Position numbers and translations under genes: made by a program
Shown: positions 1 through 64,000 of the stretch, piece by piece
How positions within the stretch are numbered: the stretch's first letter is position 1
How the letters are laid out: the number at the start of each line of letters is the position of its first letter
Notes under the pieces: model-generated
The model's database searches: none
What the model was told of the DNA's origin: nothing
The model's input: only the letters and a program-made list of their open reading frames with translations
Assembly (NCBI RefSeq): GCF_900129665.1
Contig: NZ_FQWL01000001.1
Coordinates: 1 to 64,000 of the forward strand
Source: Flagellimonas flava
GTDB taxonomy: Bacteria; Bacteroidota; Bacteroidia; Flavobacteriales; Flavobacteriaceae
DNA: 64,000 bases
Reading direction: 5' to 3'

Positions 1-22
1 AAGCCTGCTTCTAACTTAAAAT

Positions 23-94
23 GGCCCGTTCGTCTAGGGGTTAGGACGCCAGGTTTTCATCCTGGTAACAGGGGTTCGATTCCCCTACGGGCTA
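23..94 (+). tRNA. tRNA-Glu (anticodon TTC)
   Basis: The sequence folds as a complete cloverleaf. The acceptor stem pairs GGCCCGT with ACGGGCT (first pair G-U), the anticodon stem CCAGG/CCTGG encloses loop TTTTCAT (anticodon TTC, Glu), and the T arm is AGGGG-TTCGATT-CCCCT. The discriminator is A94 and no CCA is encoded. It lies just upstream of rpsT. Confidence 0.97.
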
Positions 95-174
95 CAAGTG
101 TAGTGTAGAATGCAGAGTTGAGAGTTTTTGAGTATAACTCATGACTCATAACTTAATAATATTTAACTAGAGAA

Positions 175-426
175 ATGGCAAATCATAAGTCCGCATTAAA
201 AAGAATTAGAAGAAACGAAGCAGTTCGTTTGCGTAATAGATATCAGCACAAAACGGTGCGTAACGCCATCAAAAAGCTGAGAAATGAAGAGGATAAGAAG
301 GCGGCAGAGACGCTTCTTCCAACAGTGGTTGGTATGATTGACAAACTGGCAAAGCGCAACATCATTCACAACAACAAGGCTGCCAACTTGAAAAGTAAAC
401 TCATGAGCAAGGTTGCAGCAATGTAA
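175..426 (+). CDS. rpsT: 30S ribosomal protein S20
   Basis: An 83-residue, strongly basic protein beginning [18 protein letters not shown], the hallmark of bacterial S20, which binds 16S rRNA and helps assemble the small subunit. The length matches the usual 83-90 residues. The ATG follows an A-rich stretch with only a weak GAGA ribosome-binding sequence, normal for Bacteroidota. It sits 80 bp after tRNA-Glu and is followed at once by a strong hairpin terminator, so it is probably a single-gene transcript or co-transcribed with the tRNA. Confidence 0.98.
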
Positions 427-451
427 TTTGCATCCTTACTTAACTATTATG

Positions 452-473
452 CGCCCCTTTTGGGGCGTTTTTT
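452..473 (+). terminator. Rho-independent terminator of rpsT
   Basis: A CGCCCC/GGGGCG stem with a TTTT loop is followed by a run of T residues, 25 bp after the rpsT stop codon. It also separates rpsT from the convergent lipoprotein gene. Confidence 0.9.
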
Positions 474-488
474 ATTCTCTAAATTGAG

Positions 489-2423
489 TTAGTTCCGTCT
501 AATTAATTTGACATTGTTTCGGTAACCAGGCTTGTCTTTATACCAATCTTTTCTTGTATTTCCTCCTGACAGCCCCCATTCTTCAAAATGCAGATAACCC
601 TCATTTATAGGTTCTTTTTCTAGAAGTAGCGGAAAGGACTCAATTACATTGATAGCCCAAGGAAGTCCATTTTCTGTGGTATAGTCCCCATTTGTGTCTG
701 CAACGTTTCCCTCAACCTCTGGTAAAGAATTTCCCAACGAGGTGGGTTCGTATTTTGCCAAATGTATTTCTACATCTCTTTGGCCATTAGCCACCAAAAA
801 CGGATTGAAGGGTGCAAAATCGACACTTGTGTTGGAAATTGGGTTGACGAGGATAATACTTACTGTATTTTCTTGGTTCACTATGGTAGAGTGGTCATCA
901 AATAATGGAATCACGGCATGTTCTTGCCCTAATTCCGTTCCGTTGGTGTTAAGGTCGAAAACGTTTCTATTGAGCAACTGACCGGTTGTAGAGGCTACAT
1001 TATTCGGGTTCAATCCTGGGATTTCAAACGCCAAACTGTTAACAAAACCAGCACCGTCTGAGGTGACCGAATAGAAGAAATCAATACCTACAAGTTGATC
1101 AGAAGCATTAAAAATTTTGGAAATGGAATAGTCAATGGAAGTATCGTTAAAGTCCCAATCCCCTCGGAAAGGCCATAAGTCCTCAAAAACCAAGGAGGCT
1201 TTTGAGGAATTGGATGGATACACTATGGCGTAGGCCTTGCCTGCATCATTTGGAAACTCATCCACCGAATCTACAACCCCGTCGCCATCTTGGTCATTGC
1301 ATACTTCAACTTCCGAAAAAGTGAACCAATTGGAATCGTTTTGGGTATTACTATTGGGGTCATCTATTCTTCGCCAAACTAGGCGGTCAAATGTGCCTTC
1401 CGTGGCCGAAATCAGTACAGAACCATAACCATCCCTATAGTATCTTCCTCGAGAGCGGGAATCTGTATCCTTTAGTACCCTTGGTGATGCTTCATAAAAA
1501 AACTCCCTACCACCAGAAAGTAAAGTTTCAGTATGCTGATCACCTATAAATTGGTACATAGATGCATCCACGCTACGGAAATGCATTATCAAATTTTGAA
1601 TAGGGGTATCAAAGGTCATCTCAAATTCCACATAGCCATCTGGATCGTTGTTGGTGTCAATTTTTGAGGCTATCCAGAAGTTGAAACCGTTGAACGTATA
1701 AATCGGGGTGGAGAATCCGGCCCCGGCTATGGAAAAACGATTTTTAAACTCAACCCCATCCACGGAGGTGGCCTCAATTAGTGCAGTGGCCCCTTGTTTT
1801 GGAAATATGATATTTGAGATGGTGTTACTATTAGCATCGTTGGAAACAAAAACATTTCGGACATCTGCGTAAAACCTCTGACCATAAACATTGGCGCAGT
1901 CTACACTGGCCTGTTTGTCTGTTAAAAGTTTAGGAGTGGGTATGTTTTTGCCAGTGGGGCCATTGTAACTATAAGAGGCTGAATTCTGTAATATGGGAAC
2001 CACAATGTCTTGAATGCCGTCGTTGGCCTTTCGAATGATAAAAAGGTCATCTATAAAGGATGAAATGTTCACACTTTCCTGAATGGAACCATTTCGTGGA
2101 AGTCTTTCAAATAATTTGTTGGGAAGCGGCCCCGTGATGCTATCCAAGCTTTCAACAAGTTCGTCAGTATAAGCATATACCTCGTAGACCACGTTGGGGG
2201 AACTGTCAGTTATGTTTACGGATATGGTCGTTTCGGTTTTAAAATCGAAATTAACGGGAAATTGAAGTTCCGTAAGATTTGGTGCATCCACGTTGAGTGA
2301 ATCCTGTCCCAATGACTCCAAGTAATCGTTGTACTTTTCCTTTAAACATCCTTGAAGAAGCAGGGTGGAGAAAATTAGAAACAATATGAAATAGACGTTC
2401 CTTGCCATGAATAAGAAATTCAT
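489..2423 (-). CDS. LruC domain-containing surface lipoprotein (paralogue A)
   Basis: A 644-residue predicted lipoprotein. A hydrophobic N-terminus ends in lipobox LLQGC (Cys26); Met6 (MARNVYF) is an equally plausible start. An N-terminal beta-rich module contains TELQFPVNFDFKTE and VYEVYAYTDE. A unique middle region (roughly 190-370) looks like a beta-sandwich. A calcium-loop sequence DQDGDGVVDSVDEFPND (about 374-392) leads into the C-terminal LruC/DUF4842-type domain (VFEDLWPFRGDWDFND). Family members are outer-membrane or surface lipoproteins of unknown function. The next upstream gene is a paralogue with the same first and last domains but a different centre. Confidence 0.85.
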   Translation of the reverse strand: MNFLFMARNVYFILFLIFSTLLLQGCLKEKYNDYLESLGQDSLNVDAPNLTELQFPVNFDFKTETTISVNITDSSPNVVYEVYAYTDELVESLDSITGPLPNKLFERLPRNGSIQESVNISSFIDDLFIIRKANDGIQDIVVPILQNSASYSYNGPTGKNIPTPKLLTDKQASVDCANVYGQRFYADVRNVFVSNDANSNTISNIIFPKQGATALIEATSVDGVEFKNRFSIAGAGFSTPIYTFNGFNFWIASKIDTNNDPDGYVEFEMTFDTPIQNLIMHFRSVDASMYQFIGDQHTETLLSGGREFFYEASPRVLKDTDSRSRGRYYRDGYGSVLISATEGTFDRLVWRRIDDPNSNTQNDSNWFTFSEVEVCNDQDGDGVVDSVDEFPNDAGKAYAIVYPSNSSKASLVFEDLWPFRGDWDFNDTSIDYSISKIFNASDQLVGIDFFYSVTSDGAGFVNSLAFEIPGLNPNNVASTTGQLLNRNVFDLNTNGTELGQEHAVIPLFDDHSTIVNQENTVSIILVNPISNTSVDFAPFNPFLVANGQRDVEIHLAKYEPTSLGNSLPEVEGNVADTNGDYTTENGLPWAINVIESFPLLLEKEPINEGYLHFEEWGLSGGNTRKDWYKDKPGYRNNVKLIRRN

Positions 2424-2600
2424 TAAATGAACGAAATAACCTACAAAAACCCATTTTTTATCGATAAACTACCGTGTGAAGTTGTAAAAGCTGTTAAAAG
2501 CGTTGTAAGAAAAATACCCATGGATGCTTGGGGCCGGAAGAGAACTTATTCAGTCAATCCTTGATACATGGAAAGTTTGGTTCGGAAACAACCATAGGAA

Positions 2601-2632
2601 AAAGAAACGCCATTTTTAGGGCGTTTCTTTTT
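2601..2632 (-). terminator. Terminator after LruC paralogue B
   Basis: An 11-bp perfect stem (AAAGAAACGCC / GGCGTTTCTTT) with an A-T-rich loop. On the minus strand it ends in a T run. It lies about 20 bp beyond the stop codon at 2654, so the two LruC genes probably form separate transcripts. Confidence 0.85.
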
Positions 2633-2653
2633 TATGAAAAATGGATTACAGTC

Positions 2654-4699
2654 TTAATCCTGAAGCTCTGATTCATTTCTATAACCGGTGGAGTCCTTAT
2701 ACCAATCTTGATAGGACGCTCCTCCGGAGGAAGCCCATTCATTGAAGAAGTTGTACGCTTGGTTAACAGGTATGTTTTCTTTTGGCGGCTTAAAAGCATG
2801 CACAATATTTATGGCCCACGGTAGTCCGGTATCCGTTTGGAAATTTCCATCGATATCCCTGTTGATTCCCTCCACCGTGGTGTCGTTAACACCAAGAGTA
2901 GTTCTGAATCGATTGGGTAGGTGAATTTCTTTGCCTCTATCCCCATCCACTATTAAAAACGGGTTAAAGGGAGCCAATCCAAGTTGGTTCGTGGTTATGG
3001 GGGTGGTGAATTTTACAGAAACTGTGGTAGGTACCTTTAACATGGTTTCATTGTTGTCAAACAAGATGATAACAGCCCGGTTTTGTCCCTGTTCCACACC
3101 ATTGGCAGCTACATTAATGAAGCCTTCGGTAAGCACGGTCCCAGTTACGGATTCAATTAGACTTGGGGAGATGCTTTCCAGTTCAATACCAAAAGCATTG
3201 GTGAAACCGGCCCCATCTGAGGTCACCTCAAAATGAATGTCCAACTGTACCGCCATATTATCTGCGTTAAGTACGGCAACAAATCGGTAATTGACAGCTG
3301 TATCATTAAAATCGTAATCTCCTAAAAACGGCCAAAGATCTTCAAAGGCCACGGTTCCCCAGCCATACTTACTGGGGGTAAATTGTTCAAAGGCTTTTTC
3401 GGCATCGTTCGGAAACTCATCGTTGCTATCGGTTATGCCATCCCCATCGGTATCCGGGTCAATGGTAACTTCATCAAAAACCCTTAAAGTGGTCAGGTCG
3501 TTTATGGTTCGGTTAAAATTAACACCCGTGTTTGAGTTGGGCCCATAGCGATATTCCCATCCACCTGTCTGGGTGTCCATTACTATTAGATTACTACTTG
3601 CGCCATTGTTGGCCAACCAAAGCTCATTGTTGGAATCAAATGTCATGGAGGTGGGGTCAAAAGGTAAATCTTGCCCGCTAATTCGAATGGCATCAAAATC
3701 GCCATTGGCATCAGGGTCCAATCTATATAGTCCTGAAAAAGAACAGACAAAAAGTGTTCCATCTTCAGAAAATGCCAGGTCTCCACCATTCTTTTTATGA
3801 AGGCCATTGATTTTCCAATTGGAAAGAATACTTCCATTTTGGGGATCTATGGAATAAAGCTTGTCACCTGTGGAAAAATAGAGAAGACCGTCGTTCTTGT
3901 TATAATCCAATCGTGGTCCACCTATTCCCAAGTTGGCGACAGTTGTCCACGTGTCGTTCACCATATCGTACTTCATAAGTGGATTTGGCTTACTACGTCC
4001 AATGGAATACAAAAGCTTGTTTTCCTGGTCAATGGCGGCCGTCCAACTGCCCATTGGCATATCAGAAATAAAGGTATAGTCCCCTGTAATTGGGTCTATT
4101 TGAAACATTTCACCACTTCCATTAACGCAATAGAGGTAATCTTCTACCATTGGTTTACCGGTTGAAATACGCTTACTGCTTTGGGGGGAATAGGTATATA
4201 TAACGGTTTCCGAGTTAATAGTTAATATGGAAGATGAGTAACTGGCCCCTTCTTTTCTTCGCACATAAAGCTTATCAAAATAGCTGGCAACTGCAAAGGT
4301 GTGCTCAATGGTTCCGCCGGACGGACTGCCACTGAAAATAAGGTGGTTCAAGTTGTCCACGGAGATGTCGATCTCAGTTTCTTCTTCGCCCTCATCATTG
4401 ACCAGTGTAATGGCCGGACCTTGAACCACTTCGTCGTTGTAGGCGTAAACATCGTATTTAACACCGGGAGTATTGTCATTAATGGTTAGGGAAACTTGCT
4501 TTTCCGTTGCAAATTCAAACCCGGAAGGAATTTGCAACTCCGTAATTTCAAGTTCTTCGATTGGAATCTCTGTAGGATTTGGATCTTCTCCTCCGTCTGG
4601 ATTTGGGGTTGTCGGATTGTCAAGGCTATCCTTTACACAAGAAGAAAGTGATAATGCCATTAGGCAAAATAGAGATAAAACAATTTGGGACGTTTTCAT
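2654..4699 (-). CDS. LruC domain-containing surface lipoprotein (paralogue B)
   Basis: A 681-residue predicted lipoprotein with lipobox SLSSC (Cys21), followed by an acidic, Pro-rich linker. The N-terminal module (TELQIPSGFEFATE, YDVYAYNDE) matches that of paralogue A. Residues about 185-395 are repeats of the kind DGLLYFSTGDKLYSIDP and DLAFSEDGTLFVCS, typical of a beta-propeller (NHL/WD-like). A DPDTDGDGITDSNDEFPND calcium loop (about 411-430) precedes the C-terminal LruC domain. A surface role in binding or matrix structure is inferred from the architecture only; no enzymatic motif is visible. Confidence 0.85.
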   Translation of the reverse strand: MKTSQIVLSLFCLMALSLSSCVKDSLDNPTTPNPDGGEDPNPTEIPIEELEITELQIPSGFEFATEKQVSLTINDNTPGVKYDVYAYNDEVVQGPAITLVNDEGEEETEIDISVDNLNHLIFSGSPSGGTIEHTFAVASYFDKLYVRRKEGASYSSSILTINSETVIYTYSPQSSKRISTGKPMVEDYLYCVNGSGEMFQIDPITGDYTFISDMPMGSWTAAIDQENKLLYSIGRSKPNPLMKYDMVNDTWTTVANLGIGGPRLDYNKNDGLLYFSTGDKLYSIDPQNGSILSNWKINGLHKKNGGDLAFSEDGTLFVCSFSGLYRLDPDANGDFDAIRISGQDLPFDPTSMTFDSNNELWLANNGASSNLIVMDTQTGGWEYRYGPNSNTGVNFNRTINDLTTLRVFDEVTIDPDTDGDGITDSNDEFPNDAEKAFEQFTPSKYGWGTVAFEDLWPFLGDYDFNDTAVNYRFVAVLNADNMAVQLDIHFEVTSDGAGFTNAFGIELESISPSLIESVTGTVLTEGFINVAANGVEQGQNRAVIILFDNNETMLKVPTTVSVKFTTPITTNQLGLAPFNPFLIVDGDRGKEIHLPNRFRTTLGVNDTTVEGINRDIDGNFQTDTGLPWAINIVHAFKPPKENIPVNQAYNFFNEWASSGGASYQDWYKDSTGYRNESELQD

Positions 4700-4945
4700 C
4701 TTTTTGATGTTTGCAGGACTCGTAGGTCCAAAATTTTCAATAAAACTACTATTAGGAAGGCTCCCAGTTTTTTGATTAGCGGCTATTTGCGACTTTGTGT
4801 CGACAAACGGTTTTATTTGTCCGATAAATGATTGAAAGCATTCAACTATTCAAATTGAACGAAAAAACCTACAAATTGATATAATTGATCGATGAACGGT
4901 GACCAAAAGTTGTAAAATCGCTTAAATCTGTGGTATGGCTAATGC

Positions 4946-5635
4946 CTATCTAAAGGCACGGCGTTTACTAATCAAAAAGCCCACAATAAATAAGGAATAC
5001 ATTGCCACAATAAGGAACATCAATAGTTTGTGCAGTTGAAACTGTGAATAAAATGCTGGTGCCTCATAAGCTGCTACAAAAATTAATGGAAAGAATAAAT
5101 GAAATAATGCCAACCCTAAACTTACCCAAAACAACAGATTTTGTTTCATGGGATAGGGGCTGGATTCTTTTTGCTTCTCTTTAAAATAAAGGACAATAAA
5201 CACCAATAGGGCCATAGATGCGACTAGGTCTGCATAGTACAAGTTAATGTGGAACGGATTCTGAAAGAAAGCACTAACAATATAGGCCGCCAAGCTTACG
5301 GCTGCTCCCGTTTTTACGATCACCTTAAACTTGGGTGTTTTTAATGTCTTCCAGTAGATAAAGAAGAAAAAAGAAAAGGAAACAAGGGAATAGATATTAT
5401 AGATGATCACATTATGCCAGGCGTACTGATCGTCCGAAAAAAATTGAAACCCTTCCTGAAACTTTACAAAATAACCCAGAAGCTCCGTGAGAAAGGTGTA
5501 CATGATGAATATGGGAAAAAACCCCAATACCGTATCAAAATATCTTCTGTACCTGGCCACGGCAATAATCCAAGTGACCAGGTAGAGTAAAATATTATAG
5601 TGTTCCTTAATAAAAGACAGGAGCTCTGGATACAT
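4946..5635 (-). CDS. Hypothetical seven-helix integral membrane protein
   Basis: A 229-residue, highly hydrophobic protein with about seven predicted membrane helices (near 10-28, 35-55, 75-95, 107-125, 133-150, 163-185, 200-222) and a basic C-terminus (SKRRAFR) likely facing the cytoplasm. No recognised family motif is seen. It starts 7 bp after the stop codon of the upstream lipoprotein gene, so the two are almost certainly co-transcribed. Function unknown. Confidence 0.7.
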   Translation of the reverse strand: MYPELLSFIKEHYNILLYLVTWIIAVARYRRYFDTVLGFFPIFIMYTFLTELLGYFVKFQEGFQFFSDDQYAWHNVIIYNIYSLVSFSFFFFIYWKTLKTPKFKVIVKTGAAVSLAAYIVSAFFQNPFHINLYYADLVASMALLVFIVLYFKEKQKESSPYPMKQNLLFWVSLGLALFHLFFPLIFVAAYEAPAFYSQFQLHKLLMFLIVAMYSLFIVGFLISKRRAFR

Positions 5636-5642
5636 AATCGTA

Positions 5643-6314
5643 CTAAAAATCTGGGGATGGAGGGGGGCCAGATTGTCCTCTGTTATAGTTTAGGCTTTGG
5701 CCTCCCTGCAATACTGGGGCGGACAATGAAGGTACAAAACTGGCATGGGCTTGATTGGATGTTGAATGGTTGACTCCAATTCCATTGGGCCCTACCGCAT
5801 CCTTAATTAGTTTAGCCTTTCCATCTTCTCCAATGAAGAAGCCAAAGTCTTGTCCATCAACATCAATGGTAGGTACAATAAAAATGGAATTCTGTCTTGG
5901 GTGCACCAATTTTTTTCCATCCGGAAATTTTTCCTTGTCTGGATAATTGGCGAAGTATAAACGAAGGGAAGAAATATCCACACCGGCTTCCTTGGCTTCC
6001 TGTTCAATAAATGCGATGTACTGTTTTATGCCAGCATAATCAAATGCGGCAAATCTGGCAGGATCAAAAGCTTCCTCTGGACTTCGCTCCGCTTCAAATT
6101 GCTGTATGATCTCTACCCGATTTCTGGTGTAATTATCGTAAAGGTTTTTGGATTCCTCAAGAGAGATAATTTGCTTAGGGGGTTTTACTTTTTCGCGATG
6201 TTCTTGATCAGGTTTTTCTTCATGGTCTTCTTTTTTTGGTTGTTGCTGACATGCAATAAGGGCCATGAGCAATATCGGCATGAGAAGGTGGGTTACTTTT
6301 TTGGTGTTTTTCAT
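5643..6314 (-). CDS. Hypothetical lipoprotein
   Basis: A 223-residue protein with a basic N-terminus, a hydrophobic stretch and lipobox ALIAC (Cys22), followed by a charged Lys/Glu linker. The globular part contains LRLYFANYPD and HPRQNSIFIVPTIDVDGQDFGFFIGEDG, and the C-terminus is Gly/Pro-rich and disordered. It is the first gene of a pair with the seven-helix membrane protein. The family is not recognised; similar small lipoproteins accompany such membrane proteins in flavobacteria, and the function is unknown. Confidence 0.65.
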   Translation of the reverse strand: MKNTKKVTHLLMPILLMALIACQQQPKKEDHEEKPDQEHREKVKPPKQIISLEESKNLYDNYTRNRVEIIQQFEAERSPEEAFDPARFAAFDYAGIKQYIAFIEQEAKEAGVDISSLRLYFANYPDKEKFPDGKKLVHPRQNSIFIVPTIDVDGQDFGFFIGEDGKAKLIKDAVGPNGIGVNHSTSNQAHASFVPSLSAPVLQGGQSLNYNRGQSGPPPSPDF

Positions 6315-6385
6315 TTGTAAGTGTTTTAAGTATATACGTGGTGGGGAAACCGTACTAAAGATATGGTTTTCTTAAAACGAACGCA

Positions 6386-6414
6386 CAAAAAAACCTTTGG
6401 TTTCGGCCAAAGGT
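6386..6414 (-). terminator. Rho-independent terminator of rho
   Basis: An 8-bp stem (ACCTTTGG / CCAAAGGT) with loop TTTCGG; on the minus strand it is followed by seven T residues. It is 42 bp downstream of the rho stop codon. Confidence 0.85.
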
Positions 6415-6455
6415 CTTTATTTTTTAATTCTATGGGGAAAAACTACGGAAAATTC

Positions 6456-8030
6456 CTATTCGTTCATCGTTAATAGGAATTCCTCATTGTTCTTGGTCTG
6501 CTTAATGCGCTGTTCCATAAACTCCATTGCTTCCACAGGATTCATGTCCGCCAAATATTTGCGCATGATCCACATACGCTGAATGGTGGTTTCGTCCAAG
6601 AGTAGATCATCTCTTCGTGTAGAAGAAGAAATAAGATCGATAGCAGGGAAGATTCTACGGTTGGAAATTCTTCTATCCAATTGAAGTTCCATGTTACCGG
6701 TACCTTTAAATTCCTCAAAGATGACCTCGTCCATTTTAGAGCCAGTTTCGGTCAAAGCAGTGGCAATGATGGAGAGTGACCCTCCATTTTCAATATTCCT
6801 TGCCGCTCCAAAGAATCGCTTAGGCTTATGTAGTGCATTGGCATCAACACCCCCACTCAATACTTTTCCGGATGCAGGTTGAACAGTGTTATACGCTCTT
6901 GCCAATCGGGTAATGGAATCAAGTAAAATCACAACATCATGGCCACATTCCACAAGTCGTTTGGCCTTTTCCAACACAATATTGGCCACTCGCACGTGCT
7001 CCGTTGCCTCTTTGTCAAAGGTAGAAGCCACAACTTCACCACGAACATTACGCTGCATATCGGTTACCTCTTCGGGGCGTTCGTCAATCAACAAAATGAT
7101 TTGATATACTTCTGGGTGGTTTGCCGCTATCGCGTTGGCAATATCTTTCAGCAACATTGTTTTACCTGTCTTAGGCTGCGAAACGATCATCCCACGTTGT
7201 CCTTTTCCAATTGGGGAGAACAAATCCATGATACGTGTGGATAATGTGCTTTGGCGTTCCGCCAATTTGAATTTTTCCTTTGGAAACAATGGTGTAAGGT
7301 GTTCAAAGGAGACGCGGTCTCGGACCACTTGGGGATCAAGCCCATTAATTTTGGTCACCTTGATCAGCGGGAAGTATTTTTCCCCTTCTTTAGGAGGTCT
7401 TACGTTTCCAAGGACGGTATCCCCAGTTTTGAGCCCAAACAGTCTAATTTGGGATTGGGATACATAAATATCATCTGGAGAGGATAGGTAGTTGTAATCG
7501 GAAGACCGAAGAAAACCATATCCGTCTTGCATAATGTCAAGAACACCTTCGCTCTCTATAATGCTGTCGAACTCAAATTCAGGCTCTTTATACCTGTTTT
7601 TTAAGTCTTTATCAAAGTTACTGCTCTTTTTGTCTTGACCATTCCTTTGATGCTGGTGGTTTCTTTTATTATGCTGGTTTTTTTGATGTTGGTGTTGCTT
7701 GGGCTGCTCTTTTTTAGGGGAAACTTCAGAAGCTCCTTCGGTTTTCTCCTTACTGTCTTTTTGTTTTGGTGCCTCAGCTGTAGCTACATCTGCGTCTTTT
7801 TGCTCTTTTTTGGGTCTTGCCAATCGAGCCCTCTTAGGCTTTTGGGGAGCATTCTCTTGCGGTGTTTGGGTGTTTTCTTTAACCGCTTTGGGGTTGGAAG
7901 CCTGAACATCCAGAATTTGATAGACCAAATCCAATTTTTTTAGAGTCTTGAATTTGGGCACATTGAGTCCTTTTGCAATTTCTTGCAGTTCTGGAAGCTT
8001 TTTAGCTTTTAGATCTGAAATCTCGAACAT
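6456..8030 (-). CDS. rho: Transcription termination factor Rho
   Basis: A 524-residue hexameric RNA-dependent ATPase that releases transcripts. Residues 1-45 form the Rho N-terminal helical domain ([17 protein letters not shown]). Residues about 46-150 are a low-complexity insertion rich in Lys, Gln, His, Asn and Ala. The cold-shock-type RNA-binding domain follows ([15 protein letters not shown]), then the ATPase core with Walker [16 protein letters not shown] (about 280-292), DERPEEV, and Walker [17 protein letters not shown] (about 362). E. coli Rho is 419 residues; the excess is the insertion. The divergent neighbour encodes DUF4293, a pairing usual in Bacteroidota. Confidence 0.97.
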
Positions 8031-8192
8031 TAAGTAATGAATAAATTATTATTGTCTTTCGTAAATAATCTGAAGTAAAGTTATTGGGGTACTACGATAG
8101 GAAAGAATCCTTGATGCGAGTGCTTCGCTAATAACGACACAAGTATACAAATTATTTTTCAACATTTGGGCGTCTTTTACCGAAAAGACACC

Positions 8193-8200
8193 TATTTTTG
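8193..8200 (+). promoter_or_regulatory. Putative -7 promoter element for the DUF4293 gene
   Basis: TATTTTTG matches the Bacteroidota -7 consensus TAnnTTTG and lies 23 bp before the ATG at 8223. A possible -33 TTG is at 8166, but the 24-bp spacer is slightly long. Confidence 0.45.
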
Positions 8201-8222
8201 CCTTCCGAAATCAATTTAAGTA

Positions 8223-8633
8223 ATGATTCAGCGAATTCAGACCTTTTTTTTGGCACTGGTTGCACTAATAGCGGGTGCACTCCCGTTTATAGTGCAACTG
8301 TGGACCAATACCGAAGGGCATCAAGTTTTTGCAGCTGAAGTACTTTGGGTTAGTTTGGCTTTTTACGCTTCGGCGGCCTTGGCATTGGTTTCCATTTTTT
8401 TGTACAAAAACAGACAAAATCAATTTGTGGTGAACAGATTGAACATGATATTAAATCTTTTTTTACTAGGATTTTTCGTTTACCGATCCCTAAACTTATC
8501 CGGAGAGACTGTGGTTTCTGAGAAGGGTATTGGGATGCTGATTCCTGTATTTTCTATCGTTTTTCTGGTTCTGGCCAACAGAGCCATCAAAAAGGATGAA
8601 GATCTTGTAAAATCTGTGGATCGTCTGCGTTAA
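8223..8633 (+). CDS. DUF4293 family membrane protein
   Basis: A 136-residue protein with four predicted membrane helices and a short basic cytoplasmic tail. The start MIQRIQTFFLALVALI is characteristic of DUF4293, a family found next to rho throughout Bacteroidota. The biochemical role is unknown. It is transcribed divergently from rho across a 192-bp shared upstream region and ends in a strong bidirectional terminator. Confidence 0.85.
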   Translation: MIQRIQTFFLALVALIAGALPFIVQLWTNTEGHQVFAAEVLWVSLAFYASAALALVSIFLYKNRQNQFVVNRLNMILNLFLLGFFVYRSLNLSGETVVSEKGIGMLIPVFSIVFLVLANRAIKKDEDLVKSVDRLR

Positions 8634-8661
8634 ACCTAACATCTTAGTAGTATTAGTGCGA

Positions 8662-8689
8662 AAAAACCCCGGCTTTAGCCGGGGTTTTT
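8662..8689. terminator. Bidirectional terminator between convergent genes
   Basis: A perfect 13-bp stem AAAAACCCCGGCT / AGCCGGGGTTTTT with a 2-nt centre (working loop about 4). It has T runs on both strands and serves the DUF4293 gene and the convergent DUF6503-like gene. Confidence 0.92.
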
Positions 8690-8710
8690 GTTCAATATGT
8701 TTTGTTGATG

Positions 8711-9565
8711 TTACTGCATCAATGTCTCTTCCGTAAACCCATTGCCAAACTTTATGTCGCTTAAGGTTTGCACAAGACTTGGTTCTTCCGGGTAACCCTC
8801 TTCAGTGGGTATAAAGTAGGATCGTTTGGTAGCTATCAATTGCCCTTCAATGTCTTCGTATTCATAATTGGCAATGATCACGGGTTCTTCAACCCCTAAA
8901 AAAGGAAGGGAGAAATAGAAACGATCTACCAACTTGGTCTCAGGATTGACATATAAAATGTAAATATCATTTTGTTCCTTTCCTGTTACTTCGGGATCAT
9001 AAGTTACATGTACCTTATCATAATTGATGTTATTGTACGCTTCGCTCCCCAGATATTTTGCAACAGTTCCTTTATCGTTCAATTTGTAGGGCATGGTAAA
9101 CCAATAATAGTTGGCCCTGCGAAGAAAATCACTAAGCCCGACCAAAGCTTCGTCTTCCGACTTTTTTCCATCCACCATCACAACTGTGTTTTTTCCGTCA
9201 AAGCACTGAACCACTTCAGCGTCGTTGTCCGGCATTACATTGATTTGGTGCTGTAGGTATTTGCCATAGGAGGCTTCGGAATTAAAAATGTAGCGCTCCA
9301 TGGATATATCCGCTTTGTCCGTGGCCGGAACTCTATAATCGTAGGTGTATTCCACATCCCGTTTTTTCCAAAGATCGTTCCAACCTCCATGTGCATGAGC
9401 TATGGAGGTAAGCACCGTTCTAGGATTTTCGGTATTGTATTCAGGTGTATGGGGAGATTCCGCAACAGGTTCTTCCGCGGTGGCCTCTTGTTTTGGTTTT
9501 TGGCCACATGATGCGAAAAGAAGAAAGCCCATAAGGGCTAAAAGTTTTAAACTGGATAGTTTCAT
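8711..9565 (-). CDS. DUF6503-like lipoprotein
   Basis: A 284-residue predicted lipoprotein with lipobox LFASC (Cys20), then an acidic linker. The body opens with TSIAHAHGGWNDLWKKRDVEYTY and continues as a beta-strand-rich fold with DGKNTVVMVDGKK and YDPEVTGKEQNDIYILYVNPETKLVDRF. This pattern resembles the LolA/LolB-like DUF6503 lipoproteins of flavobacteria. Function is not established; a periplasmic or outer-membrane binding role is inferred from fold type. The family name is from memory of the motif pattern. Confidence 0.6.
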   Translation of the reverse strand: MKLSSLKLLALMGFLLFASCGQKPKQEATAEEPVAESPHTPEYNTENPRTVLTSIAHAHGGWNDLWKKRDVEYTYDYRVPATDKADISMERYIFNSEASYGKYLQHQINVMPDNDAEVVQCFDGKNTVVMVDGKKSEDEALVGLSDFLRRANYYWFTMPYKLNDKGTVAKYLGSEAYNNINYDKVHVTYDPEVTGKEQNDIYILYVNPETKLVDRFYFSLPFLGVEEPVIIANYEYEDIEGQLIATKRSYFIPTEEGYPEEPSLVQTLSDIKFGNGFTEETLMQ

Positions 9566-9631
9566 TTTGTATAGTATAAGGGTTTTGCCTATTAGACGGT
9601 CCGTTTTACCTATACTTACTTAGAAGATTTT

Positions 9632-10585
9632 TTACAACCCAAACCTTTGATGAAACTCTGCGACCTTAAAGCCTTCCTTCGTAACCTTCTGGTGGGCCTT
9701 ACCTTCAGGGTTCAGTAGGGGGTTGGTATGGTTAAAATGAATAAAATGAATTTTTTCCCTTTCAGACAACGATAAATTGTCGAAGACTTCCATACTTTCT
9801 ATCACAAAAGGGTGTGGAATTTCGGTAATATCCCTGTTGTTAATTTCTACAGCGTCAAAAAAAGTAGCATCCAAAAATGCAAGGTCCACTTTCTGAATCT
9901 CTTTGGTAATGTCCCTTTCCCATTTATGCCATTTATCAATATCAGGAATAAATAGTACTGTTTTGTTGGGCCCTTTTATGATAAAGCCCACCGTTTCGGA
10001 ATATTCATCGCGGTGGGGAACTTGAAAAGGTGTAACGGTAATGTTGGGAGTTAGTTTTTGTTCCTGATCAAATCCCATTTCATGCAGTTTAATGTTCTTT
10101 AGATGGACCAATTGTTCCCAAGGGCCATTTGTTTCCAAAAAGGATTTCATCCGCGGCATGGTAAAAACTGGAACCTTACTGGCTCCTAAGGCTTCGCGAC
10201 CTAAGAACATCAACCCGGCATAATGCCCAATATGGGCATGCGTCAGGAATATCCCATCTGGGGTTTCGGTCGTTTTTCCAGAAAATTCCTTTAGGGATTT
10301 CAACTGGGATGGTAAATCTGGACTAGCTTCGAATAGGTATGATCTTTGGTTTTCATTATCCACTACGCCCAAGGAAACCACCTTTCTTTGGAAATCGGGG
10401 TTCTGGAACAAGTCTTTGCAGCAGTCCCTTTTGCATCCAATATGTGGACTGCCTCCATCTTGGACCGTACCTAGGACATAGAGGCTTACTTTATCTTGAT
10501 GATCAACGACTTCTTCCTGCTTTTCTTTGGCAGCAGGGCCGCATGATATCAAAAACACCAAGAAAAGAAAAAAGAAAGGTTTCAT
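9632..10585 (-). CDS. PqqB-like MBL-fold lipoprotein
   Basis: The start is taken as the ATG at 10585, because only that start places a signal peptide and lipobox FLISC (Cys15) at the N-terminus; it begins 1 bp after the stop codon of the upstream phosphoesterase gene. The 317-residue protein resembles PqqB: LGTVQDGGSPHIGCKRDCC near the N-terminus and an MBL core with THAHIGHYAGL, VPHRDEYSETVGF, FIPDIDKW and a C-terminal HFNHTNP. The canonical HxHxDH metal motif is altered (HAHIGH). No other pqq genes are nearby, so a role in PQQ synthesis is unlikely. A hydrolase exported to the periplasm is inferred. Confidence 0.75.
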   Translation of the reverse strand: MKPFFFLFLVFLISCGPAAKEKQEEVVDHQDKVSLYVLGTVQDGGSPHIGCKRDCCKDLFQNPDFQRKVVSLGVVDNENQRSYLFEASPDLPSQLKSLKEFSGKTTETPDGIFLTHAHIGHYAGLMFLGREALGASKVPVFTMPRMKSFLETNGPWEQLVHLKNIKLHEMGFDQEQKLTPNITVTPFQVPHRDEYSETVGFIIKGPNKTVLFIPDIDKWHKWERDITKEIQKVDLAFLDATFFDAVEINNRDITEIPHPFVIESMEVFDNLSLSEREKIHFIHFNHTNPLLNPEGKAHQKVTKEGFKVAEFHQRFGL

Positions 10586-10586
10586 A

Positions 10587-11081
10587 TTATCGTTTACCCA
10601 ATTCAATTACTTCCAGATCTGAAATGGTATCTCCATCAATTTGAAACCTGAGCATGGTCCGGACTTGATGGAAACCATGCTTTCCGCAGGCTCCGGGGTT
10701 CATATGTAGTAGGTTTAATTTTTTATCGTTCATAACTTTCAAAATGTGGGAGTGTCCACAAATAAACAATTTCGGAGGACGTCTTTTTAATTCATCCCTG
10801 ATTCTTCGATCATAGCGATTGGGATATCCCCCAATATGTGTGATCCAGACATCCACTTCTTCACAAAAAAAACGGTTGTGTTCCGGAAATTCCTTTTGAA
10901 TGACATGGTTATCAATATTTCCGTGAACCCCCCGAAGCGGTTTAAGTTTTTCGATTTTATCGGTAACAGACAAATGACCAATATCGCCAGCATGCCAAAC
11001 CTCGTCGGCTTGGGAAACATATTTTAAAATGGTCTCGTCCATGTGGCCATGTGTATCCGAGAGCAGTAAGATTTTGGTCAT
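10587..11081 (-). CDS. YfcE/MJ0936-family metallophosphoesterase
   Basis: A 164-residue calcineurin-like phosphodiesterase with the full set of metal-binding motifs in order: LLLSDTHGH (DxH), WHAGDIG (GD), HGNIDNH (GNxD), ITHIGGYP (H) and FICGHSHI (GHxH). Short proteins of this family are Mn/Ni-dependent phosphodiesterases of broad substrate range. It is translationally linked to the MBL lipoprotein downstream, with 1 bp between stop and start. Confidence 0.88.
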   Translation of the reverse strand: MTKILLLSDTHGHMDETILKYVSQADEVWHAGDIGHLSVTDKIEKLKPLRGVHGNIDNHVIQKEFPEHNRFFCEEVDVWITHIGGYPNRYDRRIRDELKRRPPKLFICGHSHILKVMNDKKLNLLHMNPGACGKHGFHQVRTMLRFQIDGDTISDLEVIELGKR

Positions 11082-11168
11082 AACGCTAAAAATATGCTAA
11101 AAAAACAACCCAAGATTTTCATTGGTGGGGATTGAACTATCTTTAACATTTAAATGTAGGGAATCCCA

Positions 11169-11921
11169 TTGAGATATTTTATCCGGTTTTCTTATTTCGG
11201 AAAGGCATACCATGGATGGCAGAACCAACCGAACGCCATTACAGTTCAAGAAGTATTGGAACGGTCACTTTCCACCTTGCTGCGACAGCAGATTGAAGTG
11301 GTGGGTGCTGGACGAACGGATGCAGGAGTGCACGCGAAGGAGATGTTCGCCCATTTTGACGTATCCGAAATTCAAGATTGCAATGAGTTGGTTTATCGTC
11401 TGAATGCGCTTCTTCCGGAAGACATAGCTGTTCAGCAAATTTTTAAGGTAAGGCTTGATGCACATGCCCGGTTTGATGCTGTGGAACGCACCTACGAGTA
11501 TTGGGTGGTTCAGGATAAAAATCCTTTCTATCGGGATTTGGCCCACTGCATAAAACTTCCCTTGAATGTTGAAGCAATGAACCAGGCAGCCCAATTTTTA
11601 CTTTCCCATACTGATTTTGAGAGCTTTTCAAAATCCAATTCGGATGTAAAGACTTTTAATTGCGATGTTAGAGAGGCCAAATGGGAAAAGCAAGGAGATA
11701 AACTTGTCTTTACCATTGTGGCGGACCGATTCCTTCGAAATATGGTAAGGGCAGTGGTGGGCACCCTTTTGGATATAGGCTTGGGGAAAACGAACCCAGA
11801 TGAAATCCATACCATTATAGAAAGTAAAAACAGGAGTAATGCTGGCGCATCAGTGCCTGCAAAAGGATTATATTTGACAGAGGTCTTGTACCCCAAAACC
11901 ATCTTGGATGAGCAAAAATGA
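11169..11921 (+). CDS. truA: tRNA pseudouridine(38-40) synthase TruA
   Basis: A 250-residue enzyme converting U38-U40 of the tRNA anticodon arm to pseudouridine. The catalytic Asp51 lies in the diagnostic motif GAGRTDAGVHA, and the C-terminal half contains FLRNMVRAVVGTLLDIG. The start codon is TTG, read as Met in MRYFIRFSYFGKAYHGW; no better ATG exists before the conserved N-terminal sequence. Its 3' end overlaps the ABC transporter start by 14 bp, implying translational coupling. Confidence 0.95.
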   Translation: MRYFIRFSYFGKAYHGWQNQPNAITVQEVLERSLSTLLRQQIEVVGAGRTDAGVHAKEMFAHFDVSEIQDCNELVYRLNALLPEDIAVQQIFKVRLDAHARFDAVERTYEYWVVQDKNPFYRDLAHCIKLPLNVEAMNQAAQFLLSHTDFESFSKSNSDVKTFNCDVREAKWEKQGDKLVFTIVADRFLRNMVRAVVGTLLDIGLGKTNPDEIHTIIESKNRSNAGASVPAKGLYLTEVLYPKTILDEQK

Positions 11922-13680
11922 AGAAATAGGAAAGGCATTCGATTTTCGATTGTTCAAAAGGGTTTTCGCCCATACGAAACCTTATCGAGTTATCTTTTGG
12001 GTGGTTGCCATTGTGGCCATTTTGTCCGCTGCTTTTGCTGTTTTAACCCCTATCCTGGTTAGGGATATTATCAACAAGGCGCTTTCCGCTAAGGATGAAG
12101 AATTGTTGATGCTTGTAGTCTTGGCCATGTTAGGTGCCCTTTTGGGCCAGGTAATTTGTCAATTATCCTTTAATTACTATGCCAATCTTTTGGGAGAATC
12201 CGTAATTAAAGATATAAGGGTACGCTTGTTCCAGCGCATGATGGGCTTTAAAATGACCTATTTTGATAATTCCTCAATCGGAGTCTTGGTCACTAGGGCT
12301 GTGGCAGATATGCAACGTATTGGTGAGATATTCAGTCAGGGTTTCTTTGTCATTGTAGCGGATACGCTAAAAATGCTTTCAGCAGCTGGGATTATGCTGT
12401 ACATCAATTGGAAATTGGCCGTTATCGTATTCGCTATCCTTCCCATTATCTTGATAGCGACACGTCTGTTCCAGCAGGCAATGAAAGTTGCCTTTATTGA
12501 GGTACGTGCCCAGGTGGCAAATCTTAACTCCTTTGTACAGGAGCGTATTGCCGGTATGAAAATAGTACAGCTCTTCAATCGAGAGGAAATTGAAAAAAAG
12601 AAGTTCAGGGATATTAATGAAAAGCACCAAAATGCATGGTTGCGAACGGTCTGGTATAACTCAATTTTCTTTCCAATTGCCGAAATTTCCTATTCCATAG
12701 GGATTGGTTTGGTAGTGTATTTTGGAGTGGTCCAGAATATAGACAATGTAAGCCTCAACGATACGGGTTCCATATTCGCTTTTTTCTTTTTGATGGACTT
12801 GTTGTTCCGTCCCTTGCGTCAAATTGCGGACAAATTCAATACGCTGCAAATGGGAATGGTAGCTGCCAATAGGGTATTTGGAATTTTAGATACCGATAGT
12901 CAAATTGCAGACAAGGGGTCCCTTGAAAAATCTGATGTAAAGGGTGCTTTGTCATTTTCCGATGTACGGTTTAGCTATGTGGAGGACGAGGAGGTACTGC
13001 ATGGAATCTCTTTCGACGTGGAAGCGGGGGAAACGGTTGCCATTGTTGGTGCCACAGGAGCTGGAAAATCCACCATTATCAATCTGCTCAATCGCTTCTA
13101 TGAAATTGATTCGGGTTCCATCTTGATCGATGGACATGATATAAAAGAGTACACCTTAAAATCACTTCGTTCACATATAGCTATTGTTTTGCAGGATGTT
13201 TTCCTTTTTGCCGATTCCATCGCCAACAATATCTCTCTTAGGGATGAGAGTGTGAGTTTGGAGGATATTGAGCAGGCCGCCAAACAGATTGGAGTCCATG
13301 AGTTTATCTCCAGCTTGCCTGAAGGCTACCTATACAATGTGAAGGAACGCGGTACCATGCTTTCCAGCGGGCAGCGCCAGCTCATTGCCTTTTTGCGGGC
13401 CTATGTAAGTAACCCAAGTATCCTTATTTTGGATGAGGCCACCTCCTCTGTGGATACCTATTCGGAACAATTGATCCAACAGGCTACGGATAAAATTACC
13501 GAGGGAAGAACCTCCATTATCATTGCCCACCGCTTGGCCACAATCAAAAAGGCAGATAAGATTATTGTTATGGATGCTGGCCAAATCGTTGAAATTGGTA
13601 ACCATCAAGAACTTCTAAAAAAAGGTGGGTATTATAATGACTTATACGAGGCTCAGTTTCTGGAAGAAGAAGTTGCTTAG
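11908..13680 (+). CDS. MsbA-type ABC exporter (fused permease and ATPase)
   Basis: A 590-residue half-transporter. Six membrane helices (about 25-320) are followed by a nucleotide-binding domain with Walker A GATGAGKST (about 381-389), Q-loop IVLQDVFLF, signature LSSGQRQ (about 485), Walker B LILDEATSSVD (about 504) and H-loop IIAHRL. It probably acts as a homodimer in the inner membrane exporting lipid or drug-like substrates; the substrate cannot be told from sequence. The ATG lies within the end of truA. Confidence 0.92.
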   Translation: MSKNEEIGKAFDFRLFKRVFAHTKPYRVIFWVVAIVAILSAAFAVLTPILVRDIINKALSAKDEELLMLVVLAMLGALLGQVICQLSFNYYANLLGESVIKDIRVRLFQRMMGFKMTYFDNSSIGVLVTRAVADMQRIGEIFSQGFFVIVADTLKMLSAAGIMLYINWKLAVIVFAILPIILIATRLFQQAMKVAFIEVRAQVANLNSFVQERIAGMKIVQLFNREEIEKKKFRDINEKHQNAWLRTVWYNSIFFPIAEISYSIGIGLVVYFGVVQNIDNVSLNDTGSIFAFFFLMDLLFRPLRQIADKFNTLQMGMVAANRVFGILDTDSQIADKGSLEKSDVKGALSFSDVRFSYVEDEEVLHGISFDVEAGETVAIVGATGAGKSTIINLLNRFYEIDSGSILIDGHDIKEYTLKSLRSHIAIVLQDVFLFADSIANNISLRDESVSLEDIEQAAKQIGVHEFISSLPEGYLYNVKERGTMLSSGQRQLIAFLRAYVSNPSILILDEATSSVDTYSEQLIQQATDKITEGRTSIIIAHRLATIKKADKIIVMDAGQIVEIGNHQELLKKGGYYNDLYEAQFLEEEVA

Positions 13681-13688
13681 AGATATAG

Positions 13689-14453
13689 TTATTGTAAAGT
13701 TATTTCCTGCAAGGACATCTGTCCAGTTAGAATGGCAATAATCACCATTAAAGTGCCCAATCCCGTCATAATAATGAGAAGCAGGACCACATAGATCAGT
13801 CCCCTCCATAAAGTACCCCATAGTTTTGTTTGGTGCATTTGACGTAAAACGTGAAATTGATAGATGACCGTAACAAACAGAAAAGCAAAATTGAATACAT
13901 CAAATTGCACGGGAAACAGCCCCAATACCAATAAATACGTAAAGACCTGCAGATAGGACATTTGACTTGTGATATAGGCATTGGCCACCAAGTGTTCTGT
14001 GTAGTTGAATCTCTTTTTTCCGCGAAACAATAGCCAGGTCATCAATGCATAGAGCGGCATGCTGAGGTAAGACAACAATGCCTGATAATCAAAGACAAAA
14101 TTCATTCCGGATACATCCACATCGTTGATACTGCTTTGGGCAAGATTGAGTCCGTAGAGATTTCTCAGAATAAAAAACATCAGACCTGATAAAGTAACGG
14201 CAATAGCGAAGTAGCCTACAGGGTTCATATACCTTTTTCGGGTTCCCGAAATGAAAGAAATAACTACCTCTCCCGGGTGGCTAAATAGGCCTTTGAAGGT
14301 TCTGAGAAAGGTGTTGTCCAAATTAAATACCTGAGCACTGACATCTTCCCATACATTTTTTAAGGTCAAGGGATTGCGAATGACCTTGGCACCACAGGAA
14401 TTGCAATAATTATCCGAGAATTGAAGGGGGCTTTTGCAGTTTTTGCACTCCAT
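13689..14453 (-). CDS. DUF3667 membrane protein
   Basis: A 254-residue protein. An N-terminal zinc-ribbon-like CxNC...CNSCG (residues 3-20) precedes the conserved TFKGLFSHPGEVV and GTRKRYMNPVGYFAIA segments of DUF3667, then four to five membrane helices. Function unknown. It begins one base after the cdaA stop codon, so it shares the cdaA transcript, which may hint at a link with c-di-AMP or envelope homeostasis (inference). Confidence 0.85.
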   Translation of the reverse strand: MECKNCKSPLQFSDNYCNSCGAKVIRNPLTLKNVWEDVSAQVFNLDNTFLRTFKGLFSHPGEVVISFISGTRKRYMNPVGYFAIAVTLSGLMFFILRNLYGLNLAQSSINDVDVSGMNFVFDYQALLSYLSMPLYALMTWLLFRGKKRFNYTEHLVANAYITSQMSYLQVFTYLLVLGLFPVQFDVFNFAFLFVTVIYQFHVLRQMHQTKLWGTLWRGLIYVVLLLIIMTGLGTLMVIIAILTGQMSLQEITLQ

Positions 14454-14454
14454 T

Positions 14455-15240
14455 CTATTCCAGGTCCTTTTTTAGTAGGTTAGAAAGTTCTTCAAGACCC
14501 TTGTAAGGGACAAACTCACCATTTTTAATATAGGAAATGGCACCGGTTTCCTCACTGACCACCAAGCAAACAGCATCTGTCTTCTCGGTAATACCTACGG
14601 CGGCGCGATGTCGAAGTCCGAAACGAAGCGGAATGTTTCTGTCATTGGATACAGGAAGAATCACTCTTGTGGCCGTAATAAAGTTGTCTTGAATGATGGC
14701 TGCTCCATCATGCAGTGGGCTATTCTTAAAGAAAATACTCTCTAAAATGGGTTGGGTGATCTCAATGTTCATGCTGTCCCCTGTAATTTTTACAAAATCC
14801 AGGGAATTTGTTCGCTCCAATACCAAAATAGCTCCGGTTTTGGTGACTCCCATTTTCTCGCAAGCCCCAATTAAGGCCTCAACATTGGTGTCCGTGGGCA
14901 TGGCCTCCTGTTTCAGGAACTTAAAATGGCGGATAAAGTTACGTTTGGTGGCAAAATTGGTGGAGCCGATCATCAACAAAAATTTCCGTATTTCCTGTTG
15001 AAAGACAATGATAAGGGCAATCAATCCAATATTCATAAAACCACCAACCATACTGCTGATCATTTTCATTTGCAGAAGTTCCGTAAGTTTCCATAGGGCC
15101 CAAACGATTACAATACCAATAAAGATATTGATGGCTACGGTTCCCTTGACCAGTTTATAGATGTAGTAGAGCAGGGCGGCGACAAGAACGATGTCTATAA
15201 CATCGGTAATCTTAAATTCAAGAAAATTTAGAAAATCCAA
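14455..15240 (-). CDS. cdaA: Diadenylate cyclase CdaA
   Basis: A 261-residue enzyme joining two ATP into c-di-AMP. Three N-terminal membrane helices (about 13-30, 36-53, 63-80) anchor a cytoplasmic DAC domain with the two diagnostic motifs SPLHDGAAII (DGA, about 175) and GLRHRAAVG (RHR, about 206), and the closing SEETGAISYIKNG. The length is typical of CdaA. It is followed by DUF3667. A TATTTTTG promoter element lies 24 bp upstream. Confidence 0.95.
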   Translation of the reverse strand: MDFLNFLEFKITDVIDIVLVAALLYYIYKLVKGTVAINIFIGIVIVWALWKLTELLQMKMISSMVGGFMNIGLIALIIVFQQEIRKFLLMIGSTNFATKRNFIRHFKFLKQEAMPTDTNVEALIGACEKMGVTKTGAILVLERTNSLDFVKITGDSMNIEITQPILESIFFKNSPLHDGAAIIQDNFITATRVILPVSNDRNIPLRFGLRHRAAVGITEKTDAVCLVVSEETGAISYIKNGEFVPYKGLEELSNLLKKDLE

Positions 15241-15263
15241 CCGCGGTGTTTTTGTAAAATTAG

Positions 15264-15271
15264 CAAAAATA
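15264..15271 (-). promoter_or_regulatory. Putative -7 element of the cdaA promoter
   Basis: On the minus strand TATTTTTG fits TAnnTTTG exactly, 24 bp before the cdaA ATG in the 44-bp gap after folP. No convincing -33 TTG at normal spacing is seen. Confidence 0.4.
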
Positions 15272-15284
15272 GCAGAACCTAAAA

Positions 15285-16118
15285 TTAGAGCGCGTTAGCT
15301 TTCAGTTCTTCGATGAGGGTTACGCATTCAGCGGCTTCTTTTACATCGTGCACGCGCAACACGTTGGCTCCTTTCAAAAGTGCAACCATATGCAGGGCAG
15401 TAGTGCCATTCAATGCTGCCTTTGGAGAGGACCGTAGTGTTTTATAAATCATGGATTTTCTGCTAAGTCCTATTAAAATGGGCAGCTCAAAGGCTTGGAA
15501 TAAATCTAGGTGATTCAAAAGTGTATAATTTTGTGCCGTTGTCTTGGCGAAACCAAAACCAGGATCAATTAGGACATCGTTGATTTTTTTTGACGTGGTT
15601 TCCTTAATTTTTCCAGAGAAATAAAACCTTAGGTCTTTGATCAAATCGTCATATACCGCTTGTTTTTGCATGGATTGGGGTGTGCCCTTTAAATGCATAA
15701 TAATATAAGGAACTTGATACTTTGCAATAGTATTCAACATTTCCTCGTCAAGATTTCCCGCAGAGATATCGTTGATAAGCGCGGCACCCATTTCAATGCT
15801 CTTGGATGCTACCTTGCTTCTAAAGGTATCTATGGAAACCAAAGTCTCTGGAAAATTGACAAGAATCAGCTCAAGTATGGGCAACATCCGTTGGAGTTCT
15901 TCATCTTCTGGGACATGTTCAGCACCGGGTCGGGAGCTATAGGCACCCATGTCTATAAAAGTAGCCCCATCCTTCAGCATCGTTTCCACTTGGTTTAAGA
16001 TGTCTTGCTCGTCTTTGTACTTTCCTCCGTCGTAAAATGAATCCGGTGTGAGGTTAAGTATGCCCATAATTTTGGGGCTGCTTAGATCAATCAGCTTTCC
16101 CTTGCAGTTTATAGTCAT
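15285..16118 (-). CDS. folP: Dihydropteroate synthase
   Basis: A 277-residue TIM-barrel enzyme condensing p-aminobenzoate with dihydropterin pyrophosphate in folate synthesis. The signature IMGILNLTPDSFYDGG, the pterin-site DMGAYSSRPGA, IDTFRSKVA, INDISAG, LIDPGFGFAKT and a final RVHDVKEA are all present. The length is typical. It is divergent from the DUF1599 gene, with an inverted repeat in the intergenic region. Confidence 0.96.
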   Translation of the reverse strand: MTINCKGKLIDLSSPKIMGILNLTPDSFYDGGKYKDEQDILNQVETMLKDGATFIDMGAYSSRPGAEHVPEDEELQRMLPILELILVNFPETLVSIDTFRSKVASKSIEMGAALINDISAGNLDEEMLNTIAKYQVPYIIMHLKGTPQSMQKQAVYDDLIKDLRFYFSGKIKETTSKKINDVLIDPGFGFAKTTAQNYTLLNHLDLFQAFELPILIGLSRKSMIYKTLRSSPKAALNGTTALHMVALLKGANVLRVHDVKEAAECVTLIEELKANAL

Positions 16119-16126
16119 AAAAAATG

Positions 16127-16175
16127 GGTGCTTTGTTGCGTTTGATTATCTTTGGCAAGGTGCTACAAAGCACCT
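16127..16175. repeat. Inverted repeat in the folP/DUF1599 intergenic region
   Basis: GGTGCTTTGT (16127-16136) is exactly complementary to ACAAAGCACC (16165-16174). The right arm also forms its own 7-bp hairpin AGGTGCT-ACAA-AGCACCT (16158-16175). A TATCTTTG (TAnnTTTG type) at 16147-16154 lies between the arms, so this may be an operator around a rightward promoter. Role inferred. Confidence 0.4.
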
Positions 16176-16213
16176 GTAGTTTGGACGAAATTTACGCAAA
16201 TTAGCAAGAATAG

Positions 16214-16756
16214 ATGCAGCAGACCTCCCAACAATATGATGCGGTCATTGGCAACTGCCGGGAACTCTTCTTAAAAAAAACCAAGGATTACGGAACCGCA
16301 TGGCGAATATTGCGACTTCCTTCCCTAACCGACCAGATTTTCATAAAAGCGCAACGTATTAGAAGCCTTCAGGAAAATGAAGTGCGCAAGGTGGACGAAG
16401 GTGAACAGTCTGAATTTATCGGTATCATCAACTACTCCATTATGGCCCTGATTCAACTTAAAAAAGGTATAGCTGAGCAGCCAGATCTAAGTGAAAAAGA
16501 GGCCATAAAATTGTATGATGACGAGGTGTTTACCACAAAGTCACTCATGGAAAATAAAAACCATGATTATGGGGAGGCGTGGCGCGATATGAGGGTGAGT
16601 TCGCTTACCGATTTGATTTTGCAAAAGCTGCTTCGCGTCAAGCAAATTGAGGATAATCAGGGGACTACCTTGGTTAGTGAAGGTATAGATGCAAATTATC
16701 AGGATATTATCAATTATGCTGTTTTTGCACTCATCCACCTAAATGACGGCAAATGA
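16214..16756 (+). CDS. DUF1599 (nucleotide-modification-associated) protein
   Basis: A 180-residue protein made of two tandem copies of one all-helical unit: KKTKDYGTAWRILRLPSLTDQIFIKA...IINYSIMALIQL and NKNHDYGEAWRDMRVSSLTDLILQKL...IINYAVFALIHL. DUF1599 is thought to act on nucleotides and is often beside folP and a DoxX-like gene in Bacteroidota, as here. The stop codon overlaps the next ATG (ATGA), so the two are co-translated. Confidence 0.85.
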   Translation: MQQTSQQYDAVIGNCRELFLKKTKDYGTAWRILRLPSLTDQIFIKAQRIRSLQENEVRKVDEGEQSEFIGIINYSIMALIQLKKGIAEQPDLSEKEAIKLYDDEVFTTKSLMENKNHDYGEAWRDMRVSSLTDLILQKLLRVKQIEDNQGTTLVSEGIDANYQDIINYAVFALIHLNDGK

Positions 16757-17847
16757 AATATCTAGTTTGGATTTCAAGGATTTTTGTGGGAATCTTATTC
16801 ATTATAAGTGGACTGATAAAGCTTAATGACCCTGTTGGTTTTTCGTTTAAGTTGGAAGAATATTTTAGTCAAGGGGTGTTGGATTTGCCATTTTTGACCC
16901 CGTTAGCATTGGGAATCTCCATATTTGTTGTCATTGTAGAGGTGCTTTTGGGTATTTTACTGCTTATTGGTTTTAAACCCAAGTTTACGGTTTGGAGCCT
17001 CTTGCTTATGATCATTTTCTTCACTTTTCTAACGTTCTATTCCGCTTATTTCAACAAGGTCACAGACTGCGGATGCTTTGGGGATGCCGTAAAATTAACA
17101 CCTTGGGAATCCTTTACAAAAGATGTGATCTTACTGGTTTTTATCCTGATCTTGTTTTTTGGGCGGAAGTACATCCAACCTTTGTTTACGGAAAAAACGA
17201 ACTGGATTTTGGGTGCTGTTGCCTTGGTGGGCTGTTCCTTGTTTGCCAATCAGGTACTCAATCATTTACCGTCTGTGGACTTTCGACCTTATGAAATTGG
17301 GGCCAATATACAGGAGGGCATGTCGGTTCCCGAGAACGCACCAAAACCCATCTACGAGTATGCCTGGCGATTCAAGGTTAATGGGACTGATAAAATTGTG
17401 GTCACCAATGGGGAATACCCCTCGGTTGACGGTGAGTTTTTGGACGTAGAAACCACCGAAATTCAAAAAGGCTATGAGCCACCCATTCACGATTTTACGA
17501 TTGAACAGGAGGGTGTTGACTTTGCTTCAGAACTTTTGGAAGAGGAAAACTTGGTCATGGTAATTGCCTATGACCTGGCAAAAAGCGAACGTCCCTATTT
17601 TGCGGAAATTGCAGATCTCGCCCGTAAGGCTAATGCCAAAGGGTATAAGGTCATTGGCATGTCGGCTTCCAGTGATGCGCAGACTCGGGCTCTAAAAAAG
17701 GACTTTGGCCTGGATTTCGATTTCTATTTTACCGATGAGACCACACTTAAGACCATCGTTCGGTCCAATCCCGCCGTATTGGTTTTAAAAAAAGGAACTA
17801 TTACCCAAAAAGTACATTATAACGATTTTGATCAACTTGATTTCTAA
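16753..17847 (+). CDS. BT_3928-like DoxX/MauE membrane protein with thioredoxin-like domain
   Basis: A 364-residue protein. The N-terminal half has four membrane helices of DoxX/MauE type, with VGILFIISGLIKLNDP and a conserved TDCGCFGDAV cysteine loop. A fifth hydrophobic segment precedes a periplasmic region ending in a thioredoxin/AhpC-like fold (NLVMVIAYDLAKS, NPAVLVLKKG) that lacks a CxxC active site. The family is Bacteroidota-specific and suspected of envelope redox work; function unproven. It overlaps DUF1599 by 4 bp and precedes tpiA by 21 bp. Confidence 0.8.
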   Translation: MKYLVWISRIFVGILFIISGLIKLNDPVGFSFKLEEYFSQGVLDLPFLTPLALGISIFVVIVEVLLGILLLIGFKPKFTVWSLLLMIIFFTFLTFYSAYFNKVTDCGCFGDAVKLTPWESFTKDVILLVFILILFFGRKYIQPLFTEKTNWILGAVALVGCSLFANQVLNHLPSVDFRPYEIGANIQEGMSVPENAPKPIYEYAWRFKVNGTDKIVVTNGEYPSVDGEFLDVETTEIQKGYEPPIHDFTIEQEGVDFASELLEEENLVMVIAYDLAKSERPYFAEIADLARKANAKGYKVIGMSASSDAQTRALKKDFGLDFDFYFTDETTLKTIVRSNPAVLVLKKGTITQKVHYNDFDQLDF

Positions 17848-17868
17848 TAACCACCTAAAAAGAAAACT

Positions 17869-18618
17869 ATGAGAACCCAAATAGTAGCAGGTAACTGGAA
17901 AATGAACAAAAATTTAGAGGAGACCGAGGCTTTGCTTTCGGAACTTTCAGCCAAACTACCAGATACCCATGCAGAAGTTGTAGTTGCTCCTACTTTTGTA
18001 AATCTTGCCGGAGCACAAAGAAACTTGCAATCCTCAAGGATTAAGGTAGCAGCCCAAAACATGCACTTTGCCGAGGATGGCGCCTATACCGGTGAGATTT
18101 CTGCAGATATGTTATTGAATATCCATGTGGATACTGTGATTTTGGGCCATTCGGAAAGGCGCTCTTACTTTGGGGAGGATGATGAATTGTTGTCCAAGAA
18201 GGTAAAAGCCGCCTTGAATAAGGATATGCAAATCATTTTTTGTTTTGGTGAGGAATTGGAAGAACGCAAGTCTGGAAACCATTTTGCGGTAGTGGAGAGC
18301 CAGTTAAAAAATGCGCTTTTTGATTTGGATGCCGGGTCATGGTCGAATATTGTTTTGGCCTACGAACCGGTCTGGGCCATTGGCACGGGAGAGACCGCAA
18401 GTCCAGAACAGGCTCAGGAAATGCATGCGTTCATTAGGAAGACCATTACTGAAGCGTACAACACGGAGATTGCAGATGGTGTCTCAATTCTTTATGGGGG
18501 AAGTGTAAAGCCGGCCAATGCCGAGGAAATATTTTCCAAACCGGATGTGGATGGGGGTCTAATTGGAGGAGCTTCCTTGAAAGCGGATGATTTTATTGCC
18601 ATTGTTAGGGCCATTTAA
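17869..18618 (+). CDS. tpiA: Triosephosphate isomerase
   Basis: A 249-residue TIM barrel interconverting dihydroxyacetone phosphate and glyceraldehyde 3-phosphate. Catalytic residues are visible: Lys in GNWKMNKN, His in LGHSERR and Glu in AYEPVWAIGTG. The phosphate-binding YGGSVKPANA and GLIGGASL are intact. It probably lies in the DUF1599-BT_3928-tpiA-prmA-clpS transcript, with 9 bp to prmA. Confidence 0.98.
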   Translation: MRTQIVAGNWKMNKNLEETEALLSELSAKLPDTHAEVVVAPTFVNLAGAQRNLQSSRIKVAAQNMHFAEDGAYTGEISADMLLNIHVDTVILGHSERRSYFGEDDELLSKKVKAALNKDMQIIFCFGEELEERKSGNHFAVVESQLKNALFDLDAGSWSNIVLAYEPVWAIGTGETASPEQAQEMHAFIRKTITEAYNTEIADGVSILYGGSVKPANAEEIFSKPDVDGGLIGGASLKADDFIAIVRAI

Positions 18619-18627
18619 CTGTAGATT

Positions 18628-19458
18628 ATGGGTTTAACCTATATTGAATGTCATTTTAAGGTAAAACCCGTTCAACCTGCCGTTGAAATTCTGATTGCGG
18701 AACTTGGAGCCCTTGGGTTTGAGAGTTTTGTGGAGGAGGAAACCGGTCTCAGGGCTTACATTTTGGAATCTGAATGGGCATCTGATTTGTTGGAGCAAGT
18801 TCATATCCTTCAACATCAGGAATTTGAAATCGACTGGTCCCAAAAGAAAATCAAACAACAAAACTGGAATGCCGAATGGGAAAAGAACTTTCGTCCTATA
18901 AAGGTGGGTTCCCAGTGTATGGTCCGAGCGCCATTTCATGAAAAGGAGCCGGTTGAGTTCGATATTATTATTGAGCCAAAGATGAGTTTCGGTACCGGGC
19001 ATCACGAGACTACACACATGATGCTTCAACATATTTTGGATAATGATTTTGATGGAAAATCGGTACTGGACATGGGATGTGGCACGGGGGTTTTAGCCAT
19101 CTTGGCGAAGATGAAGGGCGCTGCGTATGCAGAGGCCATAGATATTGATGAGTGGTGCTATTTGAACACGGTGGAGAATGCTGAAAGAAATCACTGCAGT
19201 ATTGAAGTCTTTCAGGGGGACGTATCGCTTTTAGCCGGCAAAACATTCGATATCATCTTGGCAAATATCAATCGGAATATCCTGTTGGAGGACATTCCCG
19301 CTTATGCAAAAAGTCTGAACCCTAAAGGATCCTTATTTCTAAGTGGCTTTTATTCAGATGATTTAGATGCAATTTCTTCAAAGTGTACCGAGCACGGTTT
19401 GCAATTCGTTAAAAATTTTGAAAAGAATAAGTGGGTTTCGGCAAAATATGTAAATTAG
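18628..19458 (+). CDS. prmA: Ribosomal protein L11 methyltransferase
   Basis: A 276-residue class I SAM-dependent methyltransferase that trimethylates ribosomal protein L11. The N-terminal substrate-recognition domain (to about 95) is followed by PKMSFGTGHHETTHMML, SAM motif I LDMGCGTGVLAILA, acidic motif II AIDIDEW, and motif IV ILANINRNIL, all diagnostic of PrmA. It follows tpiA closely and precedes clpS by 19 bp. Confidence 0.95.
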   Translation: MGLTYIECHFKVKPVQPAVEILIAELGALGFESFVEEETGLRAYILESEWASDLLEQVHILQHQEFEIDWSQKKIKQQNWNAEWEKNFRPIKVGSQCMVRAPFHEKEPVEFDIIIEPKMSFGTGHHETTHMMLQHILDNDFDGKSVLDMGCGTGVLAILAKMKGAAYAEAIDIDEWCYLNTVENAERNHCSIEVFQGDVSLLAGKTFDIILANINRNILLEDIPAYAKSLNPKGSLFLSGFYSDDLDAISSKCTEHGLQFVKNFEKNKWVSAKYVN

Positions 19459-19477
19459 AATAATTAATTCCAATAGA

Positions 19478-19753
19478 ATGGGTACCAAGGAGAAAGTATC
19501 GGAAGAACTGCTGCTGGAAGAAGAAGTTGTAAAGCAGAGCGAGATCGTACTTTTTAATGATGATGTCAATACCTTTGACCATGTCATCGAAACCTTAATT
19601 TCCGTGTGCGAGCACACCCCGGAACAAGCGGAACAATGCTCTTTAATTGTGCATTACAATGGTAAGTGTACGGTTAAAACGGGGGAATACGATGATTTGA
19701 AACCCAGATGCACCCGATTGCTTCAAGCCGGACTAAGTGCAGAAATTGTGTAG
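19478..19753 (+). CDS. clpS: ATP-dependent Clp protease adaptor ClpS
   Basis: A 91-residue adaptor that delivers N-degron proteins to ClpAP. An acidic flexible N-terminus (1-25) is followed by the ClpS core with LFNDDVNTFDHVIETL (the substrate pocket Asn-Asp pair), CSLIVHYNGKCTVKTG and a final RLLQAGLSAEI. The length is typical. It appears to be the last gene of its run; a 143-bp gap follows. Confidence 0.94.
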   Translation: MGTKEKVSEELLLEEEVVKQSEIVLFNDDVNTFDHVIETLISVCEHTPEQAEQCSLIVHYNGKCTVKTGEYDDLKPRCTRLLQAGLSAEIV

Positions 19754-19896
19754 ATAGGTTCCTAGAACGGAAATGGAGTTTTACATCCGGAGAAAAATCA
19801 CTTATTCTTTACACAGGAATTGCTCAGCCCCAATTGTATTTACCTTAATTTTAGCCTTTGTAACCAGTATCCAACCAAACAATTCACTAACCTAAA

Positions 19897-20511
19897 ATGG
19901 GCGAGTTTTTTAAGGCCGAATTAAAAGATCGATTTTTGGAATACGCTACGGATCGTAGGGATTATTTTGAGATTCAGGTATTATATGATGAATTTCTTCG
20001 TCCCAATTATGATCTGGGTTTTGTAGAGAAGCTGATACGGGAGATTCGGGATTATGATACGAATCTGCTGGATGTCATGGGAGGTAATGGCGCCGAGATT
20101 TTTATGTTGGCTTCCACCAGGAATACCCAGGATTTTTTAGATGACGGTGGGTTTATGGACATGCATGTGAAAGAGGAGGAGAAATGGGATACCTTTTTGG
20201 GGCAACTGGCCAATAATCGGAAACTTTCAAAAGATGAAAAACAACTTCTTAAAAGAAGTACACCAGGCCCAAAGCGGGAACGGACTTTACTTGTTTTACT
20301 TATCTCCGCCATTGTTTTCAGTTTTCTTTTCACCCTCTTCAGTATTTTAAAAGGAGCTTTTTGGGAACCTGATTATGTGCCCGTTGATGAATTTGAACGA
20401 AAGTTGGAACAGATTCAGGAGCGGTATAATCGGGAAAATCAGCGGCTAGGCAATCAATTAGAGCAGGCCAGGATTACCATTGACTCACTAAAAGGTGATG
20501 CGCAAGATTAA
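19897..20511 (+). CDS. Hypothetical single-span membrane protein with coiled coil
   Basis: A 204-residue protein. A soluble, charged N-terminal domain (1-120) is followed by a basic TPGPKRER stretch, one membrane helix (about 128-152, LLVLLISAIVFSFLFTLFSIL) and a C-terminal heptad-like segment (about 165-200, FERKLEQIQERYNRENQRL) predicted as a coiled coil. No family is recognised. It stands alone between clpS and the convergent response-regulator gene. Confidence 0.65.
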   Translation: MGEFFKAELKDRFLEYATDRRDYFEIQVLYDEFLRPNYDLGFVEKLIREIRDYDTNLLDVMGGNGAEIFMLASTRNTQDFLDDGGFMDMHVKEEEKWDTFLGQLANNRKLSKDEKQLLKRSTPGPKRERTLLVLLISAIVFSFLFTLFSILKGAFWEPDYVPVDEFERKLEQIQERYNRENQRLGNQLEQARITIDSLKGDAQD

Positions 20512-20525
20512 ATTAGGACAAAGGC

Positions 20526-21269
20526 TTACCAATCGGTCTTATTCATGTATTTATCCGACTGCTTTAATTCAAAACCGCCAGTAAGATAGTACAGATGGTT
20601 GCTTTGGTGAACCCTTTCCTTTTCTATAAAACTTGTGTTTATAATTGAAGATCTATTGATGCGCTTAAAATTGGTTTTGGGAAGTATTATTTCAAATTCC
20701 TTTAGTAATTTTCTCAAAAGCACCGATTTTCCATTTAGCTTATAAAGCTTGCAATAATAACCATCTGCTTCTATCCAAATGATTTCCTTGATTGGGATAT
20801 GGTGCAAAGTGGAACCTTCTTGGATTTGCAATTTTTCGGGACTATTAGGATTAAGTTTTTTGAATACCTCAAGTAGCATATTGGTATCCAGCGCTACCAT
20901 TTGTTTTACAGCTTTTTCTATGGCCTGTTCGAACCTATGTTCATCATAAGGTTTCAATAAATAATCGATTGCAGAAATATTGAAGGCATTAACCGCATAT
21001 TTATTGAAAGCCGTTACGAATATGATTTTACCGGTGAAAGTACACGAAAGTCGATCAAGAACTTCAAATGCGGTCATATCCTTTAACTCAATATCCAATA
21101 AAATCAAATCTGGGGATTTGGACTTGATTTCCTGAATGGCCTCCAAACCGTTCTGGGCCATACCCACAACTTTTAGGTACTCGGAATTTGAAGCAAATTT
21201 TTTTAGCCGACGTAATGCCGCGCCCTCATCTTCCACTAAAACGGTTTTCAGTTTAAGCTCAGCCATCAT
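20526..21269 (-). CDS. LytTR-family response regulator
   Basis: A 247-residue regulator. The receiver domain contains acidic pair ED at 13-14, phospho-acceptor Asp59 (LILLDIELKDM), T/A and Lys in VTAFNKYAVNAF...YLLKP. A C-terminal LytTR DNA-binding domain spans about 145-245 (EIIWIEADGYYCKLYKLNG, FKRINRSSIINTSFIEK). It overlaps the histidine kinase gene by ATGA and is the output half of that pair. Direct repeats with 21-bp spacing upstream of the operon are candidate binding sites. Confidence 0.92.
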   Translation of the reverse strand: MMAELKLKTVLVEDEGAALRRLKKFASNSEYLKVVGMAQNGLEAIQEIKSKSPDLILLDIELKDMTAFEVLDRLSCTFTGKIIFVTAFNKYAVNAFNISAIDYLLKPYDEHRFEQAIEKAVKQMVALDTNMLLEVFKKLNPNSPEKLQIQEGSTLHHIPIKEIIWIEADGYYCKLYKLNGKSVLLRKLLKEFEIILPKTNFKRINRSSIINTSFIEKERVHQSNHLYYLTGGFELKQSDKYMNKTDW

Positions 21270-22372
21270 ACCAATTGAATTTCATAGACCACCCATTGGT
21301 CCTGTTGTTCCAATCTAAAATTAAAATTCTCTCCAAAGTGATAATCCAGACGTTGTTTTACAATTTCAATTCCAGTACCATACGTAGGTGCTTTGGGAAG
21401 GACATTCCCATTGTTGGCTATTTTGATCTTCTTCAATGTATAATCAACAAAAATGGTAATGGTCAGAACCCGGTTGATGCCTTTAAACCCATGCTTTATG
21501 CAATTTTCAACTATGGGCTGAAGGATTAAGGCAGGAAGCTGAAAAGATGTCTTTTGATCTCTATGTTCCCATTTGACCTCAAGTTGTTCTTCGTATCTGT
21601 TTTTTTCAATTTTCAGATACTTTTGAAGAAGATTCAGCTCCTCTGCAATAGGAATAAGCTGTTTGGGGGTGATATCCATGGAGTACCGGAGTAAATCGCT
21701 TAAGCTTATTAAGGAGTCCTCGGCCTTTTTACCGTTTTCTTCTATCAGCGCAACAATACTATTTAAGGTGTTGAATAGAAAATGAGGCTGTAATTTGGCT
21801 TTAAGGGCTAGATGTTTCGCCTTCAGTAATTCTTTTTCAACTTGCTCTTTTTCTCGAATAAGATTTTCTTTTCGCTTAAAATACTCAAACGCAAATATGA
21901 TGGAAATAAGAAATAGATAATTTTTGATCACATTATGGAGTCCTTCGCTTGCAATAGTATTGGCCGTGTCTATATACCAAGACCAATTGGCTGTGCGAAG
22001 GAAAAGCCCATAAAGAGAAACAATTAGGGCGATGTAAAGTGCTGAATAAAGCACACAATGTGCAACAAAAAACATCAGCTTTTGGAAACCTGTAAACTTT
22101 TGTATCAGAAAGTATCCAGGAAGTACTAATAGGAAAATCAGTAAAAGACCTACAATCCAAATCACCGAAGGAAAAATGAAAGTTCTATTCCAAAACATCT
22201 GGTCTGTGGATTCCCAAAAAAGCAAAGACTGGAAAACTGTTGATAGGGCAATTATGGTCCAGGCAAGTACCAAAAACTGTTTTAATCTTTTACCAACCCA
22301 TGTTTTTGGGTCAATTTGACCTACAGAGGGTAGTCGATAATCGGGTATAGATGAAATCTTCATTAGCTGCAT
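21266..22372 (-). CDS. LytS-type sensor histidine kinase
   Basis: A 368-residue membrane kinase. Four N-terminal membrane helices (about 30-155) are followed by the His_kinase domain with phospho-acceptor motif LQPHFLFNTLNSIVALIEENG and the ATP-binding N-box ILQPIVENCIKHGF plus a GTGIEIVKQRL G-box. This is the arrangement of LytS/YpdA kinases paired with LytTR regulators. Met4 (MKISSIPDY) is an alternative start. The signal sensed is unknown; no extracytoplasmic domain is evident. Confidence 0.9.
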   Translation of the reverse strand: MQLMKISSIPDYRLPSVGQIDPKTWVGKRLKQFLVLAWTIIALSTVFQSLLFWESTDQMFWNRTFIFPSVIWIVGLLLIFLLVLPGYFLIQKFTGFQKLMFFVAHCVLYSALYIALIVSLYGLFLRTANWSWYIDTANTIASEGLHNVIKNYLFLISIIFAFEYFKRKENLIREKEQVEKELLKAKHLALKAKLQPHFLFNTLNSIVALIEENGKKAEDSLISLSDLLRYSMDITPKQLIPIAEELNLLQKYLKIEKNRYEEQLEVKWEHRDQKTSFQLPALILQPIVENCIKHGFKGINRVLTITIFVDYTLKKIKIANNGNVLPKAPTYGTGIEIVKQRLDYHFGENFNFRLEQQDQWVVYEIQLV

Positions 22373-22707
22373 GAATATTGCAATTTGAAATACTATAAGA
22401 TGCCTGAACCTATCTGGATATAGGCTTAGGTTTACAGGATTTTAGTAAGAAAGGTAAGGCTTTGTATGCTAACTTCGTTTGCTTTCACTTAAAATGTAGT
22501 ATGCTTATAAACACCGACTTACATTAGTTTCAAATAAGCTAGGTTTTATTTCAAATAACGGCATTTTTGTTTCACTCCCATTTTTTGGAACACAGTATTT
22601 GGTTAGTTTCCCTGACTTAAGATAAGCTCGTTCGTCTTGTGTAACTCAAGGGTGGGTTGTTTTGTGCAAAAATACAAGTACGGAAGTGGGTTTAGATAAA
22701 TTAACAA
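22373..22707. other. Intergenic region upstream of the LytS operon and YciI gene
   Basis: A 335-bp divergent intergenic region with no open reading frame that looks coding. It holds two copies of TTTCAAATAA at 22528-22537 and 22549-22558, listed separately. No good -33/-7 promoter could be fixed. Confidence 0.6.
22528..22558. promoter_or_regulatory. Direct repeat pair TTTCAAATAA, candidate LytTR site
   Basis: Two exact 10-bp direct repeats start 21 bp apart, the one-to-two helical-turn geometry of LytTR-domain binding sites. They lie about 155 bp upstream of the LytS/LytTR operon and 150 bp upstream of the YciI gene. The repeat sequence only partly fits the published LytTR consensus, so the assignment is inferred. 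Confidence 0.4.
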
Positions 22708-23106
22708 ATGATGAAAATCTTGAGAACCTCATTGTGGGCTATTGGTCTTTTGATGGTTGCACAGCAGATGAACGGTCAAAATGAAAACATGCCCACATTG
22801 GCCACCTATTACTTTGTGGAACTGGTGCCAAATCCAGAAAGGGATAGTATCTCTCCCTCCGAATCCCAGAAAATTTTAAACCAGCATCTTAAAAACATCA
22901 AGGAAATGGCACAACAGGGGAGACTGCTGTTGGCAGGCCCGTTTGCCGATGGTGGAGGGCTTTTTATTCTTGATGCCAAATCAAAGAAGGAGGCAGAGTC
23001 CTGGGTTATGGAGGATCCTGCAGTAAAGGCTAAGGTGTTCAACTTTGAATTAAGAAAATGGTTCACCGAAAAGGGAATGTTAAGTCTTGAAACTAAAGAG
23101 GAATAA
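22708..23106 (+). CDS. Secreted YciI-like protein
   Basis: A 132-residue protein with a cleavable signal peptide (LRTSLWAIGLLMVAQQMNGQ) followed by a YciI-type ferredoxin-like domain: HLKNIKEMAQQGRLLLAGPFADGGGLFILDAKSKKEAESWVMEDPAVKAKVFNFEL-like pattern across 50-120. YciI proteins have a conserved His/Asp pocket of uncertain catalytic role; export is uncommon. The second ATG (22711) is equally possible. It is 32 bp from the next gene and probably in one transcript. Confidence 0.8.
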   Translation: MMKILRTSLWAIGLLMVAQQMNGQNENMPTLATYYFVELVPNPERDSISPSESQKILNQHLKNIKEMAQQGRLLLAGPFADGGGLFILDAKSKKEAESWVMEDPAVKAKVFNFELRKWFTEKGMLSLETKEE

Positions 23107-23138
23107 AAAAAGAACATAACCACTTATTTTAAACTGAT

Positions 23139-23669
23139 ATGGAAAAAGGCCTTTTGGAGAAAACGGGAAAATCTTTGGAAGAATGGATTGTAATCGTTGG
23201 AAAAGAAAACTTTGAAAAACATGGGGAGATTCTAAAATTCTTAAAAGCGGAACATGGTTTTACCCATGGTTATGCAAATTTTGTTGCACTAAAGAGTCGA
23301 AGTGCTGATGCGGCCTCCCATACCGATGAGGATTTGATCAGGATGCAATACAAGGGAAAGGAACATTTGCTGCCCATTTATGAAAAGCTCCGAGAGGCCA
23401 TTCAAAAACTGGATTCAGATATAACTTTCGTTCCCAAAAAAGCCAATGTGAGTGCAAGGGCTAAAAAACAGTTTGCCCTGATTCAGCCTTCCACGAAAAC
23501 CAGGATTGACCTTGGACTTAAACTAGAGGATAAGCCGCTTACCAACCGATTGCTGAATTCTGGTAGTTTTGGTTCCATGTGTTCAAATCGTGTTCAAATC
23601 GAGAAAGTCTCCGAGGTAGACGAAGAATTGATTGGATGGCTTAAGGAAGCATACGACAATGCGGTATAG
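23139..23669 (+). CDS. DUF4287/DUF5655 domain protein
   Basis: A 176-residue soluble protein. The N-terminal DUF4287 region reads LLEKTGKSLEEWIVIV...ILKFLKAEHGFTHGYANFVAL (5-52). The C-terminal DUF5655 region has LLPIYEKLREAIQKLDSDI...KQFALIQPSTKTRIDLGL. Both domains occur together in many soil and marine bacteria; the function is not known, though the second half resembles a DNA/nucleotide-binding 'transport-associated' fold. No membrane segment or signal is seen. Confidence 0.85.
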   Translation: MEKGLLEKTGKSLEEWIVIVGKENFEKHGEILKFLKAEHGFTHGYANFVALKSRSADAASHTDEDLIRMQYKGKEHLLPIYEKLREAIQKLDSDITFVPKKANVSARAKKQFALIQPSTKTRIDLGLKLEDKPLTNRLLNSGSFGSMCSNRVQIEKVSEVDEELIGWLKEAYDNAV

Positions 23670-23768
23670 GCCTTGTTCTCTAAATTCTAGCTTCCCATGA
23701 TGGTGCTCGACCCAGCCCGATTATGCTAGTTGAAAAGAGGAAATCGATAGTTAATTAATGTTAAATAT

Positions 23769-23782
23769 GTTGTATATGCAAC
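23769..23782. promoter_or_regulatory. Putative MarR operator O1 (upstream of marR-type gene)
   Basis: GTTGTATATGCAAC is a near-perfect dyad (one mismatched pair), 21 bp before the MarR-family ATG. It differs by one base from the perfect palindrome after the gene. A possible -33 TTG falls inside it, with TACATTCG at 23792-23799 as a -7-like element, so binding would block transcription (inference). Confidence 0.6.
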
Positions 23783-23803
23783 TTTTGTTTTTACATTCGT
23801 ACC

Positions 23804-24205
23804 ATGAAATATCAGTTGAAGCACTGTGTTGGTTCTCGTTTAAGGCGACTTTCGCGAATAGCAGATGGTCATATCAGACAAATTCTTGGTGATTTTAAGA
23901 TTACGGAAAACCAGATGACGATTCTATTTACGTTGCATGAACTGGGCAAGGTTGAACAAGGCAAGGTGGGAGAGGTTCTTTGCCTTGAAAGGTCAACCGT
24001 TAGTAGAAACATTAAATTGTTGGAAAAAAGAAACTGGATTTTCCGAACCACCTCCTATAGACCACAGATAGAACTTACGGAGCAGGGAATCGATTTAGTG
24101 AAGGTCCTTATTCCGGAATGGGAAAAGGCTATGGATGTTCTTGTGGAACATTTGAGAGAGGATGGCCTTCAAAGCATTAAAAATTTGGAGGCTCGACTTG
24201 GATAA
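23804..24205 (+). CDS. MarR-family transcriptional regulator
   Basis: A 133-residue winged-helix regulator. A dimerisation N-terminus (VGSRLRRLSRIADGHIRQIL) precedes the wHTH: ITENQMTILFTLHELGKVEQGKVGEVLCLERSTVSRNIKLLEKRNWI (about 33-80), with the wing TTSYRPQIELTEQGIDLV. No conserved peroxide-sensing Cys near the N-terminus in OhrR position is certain (Cys8 is present in KHCVG). Similar dyads lie on both sides, so it probably represses itself and the downstream genes. Confidence 0.9.
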   Translation: MKYQLKHCVGSRLRRLSRIADGHIRQILGDFKITENQMTILFTLHELGKVEQGKVGEVLCLERSTVSRNIKLLEKRNWIFRTTSYRPQIELTEQGIDLVKVLIPEWEKAMDVLVEHLREDGLQSIKNLEARLG

Positions 24206-24220
24206 AAAAATTTGAAATTC

Positions 24221-24238
24221 AAGTTGTATATACAACTT
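24221..24238. promoter_or_regulatory. Putative MarR operator O2 (perfect 18-bp palindrome)
   Basis: AAGTTGTATATACAACTT is perfectly self-complementary and sits between the MarR-type gene and the membrane-protein gene 20 bp downstream. Its core GTTGTATATACAAC nearly equals O1. Confidence 0.65.
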
Positions 24239-24258
24239 TTTAAAATAAAATAATAGCA

Positions 24259-24567
24259 ATGAAAACTGGAAAATCGGAACGGGTAAAAACAGGTGTAAAA
24301 AAGTCGGAATTACGTTTGGGATATTCTCGGAACATCCCGCGGATGATTCCCTGGAAACAAGCACTCGTTACCGCTGCTGGTGTATATCCCTTGTTGCTTA
24401 CCTATGAATGGTTGGTGAAACAAATTTTGCCCTTACACCATATAGATCGACGTATTACCCTCCTCATTGTGGTACTGATGATATCCATATCCATGGTTTT
24501 CATGGTAATGCCTTTCATGCTAAAGATTCTGGGACCTTGGCTTTTTAAAAATAAAATCAATAAATAA
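24259..24567 (+). CDS. Small two-helix membrane protein (monooxygenase-tail-like)
   Basis: A 102-residue protein. A basic N-terminus (KTGKSERVKTGVKKSELRLG) is followed by PWKQALVTAAGVYPLLLTYEWLV and a second helix ITLLIVVLMISISMVFMVMPFMLKILGPWLF. This two-helix layout resembles the membrane tail of COG3224-type antibiotic-biosynthesis monooxygenases, but the ABM domain itself is absent. It is next to the perfect MarR-type palindrome and likely under that control, with the hydrolase downstream. Function unknown. Confidence 0.6.
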   Translation: MKTGKSERVKTGVKKSELRLGYSRNIPRMIPWKQALVTAAGVYPLLLTYEWLVKQILPLHHIDRRITLLIVVLMISISMVFMVMPFMLKILGPWLFKNKINK

Positions 24568-24575
24568 ATAGTATC

Positions 24576-25466
24576 ATGAAAACAATTGAGCTACAATCAA
24601 GACTTTTGAGTACATAAACAACCCATGTCCATGAACATGGATTGAAGCTACGCTATGCGGAACTTGGGGACCGCAACAACCCTACTATGCTTTTGTTGCA
24701 TAGGGTGCCAGAGAACCTTCACACCTGGTTCGATATCGCTCCTGACTTATCCAAGAAATTCCATGTTTTGGCCTTGGATTGGCCTGGTTTTGGGGGAAGT
24801 GAGTCCTTTATGGAGGTAAAGAACCACAATCCGAGGTCATTTGCCGCGGTTGCCATGGATTTTCTGGATACGCTACAAATCAAGAATGCTCACCTTATGG
24901 CCACAGATATTGGACTGTCTCCGGCATTGATCATGGCGGTGGAGCACCCTGATAGAATTGAGCGTGTAATAGTTATGGATGGGATACCCTTTCCAACAAG
25001 TGCGTATTCCTCATGGGAGGTTAAGAGTTTTGCCCGCAAAAATTCCATTAGGGCAAAAGCTTTGATCAAATGGTTCCCAAAAATTTCTGCAAAAATAGCC
25101 TATGATAAAGGATTTTACAGAGGCAGTAATATCCCAAAAGAGATTCAAGATGAATTCCTTAAAGATGGATATAATGAGAATACTCAAAATGCCTTTTTGG
25201 CTTATTTTCAGAATAATGCCCCTGGACAAGCGTATTTGGAAAGTAGAATTCATGAAGTACATCAACCTGTGCTAGTTGTTTGGGGAAGGCATGATCGATT
25301 TATCAATGTAAGATTAGGGGAACTCTTGGCTGAAAGCCTCTCCAATTCCCGCTTAGAAATCATCGAAGACTCGGGTCATTTTGTTCATATGGATAAACCG
25401 GAAGCATTGCTTAAAGCCACCTATGCATTTTTAGAACAAGAAAAGCCAAGAAAGGTTGGATTTTAG
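24576..25466 (+). pseudogene. Alpha/beta hydrolase gene with in-frame TAA near its 5' end
   Basis: The natural-looking start is ATG 24576 (MKTIELQSRLLST), but TAA at 24615-24617 interrupts the frame. The same frame continues TTHVHEHGLKLRYAELG, the normal first strand of this family. Translation could restart at TTG 24642 to give 274 residues. The remainder is a complete alpha/beta hydrolase: LDWPGFGGSE, nucleophile elbow MATDIGLSPAL (Asp where most have Ser, as in haloalkane dehalogenases), acid in WGRHDRFIN, and His in DSGHFVHMDKP. The oxyanion-hole HG is HR (LLLHRVPENL, codon AGG at 24702). Either a recent nonsense mutation or a shortened but still expressed protein. Confidence 0.65.
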
Positions 25467-25486
25467 GGATTGGAAGCCAAAAACCA

Positions 25487-27448
25487 TCATTTATACTGCA
25501 ACCCAAAACCAAATTCAAATAAAGGGTTTTGGCTATCATATGGAACATCGGCCTTTTGACTCCTCACAGCCTCCATGGACGAGGGGAGCTCAAAAGGTAA
25601 TTTCCCCTGAGGTTTGGCATTTCCAAAAAGAACCTCGCATGCTGATTCGTCGCTAGCGCCAAAATCGGCAATGACCGCCTTTGCGAGTTTTGTTATTTCT
25701 GGGATAACAGCAGGCCTATCCAAATAGATATCCACTATGGTGGGAACTTTTTTCATCAAGGTCAAAACTTCCTGTTTTTCTTCTCCTTTAAAGTCTAAAT
25801 CTCCGTGGTGAAACGACGCAGCAATGAAGTTTTTGGTATCAACCGGATACCATGGAGTGTTTAACCTTATAATTGCAAAATCTGCATCTTCAGGGGATGC
25901 AACTACTTCTGCATATTTGGAAACTGTAATACTATCCATATTTTGGATAAACACTTTGTGTTTAGCCTGAGCCAGGGGTAGGGTTTCGTTTTGGTTTTTT
26001 AATAATGTCATCGAAATCCGCTGTGTTTTTTCTCCCAGTGCCTTTGAACTTTCATTTCCAATGACCTCAGTCACTTTGGTTTCATCCAAAAAGGGATTAT
26101 CAAAAAGGCCTAGCTCGAATTTTTGCCGTAGTAGGCGTCGTACCGAGATATTTAACCTTTCCTCCTGCAATTTACCCTCATTCACCAGCTGCACCACCAA
26201 TTCGGGTCGACTCTCTCCACCGAATTGGTCACATCCCACTTCAATGACTTTTAGAACCCTTTCCGCTTCGCTCAAATGTTCTACGCCCCAGGCCCTGGCT
26301 TCCCATGTTACATCTGGGCCCATGGGAATGTCGGTAATCAATCCCCAGTTAGTGCACACAACCCCGTCATAGTTATACTTCTCACGTAACAGCTTGGTAA
26401 TAATGGTTTTATTGAAGGCCATGGCCACATTTTCATCGGTCTGATCTGTAGGTACACCATAATAGGGCATAACTCCTGCGGTGTTGCTTTCAAAAGCTGT
26501 TTCAAAAGGAATTAGGTGATAATCAAAATTATCGCCTGGATAAATTTGGCCTTTGTGGAAGATAAAATCAGGGTCCAAACCTTCTTTTTGGGGTCCCCCT
26601 CCGGGAAAGTGCTTCGTCATGCAAGCTACTCCATTGGATAGGGTTTTACCTTGCAAGCCCTGTATATAGGGTTTTGTCAAACGAGCAGTAAGAGAGGCAT
26701 CTTCGCTAAAACCACCATTGATTCGTGCCCAGCGAGGTTCAGTTGCCAAATCAATTTGCGGACTCAAGGATTCCCTAAATCCCACAGCAAGGAACTCTTT
26801 GCGCACGATATCGGCAAACTCCCTGACCAAACCTTCATCGCCAATAGCCGCAAAACCGGGCATTTCGCAAAATTGGGTAAAACCAGAAGAAGTTTCTTCG
26901 GCTCTGTTTTTGTCAAAATGATGTCTGGGGTCCGAGGCCATAGTAATGGGAATGCCCAGCCTTGAATTTTCGGCCAATTGCTGAACATTGTTATACCATT
27001 TGGCTAAAATGCTGAGGTCCTCAGGAATGTCCCAGGTATTGAAATGGGTCATTTTCTTGGAGTCCATGTTTTCGGTAATCGGAGGTTGGGTAGCAACAAA
27101 TCCTTTTAAACCTTGCTTGCCGTCTGGGAGTGCGTCGGTACTTACGGGGACCCCATTGATAAACATCATTCCCGCTTTCTCTTCCAAGGTCATCTGACCT
27201 AATAGGTCGTCAATTCTGTCGTCGATTGATTCACGGATATCTTCGTAGATATCCATCTGTTTATTTTTATTCAAATCCCGAAAAGCCTGACCATCTTGTT
27301 CAATGATCAATTGGGATTTATGGTGAAGGTTTGATGATAATTGACTTTGTCCCTTGTTGGATGCGGAGTTTTTGCATCCGGAAAATACAATAAGTCCAAA
27401 GAGCAGAACTACTAATTTGTGCACTGGATTGGTTTTTATTTTGGTCAT
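25487..27448 (-). CDS. Glycoside hydrolase family 3 lipoprotein with altered nucleophile
   Basis: A 653-residue lipoprotein (lipobox VFSGC, Cys25). The GH3 N-terminal TIM barrel includes SPQIDLATEPRWARINGGFSEDA-type sequence and MTKHFPGGGP (the KHFPGHG-like substrate loop), then the C-terminal GH3 sandwich ending PLFEFGFGLQY. GH3 beta-glucosidases use the Asp of an SDW-like motif as nucleophile; here the motif is VVCTNWG, with AAC (Asn, about residue 367, 26348-26350) in place of GAC. Unless numbering differs in this subfamily, activity should be lost or changed. It converges on the hydrolase gene. Confidence 0.85.
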   Translation of the reverse strand: MTKIKTNPVHKLVVLLFGLIVFSGCKNSASNKGQSQLSSNLHHKSQLIIEQDGQAFRDLNKNKQMDIYEDIRESIDDRIDDLLGQMTLEEKAGMMFINGVPVSTDALPDGKQGLKGFVATQPPITENMDSKKMTHFNTWDIPEDLSILAKWYNNVQQLAENSRLGIPITMASDPRHHFDKNRAEETSSGFTQFCEMPGFAAIGDEGLVREFADIVRKEFLAVGFRESLSPQIDLATEPRWARINGGFSEDASLTARLTKPYIQGLQGKTLSNGVACMTKHFPGGGPQKEGLDPDFIFHKGQIYPGDNFDYHLIPFETAFESNTAGVMPYYGVPTDQTDENVAMAFNKTIITKLLREKYNYDGVVCTNWGLITDIPMGPDVTWEARAWGVEHLSEAERVLKVIEVGCDQFGGESRPELVVQLVNEGKLQEERLNISVRRLLRQKFELGLFDNPFLDETKVTEVIGNESSKALGEKTQRISMTLLKNQNETLPLAQAKHKVFIQNMDSITVSKYAEVVASPEDADFAIIRLNTPWYPVDTKNFIAASFHHGDLDFKGEEKQEVLTLMKKVPTIVDIYLDRPAVIPEITKLAKAVIADFGASDESACEVLFGNAKPQGKLPFELPSSMEAVRSQKADVPYDSQNPLFEFGFGLQYK

Positions 27449-27491
27449 GATAACTTAAAAGTACGACTAAAATAATAGTCCTAAAACAACA

Positions 27492-27517
27492 AAACCCAGC
27501 ATGAAAATGCTGGGTTT
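27492..27517 (-). terminator. Hairpin terminator after the degenerate att copy
   Basis: A perfect 11-bp stem AAACCCAGCAT / ATGCTGGGTTT with loop GAAA. The minus-strand product ends in a T-rich stretch. It would stop transcripts from the island before the GH3 gene. Confidence 0.8.
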
Positions 27518-27526
27518 GAGCTATGA

Positions 27527-27542
27527 GTGACTTCGGCAGATT
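27527..27542 (-). repeat. Degenerate copy of tRNA-Arg 3' end
   Basis: GTGACTTCGGCAGATT differs from the tRNA-Arg 3'-end sequence GTGACCTCGGCAGGATT by one substitution and one deletion. It lies 96 bp outside the exact copy and may be an older attachment-site scar. Confidence 0.55.
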
Positions 27543-27597
27543 ACATTCGGTGTTTCTTAGCACTCCGCGCTGAAAATCAAAAACCTTCAAAATCAAA

Positions 27598-27626
27598 AAA
27601 GCAAGCTTTATGATTTTGCTTGCTTT
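27598..27626 (-). terminator. Hairpin terminator after the exact att copy
   Basis: A 9-bp stem AAAGCAAGC / GCTTGCTTT with an 11-nt loop, followed by T residues on the minus strand. It is just downstream (minus direction) of the 17-bp att-like copy, as a tRNA terminator would be. Confidence 0.75.
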
Positions 27627-27637
27627 TCGATTTGTTC

Positions 27638-27654
27638 GTGACCTCGGCAGGATT
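27638..27654 (-). repeat. Exact 17-bp copy of tRNA-Arg 3' end (att-like)
   Basis: GTGACCTCGGCAGGATT is identical to 29418-29434, the 3' acceptor and T-arm part of the tRNA-Arg gene, in the same orientation. Direct duplication of a tRNA 3' end is the usual footprint of site-specific integration, and the two copies enclose the two-gene SLATT module. Confidence 0.8.
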
Positions 27655-27700
27655 ATTTATATTACTTTAAGTTGCTATTATTCAATTATTTAAATTTTTT

Positions 27701-27713
27701 TTGGTAAGTTTTT
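27701..27713. repeat. Direct repeat TTGGTAAGTTTTT, left copy
   Basis: This 13-mer recurs in the same orientation at 29260-29272, on the other side of the two-gene operon. The pair could mark inner boundaries of the inserted module. Confidence 0.5.
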
Positions 27714-27762
27714 AGTATAAATCACATACTAGCTCTTAAGTTATTAGGGTAGTTATTGCTTT

Positions 27763-28290
27763 CTACACATCCTCTAAAAAGTCCAATTCTTTAGGATACT
27801 TCCCAAAAGTCTTTACTTTGTCTTTCCCTTTTCCAAAATTTTTATCAGACACATTAATTGCGTCTAAATTTTCCCATTCTTCTTTAATCAATTCAATTCG
27901 ATTTTTTGTTTCTGTTTTAGAAAACGGAGTAGTAAGAATAAATTCAATTCTATGTCTTAATCTTTCGTAGTTACTACCTGTATTTTTATGCTGTTCCGCT
28001 TTTTCATTTGGTTTTAAAAATGTTTGTAATCCGGTAAGTAGTGCAACTACTGTTGATGCAAAAGCAACAAAAAAATTTTGTTTTAAAAAGAAGGGTAATC
28101 CCTCGAATGTTTTTGCATCAACCTCTGGAAACCTGAAACTAAAGGCGATTATTATGGATAATACAAAAGCTCCATACCCAATTCGTTCATGAAATTTAAC
28201 CCACTTAATAGATTCAAATCTATGTGCATATTCCAACTGATGAACTTTACGCATCCAGTCCAGAAGCATTTTTCTTTGAAACTCATTCAT
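27763..28290 (-). CDS. SLATT domain 2TM effector-type protein
   Basis: A 175-residue protein from the ATG at 28290; a TTG at 28299 would add three residues. Two membrane helices (about 37-54 and 72-91) are followed by the SLATT signature LQTFLKPNEKAEQHKNTGSNYERLRHRIE-type pattern (89-116) and a charged cytoplasmic tail. SLATT proteins are predicted pore-forming or membrane-disrupting effectors of nucleotide-signal and other bacterial conflict systems. The ATG overlaps the upstream gene's stop by 8 bp, so the two are translationally coupled. Base composition is clearly more A+T-rich than that of neighbouring genes. Confidence 0.8.
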   Translation of the reverse strand: MNEFQRKMLLDWMRKVHQLEYAHRFESIKWVKFHERIGYGAFVLSIIIAFSFRFPEVDAKTFEGLPFFLKQNFFVAFASTVVALLTGLQTFLKPNEKAEQHKNTGSNYERLRHRIEFILTTPFSKTETKNRIELIKEEWENLDAINVSDKNFGKGKDKVKTFGKYPKELDFLEDV

Positions 28291-29176
28291 AACCCTCAAT
28301 TATTGTATTTAACTGCTCAATTAAGTAAGTCGCATCGATGTGCATTTTTCTATTGATTTTTGATTCTTTAATATCCATTGGTCCAACAACAAATGAGTTG
28401 TCAGCAATTCCAAATTTAGAAGTGAATGAAAAAAAAGTGGCAGACAAGCCGTTTATTCCTAAACTTTTTGATTGATGGTAATACCCGTGTTTGATGTTAT
28501 AGCTACTAAATGGCGAATAAACTTCATTTGAAATCTGCTTGACGTTTACATTTTTTTCAGTATTTACGGCAACACTAGTATGTTGATTAATCTCATTTAG
28601 GGTTTTATTATATTCTACGGTAAAAAGGGATGCATTTTTATTTTCATGATTTTCTTTGACTCTAAATCTATTATTTACAATTTTTCCAACAAGAACCCAA
28701 CTTTGCGCCAAAAAGGAATGTGTATGAATTGAAAAAGTATTGCTCTTTTTTTTATCAAAATATTTATCTAAACTATTATCCCATATGTGAAGCCTAATGA
28801 AGTCAAAACCTTCCATTTCTCTATCATATTTAAAAAGTGGAATAGATAAAAACCCTTGAGAACCTATTGAAGATATTGTGGCTGTAGTCGGAATAACTTT
28901 TAACGACTCATAAATCCATTTCCAAGTTTTTTTAATATTTAGTTCTGAGTCAGTGCTTCTGGCTTTTTGGATTGATTTTATTGCTAGAATTCGTTTTGAA
29001 ACCGATTTGAGGTACACATCTTTTGTTTTATTAGAAAAACTCTCCAAAAGCTCAAAATTGCCATTATTGAATCCTGCAATCAAATCTGAACTGAAATCGT
29101 CAATTGTTGGTAAATCCTTTTCAACATTTTTAGCAAAACATCTATTAATTGAATCCAAAGTGTCTTTAAAGCTCAT
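28283..29176 (-). CDS. Unclassified protein with cupin-like features, partner of the SLATT gene
   Basis: A 297-residue soluble protein of no recognised family. The N-terminal 95 residues look helical. The central and C-terminal region has a pattern resembling a cupin/jelly roll: FIRLHIWDNS, then SIHTHSFLAQSWVLVGKIVNN (His151, His153 and a following Gly turn), and YNIKHGYYHQS (His230, His234) before SATFFSFTSKFG. These His positions could bind a metal. No nucleotidyltransferase, SLOG or nuclease motif is visible, so it does not match the known SLATT partners I can recall. It is first in the operon; a sensor or enzyme role triggering the 2TM protein is inference. Confidence 0.55.
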   Translation of the reverse strand: MSFKDTLDSINRCFAKNVEKDLPTIDDFSSDLIAGFNNGNFELLESFSNKTKDVYLKSVSKRILAIKSIQKARSTDSELNIKKTWKWIYESLKVIPTTATISSIGSQGFLSIPLFKYDREMEGFDFIRLHIWDNSLDKYFDKKKSNTFSIHTHSFLAQSWVLVGKIVNNRFRVKENHENKNASLFTVEYNKTLNEINQHTSVAVNTEKNVNVKQISNEVYSPFSSYNIKHGYYHQSKSLGINGLSATFFSFTSKFGIADNSFVVGPMDIKESKINRKMHIDATYLIEQLNTIIEGYE

Positions 29177-29259
29177 ATGTATTTATAATAACCGCTAACT
29201 TCTAAATATAATGATTCTTGTAAGAAAAGTATTTATTTTCTACTTCCCACTGATTTTTA

Positions 29260-29272
29260 TTGGTAAGTTTTT
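29260..29272. repeat. Direct repeat TTGGTAAGTTTTT, right copy
   Basis: Identical 13-mer to 27701-27713, upstream of the operon's first gene. Part of it (TAAGTTTTTGTG, 29264-29275) is repeated again at 29324-29335. Confidence 0.5.
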
Positions 29273-29344
29273 GTGCTAGTTTAGCTTAGTTGCCTCTTTT
29301 TATTTCATTGATTTTCAGCGATTTAAGTTTTTGTGAAGTCAAAT

Positions 29345-29414
29345 GTTTGAATCCTTATAAAAAACAAAAAAAGAGTCTAAGTATCAGATACTTAGACTCT
29401 ATTAGGATTCAAAC
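29345..29414. repeat. Inverted repeat of T-arm sequence around the tRNA-Arg terminator
   Basis: GTTTGAATCC (29345-29354) and GGATTCAAAC (29405-29414) form an inverted repeat enclosing the terminator hairpin. The same T-arm 10-mer occurs once more, inside the tRNA gene, at 29431-29440. The duplication lies immediately past the CCA end of the tRNA. Confidence 0.6.
29372..29400 (-). terminator. Terminator of tRNA-Arg
   Basis: AGAGTCTAAGTATC and GATACTTAGACTCT form a 14-bp stem with a single central base (working loop 3-5). On the minus strand seven T residues follow. It is 16 bp past the tRNA 3' end. Confidence 0.85.
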
Positions 29415-29415
29415 C

Positions 29416-29492
29416 TGGTGACCTCGGCAGGATTCAAACCTGCAACCTTCTGAGCCGTAATCAGATGCGCTATTCAGTTGCGCCACGAGGCC
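29416..29492 (-). tRNA. tRNA-Arg (anticodon ACG), CCA encoded
   Basis: Read on the minus strand, acceptor GGCCTCG pairs with CGAGGTC (one G-U), discriminator A is followed by encoded CCA, the anticodon stem TCTGA/TCAGA encloses TTACGGC (anticodon ACG, Arg), and the T arm is GCAGG-TTTGAAT-CCTGC. The 3' end is duplicated at 27638-27654, marking this gene as an integration target. Confidence 0.96.
29418..29434 (-). repeat. tRNA-Arg 3'-end att-like core (original copy)
   Basis: GTGACCTCGGCAGGATT within the tRNA gene, matching 27638-27654 exactly. If an element integrated here it restored the tRNA and left the second copy about 1.78 kb away. Confidence 0.75.
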
Positions 29493-29555
29493 TTTTTAAT
29501 GGGGTGCAAATATATTTCTTTTTAAATTTACGACAAAACCAAGTAATCAAAAATT

Positions 29556-30068
29556 ATGGATTTTGAATCCTATATCCGTGACATAGAAGACTTTCCCAAA
29601 CCAGGTGTCATGTTCAAGGATATTACCCCGCTGCTAAAGGACCCATTAGCACTTACAAAAGCTTGTGATGCATTGATGAAATCCCTCAATGGTTTGAAGA
29701 TCGACAAAGTTGTCGGAGTGGACAGCAGGGGCTTTATTTTTGCCCCAATGTTGGCTGCAAAACTTGATGCTGGCTTTATTCCGGTTCGGAAAAAGGGGAA
29801 ACTTCCCTACGAAACTATCTCAGAATCTTATGAGCTCGAATACGGAACCGATGTTCTTGAAATGCATACGGATGCCATTCAGAAAGGGGACAGGGTCTTG
29901 GTACATGATGATGTTTTGGCGACAGGGGGCACTGCAAGTGCCGTGTGCAAACTAGTGGAGCAATTGGGCGGAGAGGTAATCCAATGCAATTTTTTGATTC
30001 AGCTTACCTTTTTGAAGGGCGCAGACAAACTTAATGGCTACCCAATTGAATCCCTGTTGAAATATTAA
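29556..30068 (+). CDS. apt: Adenine phosphoribosyltransferase
   Basis: A 170-residue purine-salvage enzyme making AMP from adenine and PRPP. It starts with the typical IRDIEDFPKPGVMFKDITPLL; GVDSRGFIFAPMLA and the PRPP loop VLVHDDVLATGGTASA are intact. The length is standard. Its last 4 bp overlap the end of a convergent 47-codon gene. Confidence 0.97.
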   Translation: MDFESYIRDIEDFPKPGVMFKDITPLLKDPLALTKACDALMKSLNGLKIDKVVGVDSRGFIFAPMLAAKLDAGFIPVRKKGKLPYETISESYELEYGTDVLEMHTDAIQKGDRVLVHDDVLATGGTASAVCKLVEQLGGEVIQCNFLIQLTFLKGADKLNGYPIESLLKY

Positions 30069-30208
30069 TTCAGAGCTCTGGTGGTAACATAATAGCGCCA
30101 ACCGATTATAGCTAGCTGCAATTTGGACGCCTTGGTAAGATCCAATCCGCGTTTTGTATAGGATGGGAGAACAACTTTATTGATTTTGGCCAGTACTTTG
30201 TAGAGCAT
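30065..30208 (-). CDS. Small conserved-looking basic protein, 47 residues
   Basis: An intact reading frame from ATG 30208 to TAA, translating to a basic peptide starting MLYKVLAKINKVVLPSYTKR and ending IIGWRYYVTTRALN. The pattern K(x)LPS(x)nLDLTKASKxQLAIIGWR resembles a short flavobacterial protein family that is sometimes mislabelled as SsrA-binding protein; that memory is not verified here. It is convergent with apt, overlapping 4 bp. No function known; too short for most gene callers. Confidence 0.65.
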   Translation of the reverse strand: MLYKVLAKINKVVLPSYTKRGLDLTKASKLQLAIIGWRYYVTTRALN

Positions 30209-30283
30209 CCTTTGGGTGTTGGATTTACAAATATAACCAAGTTAAGGATATAGGTGGGTTATGCATCTGGAAACCAAAAAGAA

Positions 30284-30303
30284 AGGGCTGCTTTCGCAGC
30301 CCT
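30284..30303 (-). terminator. Terminator of the DUF885 gene
   Basis: An AGGGCTGC / GCAGCCCT stem with loop TTTC and, on the minus strand, a TTTCTTTTT tail, 14 bp beyond the stop codon at 30317. Confidence 0.88.
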
Positions 30304-30316
30304 CGAAGATTAGAAA

Positions 30317-32095
30317 TTAACTATTCTCTTGTATCCATTGGTCTATTTTCGTCTCCAGCAGCGCAAGTGGAACACAGCCGGTTTCCAATACTTGGTTGTG
30401 GAATTGTCTAATATCAAATTTATCCCCTAAAACCTCTGAAGCTTTTTGACGTAATTCACGTATTTTAAGTTGTCCAATTTTGTACGATAGGGCCTGTCCT
30501 GGGTTGGCCATATAACGTTCCACCTCGGAAATTATAGAAGCTTCGGATTCGGCTTCGTTGTCCAAAGAATATTGGATGGCCTGTTCCCGTGTCCACCCTT
30601 TGGAGTGAAGCCCGGTATCCACAACCAGCCTAATAGCACGGTGCATCTCTGCTCCAAGCATACCGAAATACTGGTACGGGTCTGTGTAAAGTCCAAGCTC
30701 TTTTCCCAAAGATTCACAGTACAAAGCCCAGCCTTCACCATAACCGCTGTACCAAAGAGTTTTTCTAAACTTTGGAAGTTCTTCACTCTCCTGGGTCAAG
30801 GAAATTTGATAGTGGTGCCCTGGAATTGCCTCGTGTAAAAACAACGACTCGTCAGAATAGACATTGTACTTGGTGACTTCTGGAATCGGGGTATAAAAAA
30901 TACCGGGACGGGTGCCATCCAAGGAGCCTGGGTTATATTCAGCGCTGGCCGATTTTTCCCGAAATGCTTCCGTACGCCTAACCTCAAATGGTGTTTTTGG
31001 CTTTACGTCAAACAACTTTTCAATTTGGGGCCTCATTTGGTCATGAATGGAATTGAAATTGGCAATAACCTGCTGGGGTTCCGTAAAGGGCATGAGTTCC
31101 TTATTGTTCCTTACATAATCAAAAAAGGCTTTTAAATCCCCTTCAAAACCAACTTGTTCTTTTACCTTCTCCATTTCGGACCGGATTCGTGCAACCTCAC
31201 TAAGTCCCAACTCATGGATTTGTGAAGCTGTCATATTGGTCGTGGTGTATTTTCTAATCTGATGTGCATAATAGGCATCGCCATCAGGTTCACCTTGAAT
31301 ACCACTGGATTCCCTGCCTGCCTCCATGTATTCATCTCTCATGAAATCGTGTAGTTTTTGATAAGCTGGGACGATTTTATCTTTAACCATTTGCTCATAG
31401 GCAGTTGTGAGTTCCAGTTTTTCCGCTTCGGTAAAACCATCGGGAAGATTTTTGATTGGAGAGAAAAACAGATGTTTGTCTAAATCGGTGATGGTAAGGG
31501 ATTCCAATTGTGGCAGTACTTTTACGATCAAAGATTTTGGAAGAACATGACCCGTTTGCATTCCCTCGCGCATTTTCTCTTCGGCACTGGAGAGCCATGC
31601 CAGATAACCTTCCACTCGTTTTATCCATTTTTGATAATCTTCCACCGTGTTGAAAGGTTGGGCGCTGGAACCACTTGCCAATTGTCCCATGAAAAGATTG
31701 GTGGACCACATTTGGTCAATAGGGGTTAGGCTGGCCTTGTGATTAAACTCGTTAAGGTTGATATCACATTCCCAAGCTAGAATTGCTTTGCTCAACTGCT
31801 CACTTTCAGTCAGCGCTTCGTCTGGAAAATTGGCCAATTGTGCTTTATAGTTTTCAAAATGGGCTTTAACCTTTGCAATATGCTCATCTGAAAGCGAGTT
31901 GGCAAAAACATCGTCATAACGATGATCACCTGCTGTGGTCGCGTTTATTGGATTCAATTTGAGATCTTCCTCGTAATAACTGTCCAATACTGCAGCGAAT
32001 TCCTCGCTGAGACTTGGAATTTCTTCTTTTTTAGCTTCTTGTTTACAAGAGGCCAGAAGAACTAGGGAAACTAAAAAAACTGTTATTTTTTTCAT
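30317..32095 (-). CDS. DUF885 family peptidase-like lipoprotein
   Basis: A 592-residue predicted lipoprotein (lipobox VLLASC, Cys17). DUF885 proteins have a thermolysin/M32-like helical fold with a zinc motif; here HEAIPGHHYQ (about 421-430) fits the HExxH-like pattern of the family, with a downstream Glu in YGEGWALYCESLGKELG. The C-terminal SYKIGQLKIRELRQKA is also typical. A metallopeptidase in the periplasm or outer membrane is inferred from the family. It stands alone, with its own terminator. Confidence 0.85.
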   Translation of the reverse strand: MKKITVFLVSLVLLASCKQEAKKEEIPSLSEEFAAVLDSYYEEDLKLNPINATTAGDHRYDDVFANSLSDEHIAKVKAHFENYKAQLANFPDEALTESEQLSKAILAWECDINLNEFNHKASLTPIDQMWSTNLFMGQLASGSSAQPFNTVEDYQKWIKRVEGYLAWLSSAEEKMREGMQTGHVLPKSLIVKVLPQLESLTITDLDKHLFFSPIKNLPDGFTEAEKLELTTAYEQMVKDKIVPAYQKLHDFMRDEYMEAGRESSGIQGEPDGDAYYAHQIRKYTTTNMTASQIHELGLSEVARIRSEMEKVKEQVGFEGDLKAFFDYVRNNKELMPFTEPQQVIANFNSIHDQMRPQIEKLFDVKPKTPFEVRRTEAFREKSASAEYNPGSLDGTRPGIFYTPIPEVTKYNVYSDESLFLHEAIPGHHYQISLTQESEELPKFRKTLWYSGYGEGWALYCESLGKELGLYTDPYQYFGMLGAEMHRAIRLVVDTGLHSKGWTREQAIQYSLDNEAESEASIISEVERYMANPGQALSYKIGQLKIRELRQKASEVLGDKFDIRQFHNQVLETGCVPLALLETKIDQWIQENS

Positions 32096-32334
32096 TAATT
32101 AAGTGTGATTTGTTATAAAAATGTAAAATAGACAAATCGAATTAGATGCAACGCCTTGAATTGCTAAAATTTTCTAAAAAAGCGTCCGGTAGTATGGGCG
32201 GCGTTAGGTAGAGGATTTCTAAAAGCTTTACTCAATGTCGCATACACTTCCCTCAGTGGAAATCACATCTGCCTAATTGCCCATTTTATTGTATAGGTCA
32301 TTTGGCTAGTTTCAGCACGAATTAAAAATTTTCA

Positions 32335-33639
32335 ATGATGAAGACAAAACTGAAACTTCTGTTTGTGCCTATCATGGCACTGATTGGCTTTGTGCTTTAT
32401 GGCACTCTGATAGCATCAAAGCCGAAACGTACTTTGCAGCCAGAGAAAGGCTGTGTGTTTATGACCGTAATGGGTGAGCAACCATCTGATGGTTTCAACC
32501 GTTATAAATCAAACCAAAACACCCAGTTGGCTGTCCGCGATGGACTTCAATGGTTATCCCAGGCCCAACTGCCCAATGGTGGTTATGGTGCCGGAAGTCA
32601 TTCGGCCCAATATGTAAGAGATCCACATGCGGTTAAAGCTGATCCTGCTACCACGGCCATGGTTGGAATGGCATTGTTACGCAGTGGGGTCGAATTGGAA
32701 AAGGGGGCAAATTCGGAAAGCCTTAGGAATGCATTGAATTACATTTTGGAGACCATAGAAAGTATTGGGGATGATAGTCCATATATTACAAGGGTCAGAA
32801 ACACCCAAATACAAACAAAACTGGGCGAGAACATCGATGCGGTTTTGGCAGCACAGTTTCTTTCCAATATCCTAGACAGGAACCTAACAGGTATGGATAA
32901 AAAGCGTGTTGTCAGATGTTTGGATGTTTGCATTGCCCGTATTCAGGATGGTACCGATGGTAACGGAAGACAAAAAGGAGCCGGTTGGGCCGGGGTTCTG
33001 CAAAGTGGTATGGCAAATAGTGCTTTGGAATCTGCGCAGGCGGTGGGCGCCACCGTTGATAAGGAGGTCTTGGAAAGGTCAAAAAAGTATCAAAAGGACA
33101 ATTATAATGATGAAGATGGAACGGTCAAAACAGATGATGGGGCTGGAATAGTGCTGTATTCCATAAGCGGGAGCGTCAGGGCAAGTGCAAAAGAGGCCAG
33201 AAAGGCGAAAGCTGATATCAAAAGGGCAAAAGCAGAGGGAAAGATTGCTGCCGATGCCGAAATCAATGCGGAAACCTTGGAAGAGATAGGATATGTTAGC
33301 GGAGAAGCCCAGAAGTATGGTACAGCCTATAAGGTTTATGAGTCAGCAAAAGTTGTGGCGCAAAAGGATGAGGTGTTGGATGGTTTTGGAAATAACGGGG
33401 GAGAAGAATTTCTAAGTTATTTGCAAACTGGTGAGTCCATGTTGGTAAATAAGGATGAAGACTGGAAGAAATGGTATGATGATATTGGAGGCCGCATCCT
33501 AAAAATCCAAAATGAGGATGGTAGCTGGAATGGACATCACTGTATTACAAGCCCCGTCTTTTGTACGGCAACAAGTTTATTGCTCCTAACTGTGGAGGAA
33601 GACATTGATTTTCTGCAACGAATAGGAGAGGAGAAATAA
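32335..33639 (+). CDS. Prenyltransferase/squalene-oxidase-repeat protein
   Basis: A 434-residue protein with an N-terminal membrane anchor or signal (LKLLFVPIMALIGFVLYGTLI) and alpha-toroid type repeats: GLQWLSQAQLPNGGYGAGSHS, DPATTAMVGMALLRSGVE and, near the C-terminus, ILKIQNEDGSWNGHHCITSPVFCTATSLLLL. A Lys/Ala-rich helical insertion (about 285-320) is unusual. Such proteins carry the terpene-cyclase fold without clear catalytic DxDD, so a binding or structural role outside the cytoplasm is more likely than cyclisation. Met2 is an alternative start. Confidence 0.7.
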   Translation: MMKTKLKLLFVPIMALIGFVLYGTLIASKPKRTLQPEKGCVFMTVMGEQPSDGFNRYKSNQNTQLAVRDGLQWLSQAQLPNGGYGAGSHSAQYVRDPHAVKADPATTAMVGMALLRSGVELEKGANSESLRNALNYILETIESIGDDSPYITRVRNTQIQTKLGENIDAVLAAQFLSNILDRNLTGMDKKRVVRCLDVCIARIQDGTDGNGRQKGAGWAGVLQSGMANSALESAQAVGATVDKEVLERSKKYQKDNYNDEDGTVKTDDGAGIVLYSISGSVRASAKEARKAKADIKRAKAEGKIAADAEINAETLEEIGYVSGEAQKYGTAYKVYESAKVVAQKDEVLDGFGNNGGEEFLSYLQTGESMLVNKDEDWKKWYDDIGGRILKIQNEDGSWNGHHCITSPVFCTATSLLLLTVEEDIDFLQRIGEEK

Positions 33640-33660
33640 GGTATTGGCTAACAAAATTAA

Positions 33661-33685
33661 ACCCGGTCATAGGACCGGGTTCTTT
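33661..33685. terminator. Terminator between convergent genes
   Basis: An ACCCGGTC / GACCGGGT stem with loop ATAG followed by T residues on the plus strand. It lies between stop codons at 33639 and 33689. Confidence 0.85.
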
Positions 33686-33688
33686 TTA

Positions 33689-35023
33689 CTATTTTTCACC
33701 TTTTTTCATCATCTGTTTGGCCAAATCTGCCCCAATCAATGACTCGAGCAAAGTATTGTCCGAATTTTTGGATTCACTTCCCTCAATAAAAATTTCGGGT
33801 AAACGTAGCTCCTTGAGTTCACGGGCCACGCCAACCGAGGTTTTGTAATCCCACTCGGCTCTTTCCTGAGGGGTTAGACCCGCATTGACAAGCTTGGCAT
33901 TCTGGTAGGCTTCCGCATCAGCGGCAACCTTTTTGCTCTGCGCCTTGAATTTTTCCACCTCAAACTGTTTCTTTTCCTTAACTAAGTTGAATTCGGCCAC
34001 TTTTGCCTCTGTTTCAGCAGCAATGGTCTTTTGGATTTGCTCCTTTTCAAGTCGGGCGCGTTCTGCAGCTTTTTCAGCCTCGCCTTTTGCCTTTTCCTTT
34101 TGGGCGCGATAGAATTCACGCTCAGCTTGCTGCTTTTCCAATTGGGTTTGGGCTACCTCTTCCTTCTGTAATTGCAGTCGCTTGTCAAAAGTGGTTTCCC
34201 AGTCAATTTCGGTAACCACGGCCTGCACCACTGTTAGACCGTATGCTCCAAGGGAATTACCTTCTTCTCGAATAGGTTTTCCATCCTTAAACTTAATACG
34301 GAAACGTTTCTGCTTCGATTCCTTATTGACAATGGTTCTCACCGTACTGCTGTCTCCAATAATATCTCTTTGCTCGTTGTTAACGTACTCCTCCAGAACA
34401 TACATTCCATTTTCCAATTGATCTTTAAAGTAGCGGTCAAAATCAGAAGCCTGTCCAGAAATATAATCTTGGGCGTCCATAAGTTTACAAGTGTTCTTTA
34501 TGGACTGGTCAATATTGGGTATGATTCTCGAGCGAATGAGATTCTTTTCCGTTTTGTTGCGATCTGCCACAGATAAAAATTGGGATTCGTCCACAGTGTT
34601 GATACTTATTACCACCGAGGTGGCAATTCTCGCCTTTACCGCATCACTGAAAGCCCAATATTTGGCTTCATCCACATTGGCATATTCACTCTGCTCGCCC
34701 AAACCATGTTCTTGACTTGGAATCACATATTTTATGGGCAATTCAAACTGAATTGGAATTAATCTACCCCACATTTTGGTGTGTATACCCTGTCTGAAGA
34801 CTGCTTTTTGGCCTCCCCAGGGGTATTGGACCGCATAGGCCGTACCTGGTTCGGCATAAAAGAAGGTACCGGTTACCACACTCATAAGGATTCCAATACC
34901 TATGATTTGTAGACTGCGTCGTGAGGTAAACCACAGTAGCAACTTACTTTGTTTAAAAATAGGTTTGGCAACCAAGGTTACAATTCCTAAAAGTATTATG
35001 AGTATTCCAAATAATGTAAGCAT
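33689..35023 (-). CDS. SPFH/Band 7 domain membrane protein
   Basis: A 444-residue protein. Two N-terminal hydrophobic segments (about 1-20 and 38-58) precede an SPFH domain (AEPGTAYAVQYPWGGQKAVFRQGIHTK...) and a long Ala/Glu/Lys coiled coil (about 280-375), then a C-terminal segment with LTPQERAEWDYKTSVGVARELKELRLPEIFIEG. Flotillin-like proteins oligomerise into membrane scaffolds. An NfeD-type partner gene is not adjacent. The exact role is unknown. Confidence 0.82.
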   Translation of the reverse strand: MLTLFGILIILLGIVTLVAKPIFKQSKLLLWFTSRRSLQIIGIGILMSVVTGTFFYAEPGTAYAVQYPWGGQKAVFRQGIHTKMWGRLIPIQFELPIKYVIPSQEHGLGEQSEYANVDEAKYWAFSDAVKARIATSVVISINTVDESQFLSVADRNKTEKNLIRSRIIPNIDQSIKNTCKLMDAQDYISGQASDFDRYFKDQLENGMYVLEEYVNNEQRDIIGDSSTVRTIVNKESKQKRFRIKFKDGKPIREEGNSLGAYGLTVVQAVVTEIDWETTFDKRLQLQKEEVAQTQLEKQQAEREFYRAQKEKAKGEAEKAAERARLEKEQIQKTIAAETEAKVAEFNLVKEKKQFEVEKFKAQSKKVAADAEAYQNAKLVNAGLTPQERAEWDYKTSVGVARELKELRLPEIFIEGSESKNSDNTLLESLIGADLAKQMMKKGEK

Positions 35024-35576
35024 AGTATTGGTTTTAAAGGGTTAAACAAAAATGATGCTGAGCAACTGGATGGCCAGGAGCACCAAAAACTTGACAATTG
35101 TAATCATCGTGTTGATTAATTTTTTAAGGGTTGAAAAACTGTTGTTAACCGGTTACTTTTTTTAAGATAAAATGAGAAGAATCATGTTTCCAAATTTTTG
35201 GAAGGAAATCAATACAATTGAATACAACATTGAAGCTAAAAAAATACAATACACTTTAAAAATAATGTGACTTCCTTGCTTAATGTTTTAAAACATAAGT
35301 TATAAAGTAAAAATATATTATAGATTGTAATATTTGTAGGGGGTATTTGAGGTCTATTTTCAAAACCAAGGGACTTTTCGTTCAAAAAAAGGGCATTTTG
35401 AGTGATTTCGTTTGTTTGGAAATTTGAAATCTTGTGATTCCTGTATGGTTGAAGTCTCAAAAAAACTATGTTTTTTTAAGGGTTCAAGAATGAATTTTGA
35501 AGGTGTTAAGCAATATTTTTCCCCGCACGCTTTGGGCGAATAAATCTTCATCTATATTTACAGCAAATTTTAGCCC
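35024..35576. other. A+T-rich gene-free region
   Basis: 553 bp with no convincing gene on either strand. It contains runs of A and T and imperfect repeats. A 21-codon hydrophobic reading frame (35042-35107, minus) just upstream of the SPFH gene is too short to support. It probably holds the promoters of the SPFH gene and the antiporter. Confidence 0.55.
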
Positions 35577-36515
35577 TTGGTGAATTTACTTTTTATTGTT
35601 TTAGGACTTGTTTTACTTATAGCGGGTGGAAATTGGTTGTTGAAATCGGCTGTAGCCTTGTCGCTGCGTTTGGCCATCCCGAAAATTGTCATAGGAATGA
35701 CAATAGTCTCCTTTGCTACTTCTGCTCCCGAACTTATAGTTAGTATTAAAGCCGCCCTGGATGGTTTTCCGGATTTGGCCTTAGGGAATGTTGTGGGGTC
35801 AAACATTGCGAACTTGGGGCTAGTGCTGGCAATAACTGTCCTGATGGGAAGTATTGATGTGCGTAAGAGTTTCTATACCACGGATTGGCCGGTTATGATG
35901 GTGGCTTCCCTGTTATTTTGTGGGTTTATCTATTTTGATGGGGAACTGCAACAATATGAAGGGATTGTTCTTGTGGTTTTCTTGTTTCTCTTCTTAGTGT
36001 ACCTTCTTAGGTTCCAAAAAACGGCCGTTGTGGATGAAATGCCTGAGGATGATACCCCGTTGCCTTTGTATCAAATAGTTCTTTTTTTAGGGATAGGTGG
36101 CACGGCACTTTGGGGTGGATCGGAATTGTTGATCAAGGGTGCTGTGGGGATGGCATCTTCATTAGGCGTCAGTGACCGGGTAATCGGCATTACCATAGTT
36201 TCCGTGGGCACGAGTATTCCCGAATTGGCAGCCTCTATTATCGCCATTCTTAAAAAGGAGAAGGCTATTTCATTGGGGAATCTTATTGGCTCCAATATCT
36301 TTAATCTTTTGGCGGTGTTGGGAATAACCTCGATTATCACCCCAATTCAAGTGATTGATCAAGGACTGCTATCTAGTGATATTTTCTGGATGCTGGGCAT
36401 TTCTTTTTTGATACTTCCTTTGGTTTTCTTCCCAAAAGGCTTGCGATTGGGATGGCGTGATGGATTGATCTTGTTGTTGTTTTATGTCACCTTTGTTTAT
36501 CTGACCATAAAATAA
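35577..36515 (+). CDS. Calcium/sodium antiporter (YrbG/CaCA family)
   Basis: A 312-residue, ten-helix membrane exchanger with the two inverted alpha-repeats: FATSAPELIVSIKAALDGFPDLALGNVVGSNIANLGLVLA and VGTSIPELAASIIAILKKEKAISLGNLIGSNIFNLLAVLG in pattern, the GNxxGSN cores that bind Na/Ca. It exports Ca2+ in exchange for Na+ at the inner membrane. The start is TTG 35577 or GTG 35580; both fit the usual N-terminus. Confidence 0.93.
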   Translation: MVNLLFIVLGLVLLIAGGNWLLKSAVALSLRLAIPKIVIGMTIVSFATSAPELIVSIKAALDGFPDLALGNVVGSNIANLGLVLAITVLMGSIDVRKSFYTTDWPVMMVASLLFCGFIYFDGELQQYEGIVLVVFLFLFLVYLLRFQKTAVVDEMPEDDTPLPLYQIVLFLGIGGTALWGGSELLIKGAVGMASSLGVSDRVIGITIVSVGTSIPELAASIIAILKKEKAISLGNLIGSNIFNLLAVLGITSIITPIQVIDQGLLSSDIFWMLGISFLILPLVFFPKGLRLGWRDGLILLLFYVTFVYLTIK

Positions 36516-36537
36516 AAAACCGCCCCATTAAGGGCGG
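36512..36537 (-). terminator. Terminator of the type II glutamine synthetase gene
   Basis: A CCGCCC / GGGCGG stem with a 6-nt loop; the minus strand continues GGTTTTTTATT, a good U tract. It may also stop plus-strand transcription from the antiporter. Confidence 0.8.
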
Positions 36538-36569
36538 CTTTCAAACTATTGTCAACAACTAATTAAATA

Positions 36570-37580
36570 CTATACATCTGCAGACTTCACGGTTTTAATA
36601 ATTCTGCCCGCAATTTTGTACGGATCTCCGTTTGAAGCTGGTCTTCTATCTTCCAACCAACCTTTCCAGCCTTTTTCAACTGTAATAATTGGTATTCTAA
36701 TGGAAGCTCCCCTGTCCGAAACTCCATAAGAAAAATCAGAAACGTGGGCAGTCTCGTGCAATCCTGTCAAACGCTCATCATTAAATTCACCATAAACATC
36801 AATGTGTTCATCCGTAACCGGTCTAAAGGCTTCACAAATTTTTTCATACATTTCTTTGGAACCACAGGTTCTCAAAGTAGTGTTTGAGAAGTTGGCGTGC
36901 ATACCGGAACCATTCCAATCTCCCTTAACAGGTTTTGGGTGGTATTCGATATAATATCCATACTTTTCGGTCAACCTGTCCAATAAATAACGGGCAATCC
37001 AAATTTCGTCACCTGCTTTTTTGGCCCCTTTGGCAAACAATTGGAATTCCCATTGACCTGGCGCCACTTCTTGATTTATACCTTCAAAATTCAATCCGGC
37101 CTCAATACACAAATCAGCATGCTCTTCCACTAAATCCCTGCCCCATGTATATCTTCCTCCAACAGAACAATAGTATTTACCTTGTGGTCCTGGAAATCCG
37201 CCACGTGGAAACCCTAAGGGTAAATCGGTTTTGGTGTCCATTAGAAAATACTCCTGCTCAAACCCAAACCAAAAGTCATTATCGTCATCATCAATGGTTG
37301 CCCTGGCGTTGGAAGCGTGTGGGGTTCCATCAGCATTTAATACCTCGGCCATTACCAACCAACCATTTTTTCTTACGGGGTCTGGATAAATGGCAACAGG
37401 TTTTAATAAGCAATCAGAAGAATCTCCCGATGCTTGTTCTGTAGAAGAACCATCAAAGGACCATATTGGACAATCTTCCAACTTTCCACTAAAATCATCT
37501 TCAACTTTAGTTTTACTCCTCATGTTTTGAGTTGGATGATGGCCATCCAACCAGATGTACTCTAATTTAGATTTGCTCAT
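36570..37580 (-). CDS. Glutamine synthetase, type II-like
   Basis: A 336-residue enzyme joining ammonia to glutamate with ATP. It has the short eukaryote-like GSII layout: beta-grasp start SKLEYIWLDGHHPTQNMRSKTKV, CPIWSFDGSSTEQASGDSSD, DFWFGFEQEYFLMD, CIEAGLNFEGINQEVAPGQWEFQ, VKGDWNGSGMHANFS and SDRGASIRIP. It is divergent from the type III enzyme across a 212-bp region that contains a TACCCCTAAAAT element shared with the PII promoter. Confidence 0.95.
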   Translation of the reverse strand: MSKSKLEYIWLDGHHPTQNMRSKTKVEDDFSGKLEDCPIWSFDGSSTEQASGDSSDCLLKPVAIYPDPVRKNGWLVMAEVLNADGTPHASNARATIDDDDNDFWFGFEQEYFLMDTKTDLPLGFPRGGFPGPQGKYYCSVGGRYTWGRDLVEEHADLCIEAGLNFEGINQEVAPGQWEFQLFAKGAKKAGDEIWIARYLLDRLTEKYGYYIEYHPKPVKGDWNGSGMHANFSNTTLRTCGSKEMYEKICEAFRPVTDEHIDVYGEFNDERLTGLHETAHVSDFSYGVSDRGASIRIPIITVEKGWKGWLEDRRPASNGDPYKIAGRIIKTVKSADV

Positions 37581-37618
37581 AATTGCGGTAGTTATTTGTT
37601 CTCAAATTTTATGATTGA

Positions 37619-37626
37619 CAAAAGTA
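37619..37626 (-). promoter_or_regulatory. Putative -7 element for the type II glutamine synthetase gene
   Basis: Minus-strand TACTTTTG matches TAnnTTTG and lies 39 bp before the ATG at 37580. No TTG is found at normal -33 spacing, which would fit an activator-dependent promoter. Confidence 0.4.
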
Positions 37627-37692
37627 TGTTTTTCTCTCGATAATATATCTTTTGAAGGGTTAAAATAACAAATGGCACCTTATATTTTAAGT

Positions 37693-37704
37693 TACCCCTA
37701 AAAT
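37693..37704. promoter_or_regulatory. TAGGGGTA-type element in the glutamine synthetase intergenic region
   Basis: The minus strand reads ATTTTAGGGGTA, identical over 12 bp to 62901-62912 upstream of the PII-ammonium transporter operon. Nearby GGGGTTAA (37709-37716) gives a rough dyad. A shared nitrogen-control site is inferred. Confidence 0.5.
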
Positions 37705-37792
37705 TCATGGGGTTAAATGTCAAAAAAGTAAAAATTGAAGCGTATATTATTAAATTGTTAATTGTAATTTCGCATTTCAAACAACCCTAACA

Positions 37793-39979
37793 ATGTCAAA
37801 CAGAAGATTTATGGCCTTGGCGGAAAGTGGAGCCAGGGTCCCTGCCGGAATGGAAGAAACGGGCAGACGCTCGGCCCTATTTGGCCAACAAGTGTTCAAT
37901 GAGGAAAAAATGCTTCAATTCTTAACAAGTGAGGCTTTGGATAAGGTAAAGTCCGCAATTTTTCAGGGAACCAAAATTGATAGAAAAATAGCTGACCAGG
38001 TAGCTGAAGGTATGAAGGCTTGGGCACTCTCCATGGGAGCAACGCATTACACCCATTGGTTTCAGCCGCTGACGGGCTCAACCGCTGAAAAGCACGATGC
38101 TTTTTTTGATATTTTGCCCGATGGGAGGGCAATGGAAAAGTTTGGAGGAGCCCAATTGGTTCAGCAGGAACCGGACGCCTCTAGTTTTCCGAGTGGGGGC
38201 ATTCGCAACACCTTTGAGGCAAGAGGTTATACCGCTTGGGACCCCACTTCACCGGCCTTTATTTATAAAACGACCTTATGCATACCCACCATTTTTGTGG
38301 CCTATACCGGGGAGGCACTGGATAATAAAGCACCCTTGTTAAGGGCATTACATGCGGTTGACGAGGCTGCCACTGGAGTTGCACAGTATTTTGACAAGAA
38401 CGTCCGAAAGGTGCATGCCACTTTGGGTTGGGAACAGGAATATTTTCTAGTGGACAAGGCCTTAGCTCGATCCAGACCGGATTTGGTGATGACGGGGAGA
38501 ACATTAGTGGGAACCGCCGCTGCAAAGGGTCAACAATTGGATGACCACTATTTTGGAGTTATACCAAGTCGGGTACTTAGTTTTATGAGTGATTTGGAAA
38601 AGCAATGCACCAAATTGGGCATACCAGTTAAAACACGCCACAATGAAGTGGCTCCAAATCAGTTTGAGCTTGCGCCTGTTTTTGAGGAAGCAAATCTTTC
38701 TAATGACCATAATCTGCTGCTTATGGATGTTATGGAAGAGGTGGCCGATAAACACCAATTTACGGTCTTGTTCCATGAAAAACCATTCCAAGGAGTCAAT
38801 GGGTCGGGGAAGCATAATAACTGGTCATTGGCGACGGATACCGGCGTGAATCTATTGAGTCCAGGTTCAACTCCCATGAAGAACCTTCAATTCTTGACCT
38901 TCTTTGTGAACACCATTAAGGCCGTTGATGCATATGAAGAGCTTTTGCGTTCTTCCATTGCCTCTGCCAGCAATGATCATCGCTTAGGGGCTAACGAGGC
39001 TCCGCCAGCAATATTCTCCATATTCATTGGACAACAACTGAGCGATGTTCTGGATGAATTGGAAGGCGTTTCCAAGGGAAAACTTTCCCCACAGGAAAAG
39101 ACGGAGCTGAAGTTGAATGTTGTTGGGAAAATCCCTGAAATCTTATTGGACAATACGGATAGAAATAGAACCTCTCCCTTTGCCTTTACTGGAAACAAGT
39201 TTGAGATGCGGGGTGTTGGCGCAAAGACTAACTGTGCCAAGCCCATGACCATTTTGAATACCATTGTGGCCAAGCAATTGACCGATTTTAAAAAAGAGGT
39301 TGATGCACTGATTGATAAGAAGAACCTAAAGAAAGATGAAGCGGTGTTCAACGTGCTTCGGGAATATATAAAGACATCCAAACGGATTCGATTTGATGGT
39401 GATGGCTACGGGGTGGAATGGCAGGATGAAGCCCGAAAAAGAAAGTTGAGCAACAACAAAAATACTCCGGAAGCACTTCAGGTACTTACCTCTAAAGAAA
39501 GTATCTCACTGTTTCAGGAAATGGATGTTATGAGCGAGGTGGAGCTAAAGGCCCACCAGGAAGTGGAGCTCGAAGCCTATATTTTCCATGTGCAGATTGA
39601 AGGCAGGGTTCTTGGAGAAATGGTATATAACCATATTATACCTGCAGCGGTACGTTACCAAAATGTGTTGTTGGAAAATGTCATAGGTCTAAAGGAAGTA
39701 TATGGGGCCGCCTACAACAAAGTGGCGGTGAGCCAATTAAATATTTTGGAGCAAATTGGTGAGCACGTGGCTGAAATTAAAAAAATGACGGATGAAATGA
39801 CGGCGTCCAGAAAACGTGCGAACAACCTCTCAACCATTAACAAAAGAGCGCAAGCCTATTGCAATAATGTTAAGCCTATTTTTGATGATATCCGGGAACA
39901 ATCGGACAAATTGGAAAAATTAGTTTCCGATGAACTGTGGCCGTTCACCAAATATCGAGAACTTCTTTTTGCCAAGTAA
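37793..39979 (+). CDS. glnN: Glutamine synthetase type III
   Basis: A 728-residue GSIII, the long form typical of Bacteroidota and cyanobacteria. Diagnostic segments are MSNRRFMALAESGA, FGGAQLVQQEPDASSFPSGG, HATLGWEQEYFLVD, KTRHNEVAPNQFELAPVFEEAN, VLFHEKPFQGVNGSGKHNNWS and DNTDRNRTSPFAFTGNKFEMR, covering the glutamate and ATP sites. The C-terminal 200 residues form the GSIII-specific helical extension. It is divergent from the type II enzyme and followed within 5 bp by a PLP dehydratase gene. Confidence 0.97.
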   Translation: MSNRRFMALAESGARVPAGMEETGRRSALFGQQVFNEEKMLQFLTSEALDKVKSAIFQGTKIDRKIADQVAEGMKAWALSMGATHYTHWFQPLTGSTAEKHDAFFDILPDGRAMEKFGGAQLVQQEPDASSFPSGGIRNTFEARGYTAWDPTSPAFIYKTTLCIPTIFVAYTGEALDNKAPLLRALHAVDEAATGVAQYFDKNVRKVHATLGWEQEYFLVDKALARSRPDLVMTGRTLVGTAAAKGQQLDDHYFGVIPSRVLSFMSDLEKQCTKLGIPVKTRHNEVAPNQFELAPVFEEANLSNDHNLLLMDVMEEVADKHQFTVLFHEKPFQGVNGSGKHNNWSLATDTGVNLLSPGSTPMKNLQFLTFFVNTIKAVDAYEELLRSSIASASNDHRLGANEAPPAIFSIFIGQQLSDVLDELEGVSKGKLSPQEKTELKLNVVGKIPEILLDNTDRNRTSPFAFTGNKFEMRGVGAKTNCAKPMTILNTIVAKQLTDFKKEVDALIDKKNLKKDEAVFNVLREYIKTSKRIRFDGDGYGVEWQDEARKRKLSNNKNTPEALQVLTSKESISLFQEMDVMSEVELKAHQEVELEAYIFHVQIEGRVLGEMVYNHIIPAAVRYQNVLLENVIGLKEVYGAAYNKVAVSQLNILEQIGEHVAEIKKMTDEMTASRKRANNLSTINKRAQAYCNNVKPIFDDIREQSDKLEKLVSDELWPFTKYRELLFAK

Positions 39980-39984
39980 ATCAT

Positions 39985-40971
39985 ATGGATTTAACGCTAG
40001 AGGACATACAAAGTGCTTCAGGCCGTATCAGTGGATTTATAAACAAGACTCCTTTACTTTCATCCTCCTTGTTGAATCAGTGGTTGGGGCATGAGATTTT
40101 TTTTAAGGCGGAATGTTTTCAGAAAATAGGAGCCTTCAAGGCAAGAGGCGGTTGCAATACCTTGGCGTGGCTGACTGAAAATGGAAAAAAACCAGGCCAT
40201 ATTGTTGCCAATAGTTCTGGGAATCATGCCCAGGCAGTAGCCTATGCCTCCAACAAATTTGGCGTACCTGCCACGATTTTTATGCCGGAGTACTCGTCAA
40301 AAGTAAAAATCCAAGCAACCCGATCCTATGGAGCGCAGGTGGTATTGAGCAAGACAAGGGATATTACCGATGAAAAAGTTAGGGAAGCGGCACAAAAAGA
40401 GGGAACCTATTGGATACCTCCCTACAACCACGAGCAGGTAATCTGTGGGCAAGGAACTGCAGCTTATGAAGCTCTTTGTGATTTGGACGATATGGATGCT
40501 GTTTTTGCACCGTGTGGGGGAGGAGGGTTGCTATCTGGTACGTTGATCGCCGCTAGGGGGCTTTCTCCACAAACCAAAGTAATGGGAGTGGAGCCATTAC
40601 GGGCCAACGATGCTGCCGAATCCTTACGAAAAGGGAGCGTACAAAGACTGGCAAATGTCCCTGATACGCTGGCGGATGGAGCTATGACAATGGCGGTGGG
40701 AGACATTACCTTTGAATACCTAAAACAATTGGACGGATTCTATGAAATTGATGAGGACCGCATGGTGTATTGGACGCAATGGCTAACCCACTTGCTGAAA
40801 TGTACAATTGAACCTACCAGTGCAATGAGTATGGAAGGTGTTGTTCAATGGCTTAAGGGTCAGAATCCGGGCAAAAGAGTTTTAGTGGTTATTTCCGGAG
40901 GAAATATTGATCAACCTACCCGGTCCAAAATTTGGGAGTCCAATTACTTGGATCAATCCCCAAGCTTATAA
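39985..40971 (+). CDS. PLP-dependent serine/threonine dehydratase or serine racemase
   Basis: A 328-residue fold-type II PLP enzyme. The start is ATG 39985 (MDLTLEDIQSASGRI), which matches the family and follows the glutamine synthetase stop by 5 bp; an upstream in-frame ATG inside that gene is unlikely. The PLP lysine is in CFQKIGAFKARGG, followed by NSSGNHAQAVAYAS, and the phosphate-binding glycine loop is PCGGGGLLSGT. Catabolic dehydratase and racemase cannot be told apart here. Linkage to glnN suggests amino-nitrogen metabolism. Confidence 0.9.
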   Translation: MDLTLEDIQSASGRISGFINKTPLLSSSLLNQWLGHEIFFKAECFQKIGAFKARGGCNTLAWLTENGKKPGHIVANSSGNHAQAVAYASNKFGVPATIFMPEYSSKVKIQATRSYGAQVVLSKTRDITDEKVREAAQKEGTYWIPPYNHEQVICGQGTAAYEALCDLDDMDAVFAPCGGGGLLSGTLIAARGLSPQTKVMGVEPLRANDAAESLRKGSVQRLANVPDTLADGAMTMAVGDITFEYLKQLDGFYEIDEDRMVYWTQWLTHLLKCTIEPTSAMSMEGVVQWLKGQNPGKRVLVVISGGNIDQPTRSKIWESNYLDQSPSL

Positions 40972-41043
40972 AAGCCATACAAACCAAGATGAATTTGATA
41001 GGGAAAAGTACTTACTTTCCCTATTTTTGCGCAAAATCAGTTT

Positions 41044-42222
41044 ATGTCTTCAGACAACAGCAAGCGATATGCCCAAAGGGGTGTTTCCGCGTCCAAGGAG
41101 GACGTTCATAATGCCATAAAGAATATTGACAAAGGTTTGTTTCCGAAGGCCTTTTGTAAGATTGTCCCGGATTATCTGACCGGTAGCGAAGACCATTGTC
41201 TGGTCATGCATGCTGATGGCGCTGGAACCAAGTCGTCCCTAGCCTATATGTATTGGAAGGAAACTGGGGATATCTCGGTCTGGAAAGGAATTGCTCAGGA
41301 TGCCTTGATCATGAATATCGATGACCTGATTTGTGTTGGAGCTACAGATAACATAATGCTGTCGTCTACTATTGGGCGAAATAAGAATCTGATACCCGGA
41401 GAGGTGATTTCGGCCATCATCAATGGGACTGAAGAACTTATTGCTGATTTAGGTCAACATGGAATCACCATTCATTCAACGGGCGGGGAGACCGCAGATG
41501 TTGGCGATTTGGTTCGAACCATTATTGTGGATTCAACGGTTACGGCCCGTATGTCACGACAGAATGTTATCGATAATGCCAATATCCGACCGGGTGATGT
41601 GATTGTAGGTTTGGCTTCTTTTGGGCAGGCGACATATGAAAACGAATATAATGGCGGAATGGGAAGCAATGGACTTACCTCGGCCAGACATGATGTCTTT
41701 GGCAAGTACCTTGCCCAGAAATACCCGGAAAGTTTTGATGCTGCTGTGCCAGAGGATTTGGTGTATTCTGGAAACACAAGGCTAACGGATACAGTTGATG
41801 ATGCCCCTTTAGATGCTGGTAAGTTGGTGTTGTCCCCCACTAGAACGTATGCTCCAATAATCAAAGAAGTATTGGGACAGTTTAGTTCGCAGGAAATCCA
41901 TGGGATGGTGCACTGTAGCGGTGGGGCCCAGACCAAAATCCTTCATTTTATTGAGAAAAACCATATTGTCAAGGATAATTTATTCCCGATACCGCCGCTT
42001 TTTAAACTGATCCAGGAACAATCCCAAACCGATTGGAAAGAGATGTACCAAGTGTTCAACTGTGGGCATCGTATGGAATTGTATGTAGACCAATCAGTTG
42101 CGGATGAGATTATTTCCATTTCCAAGGACTTTGGTGTAGAAGCTAGGATTGTTGGTAGAGTGGAGGCTTCGGACGCCAAAAAATTAACCATCCAAAGTGA
42201 GTTTGGCAAGTTTGAATACTAG
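41044..42222 (+). CDS. purM: AIR synthase (phosphoribosylformylglycinamidine cyclo-ligase), PurM-type
   Basis: A 392-residue ATP-dependent enzyme closing the imidazole ring in purine synthesis. It shows RYAQRGVSASKEDVHNAI, a metal/ATP-binding MHADGAGTKSSLAYMY, IAQDALIMNIDDLICVGA, STGGETADVGDLVRT and VHCSGGAQTKILHF. Bacteroidota forms are longer than the roughly 345-residue E. coli enzyme, consistent with this length. It is a single gene between the dehydratase and the redox cluster. Confidence 0.92.
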   Translation: MSSDNSKRYAQRGVSASKEDVHNAIKNIDKGLFPKAFCKIVPDYLTGSEDHCLVMHADGAGTKSSLAYMYWKETGDISVWKGIAQDALIMNIDDLICVGATDNIMLSSTIGRNKNLIPGEVISAIINGTEELIADLGQHGITIHSTGGETADVGDLVRTIIVDSTVTARMSRQNVIDNANIRPGDVIVGLASFGQATYENEYNGGMGSNGLTSARHDVFGKYLAQKYPESFDAAVPEDLVYSGNTRLTDTVDDAPLDAGKLVLSPTRTYAPIIKEVLGQFSSQEIHGMVHCSGGAQTKILHFIEKNHIVKDNLFPIPPLFKLIQEQSQTDWKEMYQVFNCGHRMELYVDQSVADEIISISKDFGVEARIVGRVEASDAKKLTIQSEFGKFEY

Positions 42223-42268
42223 CATACGAATCCCGTTAAATTAGCGTTCTTTCTATAAACCCCACGCT

Positions 42269-42727
42269 ATGGAAAGAAAAGATTTTCTACGAAGTTTGGG
42301 CGCAGGTGCTGCATTTGCCCTTACATTCCCATGTTTAAACGGTTGCTCTACGGATTCTGAGGATTTGGAACAATTTCCTGAACCTGACGGAGTGGACTTT
42401 ACCGTTGACCTCACAGCTCCGGAATCGAGCCCTTTGGAAAGCAACGGTGGCTTCATTTTGGTGAAGTCGGACCCCGGACTTGGATATACTGATATAGTTG
42501 TGGCCAGAAACTTGGAAGGTGAGCTCATCGCCGCAAGTCAGATTTGCAGCCATCAGCAGACGGAAGAAGTCCGTTTCTTGGCACAGGATGGAGGTGTCTT
42601 TAGTTGTTCCACCCATGGTTCCCGATTCAGTCAAAATGGAACCCCATTGAATTCGGTGACCAATAATCCATTACGGGTTTTCAGTACGGAACTTAACGGA
42701 GACAGCCTTAGGGTATTTGAATCATAG
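42269..42727 (+). CDS. Rieske [2Fe-2S] lipoprotein
   Basis: A 152-residue exported protein. The N-terminus ERKDFLRSLGAGAAFALTFPCLNGC combines a weak RK-type twin-arginine-like start with a possible lipobox LNGC. The Rieske cluster ligands are ICSHQ (CxH) and FSCSTHGSRF (CxxH). No Rieske partner oxygenase is near. First gene of a five-gene run with thioredoxin, ApbE, DUF4266 and DUF3570 genes, spaced by 3-17 bp or overlapping, so an envelope redox function is inferred. Confidence 0.9.
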   Translation: MERKDFLRSLGAGAAFALTFPCLNGCSTDSEDLEQFPEPDGVDFTVDLTAPESSPLESNGGFILVKSDPGLGYTDIVVARNLEGELIAASQICSHQQTEEVRFLAQDGGVFSCSTHGSRFSQNGTPLNSVTNNPLRVFSTELNGDSLRVFES

Positions 42728-42738
42728 CATCGTAATTT

Positions 42739-43179
42739 ATGAAACACTTTTTGACCATATTATTTGGTGTTTTGTGCTTTGGTTTGGCCCAAGCGCAACA
42801 TTGGCAGGATAGTTTTGACGACGCGCTCAGCGCGGCAAGTCAGGAGGATAAACCCATAGTATTGGTGTTTTCCGGGTCAGATTGGTGTGGTCCTTGCATT
42901 CGGTTCAAACGAAATATCTTGGATTCAGACGAATTTCTTGAATATGCCGACGAGCACTACGTGCTTTTCAATGCCGATTTTCCCAAAAAGAAAAAAAACC
43001 AACTTTCACCTGAGAAGCTGAATCGGAACAAATCACTTTTTGAGGCCTATAACCCCAAAGGTCATTTTCCGTTGGTGGTAGTGCTGGACAAGGAAAAATC
43101 AGTTTTAGGGACCACTGGGTTCAATAAAAAAGCTTCACCTTCCGATTATATCTTATTGCTCAATGGATTTGTGCAATGA
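42739..43179 (+). CDS. Secreted thioredoxin-family protein
   Basis: A 146-residue protein with a cleavable signal peptide (FLTILFGVLCFGLAQAQ) and a thioredoxin fold carrying CxxC in VFSGSDWCGPCIRFKRNI. The cis-Pro region is NPKGHFPLVVVLDKEK. It is likely a periplasmic disulfide reductase or haem/metal-handling factor. It overlaps the apbE start by 4 bp (ATGA). Confidence 0.9.
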   Translation: MKHFLTILFGVLCFGLAQAQHWQDSFDDALSAASQEDKPIVLVFSGSDWCGPCIRFKRNILDSDEFLEYADEHYVLFNADFPKKKKNQLSPEKLNRNKSLFEAYNPKGHFPLVVVLDKEKSVLGTTGFNKKASPSDYILLLNGFVQ

Positions 43180-44171
43180 GGGCACTTCTGGTTCTCATAT
43201 TCGGCTGGATTTGTTCCCTGTCTTTTGGTCAGGAACCCAATGACGTTACCGTAAAAAAAACCATGAAATTGATGGGGAGCCGGTTTGAAATCACGGTAAT
43301 TGCCCCAAATGAGGACATAGGTTACATCAATATCAACGAGGCGGTATCCGAAATCAAACGGATAGAAAAAATCATTTCTTCTTGGGATGAGACCTCGGAG
43401 ACTTCAAAAATTAATTCCAATGCGGGCATTAGGCCCACTAAAGTGAGTGCAGAACTTTTTGGATTGATAGAACGCGCCAAAAAAATATCAGAAATTACCG
43501 ATGGTGCCTTTGATATTACCTATGCATCCATGGATAACATCTGGAAATTTGATGGGAGCATGGACCGCTCACCTTCTGAAAAGGCAATCCAACAGTCTGT
43601 TTCGAAAATTGGCCACGAAAAAATCATTCTGAATCCTGATGAAAGCACCGTGTTTCTTGAGGAACTAGGCATGCGCATTGGCTTTGGAGCTATCGGTAAG
43701 GGTTATGCTGCGGATAGGGCTAAAGAGCTCTTGATCTCTAAACAGGTAAAAGGGGGAATTATCAATGCGTCTGGGGATCTCACCACTTGGGGCACCAAGA
43801 CAACGGGAGAGAAATGGCTGGTCGGTATTGCCAATCCTTTGAGCAAGGAGAAGGTGTTTAGTTGGTTGCCGGTGGTGGAGTCCTCGGTGGCTACATCTGG
43901 CAATTATGAAAAATTCATAATCCTGAACGGAAAAAAATATTCACATATCATTGATCCTAGGACGGGTTATCCTACTTCTGGAGTTCAGAGTGTATCTGTT
44001 TTTGCCAAACATGCTGAGTTATGTGATGCCTTGGCTACCGCGGTATTTATCATGGGGAAGGATAGTGGTATTCACCTGATCAACCAGATGGATGGCGCAG
44101 AGGCGGTAGTGGTGGATTCGGATAATAAAATCCATAGGAGTACGGGAATAGTATTCAATGACAACCCTTAG
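43176..44171 (+). CDS. apbE: FAD:protein FMN transferase
   Basis: A 331-residue periplasmic ApbE enzyme that attaches FMN covalently to Thr or Ser of target proteins. It has a signal peptide (ALLVLIFGWICSLSFGQ), MKLMGSRFEITVIA, ITDGAFDITYASM, RIGFGAIGKGYAADRA, GGIINASGDLTTWG and HIIDPRTGYPTSGVQSVSV, the standard ApbE motif order with the Mg-binding residues. No neighbour carries a full D-G-x-S/T-G-A-T/S acceptor motif; the DUF4266 protein has only a partial match. Confidence 0.95.
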   Translation: MRALLVLIFGWICSLSFGQEPNDVTVKKTMKLMGSRFEITVIAPNEDIGYININEAVSEIKRIEKIISSWDETSETSKINSNAGIRPTKVSAELFGLIERAKKISEITDGAFDITYASMDNIWKFDGSMDRSPSEKAIQQSVSKIGHEKIILNPDESTVFLEELGMRIGFGAIGKGYAADRAKELLISKQVKGGIINASGDLTTWGTKTTGEKWLVGIANPLSKEKVFSWLPVVESSVATSGNYEKFIILNGKKYSHIIDPRTGYPTSGVQSVSVFAKHAELCDALATAVFIMGKDSGIHLINQMDGAEAVVVDSDNKIHRSTGIVFNDNP

Positions 44172-44180
44172 CTATAAGAC

Positions 44181-44390
44181 ATGAATAAAGTGTTCTATTT
44201 ATTGTGTATTCTAATTTTCACCAGTTCCTGTGTGGCGGTTCGGGAATATGACATGGTATACGTCAACGATCAAGAAATGTTGTTGGGCGCAAGGCCCTGC
44301 GAACGTTTTGAAACCAATTTTCAGATTTATCGCGAAGGCTCTGCTGGTGCCAATGGTGGAAAATCGGGTGGGGGATGCGGATGCAACTAA
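44181..44390 (+). CDS. DUF4266 small lipoprotein
   Basis: A 69-residue protein with signal and lipobox FTSSC (Cys17). The middle (LLGARPCERFETNFQIYREGSAG) and the Gly-rich end NGGKSGGGCGCN are typical of DUF4266, which is regularly linked to apbE and DUF3570 genes. The two terminal cysteines suggest metal or cofactor binding (inference). EGSAGAN resembles an ApbE acceptor motif with the acceptor residue replaced. The gene end overlaps the longest reading of the next gene. Confidence 0.85.
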   Translation: MNKVFYLLCILIFTSSCVAVREYDMVYVNDQEMLLGARPCERFETNFQIYREGSAGANGGKSGGGCGCN

Positions 44391-45733
44391 GGACTAAAAC
44401 AAAAAAGCCTAAGATGGTTCTGTCCAATACGCTAACAATTCGAAAATCCGGATTTGGATTAGCTTTTTGGTTATTGTTGGTTGGTTTAATAAGTCCGGCA
44501 ATTTGGGGACAGCAGACCAATAATTCATACACTAAAAGGGTTTTGGAGGCCAGCGAAGTTGATTTACTTTTCAGTTATTATGACCAGGATGGTCAAAACG
44601 CTGCCGTGACCGGTGGTGAGGGAACAGAGGAGTTGACCGATGCCACCTCTACGTTGGTGTTGCGGATTCCCATGAATGAAAACGATGTACTTACCGTGGA
44701 CGTTGGTTTGTCTGCCTATACCTCTGCATCGTCCAGTAATGTGGATCCCTTGGACGGGGGGAATCTGAATACCACTCCTTTTGATGCTTCTTCAGGGGAG
44801 TCCAGAAAGGATTTGCTTGCCTATTTCAATCCCAGTTATCAGCACAGTTCTACGGATAGAAACTCCATTTGGAGTGCAGACCTATATTTTTCAACAGAAT
44901 ACGATTATTTTTCGTTGGGTTTTGGAGGCAGCTACACTCGGTTGTTCAACGAGAAAAATACAGAGCTAAGCCTTGGTGGACGTGTGTTTTTAGACAAATG
45001 GAATGCGATTTACCCTATAGAGCTTAGACAAGGTTTTTTTGATGATCGGGTTACGGGTAATGGAACATACAATCCTTCTTTTACGCCTTTCCAAAGTGAA
45101 AATAGGAATTCGTATTCAGCATCATTTAGCTTTTCCCAAATTCTAACACAAAAGTTACAGGGTGCTATTTTTGCGGATGTGGTTACGCAAAATGGGCTGT
45201 TGAGCACACCTTTCCAACGCGTTTATTTTGGTGATACCGAAGCTTTTTTTATTGATGATTTCCAATTGGCAGACGACGTAGAACGACTTCCTGATAATAG
45301 GTTCAAAATACCTGTGGGTGGTAGGCTTAATTACTACGTGAATGATTTTATGGTGCTGCGCTCTTATTACCGGTTTTATTGGGACGACTGGGGCATAACC
45401 TCTCACACGGCAAGTTTGGAAGTGCCATTAAAGCTGAACGATAGATTTACCCTGTATCCAAACTATAGGTATTACACACAGTCAGCGGCGGATTATTTCT
45501 ACCCCAAGGAAGGAGCGCTGTCATCCTTTGAATTCTACACCTCCGATTACGATCTGTCCAGCTACTATGCCCATCAATATGGGGTGGGGATTCAATACAA
45601 GGACCTGTTGGCCAATGCAAAGCTATTTTCTTTTGGTTTAAAAACTATTGACCTTAGGTTCAATGCCTATGACAGAAGTGATGGTCTAAACGCCTATATT
45701 ATCTCTCTGGGAACCACTTTTGTGGGAAATTAG
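44375..45733 (+). CDS. DUF3570 outer-membrane beta-barrel protein
   Basis: A 452-residue protein. Met14 (44414) gives a clean signal peptide (SGFGLAFWLLLVGLISPAIWGQ) and is preferred; the upstream ATG overlaps the DUF4266 gene by 16 bp. The rest alternates amphipathic strands (RKDLLAYFNPSYQHSSTDRN, YFSLGFGGSYTRLF, YYVNDFMVLRSYYRFYWDDWG) and ends with a strand like YIISLGTTFVGN, as outer-membrane barrels do. DUF3570 accompanies DUF4266 and ApbE in many bacteria, presumably as the outer-membrane component of the same redox or secretion function. Confidence 0.85.
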   Translation: MRMQLRTKTKKPKMVLSNTLTIRKSGFGLAFWLLLVGLISPAIWGQQTNNSYTKRVLEASEVDLLFSYYDQDGQNAAVTGGEGTEELTDATSTLVLRIPMNENDVLTVDVGLSAYTSASSSNVDPLDGGNLNTTPFDASSGESRKDLLAYFNPSYQHSSTDRNSIWSADLYFSTEYDYFSLGFGGSYTRLFNEKNTELSLGGRVFLDKWNAIYPIELRQGFFDDRVTGNGTYNPSFTPFQSENRNSYSASFSFSQILTQKLQGAIFADVVTQNGLLSTPFQRVYFGDTEAFFIDDFQLADDVERLPDNRFKIPVGGRLNYYVNDFMVLRSYYRFYWDDWGITSHTASLEVPLKLNDRFTLYPNYRYYTQSAADYFYPKEGALSSFEFYTSDYDLSSYYAHQYGVGIQYKDLLANAKLFSFGLKTIDLRFNAYDRSDGLNAYIISLGTTFVGN

Positions 45734-45800
45734 CCTTGGTTTCTTCAAAAAACAATCCAATCAAAAATTGTAAATTCGCATTCCTAACGCGGATTGATTT

Positions 45801-46877
45801 ATGCTTGACAAACTCAACATTGTAAAACAACGTTTTGATGAGGTTTCCGACCTTATCATCCAACCTGATATCATCTCTGACCAGAAAAAGTATGTAAAGC
45901 TCAACAAGGAGTACAAGGACCTTAAGGTATTGGTGGACAAACGGGAAAAATACGTTGAGTTGACCAACAATATTAACGAAGCCGAGGAGATTATTGCGGA
46001 TGGAAGTGATGTCGAGATGGTGGAGATGGCCAAAATGCAACTGGAGGAGGCCAAGGATGGTCTTCCCAAGCTGGAAGAGGAGATTAAATTTCTACTCATA
46101 CCAAAGGACCCTGAAGACGAAAAGGATGTGGTTGTGGAGATCAGGGCAGGAACAGGCGGTGATGAAGCCAGTATTTTTGCTGGAGACCTCTTCCGTATGT
46201 ATACCAAGTATTGCGAATCCAAGGGCTGGAAAACCAACATAATAGATTTGAACGAGGGTACCAGTGGTGGATATAAGGAAATCCATTTTGAAGTGTCTGG
46301 AGAAGATGTCTACGGAACCCTAAAGTTTGAAGCCGGGGTGCATCGTGTGCAACGTGTGCCGCAAACTGAGACCCAGGGACGGGTGCATACCAGTGCGGCC
46401 ACTGTAATGGTGATTCCAGAGGCGGAGGATTTTGACGTTCAAATTGACCCTAAAGATGTTCGAATTGATTACTTCTGCTCATCTGGTCCGGGTGGACAAT
46501 CGGTAAACACAACCTATTCCGCTGTTCGTTTGACACACGTGCCTACAGGATTGGTGGCCCAGTGTCAAGACCAAAAGTCGCAGCACAAGAACAGGGAGAA
46601 GGCTTTTAAGGTGCTTCGATCCAGATTGTACGACCTGGAATTGGCCAAAAAACAGGAAGAGGATGCGGCCAAGCGAAATTCACAGGTAAGTAGTGGCGAT
46701 CGTTCAGCAAAAATTCGAACTTACAATTATCCGCAAGGAAGGGTTACGGACCATAGAATTGGACTTACCCTATATGATTTGCAGAATATTATCAACGGCG
46801 ATGTCCAAAAAATTATCGATGAGCTGATGTTGGTGGAAAATACGGAGAAACTTAAGGAGGCTTCGGAGATTTTTTAA
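45801..46877 (+). CDS. prfA: Peptide chain release factor 1
   Basis: A 358-residue class I release factor reading UAA and UAG. Codon-recognition region [27 protein letters not shown] holds the PxT tripeptide (PQT), and the peptidyl-hydrolysis motif GGQ is in [17 protein letters not shown]. The length is typical. It precedes pyrF by 60 bp. Confidence 0.97.
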
Positions 46878-46937
46878 CGCATTTTTGGCTTCAAACACTA
46901 GGAACCTAACAATGAAGGCCAACGAGAACCAACTAGC

Positions 46938-47759
46938 ATGAAAATAGAGCACTTAATTTCCCAAATCAAAAAAAAGAAGTCATTCCTATGTGTCGGTTTG
47001 GACACCGATTTAGACAAGGTGCCACAGCATTTACTTTCTGAGGACGATCCAATTTTCAGCTTCAACAAAGCCATTATTGATGCCACTTGTGAATATTGCG
47101 TAGCATATAAACCCAATATCGCTTTTTATGAGGCCTATGGCCTCAATGGTTGGAAGTCTTTGGAGCGAACCATGGATTATTTGAACGTGGAACACCCGGA
47201 TATATTTACTATAGCCGATGCCAAACGAGGTGATATTGGGAATACATCATTCCGTTATGCAAAGGCATTTTTTGAGACCTTAAACTTTGATTCGATTACC
47301 GTAGCGCCCTATATGGGAAGAGATTCTGTGGAGCCCTTTTTGGAGTTTAAGGACAAGCATACTATTCTATTGGCCCTTACGTCCAACAAAGGTGCTTTTG
47401 ATTTCCAAACCTTGGATGTGGAAGGTAAACAGCTTTATAAATCTGTTTTGCGGACGTCTCAAGGATACAAAAACGCTGAAAATCTGATGTACGTAATCGG
47501 AGCTACAAAGGCGTCCTTCTTGAAAGAGGTAAGGGAAATAGTTCCCGAGAGTTTTTTGTTGGTACCGGGTGTGGGAGCACAGGGAGGTAATTTGCAGGAG
47601 GTCTGCAAATACGGAATGGCAAAAAATATCGGTTTGCTGGTAAATTCTTCCAGAGGTATACTGTACGCCTCTCAAGGTGAGGATTTTGCCGAAAAGGCTG
47701 GGTTAAAGGCGAAAACTATTCAAGAAGAAATGGAGGTTGAACTGGATAGGTTAACCTAA
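46938..47759 (+). CDS. pyrF: Orotidine-5'-phosphate decarboxylase (type 2)
   Basis: A 273-residue enzyme making UMP from OMP. The catalytic [11 protein letters not shown] is the K-x-DIG motif of the longer type 2 subgroup, with [13 protein letters not shown] at the N-terminus and [15 protein letters not shown] near the C-terminus. The prfA-pyrF order is common in flavobacteria. It converges closely on a small minus-strand gene. Confidence 0.95.
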
Positions 47760-47764
47760 ATCCT

Positions 47765-47959
47765 TTAAGCAAGATTTTCCAATACTTTCTTAATTCCTTG
47801 GGCTTTTCGCTTAAAGAACTCTCCTAAGCTGGTATCCATGTATGTGGCATCTGTAGCTTTTTCAATGAAGTTCTGATACATGAACTCCAAAATGGGAACT
47901 GCCTGGCTTCCGCTTGTGATGGGGGTAACTGCCCCAACTTTGCAATACTGATTTTTCAT
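47765..47959 (-). CDS. Small hypothetical protein, 64 residues
   Basis: An intact short gene starting MKNQYCKVGAVTPITSG and continuing AVPILEFMYQNFIEKATDATYMDTSLGEFFKRKAQGIKKVLENLA in segments of normal amino-acid usage. It is soluble, with a helical C-terminus. No family is recognised. It ends 6 bp from the convergent pyrF stop, and codon use is like that of neighbours, so I favour a real gene. Confidence 0.55.
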   Translation of the reverse strand: MKNQYCKVGAVTPITSGSQAVPILEFMYQNFIEKATDATYMDTSLGEFFKRKAQGIKKVLENLA

Positions 47960-48154
47960 TTTACAAGATTTGTTATAACAAAGATACGGTCTAAAGCTGG
48001 TCTTGGACTATGGGTAGGTGGTCTATACAGCTAAAAATCAGGTACTTTATCTAAAATTTAACAATGAAGGAAACCTAAGCCCGTCGTTCTTGTACTTTCT
48101 TGGGAAAAAATTAACTTACATTTATTCAAAGCAAAACTGCACAAATAACATATC

Positions 48155-48670
48155 ATGGTTTACAGAAAGATTACCCTTTTGGCGGCACTCTTGGTTTTTA
48201 ATTTGATGCTTGCGCAAAATCAAACATCGTGTAAATGCTGTTCAGATAATCATCGGGCTTTTGATTTTTGGATTGGGGATTGGACGGTAGCGAATGCCAA
48301 GGACGGTTCCCCGGCGGGAACTAGTAAAATCAGCCAGGTAGAAGGAGGTTGCGTTATTCGGGAAAATTGGACGAGTGCTAAATCGGGGTTCACAGGGACG
48401 AGTCTTAATTTTTATAATGCTACGGATAAACAATGGGAGCAACTTTGGTTGGACAATACCGGTGCCTATTTGAAATTAAAAGGAAAAAGGGACGGGAACC
48501 AAATGATTCTATCTTCGGACCCTGTTGCTAAAGATGATGGTACAACGTATGTGAATAGAATCACATGGACGACGAACGAAGATGGAACCGTGAGACAACT
48601 ATGGGAAATACTGCAGGGGGGAGAGGTGGTTAATACTGCTTTTGATGGAATATACAGCAAAACAAAATAA
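48155..48670 (+). CDS. Secreted hypothetical protein, DUF1579-like
   Basis: A 171-residue protein with a signal peptide (KITLLAALLVFNLMLAQ) and a cysteine cluster CKCCSDNH, then RAFDFWIGDWTVANA...EGGCVIRENWTS...GTSLNFYNATDKQWEQLWLDNTG. The 'FDFWIGDW' opening and repeated beta-strand Trp pattern resemble the DUF1579 lipocalin-like proteins. A small-molecule-binding role is possible; nothing more can be said. Single gene. Confidence 0.7.
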   Translation: MVYRKITLLAALLVFNLMLAQNQTSCKCCSDNHRAFDFWIGDWTVANAKDGSPAGTSKISQVEGGCVIRENWTSAKSGFTGTSLNFYNATDKQWEQLWLDNTGAYLKLKGKRDGNQMILSSDPVAKDDGTTYVNRITWTTNEDGTVRQLWEILQGGEVVNTAFDGIYSKTK

Positions 48671-48841
48671 ACAGCCCGAAGCTTATATTGATGACTAATT
48701 CAAATATGTACCTAATGAGACCAAAGAATCTTTGGGAAGTAGCTTGGGCTGTTCATTACCTTAAATTACAACGGGAAGAATGCTTTCATGGCTAAACCTT
48801 ATAAACGTTTACTTTCCCGATTTAAGATTACTGAACTACCC

Positions 48842-50362
48842 TTAGGTGCGTATAACGCTTTTCTGGTATTGTGTTGGAGTGAGCTGCGTATCTTTCTTGA
48901 ATGCCTTGTTGAAGGTAACCTTGTTGTTATACCCAACTTCGTAAGCCACATTGATGATGTTCAGCCTTCTGGATTTGTCTTCCAGTAAGAGTTGCTTGGC
49001 TTCCTTGATTCTGTACATATTTACAAATTCATGAAAACTGACATTAAAGTGTTCATTGATAATTTGAGAAGTATTATGTCTAGTGGTGTTCAATTTTTGG
49101 GCCACCATATCCAGACTGATGTTATTTTCCCTGTAAATTTTATCGATTGCGAATAAATTGAGTAGGTCTTCTTTCAATTCCAAAGACAAGCTTGGAGTAA
49201 GACCAGATTTCTCATATTTTGGAAACAAGCGGTTGCTATAGGCGTATATACCACTGAAGACATCGGGCTGTATGTTGGCAGAATAGCCAACATATAGAAC
49301 CATCAAAGCCATTGCGGCTAAGGAAAGATCATAAAAAACGCCGCTGATTACCCCGTTTACGATCACGATGCCGTAGGCCGTATACGTAATTACATAAAGA
49401 ATGTGAATATGATAAACGTTTTTCTGCCAGATACGGCTTTTGTTTTCTACTAGTTTCTCCCTCTTTCCTTTTTGATATACCCTACCGATATAATATCCAT
49501 AGATGGTCAATGAAATGATTTTTAGCACGACCAAGAGCAAAAGTTTTCCCGAATCTTGGGGATTTAGCCCTTCTTGGACCCTGGAAAGCATTACTTGAAT
49601 TTTGCTGTCCCCCGAAAAGTTATATACCGTAATAAAAAGATAACCTAGTAAAACTACCGTTGGCAACAAATGCAAAAAATCTAGGGTCCTGAACTTGTAT
49701 TTCTGCATGGTGCACTTGAAATAAAAGTATAGCAGAGGTCCATAAAGGAATGACCCCCAGGTGGACATTAAATAGGTATGGGGATACTGAAAGTAATAGT
49801 TTGAGCTATTAATGGAAACGTGTAGGATAAAGAAGGAATGAATAAACACAAACAGGGCAATCAGGAGCCTTGAAGCCCTATGGATTCGTTTGTTGAACAC
49901 AATTAATATTACTACATAAAATCCTACCAGTGCAACAAATAGATATAATAGTGACCAGGTTGTGACCCTGGGTATCACCCTCTCCGAAATGAGCTTGAAT
50001 TCATCAGATTTGCGAATAGGGTCAAAACCTTCATTGGACAGAAAATTTGGATTGAAGTCATGCTGTAAATAGGATAGCAAGGTTGCGGTAGATTCTTTGG
50101 GAAGATCCAAGGCAGCCTCGCTTAGCGCCAAACGCTTTAAAATATGGTTTTTTTCGGCCGAAGGATTATCTAGATTTCGCTGGTATATGGAAATGGCTTT
50201 TTTGTACCTGTGTATATTGTAGTAATAGTCAGCCCATTCAAGAGAATCTTGCAAGCTTACATTGCCGTCTTCCGCAAAATCCAGCATATTGGTACCCGTG
50301 TTTGACAAGCAACTGGTGCAGGAAACGAAAAACACAAACAGGAAGAGGTACAACCGTCCCAT
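48842..50362 (-). CDS. Membrane-anchored AraC-family regulator
   Basis: A 506-residue protein. A signal-like N-terminus (RLYLFLFVFFVSC) and a TPR-like extracytoplasmic region (about 30-115) are followed by seven or so membrane helices (about 130-365) and a C-terminal AraC HTH domain (about 405-506) with VAQKLNTTRHNTSQIINEHFNVSF and IINVAYEVGYNNKVTFNKAFKKDTQLTPTQYQ. This is the flavobacterial membrane-AraC type, expected to sense an envelope signal and bind DNA from the membrane. Targets unknown; no partner is adjacent. Confidence 0.85.
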   Translation of the reverse strand: MGRLYLFLFVFFVSCTSCLSNTGTNMLDFAEDGNVSLQDSLEWADYYYNIHRYKKAISIYQRNLDNPSAEKNHILKRLALSEAALDLPKESTATLLSYLQHDFNPNFLSNEGFDPIRKSDEFKLISERVIPRVTTWSLLYLFVALVGFYVVILIVFNKRIHRASRLLIALFVFIHSFFILHVSINSSNYYFQYPHTYLMSTWGSFLYGPLLYFYFKCTMQKYKFRTLDFLHLLPTVVLLGYLFITVYNFSGDSKIQVMLSRVQEGLNPQDSGKLLLLVVLKIISLTIYGYYIGRVYQKGKREKLVENKSRIWQKNVYHIHILYVITYTAYGIVIVNGVISGVFYDLSLAAMALMVLYVGYSANIQPDVFSGIYAYSNRLFPKYEKSGLTPSLSLELKEDLLNLFAIDKIYRENNISLDMVAQKLNTTRHNTSQIINEHFNVSFHEFVNMYRIKEAKQLLLEDKSRRLNIINVAYEVGYNNKVTFNKAFKKDTQLTPTQYQKSVIRT

Positions 50363-50532
50363 AAGTTGATTAGTGAATTAGCCTTCTTTGAAATTAAAGA
50401 ATTACTCAATTCGAAGTGTTAAAAAAAAACTAAAAAGCGTAATCCCCGATAATAGTTTACTCTTGGCAATTTGTTTTGAATATGCTTTTTAGGAGGTTTG
50501 GGAAAGAAAAAAAGTGCATTCAGAAGACGAAA

Positions 50533-50554
50533 AAACCGGTGCAGGCACCGGTTT
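50533..50554 (-). terminator. Palindromic terminator downstream of DUF4197 gene
   Basis: AAACCGGTGC and GCACCGGTTT form a 10-bp stem around AG (working loop 4), with a minus-strand T run. It lies about 170 bp after the DUF4197 stop codon. Confidence 0.65.
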
Positions 50555-50606
50555 AAACTAACTAACTCAAAAAAATGCTAACTCAGATAACTTGCTACAA
50601 AATTCC

Positions 50607-50634
50607 AATTTAACCTTTTTGGAAAGGTTAAATT
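50607..50634. repeat. 12-bp-stem hairpin of unknown role
   Basis: AATTTAACCTTT and AAAGGTTAAATT form a perfect stem with loop TTGG. Flanking AAATTCC and GGAATTT can extend it across bulges. No U tract on either side, so it is not an obvious terminator. Confidence 0.6.
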
Positions 50635-50721
50635 AACTTTAGGAATTTGTTATAATTGTCTTTCTTTGTTGTGATTATAACGATAAAACTTTATAGTTAT
50701 TACATTATTATGAAAATTTTA

Positions 50722-51426
50722 TCATTTATCTTGCAAAGCGAACACCTTCTTTAACAAATCTGTTGTCCTAGACGAAATTTTTGTCCTAATTTGCTGCTCT
50801 TCCACAGCTATCATTTTATAAACCCCGTCCAAAGCTTCCTTCGTGGTGTAGTCGGTTAAGTCCGGATTTACATCATTGGTCAATGGCAAACTATTGTATT
50901 TGTTAATGATGTTTCTCCAGATTTGATCGGCTCCCACTTTTTTGAAAGAACGCTCAATAACAGGATTAAATTTGTCGTATAATTTGGTTTCGGTGGTACG
51001 CTGTAAATAACCAGTGGCCGCAGTATCACTTCCCAAAAGAATTTGTCTTGCATCGGCAAAGGAAATTCCTTTGACCGCATCAACAAAAATGGGAGTTGCT
51101 TCTTTTACAGCATCCTCGGCTGCTCGGTTCAAAATACGGAGTCCCTCGTCAGCCAAGTTCCCCAGGCCAATGTCCCTCAAAGTTTTGTCGACTTTCTTCA
51201 ATTCTTCCGGCAAAAATATTTTGACCAGTTCATTTTTAAAGAACCCGTCTTTAAGGCCCAATTTGTTTACCTGTTTTTCAATTCCAAGGTTTAGAGCATC
51301 CCGCAATGCCTGCGCTATTTCCCCATCACCAATAGTTGTTCCCTGTGGAAGTTGGTTAACAACTTGTTGCAATTCGGTACAGCCTACTAGCTGAAATACC
51401 AGAACGCATAACAGTATTCGTTTCAT
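50722..51426 (-). CDS. DUF4197 lipoprotein
   Basis: A 234-residue predicted lipoprotein with lipobox QLVGC (Cys16). The sequence is helix-rich with IAQALRDALNLGIEKQVNKLG...FFKNEL.KIFLPEELKKVDKTLRDIG and NRAAEDAVKEATPIFVDAVKGISFADARQILLGSDTAATGYLQ-type segments, the DUF4197 pattern. Envelope location; function unknown. Single gene between the AraC regulator and purU. Confidence 0.85.
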   Translation of the reverse strand: MKRILLCVLVFQLVGCTELQQVVNQLPQGTTIGDGEIAQALRDALNLGIEKQVNKLGLKDGFFKNELVKIFLPEELKKVDKTLRDIGLGNLADEGLRILNRAAEDAVKEATPIFVDAVKGISFADARQILLGSDTAATGYLQRTTETKLYDKFNPVIERSFKKVGADQIWRNIINKYNSLPLTNDVNPDLTDYTTKEALDGVYKMIAVEEQQIRTKISSRTTDLLKKVFALQDK

Positions 51427-51495
51427 GTTTCTGTGTTTTATAGTTGAGCTTAATTTACACCGAAACTTTATAAAACCCAGCTGAGAAACAGAATT

Positions 51496-52344
51496 TTACG
51501 AAAAAATCACAGTTTTGTTATTGTAGACTATAGTCTTTCTGGCCACATGTAGATGAACGGCACGTGCAAGCACAATTTTTTCTAAATCCCGTCCCTTGGC
51601 TATAAAATCCTTAATGGCATGAGTATGGGACACCGTGGTCACGTCCTGTTCTATAATTGGTCCGGCATCCAGTTCGGCGGTTACATAATGACTTGTGGCA
51701 CCAATGATTTTAACTCCTCGCTCAAAGGCAGCATGATAAGGTTTGGCGCCGGCAAACGCGGGTAAAAAGGAATGGTGAATATTGATGATTTTATGGGGAA
51801 AGACATCAATGACTTTAGGGGATACGATTTGCATGTATCTGGCCAGAACTACAAAATCCACTTGGTGTTCCTTTAAAAGTTCCATTTGTTCCACTTCCGC
51901 AGTTTCACGAATATCTTTGGTAAACGGTACATGAAAGAAGGGGATTTGAAACTGGTCAGCGATATATTTCAAATCTGGATGGTTACTTAGAATAAATGGG
52001 ATGTCCACGTCCAGCTCCCCGGAATTATGTCGACTCAGTAAATCGTAAAGGCAATGCTTATATTTGGACACAAAAATGGCCATTTTTGGTTTGTGCCCAT
52101 CTTCAAACGCATCCCATTCCATTCCATAGGTCTTCGCCAACTTTTGTTCAAAACTTTCCTTGAAATGACTCAGTTCTAAATGGCTATCGAACTCACTTTC
52201 CAAGCGCATAAAAAAGACACCTGCTTCCTTATCCACATGTTGATCTAGGTAAATAATGTTTCCATTTTTTCCATGAATGAACTGGGTAACGGAACTAATA
52301 ATTCCAGGTTGGTCTTCGCAGTGGATAAGTACGGTGAGCTTCAT
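51496..52344 (-). CDS. purU: Formyltetrahydrofolate deformylase
   Basis: A 282-residue enzyme hydrolysing 10-formyl-THF to formate and THF, which supplies formate and balances one-carbon pools. An N-terminal ACT domain (LIHCEDQPGIISSVTQFI, 1-80) precedes the formyltransferase fold with AIFVSKYKHCLYDLL, FILSNHPDLK, VLARYMQIVSP and the catalytic INIHHSFLPAFAGAKPYHAA ... HYVTAELDAGPIIEQD region. The length is typical. Confidence 0.95.
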   Translation of the reverse strand: MKLTVLIHCEDQPGIISSVTQFIHGKNGNIIYLDQHVDKEAGVFFMRLESEFDSHLELSHFKESFEQKLAKTYGMEWDAFEDGHKPKMAIFVSKYKHCLYDLLSRHNSGELDVDIPFILSNHPDLKYIADQFQIPFFHVPFTKDIRETAEVEQMELLKEHQVDFVVLARYMQIVSPKVIDVFPHKIINIHHSFLPAFAGAKPYHAAFERGVKIIGATSHYVTAELDAGPIIEQDVTTVSHTHAIKDFIAKGRDLEKIVLARAVHLHVARKTIVYNNKTVIFS

Positions 52345-52481
52345 GAAGCAAAAATTAACATGGTAAAATTATGATATTCCAAAAAAGCAGGCCTTACTAG
52401 CAACAATTTTTATATAATTCGAAACAAAACCGATTTTAGCCTGCATTTTCTGTAAATTGCAAGCCTAATATTGACCCTTTA

Positions 52482-55400
52482 TTGCCAATGGAACAATCTA
52501 AGCCCTATCAGCCCAAGCATAAGATTAGAATTGTAACGGCAGCATCCTTGTTTGATGGACATGATGCCGCCATCAATATTATGAGACGGATTATTCAATC
52601 CACTGGAGTTGAGGTAATTCACCTTGGACACGACCGAAGTGTTTCCGAGGTGGTGGATTGCGCCATACAAGAAGATGCCAATGCCATTGCAATGACCTCA
52701 TATCAAGGTGGACATAACGAGTATTTCAGATACATGTATGATTTACTTCAGGAAAGGGGAGCGAGCCATATTAAGATTTTTGGTGGTGGAGGAGGCGTCA
52801 TCTTACCATCGGAGATCAAAGCGTTGATGGACTATGGTATCGAACGCATCTATGCACCCGATGACGGAAGGGAAATGGGATTGCAGGGTATGATCAATGA
52901 TTTGGTAATGCGGTGTGATCATCCTGTTCCTGATTTGAAAGTTCCAAAAGGGAGTACTTTGGAAAATCTACTGGAACAAAAACAGGTCAACACACTTTCC
53001 CGGCTGATTTCTTTGGCGGAAAACCGGCATTCGGATTTTGAGGCCTATCAGGAAAGAATCGAAAACCAAATAGGACAAGTTCCCGTGTTGGGCATAACTG
53101 GGACCGGTGGCGCTGGTAAATCAAGTTTGGTGGATGAACTGGTTCGCCGTTTTTTGAATGACTTTGAGGATAAACATATTGGCATTATCTCCGTGGACCC
53201 ATCCAAAAGAAAAACTGGTGGAGCCTTGCTGGGGGACCGTATTAGGATGAATGCCATAAACAACGAGAGGGTTTATATGCGCTCATTGGCCACACGGCAA
53301 TCCAATTTGGCTTTGTCCAAACATGTATCCGAAGCGGTTCAGGTACTTAAGGCTGCCAAATTTGACCTGATTATCCTGGAAACTTCGGGAATAGGTCAAT
53401 CAGATACCGAGATATTGGAGCATAGCGACGTTTCACTTTATGTTATGACCCCGGAATTTGGGGCCGCAACCCAGTTGGAAAAAATTGACATGCTGGATTT
53501 CGCCGATGTGGTTGCGATAAACAAGTTTGATAAAAGAGGTGCTCTGGATGCGATTCGTGATGTGAAAAAACAATACATGCGCAATCACGGACTTTGGGAT
53601 GCCAAAGAGGAGGAGCTACCTATTTTTGGAACCATTGCTTCGCAATTCAATGACCCTGGGATGAACCAGCTCTACAAGGTAGTCATGGACACCTTGGTGA
53701 ACAAGGCAAAGTCAAAACTCATTTCCAATTTTGAAATAAGCAACGAAATGAGTGAAAAGGTGTATGTGATTCCTCCGGCACGCACTCGCTACCTATCGGA
53801 AATTGCCGAGACCAACCGCTCCTATGACAGCTTGGTTGACAAGCAAAGTAAGATTGCACAAAAACTTTACGGGATTTTCATGACCATTACATCGCTTTTG
53901 GATATGGAAGAGGCCCGGGCACTAACAGATGTTTTGTCAAAATCAGGATTGGATGAAGAACGGCTTCAAGCGAAACTAAAAAAAGCTGATGATACGGTCT
54001 TCCTTGAGCTTTTGATAAAAGAATTTGACCGGGTTAAAATGAATTTAGACCCCCATAATTGGGAAACCCTTATCAAATGGAACGAAAAGGTGCAACGGTA
54101 TAAATCAGAGGTCTATGCTTTCGCGGTGCGCAACAAGGAGATTAAAATACAGACCCACACCGAATCTTTGTCCCATAGCAAAATCCCTAAGGTTTCCTTG
54201 CCTAAATATACTGCTTGGGGAGATATATTGCGTTGGACTTTACAGGAGAATGTTCCAGGGGAGTTCCCTTATACCGCCGGACTATATCCCTTTAAAAGGG
54301 AAGGTGAAGACCCAACCCGTATGTTTGCTGGGGAAGGAGGGCCAGAGCGCACGAACCGACGCTTCCATTACGTGAGTTTGGATATGCCGGCAAAACGGCT
54401 TTCCACGGCATTCGACTCTGTTACGCTATACGGAAACGATCCTGACCATCGACCTGATATTTACGGTAAGATCGGTAATGCGGGGGTCTCCATTTGTTGT
54501 TTGGATGACGCCAAAAAACTTTACTCCGGTTTTGACTTAAGTGATCCGATGACCTCGGTGAGCATGACCATCAATGGCCCTGCACCTATGCTTCTAGGAT
54601 TTTTCATGAATGCGGCCATAGACCAGAACTGTGAAAAGTATATCAAGCAAAATGGTCTTGAAAAGGAAGTGGAGCAAAGAATCATTGATATTTATAAGAA
54701 GAAGAACGTAGATCGTCCCCGATACTCAGGTAAATTACCAGAGGGAAACGATGGTTTGGGACTTATGCTGCTAGGGGTAACGGGTGATCAAGTGTTGCCT
54801 ATAGATGTTTATAACAAGATCAAAACGGAAACCTTGAGTCAGGTAAGGGGAACGGTACAGGCGGATATCCTAAAAGAGGATCAGGCGCAGAACACCTGTA
54901 TTTTTTCCACTGAATTTGCACTGCGATTAATGGGTGATGTGCAAGAATACTTCATTACCCATCAGGTTCGCAATTTTTATTCGGTGTCCATTTCCGGCTA
55001 CCATATAGCAGAAGCAGGAGCCAACCCCATTACCCAATTGGCGTTTACCTTGTCCAATGGATTTACTTACGTAGAGTATTATCTCAGCAGGGGAATGGAT
55101 ATCAACAAATTTGGGCCAAACCTATCTTTCTTCTTTTCCAACGGGGTCGATCCGGAATATGCTGTGATCGGTCGGGTAGCCCGAAGAATCTGGGCCAAAG
55201 CCTTAAAGGAGAAATACGGGGCCAATCCTAGGGCACAGATGTTGAAATACCATATCCAAACTTCAGGAAGGAGCCTTCATGCACAAGAAATAGATTTCAA
55301 TGACATTCGGACCACGCTGCAGGCCCTTTATGCCATTTATGACAATTGCAACTCCTTGCATACCAACGCCTATGATGAGGCCATTACAACCCCCACTGAG

Positions 55401-55946
55401 GAATCGGTACGAAGGGCCATGGCAATTCAGCTGATTATCAACAAGGAACTGGGGTTGGCAAAGAACGAAAACCCCATGCAAGGGTCTTTTATTATTGAAG
55501 AGCTTACCGATTTGGTCGAAGAAGCCGTGCTTTTGGAGTTTGATAGAATTACCGAGCGAGGTGGGGTATTGGGAGCGATGGAAACCATGTACCAACGTTC
55601 TAAGATTCAGGAAGAAAGTCTGCATTATGAAACTTTAAAGCACACGGGTGAATACCCTATTATTGGTGTGAATACTTTCTTGAGCTCGAAGGGTTCGCCA
55701 ACCGTCTTACCTGCCGAAGTGATAAGGGCCACCGAGGAGGAAAAACAAGATCAGATAAGTACTCTGAAAAATTTACAAAAAGGAAATAGGGAGGAAGCAA
55801 GCAGGCAATTGATTACCCTGCAGGATGCGGCGGTGCAGAACGAAAATATTTTTGAGCGTTTGATGGAAGTGTCCAAGTATTGCTCCTTGGGACAAATAAC
55901 ACAGGCCTTGTTTCAAGTTGGGGGCCAGTATAGAAGAAATATGTAA
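52482..55946 (+). CDS. icmF: Fused acyl-CoA mutase IcmF (B12-binding, GTPase and mutase domains)
   Basis: A 1154-residue fusion. The cobalamin-binding domain (about 15-150) has [13 protein letters not shown], the DxHxxG-type motif with Ala at the last position, and [14 protein letters not shown] MeaB-like GTPase chaperone follows (P-loop [12 protein letters not shown] near 205-214, then [17 protein letters not shown] and AINKFDKRG). The mutase TIM barrel (about 590-1110) starts [29 protein letters not shown] in short segments, matching the isobutyryl-CoA mutase substrate pattern rather than methylmalonyl-CoA mutase. It interconverts isobutyryl- and n-butyryl-CoA (related acyl-CoAs possible), with in-built reactivation of the B12 cofactor. 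Confidence 0.93.
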
Positions 55947-55952
55947 ATGAAT

Positions 55953-56363
55953 TTAATCCAATCCGTTCTGAAATGACTTTCTCCACTTTTTAAATGAGGT
56001 TCTAAAAGTCCGGATTTCCCTTCGAAGTAGATTGAGGTATTCCTTTTCTTTGACCCCGTCCCTTTCCAAACCATTGCAGTAGGCGAGAATGTTTCGCGTC
56101 ATGATGTTGATAAAGGTGAGGCTCCTCATCCGTACCGAATACGAATTGCTGAGAGCAGCCTGTTCGACCTCTTTGGTAATCTGCACAGCATCGGTCATGA
56201 GGGATTGGGTAATATCATCTCTGAAACTACCAACTTTCCTTAAGGACAGTACTTCTTTATTATAAGAAAAATAAAGGGCAATGGCTTCGCTCAAATCACG
56301 TAAGGCCAGTGATTTGCGATAGACACCCAGCGAATTCAAAGAATTTCTCTCCATCAGTTTCAA
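55953..56363 (-). CDS. Hypothetical helical-bundle protein
   Basis: A 136-residue, all-helical, basic protein (LGVYRKSLALRDLSEAIALYF..., AVQITKEVEQAALSNSYSVRMRSLTFI). The pattern 'VYxKSLALxxLS' recalls the S23/four-helix-bundle proteins linked to 23S intervening sequences, but similarity is weak. Met4 (56354) is an alternative start. It ends 6 bp beyond icmF in the convergent direction. Function unknown. Confidence 0.6.
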   Translation of the reverse strand: MKLMERNSLNSLGVYRKSLALRDLSEAIALYFSYNKEVLSLRKVGSFRDDITQSLMTDAVQITKEVEQAALSNSYSVRMRSLTFINIMTRNILAYCNGLERDGVKEKEYLNLLRREIRTFRTSFKKWRKSFQNGLD

Positions 56364-56476
56364 AGCAATTTCAAACCATAAAATTACGTCTCAAAAAGAT
56401 AACTTAACTTTGTTTTTGAAAGCAAATAAGCCCATGTGCTTTGGATTATTAAAAAATTACATCAATTACTTTAAAT

Positions 56477-56929
56477 ATGAAGATAGATGATTTGAATTGG
56501 CAAATTCTTGGCTGTTTGCAGCAAAATGCAAGGGAATCATTCGCCAATATCGGCAGGCAGGTGGGCCTAACACCACCCGCCGTGGCAGAACGGGTAAAGA
56601 AGTTGGAAGATGTCGGGGTAATTGAGGGTTACGGAACCAAAGTCTCTTATACGCTGGCAGGTAATCAACTGAAGGCAATCATTATGCTTAGGGCCTTTAT
56701 GGGAAAGTTGAAGCCTTTTTTAAATAAGGTGAATTCCTTTCAGGAGGTAATCAATTGCTATAGGATTACAGGGAATGAGAACATAATTATGGAAGTGGTC
56801 CTTAAGGATCAGTCCCATTTGGAAAAGTTCATCGACCAACTTATCGTGTATGGGGAGTGCAGGACCCATATCGTGCTCTCTAATGTGGTTGCTGATGCCC
56901 CGATCATAAAAGGTAAGGTTAATACCTAA
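56477..56929 (+). CDS. Lrp/AsnC-family transcriptional regulator
   Basis: A 150-residue regulator. The N-terminal HTH (IDDLNWQILGCLQQNARESFANIGRQVGLTPPAVAERVKKLEDVGVIEGY in segments, 2-52) and C-terminal RAM ligand-binding domain (LKAIIMLRAFMG, CYRITGNENIIMEVVLKDQSHLEKFIDQL) are complete. Such proteins respond to amino acids. It is divergent from the helical-bundle gene and upstream of the hydrolase-like gene; target unknown. Confidence 0.92.
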   Translation: MKIDDLNWQILGCLQQNARESFANIGRQVGLTPPAVAERVKKLEDVGVIEGYGTKVSYTLAGNQLKAIIMLRAFMGKLKPFLNKVNSFQEVINCYRITGNENIIMEVVLKDQSHLEKFIDQLIVYGECRTHIVLSNVVADAPIIKGKVNT

Positions 56930-56996
56930 AATTAGATTATTTTTAAATAGCCATTCACTTCTTAGTTTTTGGCCAGATTTTTGTTATGAAAGGAAT

Positions 56997-58412
56997 ATGA
57001 AAAAAAGATTCACCCTACTCTTTCTTGTTGTATGCATAGGTCAAGTTGCCTTTTCGCAGCAAATGGTATTGAAAAAGGGAACCATTTTAGAGTCGCTTCC
57101 TGTTCATGATTCCCTGCCAGATACCTTTTCACTTTATTTACCGTCAAACTTCAGCACGGACAAAAGCTGGCCCCTCTTGGTGGTATTCGATTTAAAAGGA
57201 AGGGAAAAACAGACAATGTCAATGTTTCTGGGCACCGCGGAGGATGAAGGATATATTTTGGCCGCTCCCAAGGTGTACGATTCCCTATCACTATCCAATA
57301 ATATTATCAAAGCAGGTAGGTCTATTAAAAAGGTCTTGGATTTGTTGCCCATACAAAAATCACGAATTTATAGTGCTGGTGCCCAGGCTGGAGCAAGATT
57401 TGCCAATTTGGTTCCCTTGTTTATAAAGGAAATCAATGGGGTAATTTCTATTGGCGCAGCCATCTCCAATACCGAGCTTTTGGATATAAAACGTCCCTTT
57501 CACTTTGTGGGCATTGTGGACAAGGAAAATTTTAATTACACCCCAATGCTGGCCACAGAGAAGGTTCTGGATAGGTATCGGTTTCCAAATCAGATACTTC
57601 TATATAATGGGGGCAAAGAATGGCCCGATCCTTCCTATCTCAAAAAAGCAATGCAATTGTTCACTCTTGCTGCAATGGCCAAGGGCAATACCCCGAGGGA
57701 TTCGTCCTATGTCCAGAAAGCTTTCCGACAGGATGTTGTTAAGGTGAACCAGCTTAAGAATTCTGGGAAGTTACTGCACGCTGAACAGCATTTGGGGGAG
57801 ATGATGTCCATATATGGTGCGCACAAAAACTTGGATTCGCTAAGGTTGATTCAGAAAAACTTACGAAGAGACAAACAATTCAGGACGATGAAACGGGCGG
57901 AAAATGCCGCTTTTTTAAAGGAGTCCTTGTTAAAGGAGGATTATCTCTATTATATGGAAGAAGATTTGGTAAGTCATAACTTCAACAATCTGGGATGGTG
58001 GAATTATCAAATGGACGAGCTCAACAAGTTCTTGGATAGCCCAATTGTTTTTGAACGGGAAATGGGTTCTCGTCTACTGGGCTACGTCAATGCACTTGCA
58101 GAGGACAATATCGATATTGTAAATGCTGAGGATTTGATAGATGAGGATGCATTGGCCTTTCTTTACATGCTTAAAACCATTTTGGAGCCTCAAAATTTTG
58201 ACTTTTATCTAAAGATCATTTCTTTGAGTGCTAAGAACGAGGACTTTGGTACGGCATTATTTTATTTGGAAGAGGCACTCAAGAAAGGGTTTCAGGACAA
58301 GGAACGATTGTATTCCCTAGAGGATACCGCATTACTTAGGATAGATGCCAAATTCAATAAGCTGGTGGCCCAGTACCTTAAAGATGCCAGATACACTATT
58401 GAGGAGCAATAA
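56997..58412 (+). CDS. Secreted esterase-like protein with helical C-terminus
   Basis: A 471-residue exported protein (signal FTLLFLVVCIGQVAFSQ). Residues about 30-220 resemble a periplasmic esterase/alpha-beta hydrolase: FSLYLPSNFSTDKSWPLLVVFDLKGRE and YSAGAQAGARFANLVP, where the usual GxSxG elbow is GAQAGA. The nucleophile Ser is therefore missing and catalysis is doubtful. The C-terminal half is helical, TPR-like. No close family is recognised. Confidence 0.6.
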   Translation: MKKRFTLLFLVVCIGQVAFSQQMVLKKGTILESLPVHDSLPDTFSLYLPSNFSTDKSWPLLVVFDLKGREKQTMSMFLGTAEDEGYILAAPKVYDSLSLSNNIIKAGRSIKKVLDLLPIQKSRIYSAGAQAGARFANLVPLFIKEINGVISIGAAISNTELLDIKRPFHFVGIVDKENFNYTPMLATEKVLDRYRFPNQILLYNGGKEWPDPSYLKKAMQLFTLAAMAKGNTPRDSSYVQKAFRQDVVKVNQLKNSGKLLHAEQHLGEMMSIYGAHKNLDSLRLIQKNLRRDKQFRTMKRAENAAFLKESLLKEDYLYYMEEDLVSHNFNNLGWWNYQMDELNKFLDSPIVFEREMGSRLLGYVNALAEDNIDIVNAEDLIDEDALAFLYMLKTILEPQNFDFYLKIISLSAKNEDFGTALFYLEEALKKGFQDKERLYSLEDTALLRIDAKFNKLVAQYLKDARYTIEEQ

Positions 58413-59136
58413 ACCTTGGGACTTCCTCCAGATTCCAATCAATGACCAAACCGCCAGCCAGGGATTCAGCAATTTCCTTTCCGTAAAGATATTCACAAAG
58501 GTAAAGAGCTGCCTCAAAGCTTTTGGCACCCCCAGCTGAGGTTATGAACTTACCGTCATGCACAAAGAGTACGTTGTCTTTAACATCCAACTGTGGGAAC
58601 ATGGTCTTGTACTTTGCAATATCACTGGGAAAGGTGGTGGAAGCCACCTGATCCAATATGCCGGTTTGGGCCAATACAAATGCACCATCACAATGTGAGG
58701 TTACAAACTGGGCTTTTCCGCTAATTCTTTTAACAAAATCCAGCATCACCGTATCCTTTAAATCGGAATCCAAATGGTGCTCTGCACTGGGTACCACTAA
58801 AATATCAACTCTTGGGATGGAATCCTGGGTGTAATCATAGTCTGGTAGAATTCTGACGCCTTCAAATGAGGTTACCGGTTGTAGAGTGTTGGCTACCGTG
58901 AAAGTGTTCATCGCCTTGATGTTTTCCCGATATTGTGTATGTTGAAAAATATCATATGGGGCAGTAAACTCTGTGTTGTATACCCCGTCCATAATAAGAA
59001 AGGCTACATTATATCTATTTGCCTCCAATTTTGGGAATAGCCGTTGAGGCGTTGTTGCCTGTTCTTTTTGTGCTGGTTTTTCGGCACAGGAAAAAAGAAG
59101 CGTTAAAAGGACAATTAATAAACTTGTGTAGCGCAT
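58396..59136 (-). CDS. DJ-1/PfpI-family lipoprotein
   Basis: The start is set at ATG 59136, which gives 246 residues with lipobox LLFSC (Cys17). A longer reading frame to 59313 would overlap the divergent DUF1684 gene and hide the signal peptide. The class I GATase-like fold shows NVAFLIMDGVYNTEFTAPYDIFQHT and the nucleophile elbow FVTSHCDGAFVLAQTG (Cys in HCDG), plus FITSAGGAKSFEAALYL. Close to the AraC-associated 'isocyanide hydratase/DJ-1' group; export to the periplasm is unusual. Its 3' end overlaps the previous convergent gene by 17 bp. Confidence 0.82.
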   Translation of the reverse strand: MRYTSLLIVLLTLLFSCAEKPAQKEQATTPQRLFPKLEANRYNVAFLIMDGVYNTEFTAPYDIFQHTQYRENIKAMNTFTVANTLQPVTSFEGVRILPDYDYTQDSIPRVDILVVPSAEHHLDSDLKDTVMLDFVKRISGKAQFVTSHCDGAFVLAQTGILDQVASTTFPSDIAKYKTMFPQLDVKDNVLFVHDGKFITSAGGAKSFEAALYLCEYLYGKEIAESLAGGLVIDWNLEEVPRFIAPQ

Positions 59137-59216
59137 GGTTTTTCTAGATAAGATGATAGCTGCTAAGGTACCATTCAATTTCATTTCTACTACTTTTACG
59201 GTAAATAAAACAGAAA

Positions 59217-59852
59217 ATGAAATACGGTCTATTGCTGCTATTGTTTGTGGGTGTTGCGTGTAAATCGGACAAAAAATACCATTCTGAAGATTCTTACACT
59301 GTGACAGAATCAAAAAAAATGCAGGATATTTTGGACTTCCAGGAGAAAACTAATGCTTCTTTCAAAGACCCGGAAACCTCCCCGCTCCCAGATAGATTCA
59401 GAAAGGACTTTAAGGGGTTGGACTTTTTTGATCCGGACACTACTTATATGGTGTTGGCCAAATTGGAACGAACACCGGAAGCAATTCCGTTTTTGATGTC
59501 TACAACTACTGATGAGAAACGAAATGAAGCGGTTTATGCCGTTGCCCATTTTGAATTGAATGGGGCAAAAAGAAAGTTGGAAATTTACCAAAGCAGGGAA
59601 ATGCCAGAGGAAGGCTTTGAGGATTATCTGTTCCTGCCGTTTTTGGATGAAACCAATGGTGAAACTACCTATGGTGGCGGTCGTTACATCGACTTGAGAA
59701 TTCCAGAAGGAGATTCCATTTTAATTGATTTTAACAAGGCTTACAATCCCTATTGCGTGTACAATAAAAAGTACTCCTGCCCCCTAGTGCCAAGGCAAAA
59801 TTATTTGAGAACTAATGTGAGGGCAGGAGTGAAAGACTTTGCCAAGGAATAA
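59217..59852 (+). CDS. DUF1684 lipoprotein
   Basis: A 211-residue predicted lipoprotein (lipobox GVAC, Cys15). DUF1684 motifs: SPLPDRFRKDFKGLDFFDPDTTYMV in pieces, AHFELNGAKRKLEIYQSREM, FLPFLDETNGETTYGGGRYIDLRIP, and the highly conserved ending YNPYCVYNKKYSCPLVPRQNYL with its two cysteines. Function unknown. The upstream sequence is shared with the divergent DJ-1-like gene. Confidence 0.88.
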   Translation: MKYGLLLLLFVGVACKSDKKYHSEDSYTVTESKKMQDILDFQEKTNASFKDPETSPLPDRFRKDFKGLDFFDPDTTYMVLAKLERTPEAIPFLMSTTTDEKRNEAVYAVAHFELNGAKRKLEIYQSREMPEEGFEDYLFLPFLDETNGETTYGGGRYIDLRIPEGDSILIDFNKAYNPYCVYNKKYSCPLVPRQNYLRTNVRAGVKDFAKE

Positions 59853-59853
59853 A

Positions 59854-59884
59854 AAAGCCTTAATCCATGGAGGAGTAAGGCTTT
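59854..59884. terminator. Bidirectional terminator
   Basis: AAAGCCTTA and TAAGGCTTT form a 9-bp stem with a 13-nt loop, between stop codons at 59852 and 59914. The T tract is better on the minus strand. Confidence 0.7.
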
Positions 59885-59913
59885 CTATTAGCATTAAAAG
59901 TGTTTTTTTGGTT

Positions 59914-61050
59914 CTAGAAAGAGTATACTGCCGCTAGTAAAAATGAAGCCAAGCTGTCGTTCAGCTCTAGGTCACTATCTAGAAACACCTCTTCTGAAGT
60001 ACTGTCCAATCGAATTTCAGGGATGATGGTCAAATCACCCACCTTAGCATTTCCGGTAAGGGTAACCGTAAATACGTTGGCATCCCCATCTGCATCTGCG
60101 CCTATTCCGGTAGCGTTTCCAAACCCTTCCATCGTAGCAAAATATTCACCCCTCAACCCGATGGCAAAATTCTCGGAAGTGGTCAATTGGGGATATAGGG
60201 CCGCGCCATAGAAACCAGCTCCATCTGTATCTTGGTAGGTAGCATTAATGCCAAGGAAGAAGTCCTCGGATAAATCAAAACCACCGGTATAGTCTATTTG
60301 GAACAATGACTTTACATCGGTGTCCACCAATGCCGCACCGTCAAAGACTTCGTTAGGACCTTGCTTGCCATAAAGTAGGTTCAAGTATTGTCCGGAGTAA
60401 CCTAGCTGGGCACCAAAAGAGATTTCGCCGAAAGGGTTGATATCTGTGAAATCCGTCGGGTTCAATATGGCCAACATAGCGCTCCAATCATTTCCTAGAT
60501 CAAAATCCGCTTTCAATCCAGCATGTGAGAACGGACCGTAAGAGAACATGTACGAAGTGCTGTAGTTGAAATTGGCGGCTGGTGAAATTACCTCATATCC
60601 CAAAAAGGTATTGAAGTTACCAAAGGTCAATGTGGTACTTTCACTTACATTCCAGTACACATATAATTGGTTCACAATGTTTGGGGAGCCAAAAGGGGAT
60701 CCAAAAACAGCATCCTCACCACGTGGGCCAAATACCAAATCGGCTACAAAACCAACTTTTTCGCCTTCGTAACCAGCAATAAGATTGACCATGCCAAGGG
60801 CAAAACCTGGGTCGTTGGCAAAAGAACTTCCAGGAGCAGTGGGCTGAAAATCCGCACCGGGGACTGCGGTATTGGGGACCACTTTGTTCAAGCCATTCAG
60901 GTTAGCTCGAAAGTAAGCATCCACTGTTCCGCTAAATTCAAATTTTGGTTTGGCTTCTTCCTCTTCTTGTGCAAAGGTGCTCAGCGATACAAGAGCAAGG
61001 GTGGCGAAAGCTAAATTTTTTATGTATTTTGTGTTGATAATCGTTTTCAT
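59914..61050 (-). CDS. Outer-membrane beta-barrel porin (Bbp2/OmpL-like)
   Basis: A 378-residue protein with signal peptide (NLAFATLALVSLSTFAQ) and an acidic linker, then strands typical of the putative porin family Bbp2: FSGTVDAYFRANLNG, GFVADLVFGPRGEDAVFG, LYVYWNVSESTTLTFGNFNTFLGYEVI, and a terminal aromatic strand ASFLLAAVYSF. It is the third gene after PII and amt on the minus strand, so it probably lets ammonium or other small nitrogen compounds across the outer membrane (inference). Confidence 0.8.
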   Translation of the reverse strand: MKTIINTKYIKNLAFATLALVSLSTFAQEEEEAKPKFEFSGTVDAYFRANLNGLNKVVPNTAVPGADFQPTAPGSSFANDPGFALGMVNLIAGYEGEKVGFVADLVFGPRGEDAVFGSPFGSPNIVNQLYVYWNVSESTTLTFGNFNTFLGYEVISPAANFNYSTSYMFSYGPFSHAGLKADFDLGNDWSAMLAILNPTDFTDINPFGEISFGAQLGYSGQYLNLLYGKQGPNEVFDGAALVDTDVKSLFQIDYTGGFDLSEDFFLGINATYQDTDGAGFYGAALYPQLTTSENFAIGLRGEYFATMEGFGNATGIGADADGDANVFTVTLTGNAKVGDLTIIPEIRLDSTSEEVFLDSDLELNDSLASFLLAAVYSF

Positions 61051-61127
61051 AATCTATAAGATTTTAGGTGCCCTTTCAGGGCATTTAATTGTATTTAGAG
61101 TTTGTAGTTTGAAAAAGGTTATTTTAA

Positions 61128-61154
61128 ACGGAGCGTTCTGCCAAACGCTCCGTT
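61128..61154 (-). terminator. Terminator or attenuator after amt
   Basis: AACGGAGCGTT and AACGCTCCGTT form an 11-bp stem with a 5-nt loop 11 bp beyond the amt stop codon, followed by TTTAAAAT on the minus strand. It may reduce read-through into the porin gene. Confidence 0.7.
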
Positions 61155-61164
61155 GCCTTTTATA

Positions 61165-62421
61165 TTAATGTTGATTCATTCGGAAATCTGCGTAGGCATC
61201 CATTCCATGTTCATGGATGTCCAGTCCTTCCAATTCCTCTTTCTCATCCACTCGGATTCCGGATACTTTTTTGATGGTAAATAGGATGATAAATGCAGTT
61301 AGGGAGCAGAACACTGCCGCTGACCCAACTCCGGCCAATTGAACCAAGAATTGATCGAACCCTGCAAGGTCCCCAAAGATTCCAACCGCCAAGGTTCCCC
61401 AGATCCCACAGATCAGGTGAACGGCAACGGCACCAACTGGGTCGTCCAGTTTCAATTTATCGATTAGGGCAACTCCCGCTACAATAACAATGCCCGCGAT
61501 CAAACCGATAATCACGGCTTCATTTGGGGACATCTGATCCGCTCCTGCTGTGATACCTACGAGCCCACCTAAAATTCCGTTTAGGAACATGGTCAAATCA
61601 TAGTTTTTGTAAGCGAACAAGGAGGCAAGGAAGGCTGATACCCCTCCGGCCGCTGCTGCAAGTGATGTAGTCACCAATACCAAGGAAGTCAAAGCGGGAT
61701 CCGCGGACAAAACGGAGCCTCCGTTAAACCCGAACCAGCCCAACCAAAGAATCAAAACACCTGCGGCGGCCAATGGAAGGTTGTGACCGGGGATGGCCTT
61801 TACTTTTCCATCCTCACCAAATTTACCGATACGTGAACCCAATAAATAGATGGCGATCAAGGCACCCCATCCACCAACGGAGTGTACCAAGGTGGAACCA
61901 GCAAAATCGTAGAAACCTTCAGCTTCACCAAAGGAAAGGGAAGAAAGGAATCCGCCACCCCACTGCCAAGAACCTACGATCGGATAAATCAATCCAACGT
62001 AGATAATGGTGAATAGCATAAAACTTTTAAGTTTTACCCTTTCCGCAACGGCTCCAGAAACAATAGTGGCGGCTGTTGCTGCGAACATACCTTGGAATAA
62101 GAAGTCTGTCCACCAAGTATATCCGCCATCGGCGTACTCTGGTGTCATTCCATTTTCAGGGGCTGCGATTCCAAACCCGGCAAATTTAAGGAAGCCTGCG
62201 TCGCCGTCCTCAAATCCTGGGTACATTAAATTAAATCCACCTATATAATATAATAGGAGTCCAACACATATAATAAACACATTCTTGAATAGAATGTTTA
62301 CAGTATTCTTTTGACGAGTAAGACCAATTTCCAAGAAGGAGAACCCAAGGTGCATAAAAAACACCAAGGCGGTACAAATCATCATCCATACGTTATTCGC
62401 TGTAAATAATCCTGCGTCCAT
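61165..62421 (-). CDS. amt: Ammonium transporter
   Basis: A 418-residue, eleven-helix Amt protein. The pore twin histidines are in STLVHSVGGWGALI (about 170) and VAVHLICGIWGTLA (about 335). GFNGGSVLSAD and NGILGGLVGITAGAD are conserved family motifs. It takes up NH4+/NH3 at the inner membrane, gated by the PII protein encoded just upstream (33-bp gap). Confidence 0.97.
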   Translation of the reverse strand: MDAGLFTANNVWMMICTALVFFMHLGFSFLEIGLTRQKNTVNILFKNVFIICVGLLLYYIGGFNLMYPGFEDGDAGFLKFAGFGIAAPENGMTPEYADGGYTWWTDFLFQGMFAATAATIVSGAVAERVKLKSFMLFTIIYVGLIYPIVGSWQWGGGFLSSLSFGEAEGFYDFAGSTLVHSVGGWGALIAIYLLGSRIGKFGEDGKVKAIPGHNLPLAAAGVLILWLGWFGFNGGSVLSADPALTSLVLVTTSLAAAAGGVSAFLASLFAYKNYDLTMFLNGILGGLVGITAGADQMSPNEAVIIGLIAGIVIVAGVALIDKLKLDDPVGAVAVHLICGIWGTLAVGIFGDLAGFDQFLVQLAGVGSAAVFCSLTAFIILFTIKKVSGIRVDEKEELEGLDIHEHGMDAYADFRMNQH

Positions 62422-62454
62422 AATCTTTAAATATTGTAGTTAAGGTTAGTTTGA

Positions 62455-62793
62455 TTAGTTAATTCCGGCACTGCCGCTTTCCTTGGTTCTGATTCTGTAA
62501 GCTTCAATCACATCGGAAACGAAGATTTTGCCATCCCCTACATTGCCCGTTGAGGCAGATTCCAATAATGTATCCACTGTACGTTGTAAGAAGTCATCAG
62601 ATACCACAATGACCAAGTACCTTCTTTGAATGTCTGATGTGCTGTAGGAAATACCACGATATACATGGCCTTGTTTTTCATTTCCAACCCCTGTTACATC
62701 CCAGTAACTGAAGAAGTTGACCTCAATTCCATGAAGTGCTTTTTTCACCTCATCAAATTTGGATTTTCTAATAATTGCCTCGACTTTTTTCAT
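62455..62793 (-). CDS. glnK: Nitrogen regulatory protein P-II
   Basis: A 112-residue trimeric PII signal protein. T-loop region GNEKQGHVYRGISYSTSDI carries a Tyr in the position of the uridylylated residue (VYRG); the ATP-binding B and C loops are STGNVGDGKIFVSDV and YRIRTKESG. Linkage to amt defines it as the GlnK type that blocks Amt when nitrogen is plentiful. It is the first gene of the operon and has a well-formed promoter. Confidence 0.96.
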   Translation of the reverse strand: MKKVEAIIRKSKFDEVKKALHGIEVNFFSYWDVTGVGNEKQGHVYRGISYSTSDIQRRYLVIVVSDDFLQRTVDTLLESASTGNVGDGKIFVSDVIEAYRIRTKESGSAGIN

Positions 62794-62815
62794 AATTAAG
62801 TAGTTAATTGATGTT

Positions 62816-62847
62816 CAAATATATGTCAATTCATATATGACCATCAA
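62816..62847 (-). promoter_or_regulatory. Promoter of the glnK-amt-porin operon
   Basis: On the minus strand, -33 TTG (62847-62845), a 21-bp spacer and -7 TATATTTG (62823-62816) fit the Bacteroidota consensus TTG-N17-23-TAnnTTTG exactly. The expected start of transcription is about 15 bp before the ATG at 62793. Confidence 0.7.
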
Positions 62848-62851
62848 AAAA

Positions 62852-62912
62852 TAGGGGTATACCGGCTTATTTTTATTATTATTTGAATAATACCCCTATT
62901 ATTTTAGGGGTA
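62852..62912. promoter_or_regulatory. Three TAGGGGTA elements upstream of glnK
   Basis: Perfect copies at 62852-62859 and 62905-62912, with one inverted copy TACCCCTA at 62891-62898; the first two in opposite orientation also form AATAGGGGTA/TACCCCTATT dyads. They begin 5 bp upstream of the -33 element, an activator-like position. A 12-bp version recurs between the glutamine synthetase genes. Confidence 0.6.
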
Positions 62913-63061
62913 TCAAATTTAAAAATTGATTTTATTGTGTACTTGGTGTGTTTCGCGGGTGGTCTAGACCCAAATGATGAGTATGCCTCGGAAGAATAGT
63001 TATGATTCTTAAGAGAATGTTAAGAAATTAACAAAACGGAAAGTTTGATGGGAGAATATAA

Positions 63062-63436
63062 CTAGTTGCCCAATCTAGAAATCCATAGACCAAGAGCAAC
63101 CGCTAAAATGCCAATGGCAATGCTTGCGATTGTATACAGGGAAAAGTTGAAAAGTTCACTGTTTTTTAGAAAACTGTGCTTTTCAAAGGCAAAGGCGGAA
63201 AATGTGGTGAATCCACCACAAAAACCAGTAGCTAGGAATAAGGTGCTATTTGGTGATAATAGATTGTTTTTTGAAGACACCCCAAGAATGATACCTATGA
63301 GAAAGCATCCCACAATGTTTACCAAGAAGGTACCTAAAAAGAAATTTTGAAGTACAATATTAAGTGGTTTGGAAATCAAGTAACGCAAAGCGCTACCCAA
63401 ACCCCCTCCTAAAAAAACAAGAAGAACCTGTTTCAT
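63062..63436 (-). CDS. crcB: Fluoride channel CrcB/Fluc
   Basis: A 124-residue, four-helix protein forming a dual-topology fluoride-export channel. Signatures: GGGLGSALRYLIS, GTFLVNIVGCFLIG and LATGFCGGFTTFSAFAFE (the conserved GxxGGxTTFS of Fluc). No fluoride riboswitch was recognised upstream. It is followed upstream by a 59-codon gene 16 bp away. Confidence 0.95.
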   Translation of the reverse strand: MKQVLLVFLGGGLGSALRYLISKPLNIVLQNFFLGTFLVNIVGCFLIGIILGVSSKNNLLSPNSTLFLATGFCGGFTTFSAFAFEKHSFLKNSELFNFSLYTIASIAIGILAVALGLWISRLGN

Positions 63437-63452
63437 ACCTTAAAGGTACAAA

Positions 63453-63632
63453 CTATACTGCTTTCTTGTACTCGGTTTCGGAACGGTCGCGGGGGAGAAG
63501 TTTGGTGACCGATTTTTCCGAAATTCTTTGAATTGGTTTTCTAAATCTTTCGCTTGCACCGTTTACGCTAAAAATCAGAAGGATAGCGTTGATTGCGAGC
63601 AAAACAAATAAGAGGCCGAAAAATGTAATCAT
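63453..63632 (-). CDS. Small single-span membrane protein, 59 residues
   Basis: An intact frame from ATG 63632 to TAG. The first 22 residues (MITFFGLLFVLLAINAILL) form one membrane helix, followed by a basic and polar tail (FRKPIQRISEKSVTKLLPRD...ETEYKKAV). The pattern looks like a conserved flavobacterial small membrane protein, but this is from memory only. It ends 16 bp before crcB in the same direction and may be co-transcribed. Confidence 0.65.
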   Translation of the reverse strand: MITFFGLLFVLLAINAILLIFSVNGASERFRKPIQRISEKSVTKLLPRDRSETEYKKAV

Positions 63633-63744
63633 TGGTTATGCTATCTAGTGCATTACAAAAGTACGTCTTTTCCTATATCGTCCGAGCCGTAGTCTGATTA
63701 AAGTTGTAAACAGTTGAATTTTTGTGGTCTAGTCAACTTTGGAG

Positions 63745-63933
63745 TTAATTTTTAAGAAAATGTTTGATCAGGGCCAGCATTATTACGAATAGTATAAACG
63801 AAATCAACACCCACTTTACCCCTTTGTAGTTTTTTCTATGCCATGCCTTATCTTTTTTATAGGTGGAAATGATCACCGCAACAAAAACGATAACAAAAAG
63901 CCCGGCAAAAATTAATTGTCCTGTGCTGAACAT
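63745..63933 (-). CDS. Small two-helix membrane protein
   Basis: The start is set at ATG 63933 (MFSTGQLIFAGLFVIVFVAV), giving 62 residues; an upstream ATG at 63966 would add eleven poorly fitting residues. Two helices (about 6-25 and 40-58) flank a basic loop STYKKDKAWHRKNYKGVKW. It resembles small membrane proteins common in flavobacteria; function unknown. Confidence 0.65.
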   Translation of the reverse strand: MFSTGQLIFAGLFVIVFVAVIISTYKKDKAWHRKNYKGVKWVLISFILFVIMLALIKHFLKN

Positions 63934-64000
63934 ATTTATATTTTTATGCAAAGCTAAATCAAACAAAGTATAATGAAAAGTAAAATAAAGGCGGTGGAAT

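Follow-up and report, generated by a model that had tools for sequence, protein, structure and literature searches.

Gene content and organization of the locus

Five genes on one strand lie side by side in the window (the whole 64,000-nucleotide stretch of Flagellimonas flava DNA that was analysed), and encode a Rieske lipoprotein, a thioredoxin-like protein, ApbE, a small DUF4266 lipoprotein and a DUF3570 protein (Table 1). The original prediction had placed the same five genes here in this order, and Pfam matches, coordinates and short intergenic distances all agree with it, the matches of all five products exceeding their own cut-offs. More specifically, 11 bp separate the Rieske and thioredoxin genes, the latter overlaps apbE by 4 bp, a further 9 bp lead to the DUF4266 gene, and this overlaps the DUF3570 gene by 16 bp, or precedes it by 23 bp if an internal methionine start of DUF3570 (44414) is used. 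The adjoining AIR-synthase-like (AIRS-like) and prfA genes are flanks of the locus and stand outside the system. Scans for promoters and terminators produced fewer sites than shuffled sequences did and none where the cluster begins, the sole terminator-like site of the scan being at 47533. The dN/dS ratio is well below 1 for each of the five genes in a sample of 14 of 55 loci, in which dS is saturated and 22 to 51 of 91 pairs were usable.

Table 1. Genes of the cluster, its flanks and the candidate flavin sites
Feature	Position	Strand	Match or remark
AIR-synthase-like gene, upstream neighbour, locus marker	41044-42222	+	PF00586, PF02769; flank conserved
Rieske lipoprotein, exported, [2Fe-2S]	42269-42727	+	PF00355 Rieske, 35.1 bits
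Thioredoxin-like protein, exported	42739-43179	+	PF13899 Thioredoxin_7, 55.3 bits
ApbE, FAD:protein FMN transferase	43176-44171	+	PF02424, 283.9 bits
DUF4266 small lipoprotein	44181-44390	+	PF14086, 59.3 bits
DUF3570, predicted outer-membrane beta-barrel and flavin acceptor	44375-45733	+	PF12094, 130 bits
Strand 3-4 loop of DUF3570 (predicted), bounded by flavin sites 1 and 2	44726-44803	+	AlphaFold model, loop pLDDT near 50
Flavin site 1, TSAS, Ser119	codon 44729-44731	+	candidate acceptor
Flavin site 2, SGES, Ser143	codon 44801-44803	+	candidate acceptor
prfA, release factor 1, downstream neighbour	45801-46877	+	PF03462, PF00472; flank conserved

Clusters of DUF3570, thioredoxin-like, DUF4266 and ApbE genes, with or without DsbD, constitute a published flavinylation system in which DUF3570 is the FMN acceptor, as tested in Chlorobium luteolum, and 316 of the published clusters are without DsbD (Meheust et al. 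2021, PMC8238504). In the window the ApbE, DUF3570, PF13899 and DUF4266 genes are all adjacent, and the DUF4266 product carries the C-terminal CXC motif of that system; thioredoxin, ApbE, DUF4266 and DUF3570 here are this published, physiologically uncharacterised system. DsbD, which is optional in PMC8238504, is not found in the cluster, and the single DsbD of the genome lies far off at C12:710323. The word "Rieske" has 0 occurrences in the main text of PMC8238504, and no cluster combining ApbE with a Rieske protein is described among the literature matches listed. For DUF4266/DUF3570 the literature yielded a single paper.

Redox proteins and the DUF4266 lipoprotein

The Rieske product has the CxH and CxxH ligands (C93, H95, C113 and H116, at about 42545-42616), which are invariant in a 13-row alignment (A3). 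Among 124 homologues, 123 keep the CxH..CxxH pattern, 119 have a twin-basic xFL start and 122 a lipobox-like cysteine, while the strict RRxF motif occurs in 0. The thioredoxin carries a WCGPC motif at about 42886-42897, and WCxxC is found in 208 of 209 short homologues; its nearest solved chain is 2ju5 (E 3.9e-17).

DUF4266 has a lipobox-like SSC at residue 17 and the tail GANGGKSGGGCGCN. It had been described as ending in cysteine; the end instead reads GGGCGCN, a CXC motif (44376-44384) followed by asparagine. Both GANGG and GGGCGCN are invariant in 42 DUF4266 sequences, and CGC stands at the end of all 222 profile matches. The AlphaFold model of this protein is too weak to yield a usable fold (mean pLDDT 57, tail below 50). 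Across the phylum sample of 395 genomes, DUF3570 is present in 118 and DUF4266 in 113, every one of which also has DUF3570 (113 of 113; reverse, 113 of 118). DUF4266 and DUF3570 thus behave as an obligate pair.

The predicted DUF3570 barrel and its candidate flavin sites

DUF3570 is predicted to be a 16-strand outer-membrane barrel whose two termini lie on the same side (AlphaFold, pLDDT 80.7, pTM 0.77), where 16 is a reading of the DSSP line that excludes the short strands 237-240 and 342-344 and merges 313-315 with 318-324. Every loop of more than 10 residues in the model comes after an odd strand. Outer-membrane barrels top both PDB fold-search lists, with VIA-align Z up to 21.9, and are varied in kind (BamA, PgaA, PelB, BcsC, CymA, OmpG and FadL types); MtrB-type barrels are absent from the fold-search rows shown, which excludes nothing. 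Mean conservation is 0.773 in the outer loops and 0.741 in the strands (permutation p 0.11, not significant), so the loops are about as conserved as the strands.

Both candidate flavin sites are predicted to lie at one extracellular-side loop of the barrel. The exact string [ST]GA[ST] is absent at both sites, with both candidate acceptor serines retained; Ser119 and Ser143 are invariant among 46 DUF3570 sequences, and the site 1 serine is kept in 26 of 27 divergent ones. At the second site SGAS has become SGES in 59 of 60 genus copies. According to the DUF3570 tree (156 rows, in which one third of the genus loci were included and each locus was represented by a single DUF3570) and an AU test (43 hand-picked rows, the group having been defined after the first tree was seen), this change arose twice. 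A comparison of ApbE from 63 SGES loci, 39 SGAS loci with Rieske and 65 SGAS loci without it gave no clear compensation, the differences being mostly conservative and of clade type only.

It had been proposed that the cluster might be a maturation system for the small lipoprotein. This is not favoured, since the published acceptor in C. luteolum is the barrel and not the lipoprotein. Modification of DUF4266 by ApbE was rejected on this ground and on motif counts: [ST]GA[ST] occurs in 0 of 222 DUF4266 matches, 0 of 134 Rieske matches (after residue 30) and 0 of 209 thioredoxin matches (after residue 20), duplicates included.

Conservation of the block and modularity of the Rieske gene

Every one of the 60 genus-sample genomes contains DUF3570, and in each (59 fetched and the window) a copy sits at the prfA locus; the arrangement of the cluster is therefore not due to chance. 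The whole block, Rieske gene included, is found in 55 of these 60 genomes, window counted. Loci L132, L139 and L181 are cut by contig ends and L133 only ahead of the AIRS-like gene; at L179 a different gene replaces the Rieske gene. The genus regions cover 80 of the 85 listed DUF3570 matches besides the window's own, the omissions being the second copy of the same genome (kept as L037) and the weak rows G128, G134, G173 and G177.

At the 41 family loci besides that of the window, DUF4266 is found in 41, ApbE in 40, a short upstream thioredoxin in 38 and Rieske in 8 (9 of 42 with the window included). These loci come from 40 of the 42 other genomes with DUF3570, with the contig-end fragments G015 and G051 omitted. 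A gene label at a family, genus or phylum locus denotes a profile match anywhere within the fetched stretch, the phylum contexts are 20 hand-picked loci from 18 genomes, and separate collections may repeat one organism (L179 and L203). From 575 relatives, the scan of genome contigs retained the 80 best and so leans to close kin. The original prediction was to fall if ApbE targets lay elsewhere and the five genes proved separated in most relatives; the core instead stays together, but the Rieske gene does in part separate from it, being present at 8 of the 41 family loci and persisting without an adjoining DUF3570.

The Rieske lipoprotein is a modular add-on to the four-gene core. Half of the strong Rieske loci (9 of 18) are without an adjoining DUF3570 and have intact ligands; all nine lie beside the AIRS-like gene and eight have prfA downstream, with Rieske-thioredoxin-ApbE in 3, Rieske-ApbE in 4 and Rieske alone in 2. 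The Rieske gene may belong to the AIRS-prfA locus itself and neighbour an ordinary four-gene module by chance. In keeping with this it is the most persistent block gene at the locus, and 3 of the nine genomes have no DUF3570 match at all. However, it also joins the module away from this locus: in L046 it stands between thioredoxin and ApbE and in L077 upstream, and it accompanies the module at 2 of 8 Arenibacter loci and, in another family, at L306 and L310. Rieske and module are also retained jointly across the genus. We regard chance residence as less likely than not.

ApbE with and without DUF3570

The nearest solved chain to ApbE is 7esa (E 4.6e-50), and the active-site serine, histidine and aspartate are present in conserved columns as S241, H257 and D284; their roles are those given in PMC12052999, with numbering matched in this analysis. 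T240, G242, Y244 and H257 are kept in 191 of 191 DUF3570-linked copies. Where ApbE is left at the locus without DUF3570, its active-site stretch is changed in 5 of 7 copies, and 2 of 7 show no change whatsoever. E245, a position selected after the alignment was seen, is changed in 5 of 7 orphan and 2 of 191 linked copies (Fisher 1.8e-7, kinship ignored). When all 65 conserved columns are counted, the orphans do not exceed the range of the linked copies (maximum 26), of which 7 to 17 out of 191 show as many departures as the five changed orphans do, and 6 of the 7 genomes with an orphan ApbE retain DUF3570 elsewhere. Of the other two ApbE copies of the genome, one lies in a second DUF3570 cluster and one beside a set of Nqr-like genes that includes an FMN_bind protein.

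Proposed function

The cluster is read here, at a probability of roughly one half, as an outer-membrane module for flavin-based electron transfer to which a Rieske carrier has been added; the gene set of this marine flavobacterium probably fixes flavin onto an outer-membrane barrel and so lets electrons leave the cell. This reading is drawn from the known core with its flavinylated DUF3570, the co-occurrence of its members, the retention of the core across the family and the barrel model. Further support comes from the ApbE change at loci that lack DUF3570, the conserved site 1 serine, the association of Rieske with such clusters elsewhere, the placements of the other ApbE copies and the single, unlinked DsbD. 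Counted against it are the departure of TSAS and SGES from [ST]GA[ST], the Rieske loci kept without DUF3570, the limits of the ApbE evidence and the absence of clear ApbE compensation in SGES lineages. The original prediction of a flavin and iron-sulfur path across the envelope survives as an envelope flavin system; its five-part form is not supported, because Rieske is beside only 9 of 42 family clusters and survives without an adjoining DUF3570, leaving a four-part core and a detachable Rieske protein.

We infer the direction, donor and acceptor of the electrons as follows. ApbE would load FMN onto serines at the loop that joins strands 3 and 4 of DUF3570, as published for C. luteolum, and the predicted barrel would hold its flavins at the outer mouth or in the lumen. 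DUF4266, paired with DUF3570 by co-occurrence, would bring its CXC thiol pair to the barrel. The thioredoxin may take electrons at the inner membrane, with a DsbD-type protein as the probable donor, and pass them to DUF4266 and then to FMN, and the Rieske protein may be a second, separable periplasmic carrier that feeds or drains this path and has its own use besides. The acceptor, outside the cell or at its surface, might be metal ions or another oxidant.

A competing explanation, which we regard as unlikely, is metal handling, in which the DUF4266 CXC motif and the flavin barrel manage redox of Cu, Ag or Fe at the outer membrane and the module partners metal efflux or uptake and not general electron exit. 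Of 62 clusters, 10, from three families, have genes for CusA- or CusB-like efflux proteins in their neighbourhood (a raw neighbour count, with a Pfam run that covered only the pair at L043 and the CusB at L302), a CusB-like gene is directly upstream of the module in five (L043, L050, L056, L307 and L302), and an ArsP-type permease adjoins L044. VIT1 iron transporters occur in 25 published clusters (Meheust et al. 2021, PMC8238504). On the other hand, in 52 of 62 clusters the fetched stretch is free of CusA- and CusB-like genes, none is beside the window cluster, and the three RND matches of the genome are all on other contigs. Moreover, 8 of the 10 Cus-linked clusters fall within one starred tree clade of 15 rows, and there may thus be only three independent cases. 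Among the literature matches listed, none describes a cluster of ApbE with CusA or copper, and word counts in PMC8238504 agree. Quite improbable is thiol quality control, an outer-membrane thiol oxidase or repair system of thioredoxin, DUF4266 CXC and flavin in which FMN would hand electrons to oxygen: almost all sequences of the set have the CXC and WCxxC motifs and the nearest solved thioredoxin relatives bear the name disulfide isomerase, but such a system would seem to need no covalent flavin on a barrel loop, some ApbE-bearing loci lack the thioredoxin, and the thioredoxin is kept elsewhere without DUF3570.

Returning to electron transfer across the outer membrane, a bolder and less probable form of this reading makes DUF3570 a heme-free conduit, with one or two covalent FMNs on an extracellular-side loop loaded by ApbE before assembly, a threaded DUF4266 CXC tail wiring it from inside and Rieske supplying single electrons by another route in one clade. 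Known electron routes over the outer membrane are mostly multiheme cytochromes. If true, the proposal would add a widespread heme-free route (118 of 395 phylum-sample and 60 of 60 genus-sample genomes). The pairing of DUF4266 with DUF3570 and the ApbE change make the role of DUF3570 testable with respect to flavin site, topology, partner and acceptor. New beyond the published core are the obligate pairing, the barrel with predicted loop sites, the modular Rieske gene, the ApbE change and the SGES motif.

Comparison with known systems

The window cluster resembles those of Meheust et al. in bringing the four families together, in its CXC lipoprotein and in having no adjoining DsbD; it differs in the added Rieske lipoprotein and in its candidate flavin sites, TSAS and SGES in place of the two [S/T]GA[S/T] motifs. 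NqrC/FMN_bind flavoproteins likewise receive FMN from the same enzyme family, whereas the target here would be a beta-barrel and not an FMN_bind domain, and the Nqr-like FMN_bind gene of the genome has an ApbE of its own next to it. In MtrCAB-type conduits, a multiheme and barrel complex carries redox cofactors across the outer membrane. DUF3570 would work alike as a cofactor-carrying outer-membrane barrel, a likeness of function; unlike those conduits, the present gene set is without a heme protein, and the redox group would be FMN bound covalently to the barrel.

Organization and conservation of the cluster

The genes of the block are separated, in order, by 11 bp, a 4-bp overlap and 9 bp, followed by a 16-bp overlap or a 23-bp gap between DUF4266 and DUF3570 depending on the DUF3570 start chosen, and a scan of positions 42000-45800 found no promoter- or terminator-like sites on the plus strand. 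The assembly comprises 3.83 Mb; Flagellimonas, Allomuricauda and Muricauda are the nearest named relatives among the best 80 of 575.

Location of the gene block and of individual features in the fetched loci
Feature	Location	Strand	Remarks
Rieske, thioredoxin, ApbE, DUF4266, DUF3570, in that order	window, 42269-45733	+	Flanked by AIR-synthase-like gene and prfA-pyrF
Second thioredoxin-ApbE-DUF4266-DUF3570 cluster, own genome	C12:647-650 kb		Contains third ApbE
Stand-alone FMN_bind protein, own genome (contig C5)	L039:4753-5301	-	DAISGAT site
Allomuricauda MAG, Rieske gene replaced	L179:1460-1966 (also L203)		DUF3570 site 2 is SGQS
Cluster's Rieske without second ligand pair, family f9	L302:5014-5511	+	DUF3570 without site-2 motif
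ApbE downstream of DUF3570, one gene between	L312:8724-9380	+	Intervening gene encodes NusG_II-domain protein; same order at L311, L314 and L315

DUF3570 is found in 43 of 120 family genomes. The 41 family loci besides that of the window (40 genomes plus the second copy of the own genome) contain DUF4266 in every case, ApbE in 40, the short upstream thioredoxin in 38 and the Rieske gene in 8. All 60 genus genomes, window included, possess a DUF3570 copy at the prfA locus, and 55 have the complete block there; of the remainder, one lacks only the AIR-synthase-like gene (contig end), three are cut by contig ends and one (L179, the same organism as L203) carries a lipoprotein-like gene without a Rieske match in the Rieske position. 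None of the 21 other fetched genus copies, away from the prfA locus, shows a Rieske gene. Among the named loci (the best 80 of 575), 57 have one.

Of the 395 genomes sampled across the phylum, 118 have DUF3570 and 113 have DUF4266, the latter all contained within the 118; DUF3570 stands without DUF4266 in five genomes (G388, G400, G451, G521, G537). No other association in the data is as tight as this co-occurrence, an argument for the DUF4266 lipoprotein and the DUF3570 barrel functioning as a single unit.

The predicted DUF3570 barrel and its putative flavin sites

An AlphaFold model of mature DUF3570, built with 46 sequences (mean pLDDT 80.7, pTM 0.77), contains what we read as 16 predicted strands, and every loop longer than 10 residues follows an odd-numbered strand. 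Outer-membrane barrels typically have periplasmic termini and long loops outside; the modelled arrangement is expected if both ends of DUF3570 are periplasmic and these loops lie outside. Foldseek and VIA-align matches included outer-membrane barrels of many kinds. DUF3570 is predicted to be an outer-membrane barrel bearing its flavins on the outward side.

In the model, putative flavin site 1 (TSAS, Ser119) closes strand 3 and putative site 2 (SGES, Ser143) precedes strand 4, so that both border one loop of 26 residues, modelled with low confidence (pLDDT near 50). Neither serine varies among the 46 aligned sequences; among 27 divergent rows the site-1 column is Ser in 26 and the site-2 column is variable. 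The window DUF3570 matches the exact published motif at neither site. Site 2 is SGAS in most of the family and carries Glu in 59 of the 60 genus prfA-locus copies and Gln in one. Glu also occurs in Croceitalea (L224) on a separate branch, requiring two changes on the DUF3570 tree; the one-clade hypothesis gave p-AU 0.019, for a group named after the tree was seen. Comparison of ApbE sequences revealed no clear change matching the altered site 2. In phylum family f18 (L317, L318) there are up to 9 DUF3570 match rows per genome, partly tandem, with SGAS or TGAS at site 1, site 2 often missing from the alignment and, in some copies, extra [ST]GA[ST] strings elsewhere.

Rieske loci and change in ApbE

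Of 124 Rieske homologues, 123 have intact ligands; the one that does not (L302) belongs to another family. The ligands are likewise intact at all nine loci without DUF3570. Rieske genes also accompany flavin clusters at other places: between thioredoxin and ApbE (L046), upstream (L077), at 2 of the 8 Arenibacter loci and within family f10 (L306, L310). Rieske presence requires 8 changes on the DUF3570 tree. We read the protein as a periplasmic carrier that is separable from the cluster and also serves some purpose beyond the DUF3570 barrel.

A Rieske-alignment search of the 120 family genomes yielded 18 strong loci in 17 genomes, excluding four weaker matches (E 1e-10 to 1e-15). Nine adjoin DUF3570; the other nine all adjoin the AIR-synthase-like gene, eight with prfA downstream. 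These worn-down blocks retain Rieske-thioredoxin-ApbE in three cases (L321-L323), Rieske-ApbE in four (L324, L326-L328) and Rieske alone in two (L325, L329). Three of their genomes (G057, G103, G106) have no DUF3570 match and the rest have DUF3570 elsewhere, as do six of the seven with an orphan ApbE.

All seven orphan ApbE copies retain His257 and Asp284, and five are changed in stretch 240-245 (TSGNYE), L321 and L322 showing no change. E245, a position chosen after the alignment was inspected, is altered in 5 of 7 orphans; among 191 distinct linked copies it is altered in 2 (Fisher 1.8e-7, uncorrected for kinship). When the 65 conserved columns are all counted, orphan copies stay inside the range of linked ones. 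We take the change in the orphan copies to support, without proving, the view that the barrel holds ApbE at this locus to its sequence.

Other flavin and efflux genes

The own genome encodes three ApbE proteins, including that of the block; the second lies next to Nqr-like genes that include one for an FMN_bind protein; the remaining Nqr subunits were named by reading and not by Pfam. Its one DsbD is unlinked to the clusters. No ApbE lies near the stand-alone FMN_bind protein in the fetched stretch, and this protein must therefore be served from elsewhere.

Among 62 clusters of relatives, 10 have CusA- or CusB-like efflux genes nearby. These 10 come from three families, with eight of them grouped in a single clade, and in five a CusB-like gene is directly upstream of the flavin module. 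RND matches number 3 to 26 rows per genome (14 genomes, some genes split over rows). The efflux genes near the module are CusA-like at L043, L050, L056, L059, L060, L302, L307 and L320 and CusB-like at L044 and L052.

Proposed function and relation to known systems

The gene order is conserved, the DUF4266-DUF3570 pairing obligate and the Rieske gene modular, and ApbE is changed where the barrel is missing. ApbE would attach FMN to DUF3570, a step demonstrated in print for another species; electrons may then pass from DsbD or quinol through thioredoxin, the DUF4266 CXC motif and FMN to the outside, where, more speculatively, metals might accept them. The analysis yields a testable hypothesis for DUF3570.

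The main text of Meheust et al. 2021 (PMC8238504) names DUF4266 and DUF3570, shows that the cognate ApbE attaches FMN to C. luteolum DUF3570 at two [S/T]GA[S/T] sites, and proposes a hybrid thioredoxin/flavin system whose function is uncertain; by word count, Rieske, copper, efflux and porin have 0 occurrences in that main text. The system is known and little studied; its core here is ordinary, and the addition of the Rieske protein is unusual.
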